Shown here: piece by piece, positions 1 through 41,554 of the stretch
Layout of the letters: every line of letters begins with the position of its first letter
How positions within the stretch are numbered: the first letter of the stretch is position 1
From: Bacteroidales bacterium
GTDB lineage: Bacteria > Bacteroidota > Bacteroidia > Bacteroidales > UBA7960
DNA: 41,554 nucleotides
Assembly: GCA_007129355.1 (NCBI GenBank)
Contig: SKVR01000223.1
Span: 1 to 41,554, forward strand
Reading direction: 5' to 3'
The notes under the pieces: model-generated
The model's input: the letters and a program-made list of their open reading frames with translations, nothing else
What the model was told of the DNA's origin: nothing
Database searches by the model: none
Made by a program: the position numbers and the translations under genes

Positions 1-2
1 CA

Positions 3-1817
3 AATTACCGTAAAAGATATAAATATAACGGAAGTTTAAATTTTAACTATGCCATAAACATTCTTGGAGAAAGAGATCTTCCCGGGTACGAGAGAAATCG
101 CGATTTCAGAGTGCAATGGAGTCACGGTCAGGACCCAAAAGCAAGGCCCAATAGTGTGTTTCGTGCCAATGTAAACGCAGGTAGCAGTTCATATAATCGT
201 TTTAACCCAACAACAACCTCTGATTATCTTTCCAATACCTTTTCTTCCAACATCAGCTATTCTGCCAATTGGGCCGGCAGGTACAACCTGTCAGTAAACG
301 CAAGGCACAGCCAGAACACAATTACCGAAATGGTAGACCTGAGCCTGCCCGAAGTGGCTTTCAGCATGGCCAGATTTTATCCGTTCAGAAGAAGTTCGCC
401 TGAAGGCAAATTACGCTGGTATGAGGAAATTACCATGAACTATAACATGAATGCATCCAACAGGATTAGCATTTCTGAAAAGGATATGTTTACAAGTGCC
501 ATGTTTGACAATATGAAAAATGGGGTTCAGCATTCAATTCCATTAAGCCATAGTTTCAGAGTTTTAAGGCATTTTAACCTTAGCAATTCACTAAGCTATA
601 ACGAAAGATGGTATTTCGAAAAGATAGAAAGATATTGGGAATCAGAACATACGGATGATTTCACTGACCCGGGTGTTCCTATATCTGGGCAGGTGTTAAC
701 AGATACATTGGGAGGTTTTTATGCTGTTCGCGATTTCAATTACAGCACATCCTTAAATACCCGCGTTTACGGGCTTATGCAGTTTCAACGCGGGCCGGTT
801 ACTGCTTTGCGTCATGTAATCTCTCCAAGTTTGAGCTTTTCATTCAGGCCTGATTTTGCAGATCCTTTTTGGGGTTATTATGGTTTTTACGATGATCCCA
901 ACCGTGAGCAACCTGTAAGATATTCTCATTTTGAAGGAGCAACTTATGGATTCCCCGCCGCCGGAAGATCTGGTTCAATAAGCCTTTCGGTTTCGAACAA
1001 TTTGGAGATGAAGGTAAGAAGCCGCAGAGATACCGTTACAGGCGAAAGAAAGATTGCCTTGATTGACAATCTTAGCATTTCGGGAAGCTACAACCTTGCC
1101 GCCGATTCCTTAAACATGAGCGATATAAGAGTAAGTGGTCGTACCCGCTTGTTCGGACAGTTTGATGTTACCTATAGCGGTATATGGTCACCCTATGCTG
1201 TTAATGAGCAGGGCACTCGCATAAACAAGTATCTGTGGGAAGACGGGCAAAAGCTCCTGCAGCGCACCAATACTCAGTGGAGCCTGAATTTCAACTATAC
1301 AATGAGCTCAAAAACCAATTCTTCAGGGGGGAACGGTTCAAGTCCTCAGCAGGGTTCAGCCCACCAGGGCATGACCGGAATGATTGGAAATGGATTGAAT
1401 GGTAATGGACTAGAAGATGAAATGGAACAGCCTGAATCATTGCCCCCAGGCGTTATTGATTACAGCGTACCATGGTCACTTAGGTTTTCATATAATTTCA
1501 CTTACAATGCCCCGGTTGATCGACGTACGCTCGCTGCAAACCGAACTTATCGACAGAATCTTAACTTTTCGGGCGATGTAAACCTTACAGAGAACTGGCG
1601 TATAGGCTTCAGCAGCGGATACAATTTCGATGAAAATAAAATTACTTTTACTTCTCTTGACGTATACAGAGACCTGCATTGCTGGGAACTGTTAATTAAC
1701 TGGGTCCCATTCGGATTTCGTCAAAGCTATAACCTTACACTAAGAGTGAAATCATCCGTACTGCAGGACCTTAAACTCACACGTCGTACACATCATCTTG
1801 ACAGGGCTTTCAATTAG
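3..1817 (+). CDS. lptD: LPS-assembly outer membrane protein LptD, C-terminal part (5' truncated by window)
   Basis: The frame is open from base 3, so the GTG at 111 in the ORF track is only the first start-like codon and the gene begins outside the window. LptD is the outer-membrane beta-barrel that inserts lipopolysaccharide into the outer leaflet, together with the LptE lipoprotein. The visible part is barrel-like: alternating aromatic/polar strands and many Asn/Ser/Tyr residues. It carries segments I associate with the Bacteroidota LptD family, such as RHVISPSLSFSF, IDNLSISGSYNLAADSLN and the C-terminal VKSSVLQDLKLTRR. A Gly/Ser/Asn-rich low-complexity insert (SSGGNGSSPQQGS onward) lies between two strand blocks and may be an extracellular loop. 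The family call rests on remembered motifs; another large OM barrel is possible but less likely. Confidence 0.85.
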   Translation, partial: NYRKRYKYNGSLNFNYAINILGERDLPGYERNRDFRVQWSHGQDPKARPNSVFRANVNAGSSSYNRFNPTTTSDYLSNTFSSNISYSANWAGRYNLSVNARHSQNTITEMVDLSLPEVAFSMARFYPFRRSSPEGKLRWYEEITMNYNMNASNRISISEKDMFTSAMFDNMKNGVQHSIPLSHSFRVLRHFNLSNSLSYNERWYFEKIERYWESEHTDDFTDPGVPISGQVLTDTLGGFYAVRDFNYSTSLNTRVYGLMQFQRGPVTALRHVISPSLSFSFRPDFADPFWGYYGFYDDPNREQPVRYSHFEGATYGFPAAGRSGSISLSVSNNLEMKVRSRRDTVTGERKIALIDNLSISGSYNLAADSLNMSDIRVSGRTRLFGQFDVTYSGIWSPYAVNEQGTRINKYLWEDGQKLLQRTNTQWSLNFNYTMSSKTNSSGGNGSSPQQGSAHQGMTGMIGNGLNGNGLEDEMEQPESLPPGVIDYSVPWSLRFSYNFTYNAPVDRRTLAANRTYRQNLNFSGDVNLTENWRIGFSSGYNFDENKITFTSLDVYRDLHCWELLINWVPFGFRQSYNLTLRVKSSVLQDLKLTRRTHHLDRAFN

Positions 1818-1984
1818 ATGTTGTGTTTGAATGAAACTGATAATTTTTTTACAAATGTTTTTCAGAAATAATTAGTGGTTTTGAAAAAAAAATTGAATAT
1901 TTGCACTGTGCAAAAGCAAGGGTAGGTGAAAATAGAGAATTAAAGAAATAACTGCAATCAATTCATTAATTCAAATTTATAAGA

Positions 1985-2578
1985 ATGAAGACAATTATTC
2001 AGATTGGATTAGCCATTGTAATATTGGTATTGGTGTATTTTATTTATAATAGTATTATGGAGCCTGTGCGTTTCAACCAGGAAGTTGCACGTCGTGAGGC
2101 CATGGTTGTTCAGCGCCTTAAGGATATCAGGCAGGTACAGATTGCCCATCGTGCCAGGTACGGTGATTTCAATAGCGACCTTGATTCATTGATAAGATTT
2201 GTGAAGGATGATTCGCTTGCTGTTATCCGGGCAATTGGGAGTGTTCCTGACACATTAACTGAAACCGAAGCAGTGAGATTGGGAATCGTACAGCGCGATA
2301 CCATTTGGGTTCATGCAAAAGACAGTCTTTTAAGAAGAGCACGTTACCCTGTTGATTCCCTGCCATATATTCCATTTACAGGTGGAAAACGTTTTGAAAT
2401 GGATGCAGGTAAGATAGAAAGAGGTTTTACCAAACTTCCGGTGTTTGAAGCCAAAGCTAATCCCGTTGATTACCTTAGAGATATTGACAGATGGAGGGTA
2501 TATTATACACGCGATATCGAAGACGGTTTAAAAGTAGGCTCTATGTTTGAAGCCTCAATCGACGGAAACTGGGAGTAA
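1985..2578 (+). CDS. Conserved membrane-anchored protein, pseudopilin-like architecture
   Basis: Function is unknown. Residues 4-24 form one hydrophobic helix (IIQIGLAIVILVLVYFIYNSI). An amphipathic, charged continuation follows (VARREAMVVQRLKDIRQVQIAHRARYGDF), then a soluble domain to residue 197. The pattern of a long N-terminal helix followed by LKDIRQVQ-x-ARYGDFNSDLDSL resembles type IV pilins and type II secretion pseudopilins, which have an N-terminal helix and then a short motif ending in a Tyr-Gly turn. There is no obvious prepilin peptidase site (Gly-Phe-x4-Glu), so it may be an unprocessed membrane protein. The next gene (DUF3822) starts 14 bases downstream, so the two are probably cotranscribed. 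Pilin likeness is inference from architecture; existence of the gene is well supported. Confidence 0.8.
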   Translation: MKTIIQIGLAIVILVLVYFIYNSIMEPVRFNQEVARREAMVVQRLKDIRQVQIAHRARYGDFNSDLDSLIRFVKDDSLAVIRAIGSVPDTLTETEAVRLGIVQRDTIWVHAKDSLLRRARYPVDSLPYIPFTGGKRFEMDAGKIERGFTKLPVFEAKANPVDYLRDIDRWRVYYTRDIEDGLKVGSMFEASIDGNWE

Positions 2579-2592
2579 TCAATCATAACATA

Positions 2593-3465
2593 ATGCAAAA
2601 TATCGTTAGGGAGCTTTACTGTATAAATGATACAGAAACTGCTGAATTAAACGATCGTGGAAAAAAAATTCTATCCATCGAGCTTTCGCTTGATGGATTT
2701 TCTTATTGTGTGCTTGATGCAGAAAAGTTTCGCTATATAGCACTGGAATCTTTTGCCTTCGAAGGAATAAAAGATTTAAATGATTTATGTCCTGTCCTGG
2801 ATGAAACGGTAAGAGAAAAAATGTTGCTTACAGGTTCTTATCAAAGAATAAGTTTTGCATTAAACACTCCTGATGTTACCCTTGTGCCTGCTGACTTATT
2901 CTCCTACACCGAAAAAAACACATACCTTAACTTTAATTCTTACATCGATCAGGAAATAGAAACCCGGGTAGACAAGCTAAATAACCTTTCTGCCTTTGCT
3001 ATTTATGCTTTTCCCAAACAATTACTTCATAAAATAAACTTTCTTTTCCCTGCCTGCCGTATCAGGCATATTTCTACCAGCTTGATAGAGAATATCCTAT
3101 ATATGGTTAGGTATGGAAGAGTAAGCCCTCAACTGGTACTTCACGTTCAAAAGGGTAATTTCCAGATACTTCATTTTGTTGGTGAAAATCTCTCATTTTA
3201 CAATTCTTATCGTTATCAAAACTGGGATGATTTATTTTACTACCTGTTTTTTGTACTTGAACAATTAGGGTTAGAAGCTGAAAAAATAGACATGATGCTA
3301 TATGGTGAGGTGGGTATAGAAAGTGAGTTTTATAAAAAAGTTAAGTTGTATTTTAAATCTTTCAGTTTTGGTCCTAGAAGTGACCTATATAAATACAGTG
3401 AATCTTTTGATGACATCCCTCATCATTTTTATTATAATCTTTTAAGTTTGAATGCATGCGGATAA
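2593..3465 (+). CDS. DUF3822 family protein, possibly actin-like-ATPase fold
   Basis: A soluble protein of 290 residues that I recognise as DUF3822, common in Bacteroidota and usually next to rsmD and coaD, as here. The biochemical role is unknown. The sequence has two similar halves. An N-terminal half begins ILSIELSLDGFSYCVLD, like the first strand pair of an actin-like domain. A C-terminal half begins LVLHVQKGNFQILHFVGENLSFYNSY and ends with LYGEVGIESEFYKKVKLYF. This duplicated layout, with the run 'Y-x-NSYRYQNWDDLFYYLFFVLEQLGL', recalls PilM/GspL/FtsA-like proteins, but I see no clear phosphate-binding loops. Its stop overlaps the rsmD start by 10 bases, indicating translational coupling. 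The fold assignment is inference; the family call is fairly secure. Confidence 0.8.
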   Translation: MQNIVRELYCINDTETAELNDRGKKILSIELSLDGFSYCVLDAEKFRYIALESFAFEGIKDLNDLCPVLDETVREKMLLTGSYQRISFALNTPDVTLVPADLFSYTEKNTYLNFNSYIDQEIETRVDKLNNLSAFAIYAFPKQLLHKINFLFPACRIRHISTSLIENILYMVRYGRVSPQLVLHVQKGNFQILHFVGENLSFYNSYRYQNWDDLFYYLFFVLEQLGLEAEKIDMMLYGEVGIESEFYKKVKLYFKSFSFGPRSDLYKYSESFDDIPHHFYYNLLSLNACG

Positions 3466-4013
3466 TAGGGGGCAAAAATCAGCGAAGGCAAATTATTGCT
3501 CCGGGAAAACTGCCCGTAAGGCCTACTACCGATATGGCCAAGGAGGCTCTTTTTAACATACTGAACAATCATTTCGATTTTGAAGAAATTGAAGTACTTG
3601 ACCTTTTTGCAGGTACCGGCAATATTTCATATGAATTTGCATCAAGAGGTGCGAAAGAAGTCATATCTGTTGATATTAATAACCATTGCATCCACTTTAT
3701 CAAGCAAACAATTGAAAAATTTGACTTCCCCAATTTAAAATCTGTAAGAGCCGATGTATTTCACTTTCTGGGTATTTGCAGGCAATCTTTTGATATAGTA
3801 TTTGCCGACCCTCCTTATGACTTAAGCCGGATAAAGGAAATTCCTGCCAGGGTGTTTGATGCATCCGTTTTAAAACCCGGAGGATGGCTGGTGGTTGAGC
3901 ACAGCGAAGAAGTTAAATTTAATGAGCACCCATTGTTTTTTGAAAGCAGAAGATACGGAAAGGTCCGCTTCAGTTTTTTTATACAACCTGGCCACGATGA
4001 TACAGATACTTAA
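3456..4013 (+). CDS. rsmD: 16S rRNA (guanine(966)-N2)-methyltransferase
   Basis: RsmD methylates N2 of G966 (E. coli numbering) of 16S rRNA in the 30S subunit, using S-adenosylmethionine. The 185-residue length fits the family. The N terminus MRIIGGKNQRRQI is the typical RNA-binding start, followed by RPTTDMAKEALFNIL. The SAM-binding motif is LDLFAGTGNISYEFASRGA, and the catalytic (N/D)PPY motif appears as FADPPYDL. The gene overlaps DUF3822 upstream by 10 bases and the GNAT gene downstream by 17 bases, so it lies inside a tight operon that also carries coaD. Pairing of rsmD with coaD is common across bacteria. Confidence 0.95.
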   Translation: MRIIGGKNQRRQIIAPGKLPVRPTTDMAKEALFNILNNHFDFEEIEVLDLFAGTGNISYEFASRGAKEVISVDINNHCIHFIKQTIEKFDFPNLKSVRADVFHFLGICRQSFDIVFADPPYDLSRIKEIPARVFDASVLKPGGWLVVEHSEEVKFNEHPLFFESRRYGKVRFSFFIQPGHDDTDT

Positions 4014-4452
4014 AGCAGGCAAAGAACATCTTGAGTATATTATGGATTTCCAGGTAAAGATGGCTGCTGAAACCGAAGACCTTCAACTTGATAAAGATAT
4101 TGTCAGATCAGGGGTTTTTCATGTTTTTGAAAATGAGCATAAAGGTTATTATCTGGTTGCCCTGTTAAATGAAAAGATTATTGCATCACTGCTGGTTTTG
4201 TATGAATGGAGCGATTGGCGAAATGGTAATGTTTTGTGGATTCATTCTGTTTACGTTTTGCCAGTTTACAGAAAGCAAGGGCTATTTAGAATGATGTTTG
4301 AGCAACTGAGGCAGGATGTAATAACTGATAGTACTCTAAAAGGAATTAGACTATATGTCGATAAATCTAATGTAATCGCTCAGGAAGTCTACAAAAAACT
4401 GGGTATGAACGATCAGCATTACAATTTGTTTGAATGGATGAAACTTGCATGA
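3997..4452 (+). CDS. GNAT family N-acetyltransferase
   Basis: A 151-residue protein with a GNAT fold that probably transfers an acetyl group from acetyl-CoA to an unknown amine. The acetyl-CoA loop is VLPVYRKQGLFRMMFEQL, followed by the late strand GIRLYVDKSNVIAQEVYKKLGM, which is typical of the C-terminal half of GNAT enzymes. The ORF track starts at 3895, but that extension is the rsmD sequence read in another frame. The ATG at 3997 (MIQILKAGKEHLEYI) gives the usual beta1 start and a 17-base overlap with rsmD. No substrate can be inferred. Confidence 0.85.
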   Translation: MIQILKAGKEHLEYIMDFQVKMAAETEDLQLDKDIVRSGVFHVFENEHKGYYLVALLNEKIIASLLVLYEWSDWRNGNVLWIHSVYVLPVYRKQGLFRMMFEQLRQDVITDSTLKGIRLYVDKSNVIAQEVYKKLGMNDQHYNLFEWMKLA

Positions 4453-4504
4453 ACGATGGTTAATCCTTAGACTATAAAAACTGAAATCAGAAAATACTTC
4501 TAAT

Positions 4505-4963
4505 ATGAAACGAGTAGCTGTTTTCCCCGGATCTTTTGACCCCATCACCCGAGGCCATGAATCTATTATAAGAAGGGCAATTCCCCTTTTTGAAAAAATT
4601 ATTGTGGCCATTGGTGTAAATGCTGAAAAGGCTGGTTTTTTCCCCGTTGAAAAAAGAAAAGAATGGCTTGAAAAAGTTTTTAAAAATGATCCAACCGTAC
4701 ATATTGATATTTATTCAGGACTTACTGTTGATTACTGCAGGAAAAATGAAATCAAATACATACTTCGCGGTCTTCGTACATCAGCCGACTTTGAGTTTGA
4801 GCGCAGCATAGGGCAGATCAATAAGCAGATGCATCCACCCATAGAAACTGTGTTTTTGCTTACAACCCCTGAATATACTGCACTAAATTCTTCTATAGTA
4901 AGAGATATTATCAGGCATGGTGGCGACCCGCATTCATTTGTCCCTGAGGGCGTAGAGTTTTAA
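4505..4963 (+). CDS. coaD: Phosphopantetheine adenylyltransferase
   Basis: CoaD catalyses the fourth step of coenzyme A synthesis, 4'-phosphopantetheine + ATP to dephospho-CoA + PPi. The 152-residue length is standard. The nucleotidyltransferase signature is at the N terminus: VFPGSFDPITRGH, in which the second His of the T/HxGH element is kept (TRGH). YILRGLRTSADFEFE and the C-terminal ALNSSIVRDI match the family's RGLR and SSS-x-R-E/D elements. It lies 52 bases after the GNAT gene. A type II pantothenate kinase for the first step of the same pathway is encoded about 15 kb away in this window. Confidence 0.96.
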   Translation: MKRVAVFPGSFDPITRGHESIIRRAIPLFEKIIVAIGVNAEKAGFFPVEKRKEWLEKVFKNDPTVHIDIYSGLTVDYCRKNEIKYILRGLRTSADFEFERSIGQINKQMHPPIETVFLLTTPEYTALNSSIVRDIIRHGGDPHSFVPEGVEF

Positions 4964-5046
4964 AATCTTAGGCCGTAAACCTTAAATATACCGTATTAAA
5001 ATATTTTCTCCTGTTTTTCGTTTGCAGCAATAGATAAAGCAATTTC

Positions 5047-6483
5047 ATGTCTTTGAAATTTATGAATAATTTCCTGATTTTTCTTTTTGTACTTTTTACA
5101 GGCCAGCTTTATGCAGCTGATTTCCGCATCCAGATCACCGGAAATTTTCCCGGAGCAGAAGGACAGGTTGTTCGCTTGCTTGAATATGCTGATATGGTAT
5201 CATATTATGAACGTGAAATTGGTTCTGACAAGGTTGATGAAAACGGAAACTTCAGTATTAACCTAATTCGCTACAAGGCACAATATGTATTTTTCAGGAT
5301 TGACCACGCCAGAATGGGTTTTTTTATAGAACCCGGACAAAACTACCAGCTCAGATTTGACCCGGTTGATTTTTCTCAACTTGACGATAGCCGAAACCCC
5401 TATCTTGATCCCTGGTATTTTCATTTCCAGATAGTTGAACCTGCCGTAACGCTTAATGGACATATTAATGCACTGGAAGATGAGTTTCATGAATTCTTAA
5501 TTGAAAATTTTGCCAGGGTTCATCAGGGACGAAACAGGAGATTGTTTGATGAATTCCGGAGCCATACCGATACTTTGTTTGGGCATATCAACAATGAGTA
5601 CTTCAGAAATTATTATGAATACAAATTTGCTTATTATTACAGGATTGCCAATATTGAGCGATTTCATGAACAGATGAGAGCGCATTTGCTTAACAGACCG
5701 GTTTTGTATCAAAATACACAGTATATGAATTTTTTCAATACCGTGTTTGATACTTATGTTTTTGCAGGAAGTCGCAATATTCAGGGCTCCGATCTGAGGT
5801 ATACGGTAAACAGGCTAAACAGCTACCATGCATTAATGGACTCATTGGGCAAGGACACCATTTTACGAAATGAGGTTCTCCGGGAACTTGTCATGCTTAA
5901 AGCACTGCAAGATATGCATGGTGATTCGGATTACCGGCAACAGAATATTGAGAACATTCTGAATTATATAAGCACGAACAGTAAATTTCCCGAACACAGA
6001 TCTGTTGCCGGAAATATTCTTTTTAAAAAAAATAATCTTGTCAGAGGTACTCCTTCTCCTTCCATTGTTGTATATGATGAAAATAACAACCCGGTAAGAA
6101 TACCGGAAGATTTTCAGGGAAAATTTATTTATCTCGGTTTCTGGGCTTCATGGTGTGAAAGTTGTATGCTTGAATTTATTGCTTTGAGAGAGTTGTTGGA
6201 TAAGTATCACGGTGAAATTGTTTTTATTAATATTTCAACCGAACGAAATCCGGTAATATTTAATGCTTATTTAAACTCAGCAGATCATGGATGGCTGGAT
6301 TTTCACTTCCATCATGATTTTCGCATTCTGGATGCGTTTAAGGTACGCGCCCTACCTACATTTGTTCTTTTTGATAATAGTGGGAACATCCTGGACTATC
6401 CTGCACTTAAACCCAGCGATAATCTTAATCAAAGATTTGACAGGATTTTGAATCAGAGACTTTCTCCGGGTTCTCAACGATGA
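5047..6483 (+). CDS. Secreted thioredoxin-like (TlpA family) protein with large N-terminal domain
   Basis: A periplasmic or surface thiol-disulfide protein of 478 residues. Residues 1-23 form a signal peptide (NNFLIFLFVLFTGQLYA, cleavage near A-AD). An all-beta N-terminal region (about 25-110: FRIQITGNFPGAEGQVVRLLEY) resembles the DUF4369-type domain often fused to Bacteroidota TlpA proteins. A helical middle region follows. The C-terminal thioredoxin domain (about 340-470) has GFWASWCESCMLEF with redox cysteines C370 and C373 (CESC) and a cis-Pro loop VRALPTFVLFD. Such proteins usually act as reductases for cytochrome c maturation or resist oxidative stress; the exact partner cannot be told. 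The 3' end overlaps the convergent Nudix gene by 10 bases. Confidence 0.88.
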   Translation: MSLKFMNNFLIFLFVLFTGQLYAADFRIQITGNFPGAEGQVVRLLEYADMVSYYEREIGSDKVDENGNFSINLIRYKAQYVFFRIDHARMGFFIEPGQNYQLRFDPVDFSQLDDSRNPYLDPWYFHFQIVEPAVTLNGHINALEDEFHEFLIENFARVHQGRNRRLFDEFRSHTDTLFGHINNEYFRNYYEYKFAYYYRIANIERFHEQMRAHLLNRPVLYQNTQYMNFFNTVFDTYVFAGSRNIQGSDLRYTVNRLNSYHALMDSLGKDTILRNEVLRELVMLKALQDMHGDSDYRQQNIENILNYISTNSKFPEHRSVAGNILFKKNNLVRGTPSPSIVVYDENNNPVRIPEDFQGKFIYLGFWASWCESCMLEFIALRELLDKYHGEIVFINISTERNPVIFNAYLNSADHGWLDFHFHHDFRILDAFKVRALPTFVLFDNSGNILDYPALKPSDNLNQRFDRILNQRLSPGSQR

Positions 6484-7088
6484 TTCTGAAAGTAGTTTAC
6501 CAGTTCCCTTATGGATAAAAATGCATTGTCAAGAATATAATCCGGAACCGGCATTTTTATCCATTCTGCATCAGAAATATCTTCTTCAGTCTGTATTTGA
6601 ATATCTTTCCAGTTTTTTGCTAACATTTTAAACCAGTAGCTTCTTTTTACAGCATAATTTTGTTGGTCAAGGTCATAGATATGCCATGTAGACGGAAGGG
6701 TGGCAATTATTTTAAGTCCTGAAACGCCGGTCTCTTCTTCAACTTCTCGCATAGCCGTTTCTTCCATGTTTTCTCCTTTTTCCGGTTTACCTTTGGGGAG
6801 ATCCCATTTACCATGCCTGAATATAAAGAGGATTTCACCTGCAGGATTTTGCACCAGGCCACCTGCTGCCTCTATATAAACAAGATTCTCCTTGAAATAT
6901 TCCCTGATAGTATTCTCATTACTGTCTGTTATTTCAATGATTCCGGGTGTTAATTCTCTACCGGCTTCTCTCAGAAAATTTATAATATCAGATTTCCGCA
7001 GCTCATTATAACTTAAGCTGTTATTTGGTCGGAGTTGGGGTTTTCCGGATAGTTTAAAAGTGATATTCCCGAAATATATGTTTGACAT
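6474..7088 (-). CDS. Nudix hydrolase
   Basis: A 204-residue protein with a complete Nudix box, GKPEKGENMEETAMREVEEETGV, fitting GX5EX7REUXEEXGU. It therefore should hydrolyse a nucleoside diphosphate linked to another group, using Mg2+ or Mn2+. The box sits after residue 95, preceded by an N-terminal extension of about 70 residues that contains a conserved-looking NIYFGNITFKL start. This layout is common in Bacteroidota Nudix proteins annotated as NUDIX domain-containing. The substrate is unknown. It is transcribed divergently from pyrE, with its own promoter candidate about 30 bases upstream. Confidence 0.9.
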   Translation of the reverse strand: MSNIYFGNITFKLSGKPQLRPNNSLSYNELRKSDIINFLREAGRELTPGIIEITDSNENTIREYFKENLVYIEAAGGLVQNPAGEILFIFRHGKWDLPKGKPEKGENMEETAMREVEEETGVSGLKIIATLPSTWHIYDLDQQNYAVKRSYWFKMLAKNWKDIQIQTEEDISDAEWIKMPVPDYILDNAFLSIRELVNYFQNHR

Positions 7089-7115
7089 AACACCGTATTT
7101 TAGCTATTCAATTTG

Positions 7116-7144
7116 CAAATTTAGTTTTATTTATAAAGTGCAAA
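7116..7144 (-). promoter_or_regulatory. Promoter candidate for the Nudix gene
   Basis: Read on the minus strand: TTTG (7144-7141), a 17-base spacer, and TAAATTTG (7123-7116), which fits the Bacteroidota -7 consensus TAnnTTTG. It would give a 5' leader of roughly 20 bases. The region is AT-rich, so chance matches are possible; the spacing and position support it. Confidence 0.5.
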
Positions 7145-7235
7145 GCCTTAATAGGTATGTTTGTTCCTGATTGTATTTCTGCATTTCGAATACAGTGTTT
7201 TTTAAATTGTTATTAAATAATCAATTGTTAAACCT

Positions 7236-7269
7236 TTTGAAAGATTTTCAAAAAAAAACCGTAGGTTTG
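7236..7269 (+). promoter_or_regulatory. Promoter candidate for pyrE
   Basis: TTTG at 7236-7239, a 22-base spacer containing an A9 run, and a perfect TAGGTTTG at 7262-7269. This fits the Bacteroidota sigma-ABfr consensus (TTTG / TAnnTTTG). The predicted start point is near 7275, giving a leader of about 35 bases to the pyrE ATG. It is among the clearest promoters in the window. Confidence 0.6.
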
Positions 7270-7311
7270 CGCCCGTTAAAAATAACTTTGCTTTAATAAA
7301 ACTCTGAAAGC

Positions 7312-7956
7312 ATGGAGAACAATTTAGCCGTAGCAGAAAAAGTTGCATCTAATCTGTTAAAAATAAGTGCCGTAAAACTAAATGCCGTTGAGCCTTTTAC
7401 CTGGGCTTCGGGTTTAAAGTCGCCAATTTATTGTGATAACCGCAGGGTATTATCTTTTCCTGAAGTACGCAATTACATCAGTGCAGCCTTAAGCAATCGG
7501 GTGCGTCTATTGTATCCTGAAGCTGAAGTTATTGCCGGAGTTGCTACGGGTGCCATTGCACATGGAGTTCTCGTAGCGCAGCAACTTAATTTGCCCTTTG
7601 TTTATGTTAGAAGTGCCGGAAAACAGCATGGACTGGGAAACCAGATTGAGGGTGTTGTACCTGAAGGGAAAAAAGTTGTTGTTGTAGAAGACCTGGTTTC
7701 TACAGGAAAAAGCAGTCTGGCGGCTGTTGATGCATTGATTGATGCAGGTGCAGATGTAATGGGTATGGTTGCCATTTTTACCTACGGTCTTGACCAGGCC
7801 CAACGGAATATGGAGCTTGCCAAATGCAGGTTAGATACACTTACAAACTACAATATATTACTTAAACAAGCCATTAACGAAGGATTTCTCCATCATAGCA
7901 ATAAATTAACACTCGAAAAATGGAGAGAAAATCCGCAGGAATGGGGAAAGAGTTAG
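7312..7956 (+). CDS. pyrE: Orotate phosphoribosyltransferase
   Basis: PyrE converts orotate and PRPP to orotidine 5'-monophosphate in de novo pyrimidine synthesis. The 214-residue length is normal. The N-terminal AVEPFTWASGLKSPIYCDNRR is the orotate-binding region. FVYVRSAGKQHGLGNQIEG is the catalytic flexible loop (family form RKxxKxHG, here RSAGKQHG, so the first Lys is replaced by Ser/Ala). VVVVEDLVSTGKSS at about 122-135 is the PRPP-binding motif. The stop codon TAG directly abuts a hexanucleotide repeat. The following SRPBCC gene is on the same strand, 109 bases later. Confidence 0.95.
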   Translation: MENNLAVAEKVASNLLKISAVKLNAVEPFTWASGLKSPIYCDNRRVLSFPEVRNYISAALSNRVRLLYPEAEVIAGVATGAIAHGVLVAQQLNLPFVYVRSAGKQHGLGNQIEGVVPEGKKVVVVEDLVSTGKSSLAAVDALIDAGADVMGMVAIFTYGLDQAQRNMELAKCRLDTLTNYNILLKQAINEGFLHHSNKLTLEKWRENPQEWGKS

Positions 7957-7986
7957 ATTGAGATTGAGATTGAGATTGAGATTGAG
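7957..7986 (+). repeat. Hexanucleotide microsatellite (ATTGAG)x5
   Basis: Five perfect tandem copies of ATTGAG begin at the base after the pyrE stop codon; the AG of TAG extends the repeat by two bases. The tract has no C. It is followed by about 79 bases (7987-8065) that contain only two G residues, including CCTAAACCCTAAAC. Perfect short tandem repeats can change length by replication slippage. Here a change would alter only the pyrE to SRPBCC spacing, not a reading frame. Confidence 0.95.
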
Positions 7987-8065
7987 TTTTTTTAATCCTA
8001 AACCCTAAACTCCGCAGCAAACCCCATATCCAAACCACAAACCTTTTACCTTTAAACTATACACA

Positions 8066-8467
8066 ATGACCGAATTTGTTAGCGAAAGATTAATGATTAA
8101 TGCATCCTGTAATGAAGTTTACAGTTTTCTTGGCGATTTTACCAATTTTGAACAACTCATGCCAGAGCAAATAAAAAACTGGAAAGCTGACAAAGACAGT
8201 TGTTCTTTCACTATAGAAGGACTGGCAGATCTTTCTATGCGAATAGCTTCAAAAAACCCTGACAGAAATATCCATATCATTGCCGACGGCAAAAATCCAA
8301 TCGATTATACCCTGGATTGTTTCTTTTTGGAAAATGATGCAGATAGTTGTAAGGTGGAATTAATATTTAATGCTGATTTGAATCCCTTCGTAAAAGCCGT
8401 CGCTGCGCGGCCACTGCAAAATTTTGTGAATATGCTGGCAACTAAACTTCAGGAGCATTTCGCCTGA
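8066..8467 (+). CDS. SRPBCC (START-like) family protein
   Basis: A 133-residue protein with the polyketide cyclase/START-like helix-grip pattern. It starts with FVSERLMINASCNEVYSFLGDFTNFEQLMP, typical of SRPBCC proteins in which an early amphipathic helix follows strand 1. Beta strands follow, and it ends with a long C-terminal helix, VKAVAARPLQNFVNMLATKLQEHF. Such domains bind hydrophobic ligands; no ligand can be named. The same gene often sits near pyrE and birA in Bacteroidota, and it is convergent with birA here, 4 bases apart. Confidence 0.8.
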   Translation: MTEFVSERLMINASCNEVYSFLGDFTNFEQLMPEQIKNWKADKDSCSFTIEGLADLSMRIASKNPDRNIHIIADGKNPIDYTLDCFFLENDADSCKVELIFNADLNPFVKAVAARPLQNFVNMLATKLQEHFA

Positions 8468-8471
8468 AGTA

Positions 8472-9221
8472 TCAGATAATAAATGTAATTTCTTTGAAAT
8501 CGAATAGCTTCTTTTCTCCGGTTTTTAATCTTACTTCTAGTCTTCCATAATTATCTGTACCCATAATTATACCAGCAAACTTTTTTCCGTTTGATATAAA
8601 TTCTGACGGCTCTTCAAGTCTGAAAAGTAAATTTAAATATTCAGTATTCAAAGCATCAGGACCCGACTCTCTGAGCTTTTTGTATTTTATTTGAATATTT
8701 TCAGAAAGTATCTGAAGGCAATAATCAAGGTTAATATCCTTTTCCAACAGCATTTTTAATGAAACCGGGTTGGGTGCATCAGAATGAAAAACTACCTGGT
8801 TAACATTAAGCCCGATCCCTGCAAAGCAATCTCTGATGTCATTTCCCCTGATGTTGTTTTCTAATAGAATTCCGGCAATCTTTTTGTCATCAATATAAAT
8901 ATCGTTGGGCCATTTTATAGTAACTGGCAATTCCCCGAAATAAAAAAACTTAACTGTTTCACTTACTGCTATAGATATGGCTTTGGTAATAGCAAACTGT
9001 TGTTCGGCTTTCAAAAAATTGGGTTTAAGTATCCAGGTTGCGCTAATGTTCATGCCGGCCGCACTCTCCCATGTATTATTTCCGTAGCCCCTTCCTGCAA
9101 ATTGTTCATAGCAAATAACAATGCTTCCTTCAGGAATTTCTCTTTCTTTATTAAGTTCCTTGGCTTTTTTATTCGTAGAATCAAGTCTTTCAAACTTAAT
9201 AATGTTTTTCCTAAATTGCAT
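8472..9221 (-). CDS. birA: Biotin--[acetyl-CoA-carboxylase] ligase
   Basis: BirA activates biotin with ATP and attaches it to the carrier lysine of biotin-dependent carboxylases. At 249 residues it is the short form without the N-terminal winged-helix repressor domain, so it should not regulate biotin genes. Visible motifs: ERLDSTNKKAKEL (substrate region), GRGYGNNTWESAAGMNISATWIL (biotin/adenylate loop, equivalent to GRGRxGRxW), TIKWPNDIYIDDKKIAGILLE (catalytic lysine and substrate binding) and a C-terminal SH3-like tail. Its start borders a 315-base noncoding gap shared with the divergent rsfS. Confidence 0.94.
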   Translation of the reverse strand: MQFRKNIIKFERLDSTNKKAKELNKEREIPEGSIVICYEQFAGRGYGNNTWESAAGMNISATWILKPNFLKAEQQFAITKAISIAVSETVKFFYFGELPVTIKWPNDIYIDDKKIAGILLENNIRGNDIRDCFAGIGLNVNQVVFHSDAPNPVSLKMLLEKDINLDYCLQILSENIQIKYKKLRESGPDALNTEYLNLLFRLEEPSEFISNGKKFAGIIMGTDNYGRLEVRLKTGEKKLFDFKEITFII

Positions 9222-9536
9222 AAATGAAATTTTTATTCAAATTAACGATAAAATTATGATAAATTACTTCAGAAAATTATTTAAATCTTTATAAAGTAGA
9301 ACATTATAACAGATATTTCGTTTGGTTTCTAGAAGTAAAGTGAGTGATCAATATTTGAATCATAGGTTACGCTAAAAAACTGTAAAGCTTAAGCTGTGAG
9401 CATTATAAAAACGTTATTCTCATTAAAATTAGTTACTTTTGCAATATATAAAAACTGTCTTAAATAAGGCTGGGATAAGGCAATGTAAAGGCATCATTTT
9501 TAAATTAAAATCTAAATAGAATAAATAAATAAATGC
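9222..9536. other. Intergenic region between birA and rsfS
   Basis: About 315 AT-rich bases between divergent genes. It holds a good -7 element for rsfS (TACTTTTG, 9434-9441), a 10-base palindrome AGCTTAAGCT (9386-9395), and an (AAAT)n-like tract just before the rsfS ATG. The near match CAAATTAA at about 9238 could be a weak -7 element for birA on the minus strand. I see no ORF or tRNA. Confidence 0.6.
9434..9441 (+). promoter_or_regulatory. -7 element candidate for the rsfS-ftsH operon
   Basis: TACTTTTG matches TAnnTTTG exactly. No clear TTTG is present at the expected -33 position, so the match is partial. The leader to the rsfS ATG at 9537 would be about 90 bases. Confidence 0.4.
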
Positions 9537-9908
9537 ATGGTAAGTGAAAAAACACTGGAAGCAACAGAAGTACTAAAAGAAGAAGTTATCAAAGGAATTC
9601 AGGAAAAAAAAGGCATTGAAATTACCTGCCTTAATCTGGCAAAGATCAAAAGTACGGTTTGTGACTATTTTGTGGTTTGCCATGGTACAAGTAACACACA
9701 CGTAAACGCAATTGCTGAATCCATCGAAGAGCAGGTTAGCAAAAACATCGGTCTCAAGCCCCGTCGTAAAGAAGGATATGCCAATGCCGAATGGATTTTG
9801 CTTGATTATCTTGATGTGGTTGTTCATGTATTCCAGAAACACGTCAGGGAATATTACAATCTGGAAGATTTATGGGCCGATGCACCAACAGTTAATATAC
9901 AAGAATAA
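9537..9908 (+). CDS. rsfS: Ribosome silencing factor
   Basis: RsfS binds ribosomal protein uL14 on the 50S subunit and blocks subunit joining, lowering translation when nutrients are scarce. The 123-residue length fits. Motifs: GIQEKKGIEITCLNLAKIKSTVCDYFVVCHGTSNTHVNAIAESIE (the family's D-x-FVI-x-G-x-S region), EGYANAEWILLDYLDVVVHVFQKHVREYYNLEDLWADA (the highly conserved W-x-LLDYGDVVVHVF segment, with G replaced by L here). It lies 48 bases upstream of ftsH, apparently in the same transcript. Confidence 0.95.
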   Translation: MVSEKTLEATEVLKEEVIKGIQEKKGIEITCLNLAKIKSTVCDYFVVCHGTSNTHVNAIAESIEEQVSKNIGLKPRRKEGYANAEWILLDYLDVVVHVFQKHVREYYNLEDLWADAPTVNIQE

Positions 9909-9956
9909 TTTACAGACCTATAGAATCATAATTAATACTCAGTTTAAATACCTCCG

Positions 9957-12119
9957 ATGAACAAAGAAGAAAAAAATATTAATCCCGAAAATAAAAAACC
10001 CACAGGCAACGAACCCAAGAATAAAAAGGATCAGAATAATACGTCCGGAAAAGGCAAACCCCCTTTTAATTTTTATTGGATTTATGCTATTCTTGCCGTA
10101 CTTTTTATTGCTCTGCAATTTTACAATTGGGGTGGTACTGCCATAGAGATCTCACAACAAAGATTTGAAAACCAGATGTTGGGGTCGGGTGATGTAGAAA
10201 AAATAATAGTAGTTAACCGTGAAATTGTAGAAATTTTTATTCGCGAAGACCGCCTTGGCAGATATGATGATGTAAGAGATCGTGGTCTTACCGAAGGGCC
10301 TCATTATACTTTTAAAATTGGATCAGTTGATAATTTCGAACAATTGGTGCGGGATTCACAGGAAGATGTGAGTGCCGATCAGCGTATTCCTGTTTTTTAT
10401 GAACAGAGAAAAGACTGGGGAACCGATATTCTCAGCTGGTTGCTGCCTATTGGTCTGCTAATCGTATTTTGGATCTTTATCATGCGCCGTATGGCCGGTG
10501 GTGCCGGGGGCGGGCAAATTTTCAATATTGGTAAATCCAAAGCCCAGGTGTTCGATAAGGATACCAGTGTAAACATTAACTTTAATCATGTTGCAGGTCT
10601 TGATGAGGCCAAGATTGAACTTATGGAGATCGTCGATTTTCTTAAGAACCCCAAAAAATATACTGATCTTGGCGGCCAGATACCCAAGGGAGCTCTTTTG
10701 GTTGGCCCTCCGGGAACAGGAAAAACCTTGCTTGCCAAAGCGGTGGCAGGTGAAGCCCAGGTACCCTTTTTCTCACTCAGTGGTTCCGATTTTGTGGAAA
10801 TGTTTGTGGGTGTGGGGGCATCGAGAGTACGTGACTTGTTTAAACAGGCTAAAGAAAAAGCACCCTGTATCATTTTTATTGATGAGATTGATGCCGTTGG
10901 CCGTGCCCGTGGTAAAAATCCCATGACAGGTGCAAATGATGAGAGAGAAAACACCCTTAATCAGCTTCTTACCGAGATGGATGGTTTCGGAACCAACGTG
11001 GGTGTAATCATTCTTGCCGCCACCAACCGGGCTGATATTCTTGACCGTGCACTTTTGCGTGCGGGCCGGTTCGACAGGCAGATTCAGGTTGAAATGCCTG
11101 ATCTTGAAGAGAGAAAAGCGATCTTTAAAGTTCACATGAAGCCCCTGAAGCTTTCCGAAGATGTAAAATCCGACTTTATGGCACGCCAGACACCAGGTTT
11201 TTCAGGTGCCGATATTGCCAATGTGTGTAACGAAGCTGCCTTGATTGCTGCCAGAAGAAACAAGAAAATTATTGAGCGACAAGATTTTCTGGATGCTGTA
11301 GATCGTATTATTGGTGGTCTGGAAAAACGAAATAAGATCATTTCTCCAAATGAGAAAAAAGTTATTGCGTTCCATGAGTCTGGCCATGCCTCCACCAGCT
11401 GGTTACTTGAGCATGCGCATCCACTTGTAAAGGTCACCATTGTTCCCCGTGGCAAGGCTCTCGGGGCTGCATGGTATCTGCCCGAAGAAAGACAAATTAC
11501 TACCTATGAGCAGATTTTTGATGAAATTACTTCAGCCCTGGGTGGACGAGCTGCAGAAGATATTATTTTTAACAGAATTTCTACAGGCGCTCTCAATGAT
11601 CTGGAAAAAGTTACCAAACAGGCCTATGCAATGGTTGTATATTACGGGCTGAACAAGAAGGTTGGAAATATCAGCTATTATGATTCGAGCGGGCAAAGTG
11701 AGTATGCTTTTACAAAACCCTATTCGGAAAAAACAGCCGAAATTATTGATCAGGAAGTAAGCGCTTTGATTGAGTCAGCCTATCAGCGTGCCAAAAATTT
11801 ACTTCTGGAAAATAAAGAAAAGCTTGAAAAACTGGCAAACCTACTACTTGAAAAAGAAGTAATTTTCAGGGAAGACCTGGAAGGTATTTTCGGAAAAAGG
11901 CCATTTCCAGATCAGCAACATGAAACGTTTGAAGAACAGGCTGATGATGCTGGAGAAGAACGGGATAAAACAGGGAAAGAGGAGAAGGAAGAGAAAAAAG
12001 AGAAGTCAAAGCAGCAGCCGGTAGATGAAATAACCAAAGATCGGATTGTTGACAATACTTTATCTGATATTTCTGCTACAACTGCTGATGAAAAATCAGT
12101 CAAAAAAGAACAGGACTAG
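9957..12119 (+). CDS. ftsH: ATP-dependent zinc metalloprotease FtsH
   Basis: FtsH is a hexameric inner-membrane AAA+ protease that extracts and degrades membrane and short-lived cytosolic proteins. Order: a Lys/Asn/Pro-rich cytoplasmic leader (1-38), TM1 ([18 protein letters not shown]), a periplasmic domain (about 60-155), TM2 ([19 protein letters not shown]), the AAA module with Walker A GPPGTGKT at 250-257, Walker [17 protein letters not shown] and the second region of homology [21 protein letters not shown]. The peptidase has zinc motif HESGH at 473-477 and a likely third ligand in ALNDLEKVT. The C terminus adds about 60 residues of strongly charged Lys/Glu sequence. HflK and HflC, its usual membrane partners, are encoded 8 kb downstream. 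Confidence 0.97.
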
Positions 12120-12142
12120 CTTTATTGATTTAAAACCAGAGT

Positions 12143-12811
12143 ATGGAGGAAAGCACATCAAGAGAAAAGGTTCTCAAAGCTGTAAGAGATGCACTTGTGA
12201 ATCCAATGGATCCTCCGTATCCCAATGAGGAAAAAACCGACAATATTTATGCACCTCCCGAATCGGAGTTTCAGGAAATTGCATTTGCCGAAGCTTTGGC
12301 TAAAGTGAATGGAAATTTCGTTTACAACATCGATGTAGGAGAGTTTGCAGTAAATTTAAAGTCTTTTCTGGCAGAACGTAATACTGATTCATTACATTGC
12401 TATGAGCCTGATGTGCAGCAAATTCTCAATGAAAACGGCATATTTTGTATCAATTCCAGGGAAGATTACAAAGAATGTGAAACTGGTATTACTTCCTGTG
12501 AATTTCTGATCGCCCGTTTGGGAAGTATAATGGTAAGCAGCAGGCAGCCTTGTGGACGCAAAGGTTTTATTTTTCCTGCACTGCATATTGTCGTGGCATG
12601 GCGAAATCAACTGGTTTATGATCTAAAAGATGCCTTTTCAGCACTTAAAAATAAATATGCAGAAAAGGGTACTCCATCTATGGTAAGTGTTATTACAGGC
12701 CCAAGCAGAACCGCCGATATTGAAAAAACCCTTGTAATGGGTGCACACGGACCCGAAGAGCTTTTTGTGTTTTTTATTGATAAAGATATCTATGGTCTGA
12801 AAAATGAATAA
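12143..12811 (+). CDS. lutC: LUD domain protein, LutC/YkgG-like
   Basis: A 222-residue LUD-domain protein of the LutC type. In Bacillus LutA, LutB and LutC together oxidise L-lactate to pyruvate; LutC is the small subunit with no iron-sulfur motif. Visible features are SREKVLKAVRDALVNP at the N terminus, the middle CETGITSCEFLIARLGSIMVSSRQPCGRKG, where the family usually has an A-x-TGT-x-G-S pattern, and the C-terminal PSRTADIEKTLVMGAHGPEELFVFFID, which is the signature 'SrTaDIe..lv.G.HGP..l.v'. It follows ftsH by 23 bases. A lutA-like gene lies elsewhere in the window, and no lutB is present. The role in lactate use is inference. Confidence 0.85.
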   Translation: MEESTSREKVLKAVRDALVNPMDPPYPNEEKTDNIYAPPESEFQEIAFAEALAKVNGNFVYNIDVGEFAVNLKSFLAERNTDSLHCYEPDVQQILNENGIFCINSREDYKECETGITSCEFLIARLGSIMVSSRQPCGRKGFIFPALHIVVAWRNQLVYDLKDAFSALKNKYAEKGTPSMVSVITGPSRTADIEKTLVMGAHGPEELFVFFIDKDIYGLKNE

Positions 12812-12910
12812 TAAAATCACCGGAAAACAGACTCAATTTTTACTAATCCAATTGATAAAAAGTTTTGTAACAAGTAAAAATGAAGTTTTTAAATTTTCTG
12901 TAAAATATAT

Positions 12911-12942
12911 TTTTGAGAAATATAAAATTTATAGCATCTTTG
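12911..12942 (+). promoter_or_regulatory. Promoter candidate for DUF2007-cdsA-psd
   Basis: TTTTG at 12911-12915, exactly 19 bases, then CATCTTTG at 12935-12942 (one mismatch to TAnnTTTG). The ATG at 12950 is only 7 bases past the -7 element, so the transcript could be leaderless or nearly so. Confidence 0.45.
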
Positions 12943-12949
12943 CGAAAGT

Positions 12950-13153
12950 ATGAACGAGAATTGGCAGGTTATTTACAGCACTCAACTAGAATATAAGGCT
13001 GAAATTGTCAAGGCAGTTCTTGAAGACAATGGGATAAAATGTTTCTCGCTAAGTAAAAAAGACTCATTTTATTTGATTGGTGAAATAGAACTTTATGTTA
13101 AACCTGTCAATATACTAAGGGCCAGGCAGATAATTGAAAGGGAAAAGCTTTGA
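12950..13153 (+). CDS. DUF2007 domain protein (putative signal-transducing protein)
   Basis: A 67-residue protein filling a single DUF2007 domain: WQVIYSTQLEYKAEIVKAVLEDNGIKCF, then a short loop, then IELYVKPVNILRARQIIE. This matches a GlnB-like ferredoxin fold (beta-alpha-beta then beta-alpha) in which a helix selects 'A-x-x-L-x-x-x-GI'. The molecular role is not known, although the family name suggests signalling. Its stop codon TGA overlaps the TTG start of cdsA in the sequence TTGA, implying coupled translation. Confidence 0.85.
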   Translation: MNENWQVIYSTQLEYKAEIVKAVLEDNGIKCFSLSKKDSFYLIGEIELYVKPVNILRARQIIEREKL

Positions 13154-13968
13154 GTAACCTAGCAAAACGAACCGTTACGGGAATTTTTATTGTTATTCTT
13201 ATCATTTTTTCTGTTGTAATCAGTCAGTTTGTTTTTACAGGACTGTTTTTACTTATAACCATATTGGGGCTGTGGGAGTTTTATTCCCTGCTTGAAAAAG
13301 TTGAAATAAGGCCCAACAAGGTTCTGGGAACCATAGCGGGGTCATTTTTGTTTATTTCCAATGCTCTTGTTGCCATGCAATTGGCTCCTCTGGAAGTATT
13401 GCTTGTCAATTTCCTTCTTGTATTTCTGGTATTTTTACTTGAATTATACAGGAACATTCCGAACCCTTTCACCAATGTTGCATTTACATTTTTCGGGTTG
13501 CTTTATGTGGCAGTTCCTTTTGCATTGTTAAACTATTTTCCCAATCCGGGGTTCAATCCTGGAACTTATAATTATTCAACAGTGCTTGGATTTTTCTTCC
13601 TTGTTTGGGTAAATGAGTCAGGTGCATATTTAGTAGGTACAGCCATTGGAAAACACAAACTCTTTGAACGTATATCGCCAAAAAAAACATGGGAAGGAAC
13701 ATCTGGGGGCGGAATTTTATGTTTGATAACCGCCTGGATTATTGGAATGTTCTATAAAGAAATAAGTGGACTGGATTGGCTTATAATCGGCGGTATAGTG
13801 GTAGTTTTGAGTACTTACGGCGATTTGTTTGAGTCCATGTTTAAGAGAAGCATAAACACCAAGGATAGCGGAACCATATTACCAGGTCATGGTGGTATTC
13901 TTGACCGTTTTGACGGCCTTATTATGGCTACTCCTTTTGTTTTTGTTTATCTGTTACTTATTGCATGA
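13150..13968 (+). CDS. cdsA: Phosphatidate cytidylyltransferase
   Basis: CdsA makes CDP-diacylglycerol from phosphatidate and CTP, the branch point for phosphatidylethanolamine and anionic phospholipids. At 272 residues it is normal length, with about eight hydrophobic membrane segments. The C-terminal signature is clear: GDLFESMFKRSINTKDSGTILPGHGGILDRFDG, fitting the CDP-diglyceride synthetase pattern S-x-x-KR-x4-KD-x-G-x2-PGHGG-x2-DR-x-D. GKHKLFERISPKKTWEGTSGG is the upstream cytosolic loop. The chosen start is TTG at 13150, overlapping the preceding TGA by TTGA; no nearby ATG would give the full N terminus. psd follows. Confidence 0.94.
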   Translation: MSNLAKRTVTGIFIVILIIFSVVISQFVFTGLFLLITILGLWEFYSLLEKVEIRPNKVLGTIAGSFLFISNALVAMQLAPLEVLLVNFLLVFLVFLLELYRNIPNPFTNVAFTFFGLLYVAVPFALLNYFPNPGFNPGTYNYSTVLGFFFLVWVNESGAYLVGTAIGKHKLFERISPKKTWEGTSGGGILCLITAWIIGMFYKEISGLDWLIIGGIVVVLSTYGDLFESMFKRSINTKDSGTILPGHGGILDRFDGLIMATPFVFVYLLLIA

Positions 13969-14046
13969 TGCGTATTTATGCTAATTTTAAGAATGATGCG
14001 TAAAAACTGAAAATGTTATTTGCAATTTGGTATTAATAGTTTTAAT

Positions 14047-14715
14047 ATGAAAATACACAGAGAAGGTTACACAAGCCTTTTTATAACGTTATTGTTTATT
14101 GCCGGCCTTTCGGTTTTAATAAATATTTTATGGCCAGAGCAATCCACCTTGCATTATGTGGTTTATCTTGTGTTTGTCATATTTTTTTTCGGGATATTAC
14201 AGTTCTTCCGTTCTCCCAAAAGAAATATCCCTCATAATAATGCTCATGTAATATGCCCTGCTGATGGAAAGGTTGTTGTTATTGAAAAAACTACAGAGAA
14301 CGAATCTTTACATGATGAAAGAATGCAGGTCTCCATTTTTATGTCACCCGTGAATGTGCATGTAAACAGATATCCTGTGGGAGGTATTGTTTCTTATTTT
14401 AAGTATCATCCGGGGAAATACCTGGTTGCCTGGCACCCCAAATCCTCTGTTGAAAATGAGCGCACAACGGTAGTTGTTGAACACCCTGATCATGGACCCA
14501 TTCTTGTGCGACAGATAGCAGGAGCACTTGCCCGCCGTATAGTATGCTACAGTAAGGAAGGAGATGTTGTTGAACAGGGATCAGAGTTGGGTTTTATCAA
14601 ATTCGGATCGCGGGTTGATGTTTTTCTTCCGGTTGGCGCTGAAATAAATGTAAAGCTGGGTCAAAAAGTAAGTGGGGGAGAAACTTTATTGGCAACGCTC
14701 AGGAAACAGCTATAA
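14047..14715 (+). CDS. psd: Phosphatidylserine decarboxylase proenzyme
   Basis: Psd is a pyruvoyl enzyme that decarboxylates phosphatidylserine to phosphatidylethanolamine, self-cleaving into beta and alpha chains. At 222 residues it is the short bacterial type. Two hydrophobic segments (LFITLLFIAGLSVLINIL and YVVYLVFVIFFFGILQFF) anchor the N terminus. Conserved regions: VICPADGKVVVIE, MSPVNVHVNRYPVGG and HPKSSVENERTTV. The cleavage site is in FIKFGSRVDVFLP, between G and S of the GS pair. The ORF track starts at a TTG at 14020; the ATG at 14047 (MKIHREGYTSL) is the better start. Together with cdsA this is a phospholipid operon, but no pssA is seen in the window. Confidence 0.93.
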   Translation: MKIHREGYTSLFITLLFIAGLSVLINILWPEQSTLHYVVYLVFVIFFFGILQFFRSPKRNIPHNNAHVICPADGKVVVIEKTTENESLHDERMQVSIFMSPVNVHVNRYPVGGIVSYFKYHPGKYLVAWHPKSSVENERTTVVVEHPDHGPILVRQIAGALARRIVCYSKEGDVVEQGSELGFIKFGSRVDVFLPVGAEINVKLGQKVSGGETLLATLRKQL

Positions 14716-15408
14716 TATATCAAGAATTTCCTGCAATTTATTTACAGCAAACGTAGGTTTTGTAGTTTCAGGTTTTACGGGTTCATGTTTTACCCAAATC
14801 TGATCCATGCCTATCTGGTGAGCACCCATAATATCTGCTTCAGGATCATCTCCAATAATAATACTTTCATGAGGTCTGGCACCTGTTTCCCTGAAAGCGT
14901 AATCAAAAAATCTTTTGTCGGGTTTTTTATATCCGGCCATTTCAGAAGTAATAATATTCCTGAAATACTTGTTTAGTCGGCTTTTCTCTATCTTGGTGAA
15001 TTGTACCTCTTCAAACCCATTGGTTACAATATGCATCTGGTATTTCGGAAAAAGTTGATCAAGGGTTTCTAATGTTCCCGGATAAAGGTGGGTTTTCAAA
15101 GGACTTTCCCTGATATACCAGGCAGCCATCTGGGCAGCCAGTTCATTATCGGCTATGTTGTAAACGTTAAGGCTGTGAAAGAATCTGCTGAAATTGAGTC
15201 TTTCTTTTGTTATCTCTCCCTTTTTATATGATTCCCAAAGGGCCAGGTTTATTTTCTGATAAAGGTTATAAAAGAGGCTGGGGTCATCTATCCCTTTTTC
15301 TCGTAGTTTAAAAAATTCGCACATTTCCAGAAATGTTTCACGGTTGTTAAGGTCAAAATCCCAGAGGGTACGATCAAGATCAAAAAACAAGTGTTTGTAA
15401 GGGCCCAA
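14710..15408 (-). CDS. HAD-superfamily hydrolase, YjjG-like noncanonical nucleotidase
   Basis: A 232-residue HAD phosphatase. Motif I is FFDLDRTLWDFD (nucleophile Asp in DLDRT), motif II IVTNG, motif III has the conserved lysine in AGYKKPDKRFFDYAF, and motif IV is IIIGDDPEADIMGA. The cap is helical (C1), and the length and the FFDLDRTLWDF start fit the YjjG/YfnB pyrimidine nucleotidase subfamily, which dephosphorylates noncanonical nucleotides. The only plausible start is TTG at 15408: an in-frame TAA lies three codons upstream and no ATG exists before motif I. It is convergent with psd, overlapping by 6 bases. Confidence 0.88.
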   Translation of the reverse strand: MGPYKHLFFDLDRTLWDFDLNNRETFLEMCEFFKLREKGIDDPSLFYNLYQKINLALWESYKKGEITKERLNFSRFFHSLNVYNIADNELAAQMAAWYIRESPLKTHLYPGTLETLDQLFPKYQMHIVTNGFEEVQFTKIEKSRLNKYFRNIITSEMAGYKKPDKRFFDYAFRETGARPHESIIIGDDPEADIMGAHQIGMDQIWVKHEPVKPETTKPTFAVNKLQEILDIL

Positions 15409-15455
15409 AGCAGATTATTTAAGGTGAGAAATTAAATGCCAACTAACAATTGACT

Positions 15456-15501
15456 GCAAAAATACAAAAACAGGCCGAATCAGAAAAATGAAACAGCCTG
15501 T
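15456..15501 (-). terminator. Rho-independent terminator candidate for the ABC-GntR-GIN operon
   Basis: On the minus strand ACAGGC (15501-15496) and GCCTGT (15475-15470) form a 6-base stem with a 20-base loop, followed by the U-rich run TTTTTGTATTTTTG. It lies 43 bases past the stop codon of the head-GIN gene. The loop is long, so stability is uncertain. Confidence 0.45.
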
Positions 15502-15543
15502 GTTTTACAAAAGATTTAAGTAAGATTCAAAAATGATTTCTTA

Positions 15544-16284
15544 TTAATTTCGGGCTCTTATATTACCTCCGGCACTGGTGCTCATACCGAATATTACAGG
15601 ATTTCCTGTATAGTTAACTGTACCCCCTGCTGATGCTTTTGCTTCCAGCTCTCGTGCATTAACATTCACACTTGCACCGGCATTGGCTTCAACATCAGCG
15701 TATCCTGCTTCCAGTTCATATGCATCGATGCTGCCACCAGCATTGGATTCAAGTTTTAGTTTATCAGCTTTTCCGCGCAGTATAATACGTGAACCTGCGT
15801 TTTGCACAGCACTCAGATTCTCAAAAAATCCTGTAATATCAATTCGTGCACCGGCATTTGCCAGCAATCTTAACTCGGGAAGATTAAGCTCATTTACTGT
15901 TGTGAAATGGGCTGCTGCAGATGCATCAACTTCGGTTATGAATAAATTACTGAGCTCAACGCTTATATCTTTACCCGACATGATCGATTTTCTTGATTCA
16001 ATAATCAGTTCGTTGTTTCTTACCGAAGTTTCTATGTATTCATGCAGGTTAGAATCGGTAATCAGCCTGAGCTCTATGATACTGTCCTGTGTAAAATGAA
16101 CTTTATAGTTTCCTCTGACCTTGATTTTTTCAAAGTTTTCGATATCCCTGAATTGTTCTGTAATATTTCCATCGCCTTTAATAATATTGGTTGAAATATA
16201 GGACCTTACGGAAATCATCAGAGCTAGCATAGCGATCAGGGCAATCACAAAGGCCGATAATAATATTATATTGCTCTTTTTCAT
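15544..16284 (-). CDS. Head-GIN domain (DUF2807) cell-envelope protein
   Basis: A 246-residue exported or membrane-anchored protein. An N-terminal signal anchor (NIILLSAFVIALIAMLALMISV) is followed by the head-GIN start FRDIENFEKIKVRGNYKVHFTQ and a repeating right-handed beta-solenoid pattern. Six similar turns of about 20 residues carry [NS]AG[GAS]x[IV]: NAGARI, NAGSRI, NAGGSI, NAGASV, SAGGTV, SAGGNI. The track start at 16347 would overlap the upstream GntR gene by 35 bases; the ATG at 16284 (MKKSNIIL) is preferred and leaves a 28-base gap. Function is unknown; its place in a regulated ABC operon suggests an envelope stress role. Confidence 0.85.
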   Translation of the reverse strand: MKKSNIILLSAFVIALIAMLALMISVRSYISTNIIKGDGNITEQFRDIENFEKIKVRGNYKVHFTQDSIIELRLITDSNLHEYIETSVRNNELIIESRKSIMSGKDISVELSNLFITEVDASAAAHFTTVNELNLPELRLLANAGARIDITGFFENLSAVQNAGSRIILRGKADKLKLESNAGGSIDAYELEAGYADVEANAGASVNVNARELEAKASAGGTVNYTGNPVIFGMSTSAGGNIRARN

Positions 16285-16312
16285 TTTATTTGTTTTTAAA
16301 GGTTTTAAAGAA

Positions 16313-16669
16313 TCATGCATTTTCATTGTAAAGCGCTTCCATCTCATTGCAACTTATGTCAAGCAACTTCATGGTTTTCATTAATACCGGAAGATCTCTT
16401 TGAATAAATTCTTCTCGTTTTAATTCGAGTGCTTTTTGATATCCTTCTTCTGCTACAAAATAGCCTATTCCTCTTTTGTTATAAATTATATCCTTCTCCT
16501 GAAGATATACAAAGGCGCGCATGGCGGTATTAGGATTGACTTCCATGGTTACAGCAATATCTCTGACCGATGGGATCCTTTCGTTGGCTTTCCATTTCTC
16601 AAGCAGAATATTTTCACAAAAATTATCTGCTATCTGCATATAAATGGGTTGATTTTCAATAAATTCCAT
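16313..16669 (-). CDS. GntR family transcriptional regulator, YtrA-like
   Basis: A 118-residue repressor-type protein. The winged helix-turn-helix spans about 10-75: QPIYMQIADNFCENILLEKWKANERIPSVRDIAVTMEVNPNTAMRAFVYLQEKDIIYNKRGIGYFV, a standard GntR N terminus. The C-terminal part is only about 40 residues, typical of the YtrA subfamily, which controls ABC transporter operons. It follows the permease by 1 base in the same operon, so it probably represses its own promoter in front of the ATPase gene, where an inverted repeat is present. The effector is unknown. Confidence 0.92.
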   Translation of the reverse strand: MEFIENQPIYMQIADNFCENILLEKWKANERIPSVRDIAVTMEVNPNTAMRAFVYLQEKDIIYNKRGIGYFVAEEGYQKALELKREEFIQRDLPVLMKTMKLLDISCNEMEALYNENA

Positions 16670-16670
16670 G

Positions 16671-17429
16671 TTATACCTCCCGTTCTTTTAATTTAAAATA
16701 ACTTACAATCAGGAAAAAAGGAGCAGTCAATCCCCAAAAGAGAATTTTAGCGATATCCGGGATAATAACCGTAAAGAGCTCCAGACCTTGTGGTGGAAGA
16801 TTTTCTTCATTGATCTGATTAAATTCACCAAGGATAATCCATCCGAAAAGGCCTGCTATTGTGCCTAAAGCAACAATGATTACAAAAATGCTTAGCAATG
16901 TTTTTAACATGTTATTCTTGCGGAAATACAGTGCTCCCAGAAAAAACACACTTTGTGTTACCAGGTAAACTCCCATATTTTTAAAACCTGCCTCTGTAAA
17001 AGGGTTGTAAAAATCCATAGAGGTGCTGAAAATCAAAGCTGACAAAAGCCCTGCAACTATCAATACAAGGCTGAGCAGCGCATGCGCAACCAAAACGTAT
17101 ACGATGGAAGTGAGTAGCCAGTGCGATAGCAGTTTTTCAAATGTGGTAGCTGGCAGAATCAAATAAAACTGCCCACGTGCCGGAGTATGTATTTCATTGT
17201 ATGCCATGGATGTTATCAGGTAACCAGCAATGAAAATAAAGCTGATACCAGTGGCAGACAGGCTTTCTATATTAAAATTTCCTGTAGCAAAGCTTTGCAA
17301 TAAAGCACTTACGATAATAACGCCACTTAGGGCACCAAATCCAATCAGCCATGTTTTCATGTTCATGATTGAATGTCTCTTTATTAGCAGGAACAAACGT
17401 TGTATTGAAAATTGATTTATTTTTTCCAT
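16671..17429 (-). CDS. ABC transporter permease-like membrane protein
   Basis: A 252-residue protein with about six transmembrane helices (for example WLIGFGALSGVIIVSALLQSF, GISFIFIAGYLITSMAYN, SIVYVLVAHALLSLVLIVAGLLSALIF, LSIFVIIVALGTIAGLFGWII). It starts 4 bases after the ATPase gene ends, which assigns it as the permease of the same exporter. The extended soluble regions are short. The family is that of small ABC-2-like permeases without recognisable conserved motifs, so the substrate cannot be named. Confidence 0.8.
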   Translation of the reverse strand: MEKINQFSIQRLFLLIKRHSIMNMKTWLIGFGALSGVIIVSALLQSFATGNFNIESLSATGISFIFIAGYLITSMAYNEIHTPARGQFYLILPATTFEKLLSHWLLTSIVYVLVAHALLSLVLIVAGLLSALIFSTSMDFYNPFTEAGFKNMGVYLVTQSVFFLGALYFRKNNMLKTLLSIFVIIVALGTIAGLFGWIILGEFNQINEENLPPQGLELFTVIIPDIAKILFWGLTAPFFLIVSYFKLKEREV

Positions 17430-17433
17430 AGCT

Positions 17434-18264
17434 TTAAGATTTTATGGCGTTGTTAATAATTTCGGAATTCTTAATTACTCCGTTGAAAAGGAGTTCGAGA
17501 TCAACCGCTGTATCATGACCGGTACTCTTCAGAATGGCTGCTTTGCCACCCAGTACTTCTTCAGCATATAATATTCCCTCGCTGGTATTATCTTTAACTT
17601 TTCCGAAAGTTAGTTTGGTAGAAATATCCATCAGGCTTTCCTTAAATATGATACTGCCGTTTTCCAGGATTATTACATGGTCGATAATACTTGCCAAATC
17701 TCTTACCTGGTGTGTGGATATTATTATGCATTGTTCCTCAGTAGAAGCAGCAGCCATAATTCTCCGGAACTGACTTTTGGAAGGAATATCAAGCCCGTTG
17801 GTGGGTTCATCCATGAGCAGCACATTGGTTTGGGTTGCTAAACCAAAGGCAATAAGGAATTTCTTTTTCTGGCCATATGAATAGGCTGTCAGTTTCTTGT
17901 CATTAGAAATTTCAAATTCCTGCAAGTACTTCTGCAGCATCGTGTGTTCGAAACGCGGATAAAAAGGTGCGTTCATTTCAACAAATGTTTTTATGGAAAC
18001 CGGGGGAAGTACAAATTCTTCAGGTATCACATAAATATTGGCCATAATTTCAGGAAGCCGGGTGCTTACATTTTTCTCAAATATGAGGCATTCGCCACTT
18101 TTTGGAAAAAGTAATCCTGACATGAGTTTGAGCAGTGTGGTTTTTCCTGCTCCGTTCATGCCAAATAACCCGTAAATGTTGCCTGATTGAAGTTCAAGGT
18201 TTAACTCCCTGAACAGTTCCTGGTTCTTCCTGTAACCAAAATTCAGGTTTTCAATTTTTACCAT
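17434..18264 (-). CDS. ABC transporter ATP-binding protein
   Basis: A 276-residue ATPase subunit. Walker A GLFGMNGAGKTTLLKLMSG (31-49), Q-loop region YVIPEEFVLPP, signature TAYSYGQKKKFLIAFGLA, Walker B NVLLMDEPTNGLD and the H-switch IISTHQVRDL are all present. The signature is SYGQKKK rather than the canonical LSGGQ; the Ser, Gly and Gln are retained, a form also seen in YtrB/CcmA-like exporters. A C-terminal extension of about 70 residues follows the NBD. It is the first gene of the operon ATPase-permease-GntR-GIN, with a promoter and operator candidate 45-80 bases upstream. Confidence 0.93.
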   Translation of the reverse strand: MVKIENLNFGYRKNQELFRELNLELQSGNIYGLFGMNGAGKTTLLKLMSGLLFPKSGECLIFEKNVSTRLPEIMANIYVIPEEFVLPPVSIKTFVEMNAPFYPRFEHTMLQKYLQEFEISNDKKLTAYSYGQKKKFLIAFGLATQTNVLLMDEPTNGLDIPSKSQFRRIMAAASTEEQCIIISTHQVRDLASIIDHVIILENGSIIFKESLMDISTKLTFGKVKDNTSEGILYAEEVLGGKAAILKSTGHDTAVDLELLFNGVIKNSEIINNAIKS

Positions 18265-18293
18265 GGTTCTTGTGTTTATTAAGTTACTACTGT

Positions 18294-18326
18294 TATACTA
18301 AACTAATACACTGCAAATCTAGTATA
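18294..18326 (-). promoter_or_regulatory. Candidate GntR operator over the ABC operon promoter
   Basis: A perfect 7-base inverted repeat, TATACTA (18294-18300) and TAGTATA (18320-18326), separated by 19 bases. The right arm overlaps the -7 element, and the interval covers the expected transcription start, which is where a repressor would bind. The centre-to-centre distance of 26 bases is large for one dimer, so it could be two half-sites of a larger operator. Confidence 0.4.
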
Positions 18327-18344
18327 CTGATTTGAATTGTGCAA
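18314..18344 (-). promoter_or_regulatory. Promoter candidate for the ABC-GntR-GIN operon
   Basis: Read on the minus strand: TTG (18344-18342), a 20-base spacer and TAGATTTG (18321-18314), a perfect TAnnTTTG. The expected start point is near 18307, with a leader of about 43 bases to the ATPase ATG. Confidence 0.5.
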
Positions 18345-18349
18345 GTTTT

Positions 18350-18379
18350 TTTGGAGAAATTTTTAAAAATTTCTCCAAA
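18350..18379. repeat. Perfect 30-base palindrome
   Basis: TTTGGAGAAATTTTT followed by its exact reverse complement, with no spacer. It lies between the 3' end of the GNAT gene and the ABC operon promoter, on the far side of the -33 element. Neither strand has a U-run after the hairpin in the direction of the flanking genes (the T-run precedes it on the plus strand), so it is not a canonical terminator. It may be a protein binding site, or a hairpin ending the GNAT transcript. Confidence 0.9.
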
Positions 18380-18431
18380 TATTTATTAATGATCAGAATA
18401 TGAGTAGCTTATGGTAAGATAATTTTTAGGT

Positions 18432-18458
18432 TAAAACCCATAGATAAACAGGGTTTTA
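18432..18458 (-). terminator. Hairpin after the GNAT gene, weak terminator candidate
   Basis: TAAAACCC and GGGTTTTA form a perfect 8-base stem with an 11-base loop, 17 bases past the GNAT stop codon. U residues are within the right arm rather than after it, so intrinsic termination is uncertain. Confidence 0.3.
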
Positions 18459-18474
18459 TGCTTGATGTGTTTTT

Positions 18475-18903
18475 TTAATCATCATAGGAGCGCACAATAT
18501 ACACCAGGTAGTCGTCAAGGTATGAAAAACCAAGTTGTGTATAGAGTTTAATGGCTTCCGTGTTAGTTTTATGAACTTCAAGCTTGATCTGGAATCCTTT
18601 GTTTTTTGCAAACTTAATGGATTCCATGGTTAGTTTTCTACCTATTCCTCTTCCCTGAAATGCCGGCAAAACACCAAAATGGTGCAAATGAATTCTTCTT
18701 CCGTCGAATGTCATCCATGAAGTAGCCAGTAAGCGCTTGTCTTCACCTTCAGCAATCAGCAATTTACCCCCCATTTTAATGCTTTTTTCAATAATTTGCT
18801 TATTATCGCCGCGGTGCGCACCACCCAATCCGGTTTTTAGCCAGAGATCAGTTATAGCGGGGTAATCTTCCGGTTTGTAATCGCGAATAACCATATTTTC
18901 CAT
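18475..18903 (-). CDS. GNAT family N-acetyltransferase
   Basis: A 142-residue acetyltransferase. It starts MVIRDYKPEDYPAITDLWLKTGL, the usual GNAT beta1-alpha1. HLHHFGVLPAFQGRGIGRKLTMESIKFAKNKGF is beta4 with the acetyl-CoA pyrophosphate loop (Q-G-R-G-I-G). LEVHKTNTEAIKLYTQLGFSYLDDY is the N-x-x-A-x-x-x-Y-x-x-x-GF element. It resembles RimI-like enzymes, but the substrate cannot be told. It lies 36 bases downstream of the pantothenate kinase gene in the same direction, so they may be cotranscribed. Confidence 0.9.
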   Translation of the reverse strand: MENMVIRDYKPEDYPAITDLWLKTGLGGAHRGDNKQIIEKSIKMGGKLLIAEGEDKRLLATSWMTFDGRRIHLHHFGVLPAFQGRGIGRKLTMESIKFAKNKGFQIKLEVHKTNTEAIKLYTQLGFSYLDDYLVYIVRSYDD

Positions 18904-18939
18904 TTTGCGGCTCGGTTTGAAGTAAACAATATTGTATGC

Positions 18940-19773
18940 TTATGTTTTTGGATTTCGCGTTTTAGCACTATGACTAATAGCGGCACCAATTGCAGTGCAA
19001 TACCTTGCATGAACAGGAATATGAAATTTTACTCCATAAAGTTTTGACAGTTGGTTGAAAGTTCTTCCGGCTTGAGGTACATTACTCAGATTTCCGCTTA
19101 TAACTATCTCAGAATCTTTTTCAACTTTTGCGGCAAGCACAGCCATCATTCCTATGGTTTGAAAAACCATATTGAGAATTGCTTTGAGCAGGTCGTTTTT
19201 ACCTGCTTTATCATCCATTTTGCCAAAATTGGAGGCAGTAAGGGTAGGAGGCAGGTTACCTATGTCTCCAATGGAAATGTCACTGATACTAAGGTCTACA
19301 AGGCTAAGATCTCCGGTCTCGGCAAGATTTACAATATTATCAAAATCTGACAGATTCAGCATGGCTTTAGATAATCCCATGATGGTACCACCCCCAACAC
19401 CTGTTCCACCAATATGCGATATGCAGTTTCCATGCGCTTTCACCAATGCTGTGCCGGTACCCATACTTACAATAATGGCTTTATTGAGCCCTGACAGATA
19501 AAGTCCCCCATAACCCAGTGCCCTGAATTCTTCTACTTTGAAAACCGGCACACCCAGAATATCTTTCTGGATAAAGCTTGCCCCCACACCGGTCATCCTT
19601 ATAAGTTCAACCTCAGATATGGGCATTTTGTAAATACTCAGGAATTTCCCCAAAGCACCTGAAGCCGATGCAACCGGGTCGCTGGCCTCAACCGATAAAG
19701 GATCGAGAAGCCTGTCGTCTTTAATACCAACAATCTTAGTGATACTCCCACCTATGTCTATACCTATTATCAT
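18940..19773 (-). CDS. coaW: Type II pantothenate kinase
   Basis: CoaW phosphorylates pantothenate with ATP, the first step of CoA synthesis. The 277-residue protein has the ASKHA actin-like fold: phosphate 1 IIGIDIGGSITKIVGI, a catalytic acidic region near FKVEEFRALGYGG, phosphate 2 VSMGTGTALVKAHG, and HIGGTGVGGGTIMGLSKAML, which closely follows the staphylococcal type II signature. The end is ARYCTAIGAAIS. Type II enzymes are known from Staphylococcus, some Bacillus and eukaryotes; Bacteroidota more often have type III (CoaX). In this family the enzyme tends not to be inhibited by CoA, although that is not shown here. The -7 box sits right at the start codon. Confidence 0.85.
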   Translation of the reverse strand: MIIGIDIGGSITKIVGIKDDRLLDPLSVEASDPVASASGALGKFLSIYKMPISEVELIRMTGVGASFIQKDILGVPVFKVEEFRALGYGGLYLSGLNKAIIVSMGTGTALVKAHGNCISHIGGTGVGGGTIMGLSKAMLNLSDFDNIVNLAETGDLSLVDLSISDISIGDIGNLPPTLTASNFGKMDDKAGKNDLLKAILNMVFQTIGMMAVLAAKVEKDSEIVISGNLSNVPQAGRTFNQLSKLYGVKFHIPVHARYCTAIGAAISHSAKTRNPKT

Positions 19774-19777
19774 GAAT

Positions 19778-19785
19778 CAAAAATA
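19778..19785 (-). promoter_or_regulatory. -7 element candidate for coaW (leaderless-type)
   Basis: On the minus strand TATTTTTG (19785-19778) matches TAnnTTTG exactly and ends 5 bases before the ATG at 19773, so the start point would coincide with the start codon. The nearest TTG upstream is 25 bases away, longer than usual. Confidence 0.35.
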
Positions 19786-19874
19786 ATCATTTTGCATAAC
19801 ACTTCTTTGTCAATATTAATATTTGTCTTAACTTGCCAATGATATATTTAATTATTTTCTAATACTATAATCAA

Positions 19875-20852
19875 ATGAGAACACCTGAAGAACAGGTGCA
19901 GTATTATTCAGATATGATCAGGAAAAATCTCAAAAAGATCATTCTTATCCTTGCTGCACTGATTATTGTGTTTACTTCCATAAAAACAGTAGGACCTGAA
20001 GAGGAAGGCGTTGTGCTAATGCTCGGGAAGTACAACAGGACACTTCAACCGGGATTGAATTTTATTTTACCTGCAGGCATTGAAATTATGTACAAGATAC
20101 CTGTACAACGGCAATTGAAGCAGGAATTTGGCTTTCGAACCGCACAGGCCGATACCCGATCACGTTATGCTGGCGGTGATTTCGGCCAGGAATCGCTTAT
20201 GCTGACCGGCGATCTGAACCTTGCAGATGTTGAATGGGTAATTCAATATCGTATTACGGATTCTTTTAAGTATCTGTTCAGAGTAAGAGATGCCGAAGAT
20301 GCTCTAAGGGATATGTCGGAAGCTGCCATGCGAAAGATAGTTGGTGATCGCACTGTAAACGAAGTACTTACAGTTGGAAGGCAGGAAGTTGCATCAACTG
20401 TTGAAGTATTGCTTCAGCGCATGTGCGATGAATATGAGAACGGAATACGCATTGATCAGGTTGTATTGCAGGATGTTAATCCACCCGAATCTGTTAAGCC
20501 ATCATTTAATGCAGTAAACCAGGCTCAACAGGAAAGAGAAACTCTTATCAACCAGGCCGAATCGGAATATAACCGCGTAATTCCACGTGCCAGGGGTGAA
20601 GCTCTGGAAACTATCCAGCTGGCCGAAGCCTATGCCCTGAACAGGGTAAACAGAGCCACTGGTGAAGCAGAAAGGTTTATATCCGTCTTCGACGAATATG
20701 CCAAAGCCCCTGAAGTTACAAAGCGTAGACTATATCTGGAGATAATGGAAAGGATCATCCCCAAATTAGGTAATAAAATCATTGTGGATGAAAAAGGCAC
20801 TAATGTATTACCTCTTTTGAATTTGGGTAAAGAACCCTTGCAAACCCCTTAA
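19875..20852 (+). CDS. hflK: HflK, SPFH/Band 7 membrane protein
   Basis: HflK and HflC form a cage in the inner membrane that encloses FtsH and modulates its proteolysis. The 325-residue protein has one N-terminal membrane helix (KKIILILAALIIVFTSI), then the Band 7 domain beginning TVGPEEEGVVLMLGKYNRTLQPGLNFILP, and the HflK-specific GDLNLADVEWVIQYRI. A long coiled-coil region follows (QQERETLINQAESEYNRVIPRARGEALETIQLAEAYALNRVNRA). The N-terminal low-complexity region seen in enterobacterial HflK is absent, giving a short form. hflC starts 47 bases downstream. Confidence 0.95.
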   Translation: MRTPEEQVQYYSDMIRKNLKKIILILAALIIVFTSIKTVGPEEEGVVLMLGKYNRTLQPGLNFILPAGIEIMYKIPVQRQLKQEFGFRTAQADTRSRYAGGDFGQESLMLTGDLNLADVEWVIQYRITDSFKYLFRVRDAEDALRDMSEAAMRKIVGDRTVNEVLTVGRQEVASTVEVLLQRMCDEYENGIRIDQVVLQDVNPPESVKPSFNAVNQAQQERETLINQAESEYNRVIPRARGEALETIQLAEAYALNRVNRATGEAERFISVFDEYAKAPEVTKRRLYLEIMERIIPKLGNKIIVDEKGTNVLPLLNLGKEPLQTP

Positions 20853-20899
20853 TGAAAGCTTTAGGCATGATATTTAATTAAAAATAAATTGATTTACAT

Positions 20900-21838
20900 A
20901 TGAAACCAAAAAATATTATAATTTTAATTGCCGTTGCAGTCATTGCTATTGTAGGGTTTAGCAGTATATTTATACTCAACGAAACCCAGCAGGCAATAGT
21001 TACGCAGTTTGGTAAGCCTGTTGGAGGTCCCAGAACCGAACCCGGACTCAACTTTAAAGTTCCGTTTATACAAAAAACACAGTATTTTGACAAGCGATAC
21101 CTGAAGTGGGATGGAGATCCCAACCAGGTTCCTACCCAGGATAAAAAATTCATTCATGTTGATACTTATGCCCGCTGGCAGATTGTAGATCCTCTGCAGT
21201 TTTTTATCAGGTTAAGGGATGAACGCTCAGGCCAGTCAAGGCTCGATGATATTCTGGATGGTGAAACCAGAAATGCTGTTGCAAGTCACGAACTTCTGGA
21301 TCTTGTACGTTCAACCAACCGTGAACCTGAAGTTTATGACGACTATCTTGAGGATATGGAAGAACTTGAGGAAATTACTGTAGGACGAGAACGTATTGAA
21401 GCGTTGGTCCTCGATAGGGCCAATGAAAGAACTGCTGACCTCGGAATCAGGATTCTCGATTTCAGATTCAAGCGTATGAACTACGTGGATGATGTGCGCA
21501 GAAATGTTTACGACAGGATGATAAGTGAGCGAAACAGGATTGCAGATCAGTTTCGTTCAGAGGGGCAAGGAGAGGCCCGCCGAATCGAAGGTGATAAGGA
21601 AAGAGATCTTGCCCAGATACAGTCAGAAGCAATAAGGGAATCTGAGATCATCAGGGGTAGGGCTGATGCCCGGGCAACGGCCATTTATGCTGCAGCTTAT
21701 AATCGCAATGCCATGTCGCGCGACTTGTACGGATTTCTCAGGTCAATGGAGGCACTTGAAAAATCTTTTGATTCTAAAACCAGCTTAATTCTTACAACAG
21801 ATAGTGAACTTTATCGATACCTGAAAAGTACCCGGTAG
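20900..21838 (+). CDS. hflC: HflC, SPFH/Band 7 membrane protein
   Basis: The partner of HflK. A 312-residue protein with a signal-anchor helix (NIIILIAVAVIAIVGFSSIFIL), the HflC opening NETQQAIVTQFGKPVGG, the Band 7 core (PGLNFKVPFIQKTQYFDKRYLKWDGDP, VDTYARWQIVDPLQFFIRLRD), then a coiled coil (NRIADQFRSEGQGEARRIEGDKERDLAQIQSEA) and a C-terminal helix ending SELYRYLKSTR. In bacteria the pair is normally encoded together, as here. The operon ends at a strong hairpin 25 bases after the stop. Confidence 0.95.
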   Translation: MKPKNIIILIAVAVIAIVGFSSIFILNETQQAIVTQFGKPVGGPRTEPGLNFKVPFIQKTQYFDKRYLKWDGDPNQVPTQDKKFIHVDTYARWQIVDPLQFFIRLRDERSGQSRLDDILDGETRNAVASHELLDLVRSTNREPEVYDDYLEDMEELEEITVGRERIEALVLDRANERTADLGIRILDFRFKRMNYVDDVRRNVYDRMISERNRIADQFRSEGQGEARRIEGDKERDLAQIQSEAIRESEIIRGRADARATAIYAAAYNRNAMSRDLYGFLRSMEALEKSFDSKTSLILTTDSELYRYLKSTR

Positions 21839-21862
21839 AAAACAATATTTTTTTAAAAAGCT

Positions 21863-21900
21863 ATGGGAGATTGAATGCATTGTTATTCATCTCCCATTTT
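21863..21900. terminator. Strong hairpin terminator after hflC, possibly bidirectional
   Basis: ATGGGAGA (21863-21870) pairs with TCTCCCAT (21890-21897), then after one bulged T, TGAAT pairs with ATTCA, giving 13 base pairs around an 8-base loop. TTTTCTTT follows on the plus strand. On the minus strand TTTTT follows two bases past the stem, so it could also end the convergent porin transcript. Confidence 0.75.
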
Positions 21901-21926
21901 CTTTGGGGGTATCCTTTATATTTATG

Positions 21927-23147
21927 TCAGATCCCCATTTCTATCTGGAACATAACATTCCAATATTGCTTAACCCCGTTTGCGTTGCGAAAACCGGAAT
22001 TATCGTGGTAAGAAATATTTAGTTGCAGTTTGTTTTTATGGTCGGGCATATACTTTGTAAAGCCAAGTGTGTATATATCTTGTTTATTCTGAAACCATTT
22101 AACGGTATTACCGGGTTTAATATAAGTATGCCTTGCTGCTATTTCATAATTTAACGGGAATACATAGCTCATCTGATTATTGAGTCCCCACCCTGTAAAA
22201 CTGTATAACAGGCTTTCATCTACCATAAATACCTGCTGATCAGTTATGTTTCGTGTAGCAAATTCGGATGCTATAGCCCAGCCATTAAACTTTGCAACTA
22301 AATCTATGAATGAAGATAAAATGTTTTGTTTTTCAGGCAAATAAACCCCTCGTTGGCCAGATGATTTTGCAGCACGATGATTAAAAGATAATGTAGCTCC
22401 TAAAGAAACTTTCGGGGTGCTTTCTCTTAACAGGTCGCCTTCCAGAAAATCGCCATCTCTTTTAAACTCACCTAGTGGCAATAATTCAATGCGCCCGGTA
22501 TATGCAAGGCCTGGATCGGTAAGTACCACATTGCGGCCTTCGCCTGAGCTGATGGCTGTTTTGACCCTGTAAACGAATCCTTCATTTCCCGAATTGTAAT
22601 AAGCCATCACACCAAAATCCCTGTCAATATTGAATATAGCGTTTACTGCTGAACGATCAGCAAATTGCTACGATCCACTAGATGTAACCCTTTGCCGGTT
22701 GCCGGGTAGTTTCCCCTGGCCAAAACCCATATAAAAATTGGGAGAAAAATTATAAAAAACCATGGCATCACGCACTATTCCGGGAAAGCCAGTATTATCC
22801 CAGTCCTGATCACCCCGCGAAAATGACAACTGCAGGTAATAGGTAAAATCGGTGTTACCTACGAACCCATCAAAACGAAGACGAAGTCTTCTTACATTGG
22901 CTTCAAAATTATCAGGAGTGAGGTTGCTGCCACTTATCGTATTCATGGCTGCCCGGTTTTGCATACGAAAACGGATATTCAGACCAAAAACTGAATCCGG
23001 ATCAAAAAAACCTAACCCTTTGTCAAAATTTATTACAGCCCGTTCATCAACCTCGGTCTGGGCATTCGCATGTTCAGTTGATGCTATAATAAGTAAACCA
23101 GCCATCAATAAACCTGATAAACCGGTTTTGAGAAAAATAGCTTTCAT
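21927..23147 (-). pseudogene. Phosphate-selective-type porin (OprP/OprO family) interrupted by an in-frame amber codon
   Basis: The ORF track shows two pieces (23147-22668 and 22610-21927) in the same frame. Reading through a single TAG at 22670-22668 joins them with no frameshift into a 406-codon porin. The N-terminal piece has a signal peptide (GLSGLLMAGLLIIASTEHANA) and porin strands (VRRLRLRFDGFVGNTDFTYYLQLSF) ending GKLPGNRQRVTSSGS. After the stop comes QFADRSAVNAIFNIDRDFGVMAYYN, the expected continuation, then barrel strands to NVMFQIEMGI. The family usually has Leu in a GS/GN-LQF context here, so a TTG to TAG change would explain it. Other genes in the window use TAG as a normal stop (pyrE, ftsH). 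Either a recent nonsense mutation or a sequence error. Confidence 0.85.
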
Positions 23148-23201
23148 TTGCGGAAATGATTTTTTTAAAATTGCAGTTGGAGAAATTTCAGTAAAATTTA
23201 T

Positions 23202-23921
23202 TTAGTCATTTTTTACAAGAACATCAGCAATATGTAAAACCTTTATTGGAATATTATTGCGACTGATGTAACCCTGAAGGTGCATCAGGCATGATGCTTC
23301 AGTTGATATGATATATTCGGCACCGGTTTTTGCTGCATTTTCAACTTTTTGTTCAGCCATAGCTGTGGCTATAGATTCATGCTTTATTGAAAAAGTGCCA
23401 CCAAAACCGCAGCAAACATCCGTATGTTCCATTTCGATGATCTCAAGACCTTTAACATTGGATAGTAGTTTGCGGGCTTCATCCTTTAGTCCGTATTCTC
23501 TTAGTGCAGCGCATGAATCGTGTATGGTTGCTTTGGCATTAAAACTGGCACCTATGTCTTCAATCTTTAAAACATTAACCAGGTAATCAGTAAGCTCAAA
23601 AATTCGTTTGCGAAGCTGGCGGTTTTCGTTGTGCAAGACTGAATTATCGAACATACCGGGGTAATAATTCCTGACCATGGCTACGCATGATGCCGAAGGA
23701 CCCACAACTTGCTTATAATTCACAAAATCACGTATAAATTTTTCAGCAACACATTTTGCGTCATCCCAGTATCCGCTATTGAAAGCTATTTGCCCGCAAC
23801 AGGTTTGGTCTGGATTATATCGAACCCTAACTCCGGTTTTTTCCAGAACCTTGACCATATTCATGCCTGTTTGTGGGTAAACCTGGTCAATAAAGCAAGG
23901 GATAAAAATACCAACTTCCAT
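23202..23921 (-). CDS. lutA: LutA/YkgE-like iron-sulfur protein (CCG domains)
   Basis: A 239-residue protein with two CCG cysteine-rich domains: VGIFIPCFIDQVYPQTGMNMVKVLE with NPDQTCCGQIAFNSGYW, then ATIHDSCAALREYG with HTDVCCGFGGTFSIKH. The cysteine pattern fits LutA, YkgE and the heterodisulfide reductase subunit B fold that binds an Fe-S centre. In the LutABC complex it takes part in lactate oxidation; alternatively it could serve another Fe-S oxidoreductase. Here it lies between rlmB (32 bases upstream) and the broken porin. lutC is 11 kb away on the other strand, and no lutB is visible in the window. Confidence 0.9.
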   Translation of the reverse strand: MEVGIFIPCFIDQVYPQTGMNMVKVLEKTGVRVRYNPDQTCCGQIAFNSGYWDDAKCVAEKFIRDFVNYKQVVGPSASCVAMVRNYYPGMFDNSVLHNENRQLRKRIFELTDYLVNVLKIEDIGASFNAKATIHDSCAALREYGLKDEARKLLSNVKGLEIIEMEHTDVCCGFGGTFSIKHESIATAMAEQKVENAAKTGAEYIISTEASCLMHLQGYISRNNIPIKVLHIADVLVKND

Positions 23922-23953
23922 AATGGATTTATTTACAATTTTACAGCATCTGT

Positions 23954-24697
23954 TTATTTTCCAATTACAAACTCACGTTGTCTCAAAGCTTCAAAAAGCA
24001 CGATACCCGTAGCCACTGATACATTCAGTGAACCAATTTTGCCCTTTTGTGGTATGGCCATAACATAGTCTGCCATAGTAATACATGCTTTTGAAATACC
24101 TTTTTCCTCTGATCCCATAATAATTGCCAGCGGGCCGGTAAGTGCTGTTTCATAAATGGTATTTTGTGATTTCTCAGTGCAGGCAGCAATAGTTATTCCG
24201 CTTTCTTTTATAAATGCAAGGCTCTCCAGGATTTCCCTTTCGCGGCAAACCGGAATACGTGATAAGGCCCCTGCCGAAGTTTTGATGGCATCGGCATTAA
24301 CGGGTGCACTTCCCTTTTCTGACAGAATTAATGCATGTGCACCTGCACATTCGGCTGATCGGGCAACAGCACCCATATTGCGCACATCAGTAATTTTATC
24401 CAGAACTACCAGCAAAGGTGTTTCACCTTTTTCGTATATAGTTGGGATAAGCATATCCAGTTTATGATAAGTTATTAAGGCAATCTGGGCTATAAATCCC
24501 TGATGGTTTTTACGTGTTATGCGGTTAAGCTTTTCTACCGGGACCATCTGAAAGGGAATATTTTTCTCACGGATGATCTGGAATAATTTCTGAAAATTAA
24601 TGCCTGATAATCCTTTCTGAATGAATATCTTCTCGGGCTCTTTGCCTTCTTCCAGGGCTTCAATGATGGGATGAATGCCAAATATATAGTTTTCCAA
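23954..24697 (-). CDS. rlmB: 23S rRNA (guanosine(2251)-2'-O)-methyltransferase
   Basis: A SPOUT-class methyltransferase of 247 residues that methylates the ribose of G2251 in the 23S rRNA P loop. The N-terminal L30e-like domain (NYIFGIHPIIEALEEGKEPEKIFIQKG) precedes the SPOUT domain. Motif 1 is DKITDVRNMGAVARSAECAGA, motif 2 is AIIMGSEEKGISK, and motif 3 is IPQKGKIGSLNVSVATGIVLFEALRQR. Motif 3 supplies the knot and SAM site. The gene is 40 bases downstream of the GWxTD gene. Confidence 0.95.
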   Translation of the reverse strand: MENYIFGIHPIIEALEEGKEPEKIFIQKGLSGINFQKLFQIIREKNIPFQMVPVEKLNRITRKNHQGFIAQIALITYHKLDMLIPTIYEKGETPLLVVLDKITDVRNMGAVARSAECAGAHALILSEKGSAPVNADAIKTSAGALSRIPVCREREILESLAFIKESGITIAACTEKSQNTIYETALTGPLAIIMGSEEKGISKACITMADYVMAIPQKGKIGSLNVSVATGIVLFEALRQREFVIGK

Positions 24698-24737
24698 TTT
24701 AAACGATTTTAGATTATTAAGTTCTTTGAGTAATATC

Positions 24738-25997
24738 TTATCTTCTCCAGATGCTTACAGCGTGATTCCAGGTACTCCTGTAAGACTGGTCTCTTTCGAG
24801 TACATAATGATTTGGTGAATATTTATTGTTAATACGATTAAATGTAAATGTTGCTGACGGAACATTCATCCCTTCAGTATAGCGCCAGGTTTCAGTGTTT
24901 TCGGTTTTAAAAACCGAATGTGGAGGACCAAAAATAATATAAATCATTCCCCGGTCGGTTTGCCAGCCGGGAACAAACGAAGTAAAAAGAATATTTGCGT
25001 TATTTACTCTGTTATAATATCTGCTTATTAGTTCGCGGGCCCGGTCGGGATTTCCGGCGCTGCGGTTCCAGAACCTCTCTATGGCAAGCCTTGAATCATT
25101 ATAAGTGAAAAGTTGCTGATATTCATCAGCAGAAGTAATGTACCTTAGAGATCTGAGCACATCATCAGAATCTGAAACATTGGGAAAGCCGGGATGAAAT
25201 GCGTAGGCCACAAATCCAAGCTCCGAATTTCCTTTCTCATGAAAATGGTATAAACCTTTTAGGGAAGTAAAAAGTGACGATTTACCGTTTCTGAAATCAA
25301 GAACAAAACTCGTGTCTGCAACCAGTTCAGGTAGGTGTTTTACCTTACTGTCAATGACAACAAAAGGAGGCACAGGTATAATATCGTGAGTTGGATAAAG
25401 ATATGCGCTTAATTCAAAATTCAGGGCTTCAGCATAAGTTATCTCAAAGTTCTTTTGCGATGATAAGAAAAATGGAGCTGTAGATTTTGAATTTTCATTT
25501 TCAGAAAATACAAAAAACTGTGAAGTGTAGGGATGCGATTTATCAAGGGTTAATGCATCCTGATGCCGGGTTCGCCTGTTCAGATCTTCAAATTCAGTAA
25601 AAAGGGTATATCTTAATCCTGGCGGTGTAGCTAACTTAACAGTCCTTTCGATGTAGGGTTTGAGATCAACAGTTAGTGTATCTGAGAATACTATTTTTGC
25701 GCTGTCTGAAAGGTTTCTGCTTTCAAAATTCTCAAATAAATACCAGCTCAATTGAAATCGGGAAGTGAAAAAATCTTCCGTTGCATCCCGCACATATAAT
25801 AACTCATCCGGATTGATGTACATGATAAGTTTAGTGCTGTCTGTTTGATGATGGAAGATTGAGTATTCTGGCTGAACGACACTAAGTTCGGAATTGTAAA
25901 GATGAGCGAAGTTTACATTTACCGGTCGTTTCAATGGCCTGCAGGTAGAAAACAGACTAAGGATGGCAAGTAAAACTAAAATTCTTCGGATATACAT
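24738..25997 (-). CDS. GWxTD domain lipoprotein
   Basis: A 419-residue protein typical of Bacteroidota. The characteristic GWxTD region is near the C terminus: FTSFVPGWQTDRGMIYIIFGPPHSVF, preceded by the helical ARELISRYYNRVNNAN. The ORF track start (26090) gives 31 extra residues; the ATG at 25997 (MYIRRILVLLAILSLFSTC) yields a lipoprotein-type signal ending FSTC with Cys as the likely lipidated residue. The N-terminal region is beta-rich. Function is unknown. It lies 126 bases downstream of an Omp85-like gene in the same direction. Confidence 0.85.
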   Translation of the reverse strand: MYIRRILVLLAILSLFSTCRPLKRPVNVNFAHLYNSELSVVQPEYSIFHHQTDSTKLIMYINPDELLYVRDATEDFFTSRFQLSWYLFENFESRNLSDSAKIVFSDTLTVDLKPYIERTVKLATPPGLRYTLFTEFEDLNRRTRHQDALTLDKSHPYTSQFFVFSENENSKSTAPFFLSSQKNFEITYAEALNFELSAYLYPTHDIIPVPPFVVIDSKVKHLPELVADTSFVLDFRNGKSSLFTSLKGLYHFHEKGNSELGFVAYAFHPGFPNVSDSDDVLRSLRYITSADEYQQLFTYNDSRLAIERFWNRSAGNPDRARELISRYYNRVNNANILFTSFVPGWQTDRGMIYIIFGPPHSVFKTENTETWRYTEGMNVPSATFTFNRINNKYSPNHYVLERDQSYRSTWNHAVSIWRR

Positions 25998-26123
25998 ACT
26001 AATAAATGGCTGAATTTGCGGATATTGATGATTTAATGTTTTCAAAAACATCAAATACAAAGATACATTTTGATGTTCTTTTTTATTCAATAACTTGTAT
26101 TTATTTTCAGAATATGAGTTTTT

Positions 26124-27854
26124 CTAAAATGTACTTATATAACCCACGTGTATCTTGGCGTTGCGAAGTTCAAAGGGTATCTGGTTTTGTCTGCCCAAAG
26201 CAAAATAAAGTGCAAATATTCCTGCCTGGGTTTCCAGGTTTATCCCCGTACCCATGCCCACCGGAAAATCATTGATATATTGCGTACCGGTTTTTTGCTC
26301 ATACCAACCTCCATTAATAAACAAACTGAAAAAACTCATGGGACCGGTGAAAAACCGATATTCAAAATTGGTTGTAAAATAAGCTGATGCGAGCATTGAA
26401 TATTCATCAAATCCCTTCAGGGTTTGAAAGCCCCCCAACCGAAAAAGTTGATTCTCGGGCAGGTTTTGTCCGTTGAGCCATGCCCCATGATTGTCAACAG
26501 AGAAAGTACTTCGGTCCGAAACTGTTAATCTGAACTTAGCCCTTGCCTTGATATTTAGTTGCAAACTTTTTAACTCCATTTCTTCGTAGATTATTTCGGG
26601 CAAATTGCTGTTTTTGATGATTTCCTGGTTTCCTGCAGCGGTGGAAATATTTATCAGATGCCCCCTTTGCAATAAGTTTTGCCGGAAAGCAAGCGTTCTT
26701 TTATTAAATTCAATGCCATAGAGTCTGGTGGTAATATCCAGATTCCGCGGAGCAACTGTAATGTTATCATACTGTCTTGTACTGATCAGGTTTGAACGGG
26801 TGTAATTCATAAAAGCTCCCCATGAGATGGTTGCAGAAGTCTGGAATCTTAAGGAAGGTATTGTACTTACTTGTAACCATGAGGTATCTTGCCGATGCAG
26901 TCCAAATTCAATACCTGTATTAACCGGTAACCGGAAAGGGTAGGGGTACTCTCCTTTGAAATCAAGGATCTGGGTTCCATGGGCAAGTGATCTCCATGCT
27001 AAATCCAGAAATTCTCCCATACCCAAAGTGTTGGCAAGGTAAAGATTCAGAATACCTGTTATCTGGAAAGGCTGTTCATCATTCTGTGTGCCGGAGATAC
27101 CGGCAATGCCATCAAAACGGTTGGCACGAATTTTTTGCAGAGGAAGGTGTAAGCGGGCTTTACCTGGCGAAAAAGATAACTGCAGGGGCGAACTCAGCTC
27201 TGCAAAATCCAGTTCACGCAGGTATGCACCGGCCTGCTGAACGAGTTTCTCACTATAGGGTTGACCAGGGATAATTCCCAGGTGGTTCTCCAGGAAAAAA
27301 CGGCTGATCTGCACATTCCCCTCCCGACTTAACGTATCAAAAACAATATATTCCATTTTGTCGAGAATGAGTATGGCCTTGACTACACTGTCAGAAAGTG
27401 TAACATTGGTTTTTTGTAATCGGGCAAAAGGGTATCCATTATTCTCAAAGTAGTTAAAAATAGTTTTCGAAATATTTTCAAATTCAGGAAAACTTACCGG
27501 CCGTTCATTAAAGTACCTTTCTATTCCCAATCTTTGTAAAAGATATGGTTCAATTGATGAATTCAACTGATAATAAAACTCCGGACCTTTTTTTATGGTG
27601 AGATTAAAATTAATTGAATCAATTGTAATGCTTTCTTTTTCTGCTTTAAGGAAACCCAGCTTATAAAGTTCATTTAACCTTAGATTGGCAAGATTCTTAA
27701 CAGAATCAATTGGATATTCTGTGGTGGGAAATGAATAGGTCTCTTTTGACTTGATATCAGAAAGGAGATGAAGGGATTGTGCTGTGGTTGACATTGAAAT
27801 TAAGAACCACAGAACTATAAAAAACAGGCAGCCTTTGATGTAATGGCTTTGCAT
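26124..27854 (-). CDS. Omp85/TamA-like outer membrane protein
   Basis: A 576-residue protein with a signal peptide (MQSHYIKGCLFFIVLWFLISMSTTAQ). About 230 residues resemble POTRA-type alpha/beta repeats: FENISKTIFNYFENNGYPFARLQKTNVTLSD is a typical POTRA helix, then VVKAILILDKMEYIVFDTLSREGNVQISRFFLENHLGIIPGQPYSE. A C-terminal 16-strand-type barrel follows (for example LNLYLANTLGMGEFLDLAWRSL), ending in GYISTF with terminal Phe. It also has the LFRLGGFQTLKGFDEYSMLASAYF strand, reminiscent of the VRGF barrel lock motif (here LKGF). It is shorter than BamA, so TamA-like or a surface-antigen relative. It sits 6 bases after ung. Confidence 0.85.
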   Translation of the reverse strand: MQSHYIKGCLFFIVLWFLISMSTTAQSLHLLSDIKSKETYSFPTTEYPIDSVKNLANLRLNELYKLGFLKAEKESITIDSINFNLTIKKGPEFYYQLNSSIEPYLLQRLGIERYFNERPVSFPEFENISKTIFNYFENNGYPFARLQKTNVTLSDSVVKAILILDKMEYIVFDTLSREGNVQISRFFLENHLGIIPGQPYSEKLVQQAGAYLRELDFAELSSPLQLSFSPGKARLHLPLQKIRANRFDGIAGISGTQNDEQPFQITGILNLYLANTLGMGEFLDLAWRSLAHGTQILDFKGEYPYPFRLPVNTGIEFGLHRQDTSWLQVSTIPSLRFQTSATISWGAFMNYTRSNLISTRQYDNITVAPRNLDITTRLYGIEFNKRTLAFRQNLLQRGHLINISTAAGNQEIIKNSNLPEIIYEEMELKSLQLNIKARAKFRLTVSDRSTFSVDNHGAWLNGQNLPENQLFRLGGFQTLKGFDEYSMLASAYFTTNFEYRFFTGPMSFFSLFINGGWYEQKTGTQYINDFPVGMGTGINLETQAGIFALYFALGRQNQIPFELRNAKIHVGYISTF

Positions 27855-27860
27855 GATGTA

Positions 27861-28547
27861 TCAGGTGGAGTTTAAGTTCCAGTTTATGGGTTCAATATTA
27901 TTTTGCTGAAGATAATCGTTGGTTTTTGAAAAATGCCGACACCCGAAAAAACCACGTGAAGCTGAAAGGGGTGATGGATGAACCGACTTCAGAATAAGAT
28001 GTTTGTTGGGATTAATAAGAGCAGATTTTTGTATGGCATAATTTCCCCAAAGTAAAAAAACCAGATTTTCTCTTTCTGCTGAAAGGGTTTCAATGACCCT
28101 GTCAGTAAATATCTCCCACCCTTTTTTCTGGTGCGATCCTGCCTGGTTGGCGCGTACAGTCAAGGTTGAATTGAGCAGTAAAACTCCCTGTTCAGCCCAT
28201 TTCCCGAGGTTGCCATGTTTTGGGATGAGAATGTTAAGATCGTTCTGCAATTCGCTGAAGATGTTTTTCAATGACGGAGGTTGCTGAACTCCCACCGGAA
28301 CTGAGAAGCATAACCCGTGAGCCTGTCCGGGACCATGGTAGGGATCCTGACCAAGTATTACCACTTTAACCTTGGGAAAGGGCGTATGGTTAAAGGCAGC
28401 AAAAATTATTGGTCCCGGCGGATAAATAGTATATTTCCTTTTTTCATCTAAAAGAAAATTCTTCAATGCTGGGAAATAAGGCTTTCGGAATTCACTTTCA
28501 AGCATTCCTTTCCAGCTTTCTTCTATAGTTGGATTTATTTGATGCAT
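27861..28547 (-). CDS. ung: Uracil-DNA glycosylase, family 1
   Basis: Ung removes uracil from DNA, starting base excision repair. The 228-residue protein carries the family 1 motifs: [23 protein letters not shown] (catalytic Asp in GQDPYHG), [27 protein letters not shown] (uracil-binding region), [11 protein letters not shown] and [24 protein letters not shown] (the leucine loop and catalytic His in HPSPLSA). Length is standard. It follows mpl by 22 bases in a minus-strand run that also carries the Omp85-like gene. Confidence 0.97.
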
Positions 28548-28569
28548 AAAATATAAAACGGATTTGATG

Positions 28570-29931
28570 TTATTTTATTAAATCATTTGCAATTTCCTGA
28601 ATATCCAGATTTCCAAAGTTTGCGCTGGTCATCAGTAAAAAAGCCGCATTTTTCTGTTTCTGCTTCATTATTTCTTCTTTGAGCTTTTGCGGATCGCTGA
28701 ATATTTTCAGATTTTCTTTACCGAAGGCATCATAAATCATTTCAGGACTTATAAAAGGCAACCTTTTTAGTTCAATAGCTAAAGGATTATAAAAAACAAT
28801 GGCCTCATCTGCAAGCTCCATTGTGCCGGCATATTGGTTTAGAAAATTTTTGCTTAAACTACTATAGGTATGCAGTTCTATAAAAGCTATAAGCCGTCTT
28901 CGCGGAAACTGGGATTTTACTGCTTGTATGGTGGCTTTCAGCTTGGAAGGTGCATGGGCAAAATCCTTGAATACAACTACACTTTTATTTTTTGCCAGCA
29001 TTTGCAGGCGATTACTAGCTCCTTTAAAACTGCTTATGGCTTCAAGAAACATATCTTCTGTAACTCCCAATTGCTTGCACACGGTCATAGCACCTGAAAT
29101 ATTCAGCAGGTTATGTTCGCCAAAAACCATAAGAGGATAAAGGTTATCATAAAGATTTATGTGAGTGGTTCCGTTTTTTGTGGTGTAATCAGGCAGATTG
29201 TATGGAAGGTGGCAGATATCTTTTCGGGTGTTTTTTTTACAAAGCTCCTTTACCACATCATCTGCTTCACAATATATCAGCTTGCCGTAATTTTCAATTT
29301 TTTCAATAAAAATCCTGAATTGTTCAAGATAGTTTTCAAATGTGGGAAATACATTGATATGATCCCAGGCGATACCACTAATGAGTGCTATATTGGGTTT
29401 GTAAAGATGAAACTTTGGTCTTCTGTCAATGGGTGAACTTAGGTACTCATCACCTTCAAGCAGAATGTGCGGAGCATCATCACTCAATTTTACCATAACT
29501 TCAAATCCATCGAGCTGGGCACCCACCATATAGTCGGTGTTTATATCATGGAATTGCAGAACGTGCAGAATCATAGATGTTATGGTGGTTTTACCATGAC
29601 TTCCTCCTATAACGATACGATTTTTGTTTTTTGATTGCTCATATAAAAACTCAGGGTATGAATAAATTTTTAGTTTTAGCTGTTTGGCTTTCTGTAATTC
29701 AGGATTATCCTCTTTTGCATGCATGCCCAATATTACAGCATCAAGCCCATCATGAATTTTATTCTCATCCCAGCCGGTTTGCGGTGGCAGTAAATCATAT
29801 TTCATTAAACGACCCTTTGATGGTTCAAAGATTTCATCATCAGAACCAGTAACCTGGTATCCTTTTTTATGCAGCGCAATAGCAAGATTATGCATGGCAC
29901 TTCCACCAACAGCAATAAAGTGAACTTTCAT
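28570..29931 (-). CDS. mpl: UDP-N-acetylmuramate:L-Ala-gamma-D-Glu-meso-DAP ligase (murein peptide ligase)
   Basis: Mpl joins recycled murein tripeptide to UDP-MurNAc using ATP. The 453-residue protein has the Mur ligase layout: an N-terminal Rossmann domain ([32 protein letters not shown]), the central ATPase domain with P-loop [16 protein letters not shown] and [31 protein letters not shown] (metal and Mg-ATP region), and the C-terminal domain [44 protein letters not shown]. The [13 protein letters not shown] segment distinguishes Mpl from MurC. It leads a long minus-strand run and faces a 317-base divergent gap. Confidence 0.95.
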
Positions 29932-30248
29932 GATTTCTTTAAATCGGGTTAAATTGTGTCTGGTTCAATCGCAATAATACGAAGAAGTATTTCACGAATT
30001 ATTTTTAAAATTGTAAAGTTAAAAGTTTTACCAGATTAATAGGTTGTTATTACGATTCGTGAAGCTAATCACGTAGGTAAATACCAAGACTCACGGAGTT
30101 TTTCTCGCTTCATTTTTCGTATTTTTGCTGACATTAAAAAAGTTTAAAAGGTTTTTCAGAAAGAAATATCATAATATTTCATTACCGTTATTTTTGGCGT
30201 TAATTTATTTTTTGCAAAAATAAACATAAATGTAAATTATTGAACTTC
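29932..30248. promoter_or_regulatory. Divergent intergenic region with clustered TCACG motifs
   Basis: 317 noncoding bases between mpl and the MBL gene. TCACG or its complement occurs four times: 29992-29996, 30058-30062 (reverse), 30069-30073 and 30091-30095. Two pair as the 9-base inverted repeat TTCACGAAT (29991-29999) / ATTCGTGAA (30055-30063), and another pair as CGTGA-N6-TCACG. Perfect -7 elements TATTTTTG occur at 30120-30127 and 30189-30196 on the plus strand, both lacking a convincing -33. This looks like a regulated promoter region for the MBL-cysH operon. Confidence 0.45.
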
Positions 30249-31091
30249 ATGAAGTTATTTACTATTGTTCCTGAGAATTTTAAAATGGATGGAGGTGCAT
30301 GTTTTGGTGTAGTTCCCAAAAGCTTATGGTCAAAGCATATTCCATGCGACGATGAAAATATGATTAATCTGTCATCAAGGTGTTTACTCATCGATATCGG
30401 TGATCGCCGCATTTTGATTGATACCGGTCTTGGCAATAAGCAGAGTGATAAATATTACAGCTATTTTCATCTTTTTAATAGAATTGGCTTGGGTAAAGCT
30501 ATTGAAAATCAGGGGTATAGAGTCGAAGACATAACCGATGTAATTCTCACTCATCTTCATTTTGATCATGTTGGAGGTGCTGTAAAATGGGCTGAAGATG
30601 GTAAAACACCTGTTTCGGTTTTTCCCAATGCAACGTTTTATTGTTCCAAAGCCCAATGGGAAACCGCCAATAATCCAAACCCCAGAGAAAAAGCATCTTA
30701 TTTCGCGGAAAACTACATGCCCCTTTACGAAGAAGGCCGGCTGGAATTTATTCATGAAAATACTGCATTTTGTAAAGGGGTCGATCTTGAAATCAAAAAC
30801 GGACATACATTGGGTCAAATAATTCCGTTTATTCACTACAATGGAAGAACATTGGTTTATACGGCTGATTTTATTTCATTCGTTTTCAATATTCCGCTTG
30901 CTTATGTTCCAAGCTATGATGTTGCTCCTGTTAAATCAATGGATGAAAAAGATGAGTTTCTCAGGCGTGCAGTTGAAAAAGATTATATTCTCTTTTTTGA
31001 ACATGATTACTACCACGAATGCTGTTCGCTTCAGGAAACTCAAAAGGGTATACGCGCCAAAGAAACATTTAAATTAACTGACATTGAATAA
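30249..31091 (+). CDS. MBL-fold metallo-hydrolase
   Basis: A 280-residue metallo-beta-lactamase-fold enzyme. The start chosen is ATG at 30249 (MKLFTIVPENFKMDGG); the track's TTG at 30240 is only three codons earlier. Motif: VILTHLHFDHVGG provides the HxHxDH zinc site. A later LEIKNGHTLGQIIPFIH supplies the third His, RTLVYTADFISF the bridging Asp, and LFFEHDYYHE the last His. Overall layout resembles the lactonase-like MBL branch (YtnP/AiiA type), but the substrate is unknown. cysH starts about 31 bases downstream, suggesting an operon. Confidence 0.85.
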   Translation: MKLFTIVPENFKMDGGACFGVVPKSLWSKHIPCDDENMINLSSRCLLIDIGDRRILIDTGLGNKQSDKYYSYFHLFNRIGLGKAIENQGYRVEDITDVILTHLHFDHVGGAVKWAEDGKTPVSVFPNATFYCSKAQWETANNPNPREKASYFAENYMPLYEEGRLEFIHENTAFCKGVDLEIKNGHTLGQIIPFIHYNGRTLVYTADFISFVFNIPLAYVPSYDVAPVKSMDEKDEFLRRAVEKDYILFFEHDYYHECCSLQETQKGIRAKETFKLTDIE

Positions 31092-31121
31092 ACCTGAAAT
31101 CAACCTGGATTGAAAACTGAT

Positions 31122-31838
31122 ATGCTGATGGATAAAAAAACTGCTGATCAACTCAATGAAAAACTTAAAGGGAAGAGTGCTGCTGAAATATTAAAATTTG
31201 TTTCAGAGGAATTCAGGCAAAAAATACGATTTGCATCCAGTATGGGTGTGGAAGACCAGGTAATAACTCACCTGATTGCCGAAAATCAATTGCCTGTAAA
31301 TGTTTTTACTCTTGATACCGGCAGGATGTTTCCGGAAACCTATGAAGTAATTGACAAAACACAGGCGCGTTATAATATTAAGATTTTTGTTTACTTCCCA
31401 GCTGATCAGGAAGTTGAAAAAATGGTAAACGAGAAGGGAATAAATCTTTTTTATCATAGCGTTGAAAACAGGAAGTTATGCTGTGGAATCAGAAAAATAA
31501 AACCGCTGAAAAGGGCACTGGAAGGTATGGATGCATGGATTACCGGCCTGAGACGTGAACAATCTCCTACACGCAATGATATTCAGGTGGTAGAATGGGA
31601 TGAAGGCAATCAGTTGATAAAAATTAATCCTTTGCTTGATTGGAGTGAAAAACAAACCTGGGATTTTGTCAAAGAAAATAAAATACCGTATAACACATTA
31701 CACGATAAAGGTTTTCCAAGCATTGGCTGTCAGCCATGCACAAGGGCGATAATGCCTGGCGAAGATGTCAGAAGCGGAAGATGGTGGTGGGAAAATCCAG
31801 AATCTAAGGAATGTGGTTTGCATATTAAAAAAAAATAA
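31122..31838 (+). CDS. cysH: APS/PAPS reductase with [4Fe-4S] ligands
   Basis: CysH reduces activated sulfate to sulfite in assimilatory sulfate reduction. The 238-residue protein has the ATP pyrophosphatase-like fold: IRFASSMGVEDQVITHLI (P-loop-like SSxGxED), VFTLDTGRMFPETYEV, WITGLRREQSPTR, SIGCQPCTRAI and the catalytic ECGLH near the C terminus. The pairs LCCGIRKIKPL and GCQPC give the CC-x~80-CxxC set that ligates a [4Fe-4S] cluster, which marks enzymes using APS rather than PAPS. The track start is TTG at 31110; ATG at 31122 is preferred. No ATP sulfurylase or sulfite reductase is in view. Confidence 0.93.
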   Translation: MLMDKKTADQLNEKLKGKSAAEILKFVSEEFRQKIRFASSMGVEDQVITHLIAENQLPVNVFTLDTGRMFPETYEVIDKTQARYNIKIFVYFPADQEVEKMVNEKGINLFYHSVENRKLCCGIRKIKPLKRALEGMDAWITGLRREQSPTRNDIQVVEWDEGNQLIKINPLLDWSEKQTWDFVKENKIPYNTLHDKGFPSIGCQPCTRAIMPGEDVRSGRWWWENPESKECGLHIKKK

Positions 31839-31866
31839 AAAATATTGAACTCTTTATAATTTGTAA

Positions 31867-34518
31867 ATGATATCCGACAACAATTTTACAAAGTTTTATT
31901 TAACAGCTCAACAAGATACATTATGCCCTGAGTTAAAAAGATTTGTACTGGAAAATCAAGACCGGGTTACGGTCATTAATAAAGCCAGCGTGTCTGATTC
32001 AAATGTGCAAGGGGATCTTATCTCAACAAGCAAACCCTGGTTAATGGATTTTAAGAGCTTTTCCCATCTTTCTCAAAATGGGGGTGCTGCTGTAATGAGC
32101 TATTGTAAGTCAATATTACTTTTAGTTGATGAAAAAGATATCGAGATTGCCACCGGATTGGAAATACCAGAAAACGTTTCATTTATTCAGTTGCCTGTAC
32201 GGTCAGGTATTTTGAATTTACTCCTACAGCATTCTTCAAAAAAGCAAAACAAAAAGAACGAAGTTCCTACAAGTCAGGAAGAGTTTTACCGTAACCTTTT
32301 CTTAAACAGCCTGCAACCCAAGATTGTGCTGGATCCTCAGAGTTTTAAAATAATTGATGCAAATAACAGTGCAGCCCACATCTTTAAAATCTCACTGGAT
32401 GAGCTAAAGGGAAGTAGTCTTGATAAACTCCATCCTGAAGAGTTGGAAACCATTCATGAAGAAATCAGGAAGGTAGCGCTGGGTCAGAATTCTTATCTGA
32501 AACTCAAATATCTGAATGATGAAGAAGTACTCGAACTTGAATATTTTGTAAATAAAGTTAGTGTAGGCAATAAACAATTGATATACTTCAACATCCACGA
32601 CAATACAGAAAAGGAGAAAACAGATCAGATGTTTCATGAGCAACATGAGATGCTGCGTAGCACCCTTGAATCAATAGATGATCTTTTTTTTACACTAAAT
32701 AAAGATGGTGACTTTATTGAATATTATCAGCCATCTGATCAAAGCTCACTTGCACTTTCGAGTGATGCTTTTGTAGGTAAAAACATTTATGATGTGGGTT
32801 TTCCGCTCGATGTGGCCAGGAAATACCTTCAGACCATAGAACGGGTAATAGATGATGATAAATCAGAACAAATTGACTATTTTCTGGAGGCTTTTGGTTC
32901 ACGCTTGTGGTATAGTGCCAGGATATCACCACGCAAAAATGCATTTGGAGTGGCAGATGGGGTAACAGTTTTATGCAGAGATATTACACGCCAGAAAAGG
33001 ACTGAAGAAACACTTAAGCGTGCCAGAGACTTTTATCTTACACTTCTTGGCGATTTTCCTAGTATGATCTGGAAAGCAAACACTTCAAAAAGGGCAGACT
33101 ACTTTAACAAAACCTGGCTCGAATTTACCGGTAATGATCTAAACACCGAACTCACAACCGACTGGGTTGAGAAACTTCATATGGCTGATGTGGGAACATT
33201 TCTTTCAACCTTACTTAATGCATATCTTAAAAAGGAATCTTTCCAGCTTGAACACAGATTAAAACATCAATCGGGAGAATACCGTTGGGTTATAAATGCC
33301 GGCAGGCCGCTCTATAATCTGGAAGGAAAGTTTGCAGGCTTTATTGGTTCCTGTTACGACATTACGGAGAGAAGAAAGGCTGAAGAAACCCTTAAGCTCC
33401 AGAAAAGCGCTATGGAGTCGGCCCTCGAGGGTATACTGATTCTTGAGGACAACAATGAGAACTATCCTGTCATTTATGCAAATAAAGAACTCTCAAATAT
33501 TACCGGATACAGTGAAGATCAAATTATAGGAAAAGATTTTATCAATGTGATTGGTCGTCCGCTTCATCAGGATACAAGAGATAATATCATTTATTCATTA
33601 AAAAATAAAAGACCATTCAGAGGGGAAATAGAATGCAAGAATGGTAAAGAAAAAACATCCTGGCGTTTGCTGTTTATGGCTCCGGTTAAAGACGCCAAGA
33701 ACTCTTCAACTCATTTTGTTGCAGTTTTGAGCGATATTACAGATACCAAGGCTGTTGAAAATACCCTAAGGGAAAACAATAAACAATTACAAAAAACCAA
33801 TGAAGAGCTTGATCGGTTCGTTTACAGTACTTCGCATGAATTACGTTCTCCTCTTATGTCTATTCTCGGGCTGGTCAATTTACTTGAAACAGAACAAAAA
33901 TCAGATGAACTGGACAATTATCTGAATATGATTAGAGATACTATCGGTCGACTCGATAAAATAATTCATGATATAATTGATTATTCACGAAATTCAAGAT
34001 CCGATATTATTTTTGAAAACGTTGATTTTAAATGTTTTATAGAAGATGCCATTCAAAGCCATTCATATCTTGAAAACTTTGAAAAGGTTAAGTTTAGTTT
34101 GGATGTGGAAAACGGTGTATCATTTTTTTCCGATAAAAAACGTGTACAGATAATTTTTAATAATTTAATTTCCAACTGTATAAAATTCCATAATCTTGAA
34201 CAGGAGGAACCTTTTGTTAAAGTAAGCGTGAAAACATCGCCGGTGAATGCAGTTATTACTATTTGCGATAATGGGACCGGAATTCATGAAAAGCACATTC
34301 CTAAGGTCTACGAGATGTTTTATCGGGCTACCGACAAAAGTACAGGTAGTGGAATTGGTCTATACATTGTAAAAGAGATCGTTGAGAAACTAAAGGGTAA
34401 AATAAAGGTAAAATCTGAGCTCCGGAAAGGAACCACTTTTATCATTGAATTACCTAATTTCTCGAAAAATGAACCTAAACTCATTCAGATGAACTCGGTG
34501 GATTTCGATTGTTTTTAA
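31867..34518 (+). CDS. Cytoplasmic multi-PAS sensor histidine kinase (HisKA type)
   Basis: An 883-residue soluble kinase with no transmembrane segment. Residues 1-130 have a degenerate receiver-like pattern with no phosphoacceptor set (VTVINKAS, SILLLVDEKDIEIATGL, FIQLPVRSGILNLLLQ). Four PAS domains follow: about 140-250, 258-380 (LRSTLESIDDLFFTLNKDGDF), 385-505 (MIWKANTSKRADYFNKTWLEFTG) and 515-630 (ESALEGILILEDNNENYPVIYANKEL). A linker helix leads to HisKA with H657 in YSTSHELRSPLMSIL, then the HATPase domain with DNGTGIHEKHIPKVYEMFYRA and GSGIGLYIVKEIV. PAS2-PAS3 are closely related to those of the kinase at 34986. A single-domain receiver follows 61 bases later. Confidence 0.93.
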   Translation: MISDNNFTKFYLTAQQDTLCPELKRFVLENQDRVTVINKASVSDSNVQGDLISTSKPWLMDFKSFSHLSQNGGAAVMSYCKSILLLVDEKDIEIATGLEIPENVSFIQLPVRSGILNLLLQHSSKKQNKKNEVPTSQEEFYRNLFLNSLQPKIVLDPQSFKIIDANNSAAHIFKISLDELKGSSLDKLHPEELETIHEEIRKVALGQNSYLKLKYLNDEEVLELEYFVNKVSVGNKQLIYFNIHDNTEKEKTDQMFHEQHEMLRSTLESIDDLFFTLNKDGDFIEYYQPSDQSSLALSSDAFVGKNIYDVGFPLDVARKYLQTIERVIDDDKSEQIDYFLEAFGSRLWYSARISPRKNAFGVADGVTVLCRDITRQKRTEETLKRARDFYLTLLGDFPSMIWKANTSKRADYFNKTWLEFTGNDLNTELTTDWVEKLHMADVGTFLSTLLNAYLKKESFQLEHRLKHQSGEYRWVINAGRPLYNLEGKFAGFIGSCYDITERRKAEETLKLQKSAMESALEGILILEDNNENYPVIYANKELSNITGYSEDQIIGKDFINVIGRPLHQDTRDNIIYSLKNKRPFRGEIECKNGKEKTSWRLLFMAPVKDAKNSSTHFVAVLSDITDTKAVENTLRENNKQLQKTNEELDRFVYSTSHELRSPLMSILGLVNLLETEQKSDELDNYLNMIRDTIGRLDKIIHDIIDYSRNSRSDIIFENVDFKCFIEDAIQSHSYLENFEKVKFSLDVENGVSFFSDKKRVQIIFNNLISNCIKFHNLEQEEPFVKVSVKTSPVNAVITICDNGTGIHEKHIPKVYEMFYRATDKSTGSGIGLYIVKEIVEKLKGKIKVKSELRKGTTFIIELPNFSKNEPKLIQMNSVDFDCF

Positions 34519-34579
34519 TGGGGAAGTAGTTCCAGTATGTAATCTGAAAAAAGCAATCTACAAGTAATTTACATAATTC

Positions 34580-34975
34580 ATGGTTCTTGAAAAAATATTA
34601 TTGATTGATGATAGTGATATTGACAATCTGGTCAATCGGAAAGTTATTGAGAATGCAGGTTTTTCAATGGTAATTACCATAAAAAAATCAGCAGTATCGG
34701 CAATTAACTGGTTGAAGGAAACGGCCGTTTCTAAGCCTGACAATGTTCCTGATCTGATTTTTCTTGATATCAGGATGCCTGAAACAGATGGTTTCGGATT
34801 TCTTACTATGTTCGATGACTTGCCGGATGTTATTCACCAAAAAGTTAGAATTGTAATGTTATCATCATCTATTGATAGTGAAGACTATAAAAGAGCTATG
34901 AATAACCGGTTTGTAATTCATTTTCTGAATAAGCCACTTAACAAGGAAGCTGTTCTTATGATTAGCAATCTTTAA
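34580..34975 (+). CDS. Single-domain response regulator
   Basis: A 131-residue receiver with no output domain. Acidic pocket D10-D11 (LLIDDSDID), phosphoacceptor D63 (LIFLDIRMPETDGFGFL), Ser/Thr switch in IVMLSSSID and conserved Lys in FLNKPLNKEA. It lies between two PAS kinases, starting 10 bases before the second, in what is probably one operon. Receivers of this kind act by protein contact or as phosphate relays and are common after Bacteroidota PAS kinases; the partner is probably the kinase at 31867, by position (inference). Confidence 0.92.
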   Translation: MVLEKILLIDDSDIDNLVNRKVIENAGFSMVITIKKSAVSAINWLKETAVSKPDNVPDLIFLDIRMPETDGFGFLTMFDDLPDVIHQKVRIVMLSSSIDSEDYKRAMNNRFVIHFLNKPLNKEAVLMISNL

Positions 34976-34985
34976 AACAGGAGTT

Positions 34986-37151
34986 ATGGAAACCTTTGAT
35001 TCCAATGTAAATATACCAAATGGAAAAGTGGTATGCCTGCAATGCACCGAAAGAGGCATTGTCAGTTATGTATCCCCTAATGTTTCCGATTTATTGGGGA
35101 TGCAACCGGATCAAATAGAAGGGAAAGAAATTTTATCATTTCTAAACTCTAAATTATCAGGGAAATTATTGAGGCTTTCGCTTAAATGCAAAAAAGATAA
35201 AACATCTGAAGGACTCAGTTTTAACTGGAAAAACACAGATGGAAAGGAGCTGGAACTATCGGTTAATATAAGTTATAACCTTGACCAGGGATATATGTGT
35301 GTACTTATGCCACATTATGAATTACCGCAACAAAAAGAGAAGATTAGAAGACAGCAAGATGTATTGCGTAGTACGCTTGAGTCTATTGATGATTTTGTAT
35401 TTCTGCTTGATAAAGATGGTAAATTCTCTGATTTTTATAGTGAGGATAACTCATCAAAATTTAATAATATTAATAATTCTTTCAGGCCTGGAAACAGTTT
35501 GGCTGATGCAGGTTTTCCATCTGAGGTTGAAACAGCTTTCCTGGCTGTTGTAAAGAAAGTCATTTCAACAGGAGTCAGTGAAGAACTTCGCTATGAATTG
35601 AAGGCATTTGGCAGCAAACTATATTACCACGCGAGAGTTACTCCTGGTTACAATTCAAATAAAAAAATTGAAGGAGTAATTGTAGTGTCACGCGACATAA
35701 CAACTCTGGTAAATTCCGAACTGAAACTGAACCAATCTCTTAATTACTATTTAACTGTTTTCGATAACTTTCCAACACTGATATGGCGAGCCAACAGATT
35801 TAAAAAAATTGATTACGTAAACAATACCTTTAAGGAATTTACAGGAAGAAGCTTTGAAGAAGATAAGGGTGATGGATGGCATAAAGCTATTCACCATGAA
35901 GACAAGGAAAGGATAGTGAAAGAATTTCTTAGAAAATTTGATCAACAAAAACCCTTTATTCAGGAGTACCGTATATTGCACAATACAGGTATGTATCGAT
36001 GGGTTAAAGACTTTTTGCATCCGTTCTACGATTTCAAGGGCAGGTTCTCGGGTTATATAGGAAACTGTATTGATATTAATGATATTCGGCATACTCAAAA
36101 GCTCCTGCAGGAAAGTGAATTAAGGTACAGAGAACTTTTTGATAATGTTCCTGATATTGTTTTCAGATTAAATCAAAAAGGAGAAATTCAGAAAATTAAC
36201 AAAGCTGCAAGCCAGATTCTGGGCTATGATTCTCTTGAAGGTAAAAATGTTTGGGATCTTTTTCTCCCGCAAGAAAGAAGATTAGTTTACAGACAATTTG
36301 AAAAAATTATTTCTGATGGTAAAAAATCTTTTTCGTTTGAAGTAAAAGTTTTCAACAACAAGGGTGAGATCAAATGTCTTCAAATTAAAGGCTTTATAAG
36401 CTTTGATTCTGTTAAAACAGTTTCAGAAGTATATGGAATTGCCCGTGATATTACTATGCAAAAAATGCTTGAAAAGAGCATTCTTAAAAATACAATTGCA
36501 ACTGAAGAGCGAGAAAGAAGAAGAATTGCCGAAGAACTTCATGATGGTATTGGTCCGCTATTATCAGGCCTGAAAATGTATCTTCAGCAGGACAGTCTGA
36601 AAGTTAACCTTGAGGTAAAACAGTTAAAAACACTTACATATTGCCGTGAACTGGTGGATGAATCCATCCGGCAAACCAGAAGCATTGCCAATAATCTCAC
36701 ACCTGGTATTTTAAATGATTTTGGGCTTGAGAAAGCTTTAAAATCACATGTTTTAAAAATTAATGCAATTGGCAAATTCGATGTTAATCTTCATGTAGTA
36801 AACATTCAAGAAAATCTGGAAGAAGAAGTATCTCTGGCCATCTTTAGGGTAGTTACAGAGTTGCTGAATAATTCTCTAAAACACTCAGATTGCAGCAAAG
36901 TTGAGATTGTTATAGATGAAAGAAATGGCATTCTTTCAGGTAATTATTCAGACAATGGGAAAGGCTTTGATCCATTGAAGATACAACATACCAATGCCGG
37001 AAAAATGGGATTGAACAATATTCGAAACCGTATTAATTCTCTTAATGGTAACATTTTATTTAACAGTGATGAAGGTATGGGGTTATTTGTGAAATTTATT
37101 TTGCCGGTAAAACAATCCGAAGTTACAGGTTCTGATAAACCTTTTTTATGA
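34986..37151 (+). CDS. Cytoplasmic multi-PAS sensor histidine kinase (HisKA_3/NarX type)
   Basis: A 721-residue soluble kinase. PAS domains: about 14-110 (GIVSYVSPNVSDLLGM), 118-240 (LRSTLESIDDFVFLLDKDGKF), 245-365 (NFPTLIWRANRFKKIDYVNNTFKEFTG), and 375-495 (LRYRELFDNVPDIVFRLNQKGE). The transmitter is HisKA_3 with H519 in RRRIAEELHDGIGPLLSGL, followed by a HATPase_c domain (TELLNNSLKHSDCSKVEIVI, YSDNGKGFDP, MGLNNIRNRI). This class phosphorylates NarL/LuxR-type regulators, and one is encoded next. PAS domains 2 and 3 match the upstream kinase strongly in order and sequence, so the pair arose by duplication followed by a change of transmitter core. Confidence 0.93.
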   Translation: METFDSNVNIPNGKVVCLQCTERGIVSYVSPNVSDLLGMQPDQIEGKEILSFLNSKLSGKLLRLSLKCKKDKTSEGLSFNWKNTDGKELELSVNISYNLDQGYMCVLMPHYELPQQKEKIRRQQDVLRSTLESIDDFVFLLDKDGKFSDFYSEDNSSKFNNINNSFRPGNSLADAGFPSEVETAFLAVVKKVISTGVSEELRYELKAFGSKLYYHARVTPGYNSNKKIEGVIVVSRDITTLVNSELKLNQSLNYYLTVFDNFPTLIWRANRFKKIDYVNNTFKEFTGRSFEEDKGDGWHKAIHHEDKERIVKEFLRKFDQQKPFIQEYRILHNTGMYRWVKDFLHPFYDFKGRFSGYIGNCIDINDIRHTQKLLQESELRYRELFDNVPDIVFRLNQKGEIQKINKAASQILGYDSLEGKNVWDLFLPQERRLVYRQFEKIISDGKKSFSFEVKVFNNKGEIKCLQIKGFISFDSVKTVSEVYGIARDITMQKMLEKSILKNTIATEERERRRIAEELHDGIGPLLSGLKMYLQQDSLKVNLEVKQLKTLTYCRELVDESIRQTRSIANNLTPGILNDFGLEKALKSHVLKINAIGKFDVNLHVVNIQENLEEEVSLAIFRVVTELLNNSLKHSDCSKVEIVIDERNGILSGNYSDNGKGFDPLKIQHTNAGKMGLNNIRNRINSLNGNILFNSDEGMGLFVKFILPVKQSEVTGSDKPFL

Positions 37152-37185
37152 TCATCTCTGCATTAAAAATCCATGAAATACTTAG

Positions 37186-37214
37186 TTTTTGCTTAACTCA
37201 ATCATGTACTTTTG
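37186..37214 (+). promoter_or_regulatory. Promoter candidate for the NarL/LuxR regulator
   Basis: TTTTTG (37186-37191), 15 bases, TACTTTTG (37207-37214), a perfect TAnnTTTG with a slightly short spacer. The regulator ATG is 97 bases further on. It would let the regulator be made independently of the kinase genes. Confidence 0.35.
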
Positions 37215-37310
37215 GCTGAATCCTGATTGATTTGCAGTTGAAACAGAAAACGTAAGAAGTATATAATATCAAATCAAATGCATTTTTTTTAACCCTAAAT
37301 AGAACAGAAA

Positions 37311-37961
37311 ATGGCATATAAAGTTATGATTGTGGACGATCATTTCATTTTTAGAAATGGTTTAAAAGATCTTCTGGAAGAGATACCTGAAGCTGAAGTT
37401 ATCGGTGAGGCATCATCTGGAAGTGAATTTCTTGAGTTGCTTTCAAGCCACGAACCCGATATTGTTTTTATGGATATAAAGATGCCTGGGATGAATGGAA
37501 TAGAGACCACCCGTAAGGCACTTGAAGAATACCCTGGGCTTAAAATTCTTGCTCTGAGTATGTTCGGTGAAGGTGAATATGTGGAGGAAATGCTTCAGGC
37601 CGGAGCAATGGGCTATTTGCTCAAAAATATAGGAAAAGAAGAATTAATAAAAGCAATTGATAATATAGCCAATGAAAAAGGTTATTTCAGCGATGAAATA
37701 TTGGTTATGGTAACACGGCAGGTGTTTAATGCCAAAAAGAAATCAGAAGAGCAAAGTATCATTGAAAGTCTTACAAAAAGAGAACTGGAGGTGCTTCAGC
37801 TTGTCAGCCAGGGTTTTTCTAATTTAGAAATTGCTGACAAATTAGATATCAGTCCACGCACTGTGGGTGGACATCGCAACAATATGTTGTCAAAATCAGG
37901 TTTGAAAAATACTGCTGCTTTAATCAGTTTTGCAATGAAGAACCAGGCTATTTCAATTTGA
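37311..37961 (+). CDS. NarL/LuxR-type response regulator
   Basis: A 216-residue two-domain regulator. Receiver: VDDHFIFRNGL (D9, D10), phosphoacceptor D55 in IVFMDIKMPGMNG, Ser switch LALSMFGEGEY, Lys in LLKNIGKEEL (usual KP replaced by KN). A linker then leads to the LuxR-type helix-turn-helix: LTKRELEVLQLVSQGFSNLEIADKLDISPRTVGGHRNNMLSKSGLKNTA. It lies 159 bases after the HisKA_3 kinase, the kinase class that pairs with this regulator class. Targets are unknown; one could be this cluster or the divergent genes to the right. Confidence 0.95.
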   Translation: MAYKVMIVDDHFIFRNGLKDLLEEIPEAEVIGEASSGSEFLELLSSHEPDIVFMDIKMPGMNGIETTRKALEEYPGLKILALSMFGEGEYVEEMLQAGAMGYLLKNIGKEELIKAIDNIANEKGYFSDEILVMVTRQVFNAKKKSEEQSIIESLTKRELEVLQLVSQGFSNLEIADKLDISPRTVGGHRNNMLSKSGLKNTAALISFAMKNQAISI

Positions 37962-37962
37962 A

Positions 37963-37998
37963 TAAAAAAAAGGGTTGCCTTTTCACAAAGACAACCCT
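37963..37998 (-). terminator. Hairpin terminator on the minus strand
   Basis: AGGGTTG (37971-37977) pairs with CAACCCT (37992-37998); after one C/A mismatch, CTTT pairs with AAAG around the loop TCAC. On the minus strand the hairpin is followed directly by T8ATT (37970-37960), the arrangement of an intrinsic terminator. On the plus strand no U-run follows, so it mainly ends leftward transcripts just before the NarL/LuxR stop codon. Confidence 0.7.
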
Positions 37999-38388
37999 CA
38001 CACCACTAACACTGTAAAACAATAAAACCAAAAACATGAATTTCTGTGAGACAGAAACCCAATTTTGTAATGTTATTTAATCAAACAAACCTTATAAGAG
38101 CTAAATAAAGAGCAACTTGCCGTTCATTGCTAAAAAACTCTGATACCTCCCCATTCAGAGAGAATTTGACACATAATACTTCAATATGTATCCGACAACA
38201 TTTGATTCTTGTGTCAACTCTCCGGCAACTTCAAATTCAGGAGCACTTACCAACAGCTTTTATTATGTCTTTCCCACTCCTTTAAATCAATTTTGTCTCA
38301 ATAAAACTTTTGTTGCCAATCAATGTCAGGCAAGTTGCTTGTTTTTATATGTCGATATTAATCGGTATCAAATCCTTAAAGAGCTTTA
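37963..38388 (-). ncRNA. Candidate structured noncoding RNA, family not recognised
   Basis: A 640-base gap (37962-38601) holds no convincing gene but several nested inverted repeats. Outer arms: AGCAACTTGCC-N3-CATTG (38111-38129) and CAATG-N3-GGCAAGTTGCT (38321-38339), 16 of 19 complementary. Inner arms: GAGAG-AAT-TTGACACA (38158-38173) and TGTGTCAA-CTCTC (38210-38222), 13 pairs with a 3-base bulge. A further hairpin is TTTCTGT-GAG-ACAGAAA (38041-38057). A minus-strand promoter candidate stands at 38395-38425 and the terminator at 37963-37998, so a leftward transcript of about 425 bases is plausible. I cannot match it to 6S, tmRNA, RNase P or SRP RNA. Alternatively the outer arms could bound a decayed mobile element. 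Confidence 0.4.
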
Positions 38389-38394
38389 ATTTAT

Positions 38395-38425
38395 CAAATA
38401 TACCTCAGATATTAATATTAGTCAA
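38395..38425 (-). promoter_or_regulatory. Promoter candidate for the noncoding RNA
   Basis: On the minus strand: TTG (38425-38423, within AATTGAC), 20 bases, TATATTTG (38402-38395), a perfect TAnnTTTG. The expected start is near 38388. The AT content is high, so a chance match cannot be excluded. Confidence 0.4.
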
Positions 38426-38601
38426 TTCGTTAATTTACTAAAATTTACATAAGGGTTTCCCGCAGAATTTGTTGTATATATTTCCATGATGTTTAAAAAT
38501 CAGGTATATTTTAACTATCAGTGATTCAATGTTATGCCCGAATTTTATAAGTGAATTATATTACATTCAAATGAAATTAATAATGGTTTTTTCTTAAGGT
38601 T

Positions 38602-39393
38602 TTAAGACTTTTTCTGAATTGGCAAAAAGTCATTTTCAATTAAAGTGCCTCCGTCTATTTTAAAAATTGAGCCTGTAATCCAGGAAGATTTATCATTGAG
38701 CAAGAACATAATTAGATCTGCCACCTCGTTTGCTTCACCTGCTCTTCCGAGTGGGTTTCGGCGGGCTATCTCTGCCGCCATGGCTTCATATTCTTCATTT
38801 GTGCTAACAATTTGATTGTCAATATGTATGTTGGTACGTATAAAGCCAGGATTAACAGAATTAACTCTTATTTTATATTGCGCCAGTTCGCCTGCAAGGT
38901 ATTCGGTAAGCATATCAAGTCCGGCTTTACTAACAGAGTAAGCCACACTTCTTCCGGGTCGCAGGGAAGCAATGGATGAAACATTAACGATCGAAGCACC
39001 CTTTGCCGCTTTTAGCATTGAGAGCAGGTTTTGAGTAAATAAATAGGGTCCATTGAGATTTACGTCCAGATTGTATTTCCATTGGATGAAGTTGATGTTT
39101 TCTATTCCGCCCTGAGTTAAAACTCCGGCAGCATTTACCAAACCATTAATGAAATTGTGATTTTTTTTAGCAAAATCAGAAAAGCGATGGCAATCATTTT
39201 CATTGCAGACATCGCCTTCATAAAATTTAAGGTTCTGAGGTATTTCTCCTAATTCCAATAAGGCCCGCTCAATTTTTTCCTGACTTCTTGAAAAGGAAAT
39301 AACATGATAAGAAGGTTCTTCAATCAGCTTCCTGATAACTGCCAGGCCAATGCCGGAACTTCCGCCTGTAACAACAAATACTTTTTTGCTCAT
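38602..39393 (-). CDS. SDR family oxidoreductase
   Basis: A classical short-chain dehydrogenase of 263 residues. FVVTGGSSGIGLAVIRKL is the TGxxxGIG dinucleotide motif, NGLVNAAGVL the NAAG motif, ASIVNVSSIASL carries the catalytic Ser, and AYSVSKAGLDML gives Y-x-x-x-K. PGFIRTNIH is the PG motif, and the end is SSWITGSIFKIDGG. The Ser after 'FS' in YHVISFSRSQEKI suggests NADP(H) preference by the adjacent Arg, but this is not firm. Substrate unknown. It is 26 bases downstream of the MDR oxidoreductase, suggesting cotranscription. Confidence 0.93.
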   Translation of the reverse strand: MSKKVFVVTGGSSGIGLAVIRKLIEEPSYHVISFSRSQEKIERALLELGEIPQNLKFYEGDVCNENDCHRFSDFAKKNHNFINGLVNAAGVLTQGGIENINFIQWKYNLDVNLNGPYLFTQNLLSMLKAAKGASIVNVSSIASLRPGRSVAYSVSKAGLDMLTEYLAGELAQYKIRVNSVNPGFIRTNIHIDNQIVSTNEEYEAMAAEIARRNPLGRAGEANEVADLIMFLLNDKSSWITGSIFKIDGGTLIENDFLPIQKKS

Positions 39394-39419
39394 ATGAGTA
39401 ATTTTTTTTAAAATTAAGC

Positions 39420-40430
39420 TCAGTATCCGTCAGTTATTTTTATTACTAATTTGCCGAATTGCTCGTGATTCTCCATTTGCTTGAATGCAAGCTCTGCATC
39501 TACCATTGGGAAAATTTTATCAATCACAGGTTCAATATTGTGCTTCTCTACAAAATCAAGCATATTTTTAAAGTCTTCCTTACTGCCCATGGTTGTACCT
39601 AGAATTGATGCCTGCTTCCAGAAAATTTTTGCAGCAGTCATTTCCGGTATTTTACCAGCGGTTCCACCGAAAATAACAATCTTGCCTCCTGTTTTAAGTA
39701 ATCCGGGGAATTTCTCAAAATTTGCTCCTGCAGCACTATCAATGATTATGTCAAATTTTCCATCTGATATCTTTTCCAGTTCTTTCTCCCAGCCAGGTTC
39801 ATTGTAGAATACACCTCCTTCAGCTCCCAGTGTTATTGCTTTTTTAATTTTCTTTTCAGAACTGCTGCTTACAAATACTTTGGCACCTGCTGCAACTGCA
39901 AACTGGATAAGATATACAGCTACTCCACCACCTGCTCCGGTAATAAAGACTTTTTGTCCTCTGCGTAAATCGCCACGGGTAAATAATGCTCTGTATGCCG
40001 TTAAAGCAGCCAGAGGCAGTGCGGCTGCCTTCTCAAATGTCCATGTGTCAGGTTTGTACCAGATACTTTCAGCGGGTACACAGACATATTGCGCAAAAGT
40101 ACCCTGTGTTGGTAAACCCAGAATATGAAAATCGGGGCCATGAGCATCAGGGTCTTCTCCCCAGCTCATTCCAGGGTTTATAATGACAGCTTTGTTTATC
40201 CAATCTTTATCAATATTTTCACCCACTTTTTCCACGATTCCTGCCCCATCAGACCCTATTATGCAGGGAAACTTCGCTCCCTGATAAATCCCTTTCTTGA
40301 TCCAGAAATCGCGTCGGTTAAGCGCTGCTGCTTTGATTTTTATTAATACTTCATTATTGCCTGGCTCAGGTACTTGAGTTTCCTGAATTTTGCATATTTC
40401 ATCTGCCTTATTAAAAAATATAGCTTGCAT
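39420..40430 (-). CDS. Zinc-independent MDR oxidoreductase (quinone oxidoreductase-like)
   Basis: A 336-residue medium-chain dehydrogenase/reductase. The N-terminal GroES-like domain has AALNRRDFWIKKGIYQGAKFPCIIGSDGAGIVEKVGE. The position of the catalytic-zinc Cys is occupied by the NRRDFW segment and the four-Cys structural lobe is absent, so it should not bind zinc. The Rossmann domain is KVFITGAGGGVAVYLIQFAVAAGAKVFVSSSSEKK, and the end LAFKQMENHEQFGKLVIKI is typical of the NADPH:quinone reductase branch. Substrate unknown. The 264 bases upstream, up to the divergent DUF3078 gene, hold only AT-rich sequence. Confidence 0.9.
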   Translation of the reverse strand: MQAIFFNKADEICKIQETQVPEPGNNEVLIKIKAAALNRRDFWIKKGIYQGAKFPCIIGSDGAGIVEKVGENIDKDWINKAVIINPGMSWGEDPDAHGPDFHILGLPTQGTFAQYVCVPAESIWYKPDTWTFEKAAALPLAALTAYRALFTRGDLRRGQKVFITGAGGGVAVYLIQFAVAAGAKVFVSSSSEKKIKKAITLGAEGGVFYNEPGWEKELEKISDGKFDIIIDSAAGANFEKFPGLLKTGGKIVIFGGTAGKIPEMTAAKIFWKQASILGTTMGSKEDFKNMLDFVEKHNIEPVIDKIFPMVDAELAFKQMENHEQFGKLVIKITDGY

Positions 40431-40694
40431 AACTCTAATTTTGGTTTTTATGTGAAAAGTAATTTTTTCAATCTAATTTTATTGTTGAATAGAAAAAAAA
40501 CTGATTACTTTTTCGAGCTAAAAAAATCTATATAATAAACATTAGAGTACTGAATATTGTTTTGATTTTTTTTAACATTGTTTGCCTGAGAAAATATATA
40601 TGCACCGTACATTAATTTTTAAAAAAACGTAGTCCTGTTTTTTTCCTGCATTCATGTTATTTATTTGATTATTAATTAACTAAAAATTTACATT

Positions 40695-41554
40695 ATGAAT
40701 TTGAAAATTTTACTATTTGCAGCATTATTTTTAATGATAGCAGGTATTGTTGTTGCTGATGATACAACTGCAACGGAAAGTAACTGGAAATTTACTGGTT
40801 TTTTCCAGCAATCACTCAATCAGGTAGCTTTTACCAATTGGGCTGCCGGGGGCGAAAATTCTTTTTCATCAACCAGCCAGGCACGTTTTGATGCCAATTA
40901 CAAAAAAAACAGGTATGCATGGGAAAATTATCTTGACCTTCATTATGGAATCATAAAAATTGCAGATAACCCCGTTAGAAAAAATGTTGACAAAATTGAT
41001 CTGTTTTCGAAACTGGGCAGGCAGATAAATGAAAAGTTGAGTTATACAGCTATTGTTAACTTCCAGTCACAGTTTGACAAAGGTTACAATTATCCCAATG
41101 ACAGCGTGGTTGTATCACGTTTTATGGCTCCGGGCTACCTAACTGCAGCGCTAGGGTTTGATTATAAGCCGGTTGAGTATCTTTCTATATTTGCTTCACC
41201 CACCACTGGAAAATTTACCTTCGTACTTGATGATGAGCTATCTGCTGCCGGAGCATTTGGTGTTGAAGAAGATAAAAAAGTAAATCCTGAGTTTGGTGCT
41301 ATGGTTCGCATTGAGTTTAACAAGGAGATTGTTACTAATGTAAATGTTAACTCAAGAATTGTTTTGTTTAATAACTATACGGATTCTGATGTCAGCAACA
41401 GAAAAAACACTGATGTTGACTGGCTGACACAGATAAATATGCCCATTAATACTTTTCTCACTGTTACTGCAGGTTTTCACTTGATTTACGATCACGACAT
41501 AAAAATTGACAAAGGCGATGGAAGGGTAGGTCCTACAACCCAGATGAGACAGCA
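40695..41554 (+). CDS. DUF3078 outer membrane-type protein (3' truncated by window)
   Basis: This ORF is absent from the supplied track because it runs off the window. ATG at 40695 is followed by 286 open codons to the end. The product starts with a signal peptide (LKILLFAALFLMIAGIVVA), then WKFTGFFQQSLNQVAFTNWAAGGENSFSSTSQARF, the DUF3078 opening with the NWAAGG motif. Repeated barrel-like strands follow (YLDLHYGIIKI, LSYTAIVNFQSQF, TVTAGFHLIYDHDIKID). The family is found in Bacteroidota and has no known function; an OM beta-barrel is likely. The direct neighbour is the divergent MDR gene. Confidence 0.88.
   Translation, partial: MNLKILLFAALFLMIAGIVVADDTTATESNWKFTGFFQQSLNQVAFTNWAAGGENSFSSTSQARFDANYKKNRYAWENYLDLHYGIIKIADNPVRKNVDKIDLFSKLGRQINEKLSYTAIVNFQSQFDKGYNYPNDSVVVSRFMAPGYLTAALGFDYKPVEYLSIFASPTTGKFTFVLDDELSAAGAFGVEEDKKVNPEFGAMVRIEFNKEIVTNVNVNSRIVLFNNYTDSDVSNRKNTDVDWLTQINMPINTFLTVTAGFHLIYDHDIKIDKGDGRVGPTTQMRQ

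Follow-up and report, generated by a model that had tools for sequence, protein, structure and literature searches.

The window analysed here, a 41,554-nucleotide contig of a Bacteroidales bacterium, encodes two histidine kinases, A and B, whose different transmitters are each joined to a homologous PAS2-PAS3 sensor cassette. As originally predicted, their neighbours are a single-domain receiver (REC) and a NarL/LuxR-type regulator (NarL; Table 1). The locus appears to have grown stepwise, a B-NarL arm with a copy of A's sensor having been added to an A-REC core, and a structured RNA gene, RNA1, lies convergent to the operon. No description of this locus was found in the literature.

Table 1. 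Features of the kinase locus and of RNA1 (window coordinates)
Feature	Position	Strand	Description	Basis
Kinase A	31867..34518	+	883 aa; pseudo-receiver-like N-domain, PAS1-PAS4, HisKA (H657), HATPase_c	ORF + Pfam
PAS2-PAS3 cassette, kinase A copy	32632..33381	+	residues 256-505; most strongly conserved segment of kinase A	
REC, single-domain receiver	34580..34975	+	131 aa; Response_reg; motifs IDDSD, LDIRMP, LSSS, NKPL present	Pfam
Kinase B	34986..37151	+	721 aa; PAS1-PAS4, HisKA_3 (H519), HATPase_c	ORF + Pfam
PAS2-PAS3 cassette, kinase B copy	35343..36092	+	residues 120-369	
NarL/LuxR-type regulator	37311..37961	+	216 aa; Response_reg + GerE	Pfam
Intrinsic terminator	37970..37999	-	hairpin then U-run; end of RNA transcription unit	
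44-nt segment	37992..38035	-	identical in 10/10 RNA-bearing g1 genomes (ten species); absent from g3 and g8	
RNA1 fold	38108..38341	-	closing helix P1, P2, P3 (apical UUGUCGGA), P4 (loop AUGGGGAGGUA)	
P3-P4 core	38136..38224	-	101 bits; one copy per genome	covariance model R1
-7 promoter box TAnnTTTG	38395..38402	-	TATATTTG; fixed offset past 24-mer	
Promoter-upstream segment, 24 nt, conserved	38423..38446	-	AAATTTTAGTAAATTAACGAATTG; ends in -33 TTG	

The ORFs and Pfam assignments bear out the predicted sizes and transmitter types of the two kinases. Kinase A scores 54.3 bits for HisKA and 84.4 bits for HATPase_c and contains the phospho-accepting histidine and the N, G1 and G2 boxes of histidine kinases (SHELR with H657, NNLISNC at 765, DNGTG at 801, GSGIGL at 827), while kinase B matches HisKA_3 at 38.1 bits, together with HATPase_c, and displays the histidine motif and ATP-binding boxes of that class (ELHDG with H519, ELLNNSLKH at 625, DNGKG at 656, GKMGL at 672). 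Averaged over 19 residues, hydropathy peaks at 1.03 in A and 1.13 in B, and thus no membrane helix is evident in either protein, in line with the cytosolic location that had been proposed. The sequence landmarks cited in support of a common sensor are likewise exact: LRSTLESIDD (A263/B127), RDIT (A371/B236), FPSMIWKAN (A397) or FPTLIWRAN (B262), and GFIG (A491) or GYIG (B356). Overall, the two kinases are 32% identical over 394 aa (E 1e-58), and A is the best match of B within its own genome, at 197 bits versus 128 for the runner-up. Relatives of B include versions of 870-984 aa with additional PAS domains. A scan of GTDB contigs for close relatives with kinase B as the query returned none, and an order-level search with kinase A found 0 other genomes among 295 passing a 1e-90 threshold.

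Each kinase contains four PAS domains, of which only the second and third are common to both. This tandem aligns at ~100 bits, far above background, and the homology is confined to it: other PAS pairings reach at most 22 bits, local-score z values are ~38-44 for A2-B2 and A3-B3 versus at most 13 for any other A/B pair, and PAS1 and PAS4 resemble each other at background level. The two copies in the window are 38% identical, and 35 columns are invariant over all A and B cassettes. In a cassette tree, the A copies form one clade (100/100) and the B copies another (87/70); because both clades hold members of the window's genus (g1) and its sister genus (g3), the A/B split predates these genera.

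The two copies differ in how they evolve. In A, the cassette is the slowest-evolving segment, with dN of 0.03-0.04 versus 0.08-0.13 for PAS1, PAS4 and the kinase core (genome G011), so the rate pattern expected of a sensor kinase is reversed, the sensor being more constrained than the catalytic core. Recent gene conversion or transfer was rejected as the cause, since dS is as high in the A cassette as in the rest of the gene, where it is high throughout, and since A and B copies are unmixed in the tree. In B, the cassette evolves faster and HisKA_3 is the most conserved part, which is the ordinary pattern; identity to the window at genome G005 is 90-91% for the A cassette and 52-66% for that of B. 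With no special conservation of its cassette, B may bind a different ligand from A. It could therefore be that the cassettes are kin but no longer share a ligand, the B copy having been released or retuned so that the two arms answer different cues, a reading further favoured by B being the part that was trimmed or lost. We consider it unlikely, though a serious contender, given that the 35 invariant columns persist and that, in every genome with both kinases, only the REC gene separates A from B.

Attempts to read a ligand from the PAS domains produced no cofactor signature pointing to one. By fold, the cassette model ranks the tandem-PAS sensors DosP, MmoS, FixL and NifL among its top matches (E 4e-11 to 6e-9, TM ~0.4-0.6), but sequence identity to them is 12-20%, and none of the known cofactors could be assigned to the cassette. 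Judged by eye against the axial F-helix histidine of the haem PAS domains of FixL and DosP, the sole near-invariant histidine of the cassette is of a generic HPxD type. PAS4 of A aligns with LOV domains of the YtvA type (E 4e-10), but was rejected as a light sensor: its GKDFINVI aligns to GKNCRFLQ, the reactive cysteine is replaced by phenylalanine, and the positions of the FMN-contacting Asn/Gln residues are also replaced in the alignment. The proposal that one cytosolic signal drives two output types stands in part. Its premise, a shared cytosolic sensor on two transmitters with REC beside A and NarL beside B, is supported. A signal common to both kinases is no more than possible, as the cassette is the most constrained segment in A only and carries no ligand-identifying cofactor signature.

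The gene content of the site, which lies between cysH and a dehydrogenase (SDR) gene, outlines a history for the locus. Signalling genes are absent from this position in g2, g4 and g6; in genus g8 it holds a short A (N-PAS1-HisKA) and REC; and in g1 and g3 it holds A-REC-B-NarL. Two further genomes depart from this order: B-NarL is cleanly absent from G001, and G004 is missing B alone from the signalling set, along with the SDR gene. The original prediction took kinases found apart, among other neighbours, as evidence against it, and relatives show one half of that arrangement: some genomes have A and lack B, but the orthologue loci compared yielded no B in the absence of A. These states, which come from draft MAGs, suggest that A-REC is the core and B-NarL the added arm, presumably through gain in g1 and g3 rather than loss in g8.

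The same comparison puts the pairing of kinases and receivers, originally proposed from gene neighbourhood, on a better footing. REC lies directly 3′ of A wherever the stretch after A is assembled, and the two genes adjoin in g1, g3 and g8 and occur by themselves in g8 and G001. NarL, which matches the Pfam receiver at 102 bits and GerE at 65 bits and contains a conserved FMDIKMP, has its nearest outside relatives in the same two kinase-regulator pairs as the B transmitter (L093 and L094, each encoded together in another operon without the cassette). Those pairs are closer than a pair within the same genome (C301), and an origin of the B transmitter and NarL by duplication of the latter was rejected. 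Against a strict B-NarL unit, G004 retains NarL with B gone, indicating that NarL does not strictly require B. The proposed phosphotransfer routes run from A to REC and from B to NarL.

Just beyond the stretch covered by the original prediction (31867-37961) lies RNA1, a minus-strand gene of ~420 nt (~38388-37970). The gap between NarL and the SDR gene is 75% identical (G000-G005), versus 53-57% for three other intergenic gaps. Compensatory changes identify RNA1 as a structured RNA gene: two-sided changes occur in 9 of 40 pairs, in 16 cells versus 6.3 in shuffles (0/500), with slid controls giving 2-7, and pair 5 at the base of P2 is variously A-U, G-C, U-A or C-G. RNAalifold recovered only P4 from one alignment over all genera, because P3 shifts register between them, and resolved P3 from an alignment of g1; owing to this shift, model R1 includes no more than five pairs and works chiefly as a profile of sequence. 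The TAnnTTTG box keeps a constant offset from the 24-mer in all 14 genomes where a motif scan found the latter, and this promoter motif, together with the terminator, suggests that RNA1 is transcribed. A scan of viral contigs for the exact P4 motif found none, and neither did a scan of the window for a shared operator, like the 24-mer in sequence, ahead of the operon.

Of the 47 genomes of the family, 15 carry RNA1, each as a single copy; A is present in 14 of them, and the contig of the fifteenth breaks off inside NarL. It tracks A-REC rather than B-NarL, being retained in g8 and G001, both of which are without NarL. This co-occurrence is clustered in three genera and so represents few independent events. 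RNA1 is probably a small RNA working with the A-REC pathway, with a putative regulatory role. The fuller proposal, that it is the first representative to be described of a new family of structured RNAs and a dedicated part of A-REC, inherited with the kinase and having its own promoter, serving as output or regulator, is tentative and has somewhat less than an even chance. RNA1 could also matter to the neighbouring SDR side, although it is retained in G004, where the SDR gene is missing. Conceivably, it is instead an unrelated housekeeping or cis-antisense RNA, such as a 6S RNA that has diverged or a region of convergent termination, with the kinases as mere neighbours. Its tie to them is one of location and co-occurrence, it converges on the 3′ end of the operon, and a 6S RNA does exist in Bacteroides (PMC7366714). 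This reading is doubtful but deserves weight. RNA1 had no Rfam match at gathering score in the window or at the loci of seven relatives, and no credible one in permissive scans below it; unlike a housekeeping RNA, it is absent from g2, g4, g5, g6 and g7 at the sensitivity of R1, while present in genomes with A-REC; and it stays the same while the facing gene changes between REC and NarL.

The model as a whole, a stepwise-built cytosolic locus with an A-REC core, a B-NarL arm, a shared tandem and a convergent RNA inherited with A-REC, seems to us reasonably probable. The analysis shows that the cassette is shared, that the units are separable and that gene content differs at one site, as well as the conservation, fold, promoter motif and co-occurrence of the RNA; the two phosphotransfer steps, a shared ligand, and the transcription and role of RNA1 are what we infer. 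Kinase A would phosphorylate REC, and the HisKA_3 kinase would have moved in behind REC together with its NarL regulator. Most likely, the PAS2-PAS3 tandem would read a cue or a partner in the cytosol that adjusts A-REC, with a protein-contact or relay output, and that also adjusts transcription through B-NarL in species that retain it. A dedicated minus-strand promoter would yield the folded ~420-nt RNA, which probably serves the A-REC pathway as a small regulatory RNA.

PAS tandems often dimerise, and RetS modulates GacS through a heteromeric kinase complex. It is thus conceivable, if rather improbable, that A and B form hetero-dimers or larger complexes through the tandem and that one modulates its neighbour, with no separate arm; in both kinases a single further PAS domain lies between the cassette and the DHp region, and the genes are close together, but the transmitters differ, g8, G001 and G004 retain A in the absence of B, and the presence of NarL with B suggests a normal output. 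Least likely is that the tandem is a common mobile unit gained independently by A and B from different donors: tandems in other phyla (L161, L165, L167) are 33-38% identical to A or B copies, near the A-B value in the window, but the A and B copies of g3 are ~46% identical, exceeding every outsider found, both copies occur together at one site, and in 198 order and 395 class genomes, searched with a profile that itself derives from A and B cassettes, no other tandem came near ~380 bits (best 168). The cassette tree groups A with B against a small outsider sample at weak support (70/34).

In its PAS-HisKA-HATPase_c order and stand-alone receiver, A-REC resembles other HisKA PAS-sensor kinases with an adjacent receiver, from which A differs by its pseudo-receiver-like N-terminal domain and by a cassette whose rate of evolution is lower than that of the catalytic core. 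B-NarL shares HisKA_3 and HATPase_c, and receiver and GerE, with pairs of the NarX/NarQ-NarL and MctS/MctR type (its best NCBIfam equivalog scores are to MctS and MctR, both under cut-off), but, unlike NarX/NarQ and MctS, B has a cytosolic sensor of four PAS domains, the middle two being a copy of the tandem in the neighbouring kinase. The GacA-controlled RNAs CsrB/RsmZ offer an analogy, rather than a family, for RNA1: here too a NarL-type regulator has close to it a structured RNA whose hairpin loops contain GGA, but RNA1 is kept without NarL in g8 and G001 and its fold differs. CsrA is not known as a typical protein of Bacteroidota.

The locus may be viewed as a natural stepwise record of the branching of a two-component pathway, in which a second kinase-regulator pair joins the existing pathway and bears a further copy of the sensor of the first kinase, and natural single-arm deletions are available for comparison. 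The outputs of stand-alone receivers are often unknown. Were RNA1 confirmed, it would represent a new family of RNAs linked to a Bacteroidales two-component system and would be a candidate output for one such receiver, REC, which has no DNA-binding domain.

The four open reading frames, the sequence landmarks and the two transmitter types of the original prediction, HisKA in kinase A and HisKA_3 in kinase B, are all as described, and the two proteins align over 394 residues at 32% identity (E 1e-58), A being the best match of B within its own 3.1-Mb genome. The proposed sharing of a sensor module holds for the tandem of PAS2 and PAS3, but does not extend to the whole sensor array. Compared domain by domain, the A2-B2 and A3-B3 pairs score well above background (z ~38-44, versus at most 13 for any other A-B PAS pair), and profiles built from orthologues cross-match only at PAS2 and PAS3 (~75-120 bits in g1, the window's genus, up to 146 in its sister genus g3, and ~60 in one truncated copy), all remaining pairings giving 22 bits or less. 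The shared module is thus a 250-residue cassette. In long forms of B (872-980 aa; loci L032, L033, L091, L092), additional PAS domains separate PAS3 from the last PAS; the short form is that of the window's subclade.

Positions of the features discussed
Feature	Sequence	Position	Strand
MBL-fold hydrolase and APS/PAPS reductase	window	30240-31838	
A (HisKA kinase)	window	31867-34518	+
N-domain of A	window	31867-32274	+
Cassette of A	window	32632-33381	+
REC (single-domain receiver)	window	34580-34975	+
B (HisKA_3 kinase)	window	34986-37151	+
NarL (NarL/LuxR-type regulator)	window	37311-37961	+
Conserved block, upstream edge	window	~38461	
RNA1 (predicted RNA gene)	window	~38388-37970	-
44-nt segment of RNA1	window	37992-38035	-
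Terminator	window	37999-37970	-
Site of missing B	L036 (G004)	7380-7600	
Second HisKA_3-NarL pair	L095 (C301)	6207-8392	

Across A orthologues, conservation is highest in the cassette, and the N-domain evolves fastest. For A of the relative G011, identity is 96 and 92% in PAS2 and PAS3, 84% in both HisKA and HATPase, 82% in PAS1, 77% in PAS4 and 55% in the N-domain; for that of G004, the corresponding values are 88 and 86%, then 76, 67, 41, 69 and 28%. In the G011 comparison, dN is 0.03-0.04 in the cassette and 0.08-0.13 in PAS1, PAS4 and the kinase core; synonymous sites approach saturation along the whole length. This shows selection on the protein sequence of A's cassette. Recent exchange of this cassette is excluded, since its synonymous sites are near saturation too. 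A sensor tandem more conserved than its kinase core is an unusual rate pattern. B shows the ordinary one (HisKA_3 89%, cassette 73-76% for G011), so A's sensor is strongly constrained whereas B's copy is drifting; it is possible that the two cassettes respond to one common signal.

By fold, the cassette model (pLDDT 77) resembles DosP, MmoS, FixL and other tandem-PAS proteins, although its sequence offers no evidence for their cofactors. PAS4 of A resembles LOV domains, yet neither the reactive Cys nor the FMN-contacting residues are present. Most of the best fold matches of A's N-domain, which is well modelled (pLDDT 86), are receivers (E ~0.002, TM ~0.5-0.56), and on this model it is tentatively a pseudo-receiver.

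The sample of relatives comprised 12 genomes in g1 and 47 in the family. Of the g1 genomes, G011, G005 and G008 have the full order MBL-cysH-A-REC-B-NarL, and G007 and G002 show it up to their contig ends; G006 has it minus cysH. The same gene set occurs in g3, together in G016 and spread across separate contigs in G017. At the same site in g8, cysH is followed by an A-related kinase of 397-489 aa, REC and a dehydrogenase (SDR) gene, with neither B nor NarL; this short kinase consists of PAS1-HisKA-HATPase and lacks PAS2, PAS3 and PAS4, the N-domain being detectable in G045. In g2, g4 and g6, the SDR gene directly follows cysH, with no signalling gene between. The MBL-fold hydrolase and APS/PAPS reductase lie just ahead of A, separated by short gaps, and genera that lack the kinases also have this pair at the site; the best NCBIfam score of the hydrolase, under cut-off, is for YtnP lactonase.

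G001 contains A-REC and is cleanly without B and NarL: ~36 nt past REC, its sequence picks up again at the window position immediately behind NarL. G004 has A-REC-NarL with a REC-NarL spacing of 63 bp, and B was not found elsewhere in its genome. The expectation that the two kinases keep together thus fails for A, present without B in g8 (as the short form), G001 and G004, but holds for B, which was never found without A among the relatives examined. The units are separable. Most simply, A-REC would be a core unit that B-NarL joined later, with partial loss afterwards; the reverse history, with loss in g8 rather than later gain elsewhere, is possible. In separate trees, B's transmitter and NarL group with the kinases and regulators, respectively, of L093 and L094, whose kinases have no match to the cassette. 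The short A of g8 lacks it too. Both pre-existing pairs are therefore seen cassette-free, and both carry the cassette in the joined locus. A copies and B copies fall into separate clades of the cassette tree (100/100 and 87/70, respectively), both with g1 and g3 members, and the grouping of A and B against outsiders is weakly supported (70/34); identity is 33-38% to outsider tandems of other phyla and ~46% between A and B in g3. A second HisKA_3-NarL pair lies on contig C301 of the genome from which the window comes, its regulator ~52% identical to the window's NarL, and similar pairs recur in several family genera.

Comparison with G001 revealed a non-coding stretch behind NarL that is 82-86% identical over ~500 nt, even though the species compared are near saturation at synonymous sites. 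The NarL-SDR gaps of G000 and G005 share 75% identity overall, versus 53-57% for three other intergenic gaps. Conservation starts abruptly at the upstream end of the block and stops at a minus-strand terminator. In 14 of the 15 genomes with RNA1, a motif scan detected a 24-nt segment that has TTG at its end and is followed, constantly at offset 21, by TAnnTTTG with variable nn, the Bacteroides -7 box (PMC7366714); these positions together delimit the predicted transcript, RNA1, which is convergent to the operon. In its 3′ part, 44 nt are identical in ten g1 species (all g1 genomes with RNA1), absent from g3 and g8 and without a second site in the 2.3 Mb of DNA searched; this segment is likely a 3′ functional part. 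Past RNA1's own terminator, g3 and g8 (L107, L091, 3′ intergenic) have a stretch unlike that of g1, which may encode a short plus-strand protein.

The 5′ part of RNA1 forms a closing helix, P1, and three inner hairpins on a similar plan in g1, g3 and g8. The window RNA folds with z -3.7 and its complement also folds (z -5.8), and the strand is therefore assigned by promoter and terminator. Across the ten g1 sequences, pairing is kept in 96% of cells and nine pairs have two-sided changes, which total 16 cells versus 6.3 in shuffles (0/500) and 2-7 in slid controls; at one position in the P2 base, A-U, G-C, U-A and C-G all occur. The P4 loop AUGGGGAGGUA (AAGGGGAGGUA in g3 and g8) and P3 UUGUCGGA are otherwise invariant. 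The P4 loop includes GGAGGU, a possibly coincidental complement of the 16S anti-Shine-Dalgarno core.

RNA1 has no Rfam match at gathering score. A family-wide search with R1, a covariance model of the P3-P4 core, found a single copy in each of 15 of the 47 genomes (ten g1, two g3, three g8), 14 of which have A or short A. In the fifteenth, G010, the contig end encodes the NarL C-terminus on the other strand, so the locus is present there but unassembled. G003 has A and lacks RNA1, its contig ending inside A, and G009 and G044 have neither. The Fisher p for co-occurrence of RNA1 and A, 6e-10, is an overestimate of its strength owing to phylogenetic clustering. RNA1 remains where B-NarL is missing (g8, G001) and in G004, which lacks both B and the SDR gene; its constant partner is therefore A-REC.

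The named near relatives are Bacteroidales or Bacteroidetes MAGs with CSSed, KA, GEM2 and DLM2 codes, CSSed probably denoting a Siberian soda lake (compare PMC6704655). The tandem would sense a cytosolic cue on behalf of A and possibly of B as well. A would then phosphorylate REC, and B would phosphorylate NarL; the NarL of G004 may be served by some other kinase, A included. RNA1 would be transcribed and work as a small RNA alongside A-REC.
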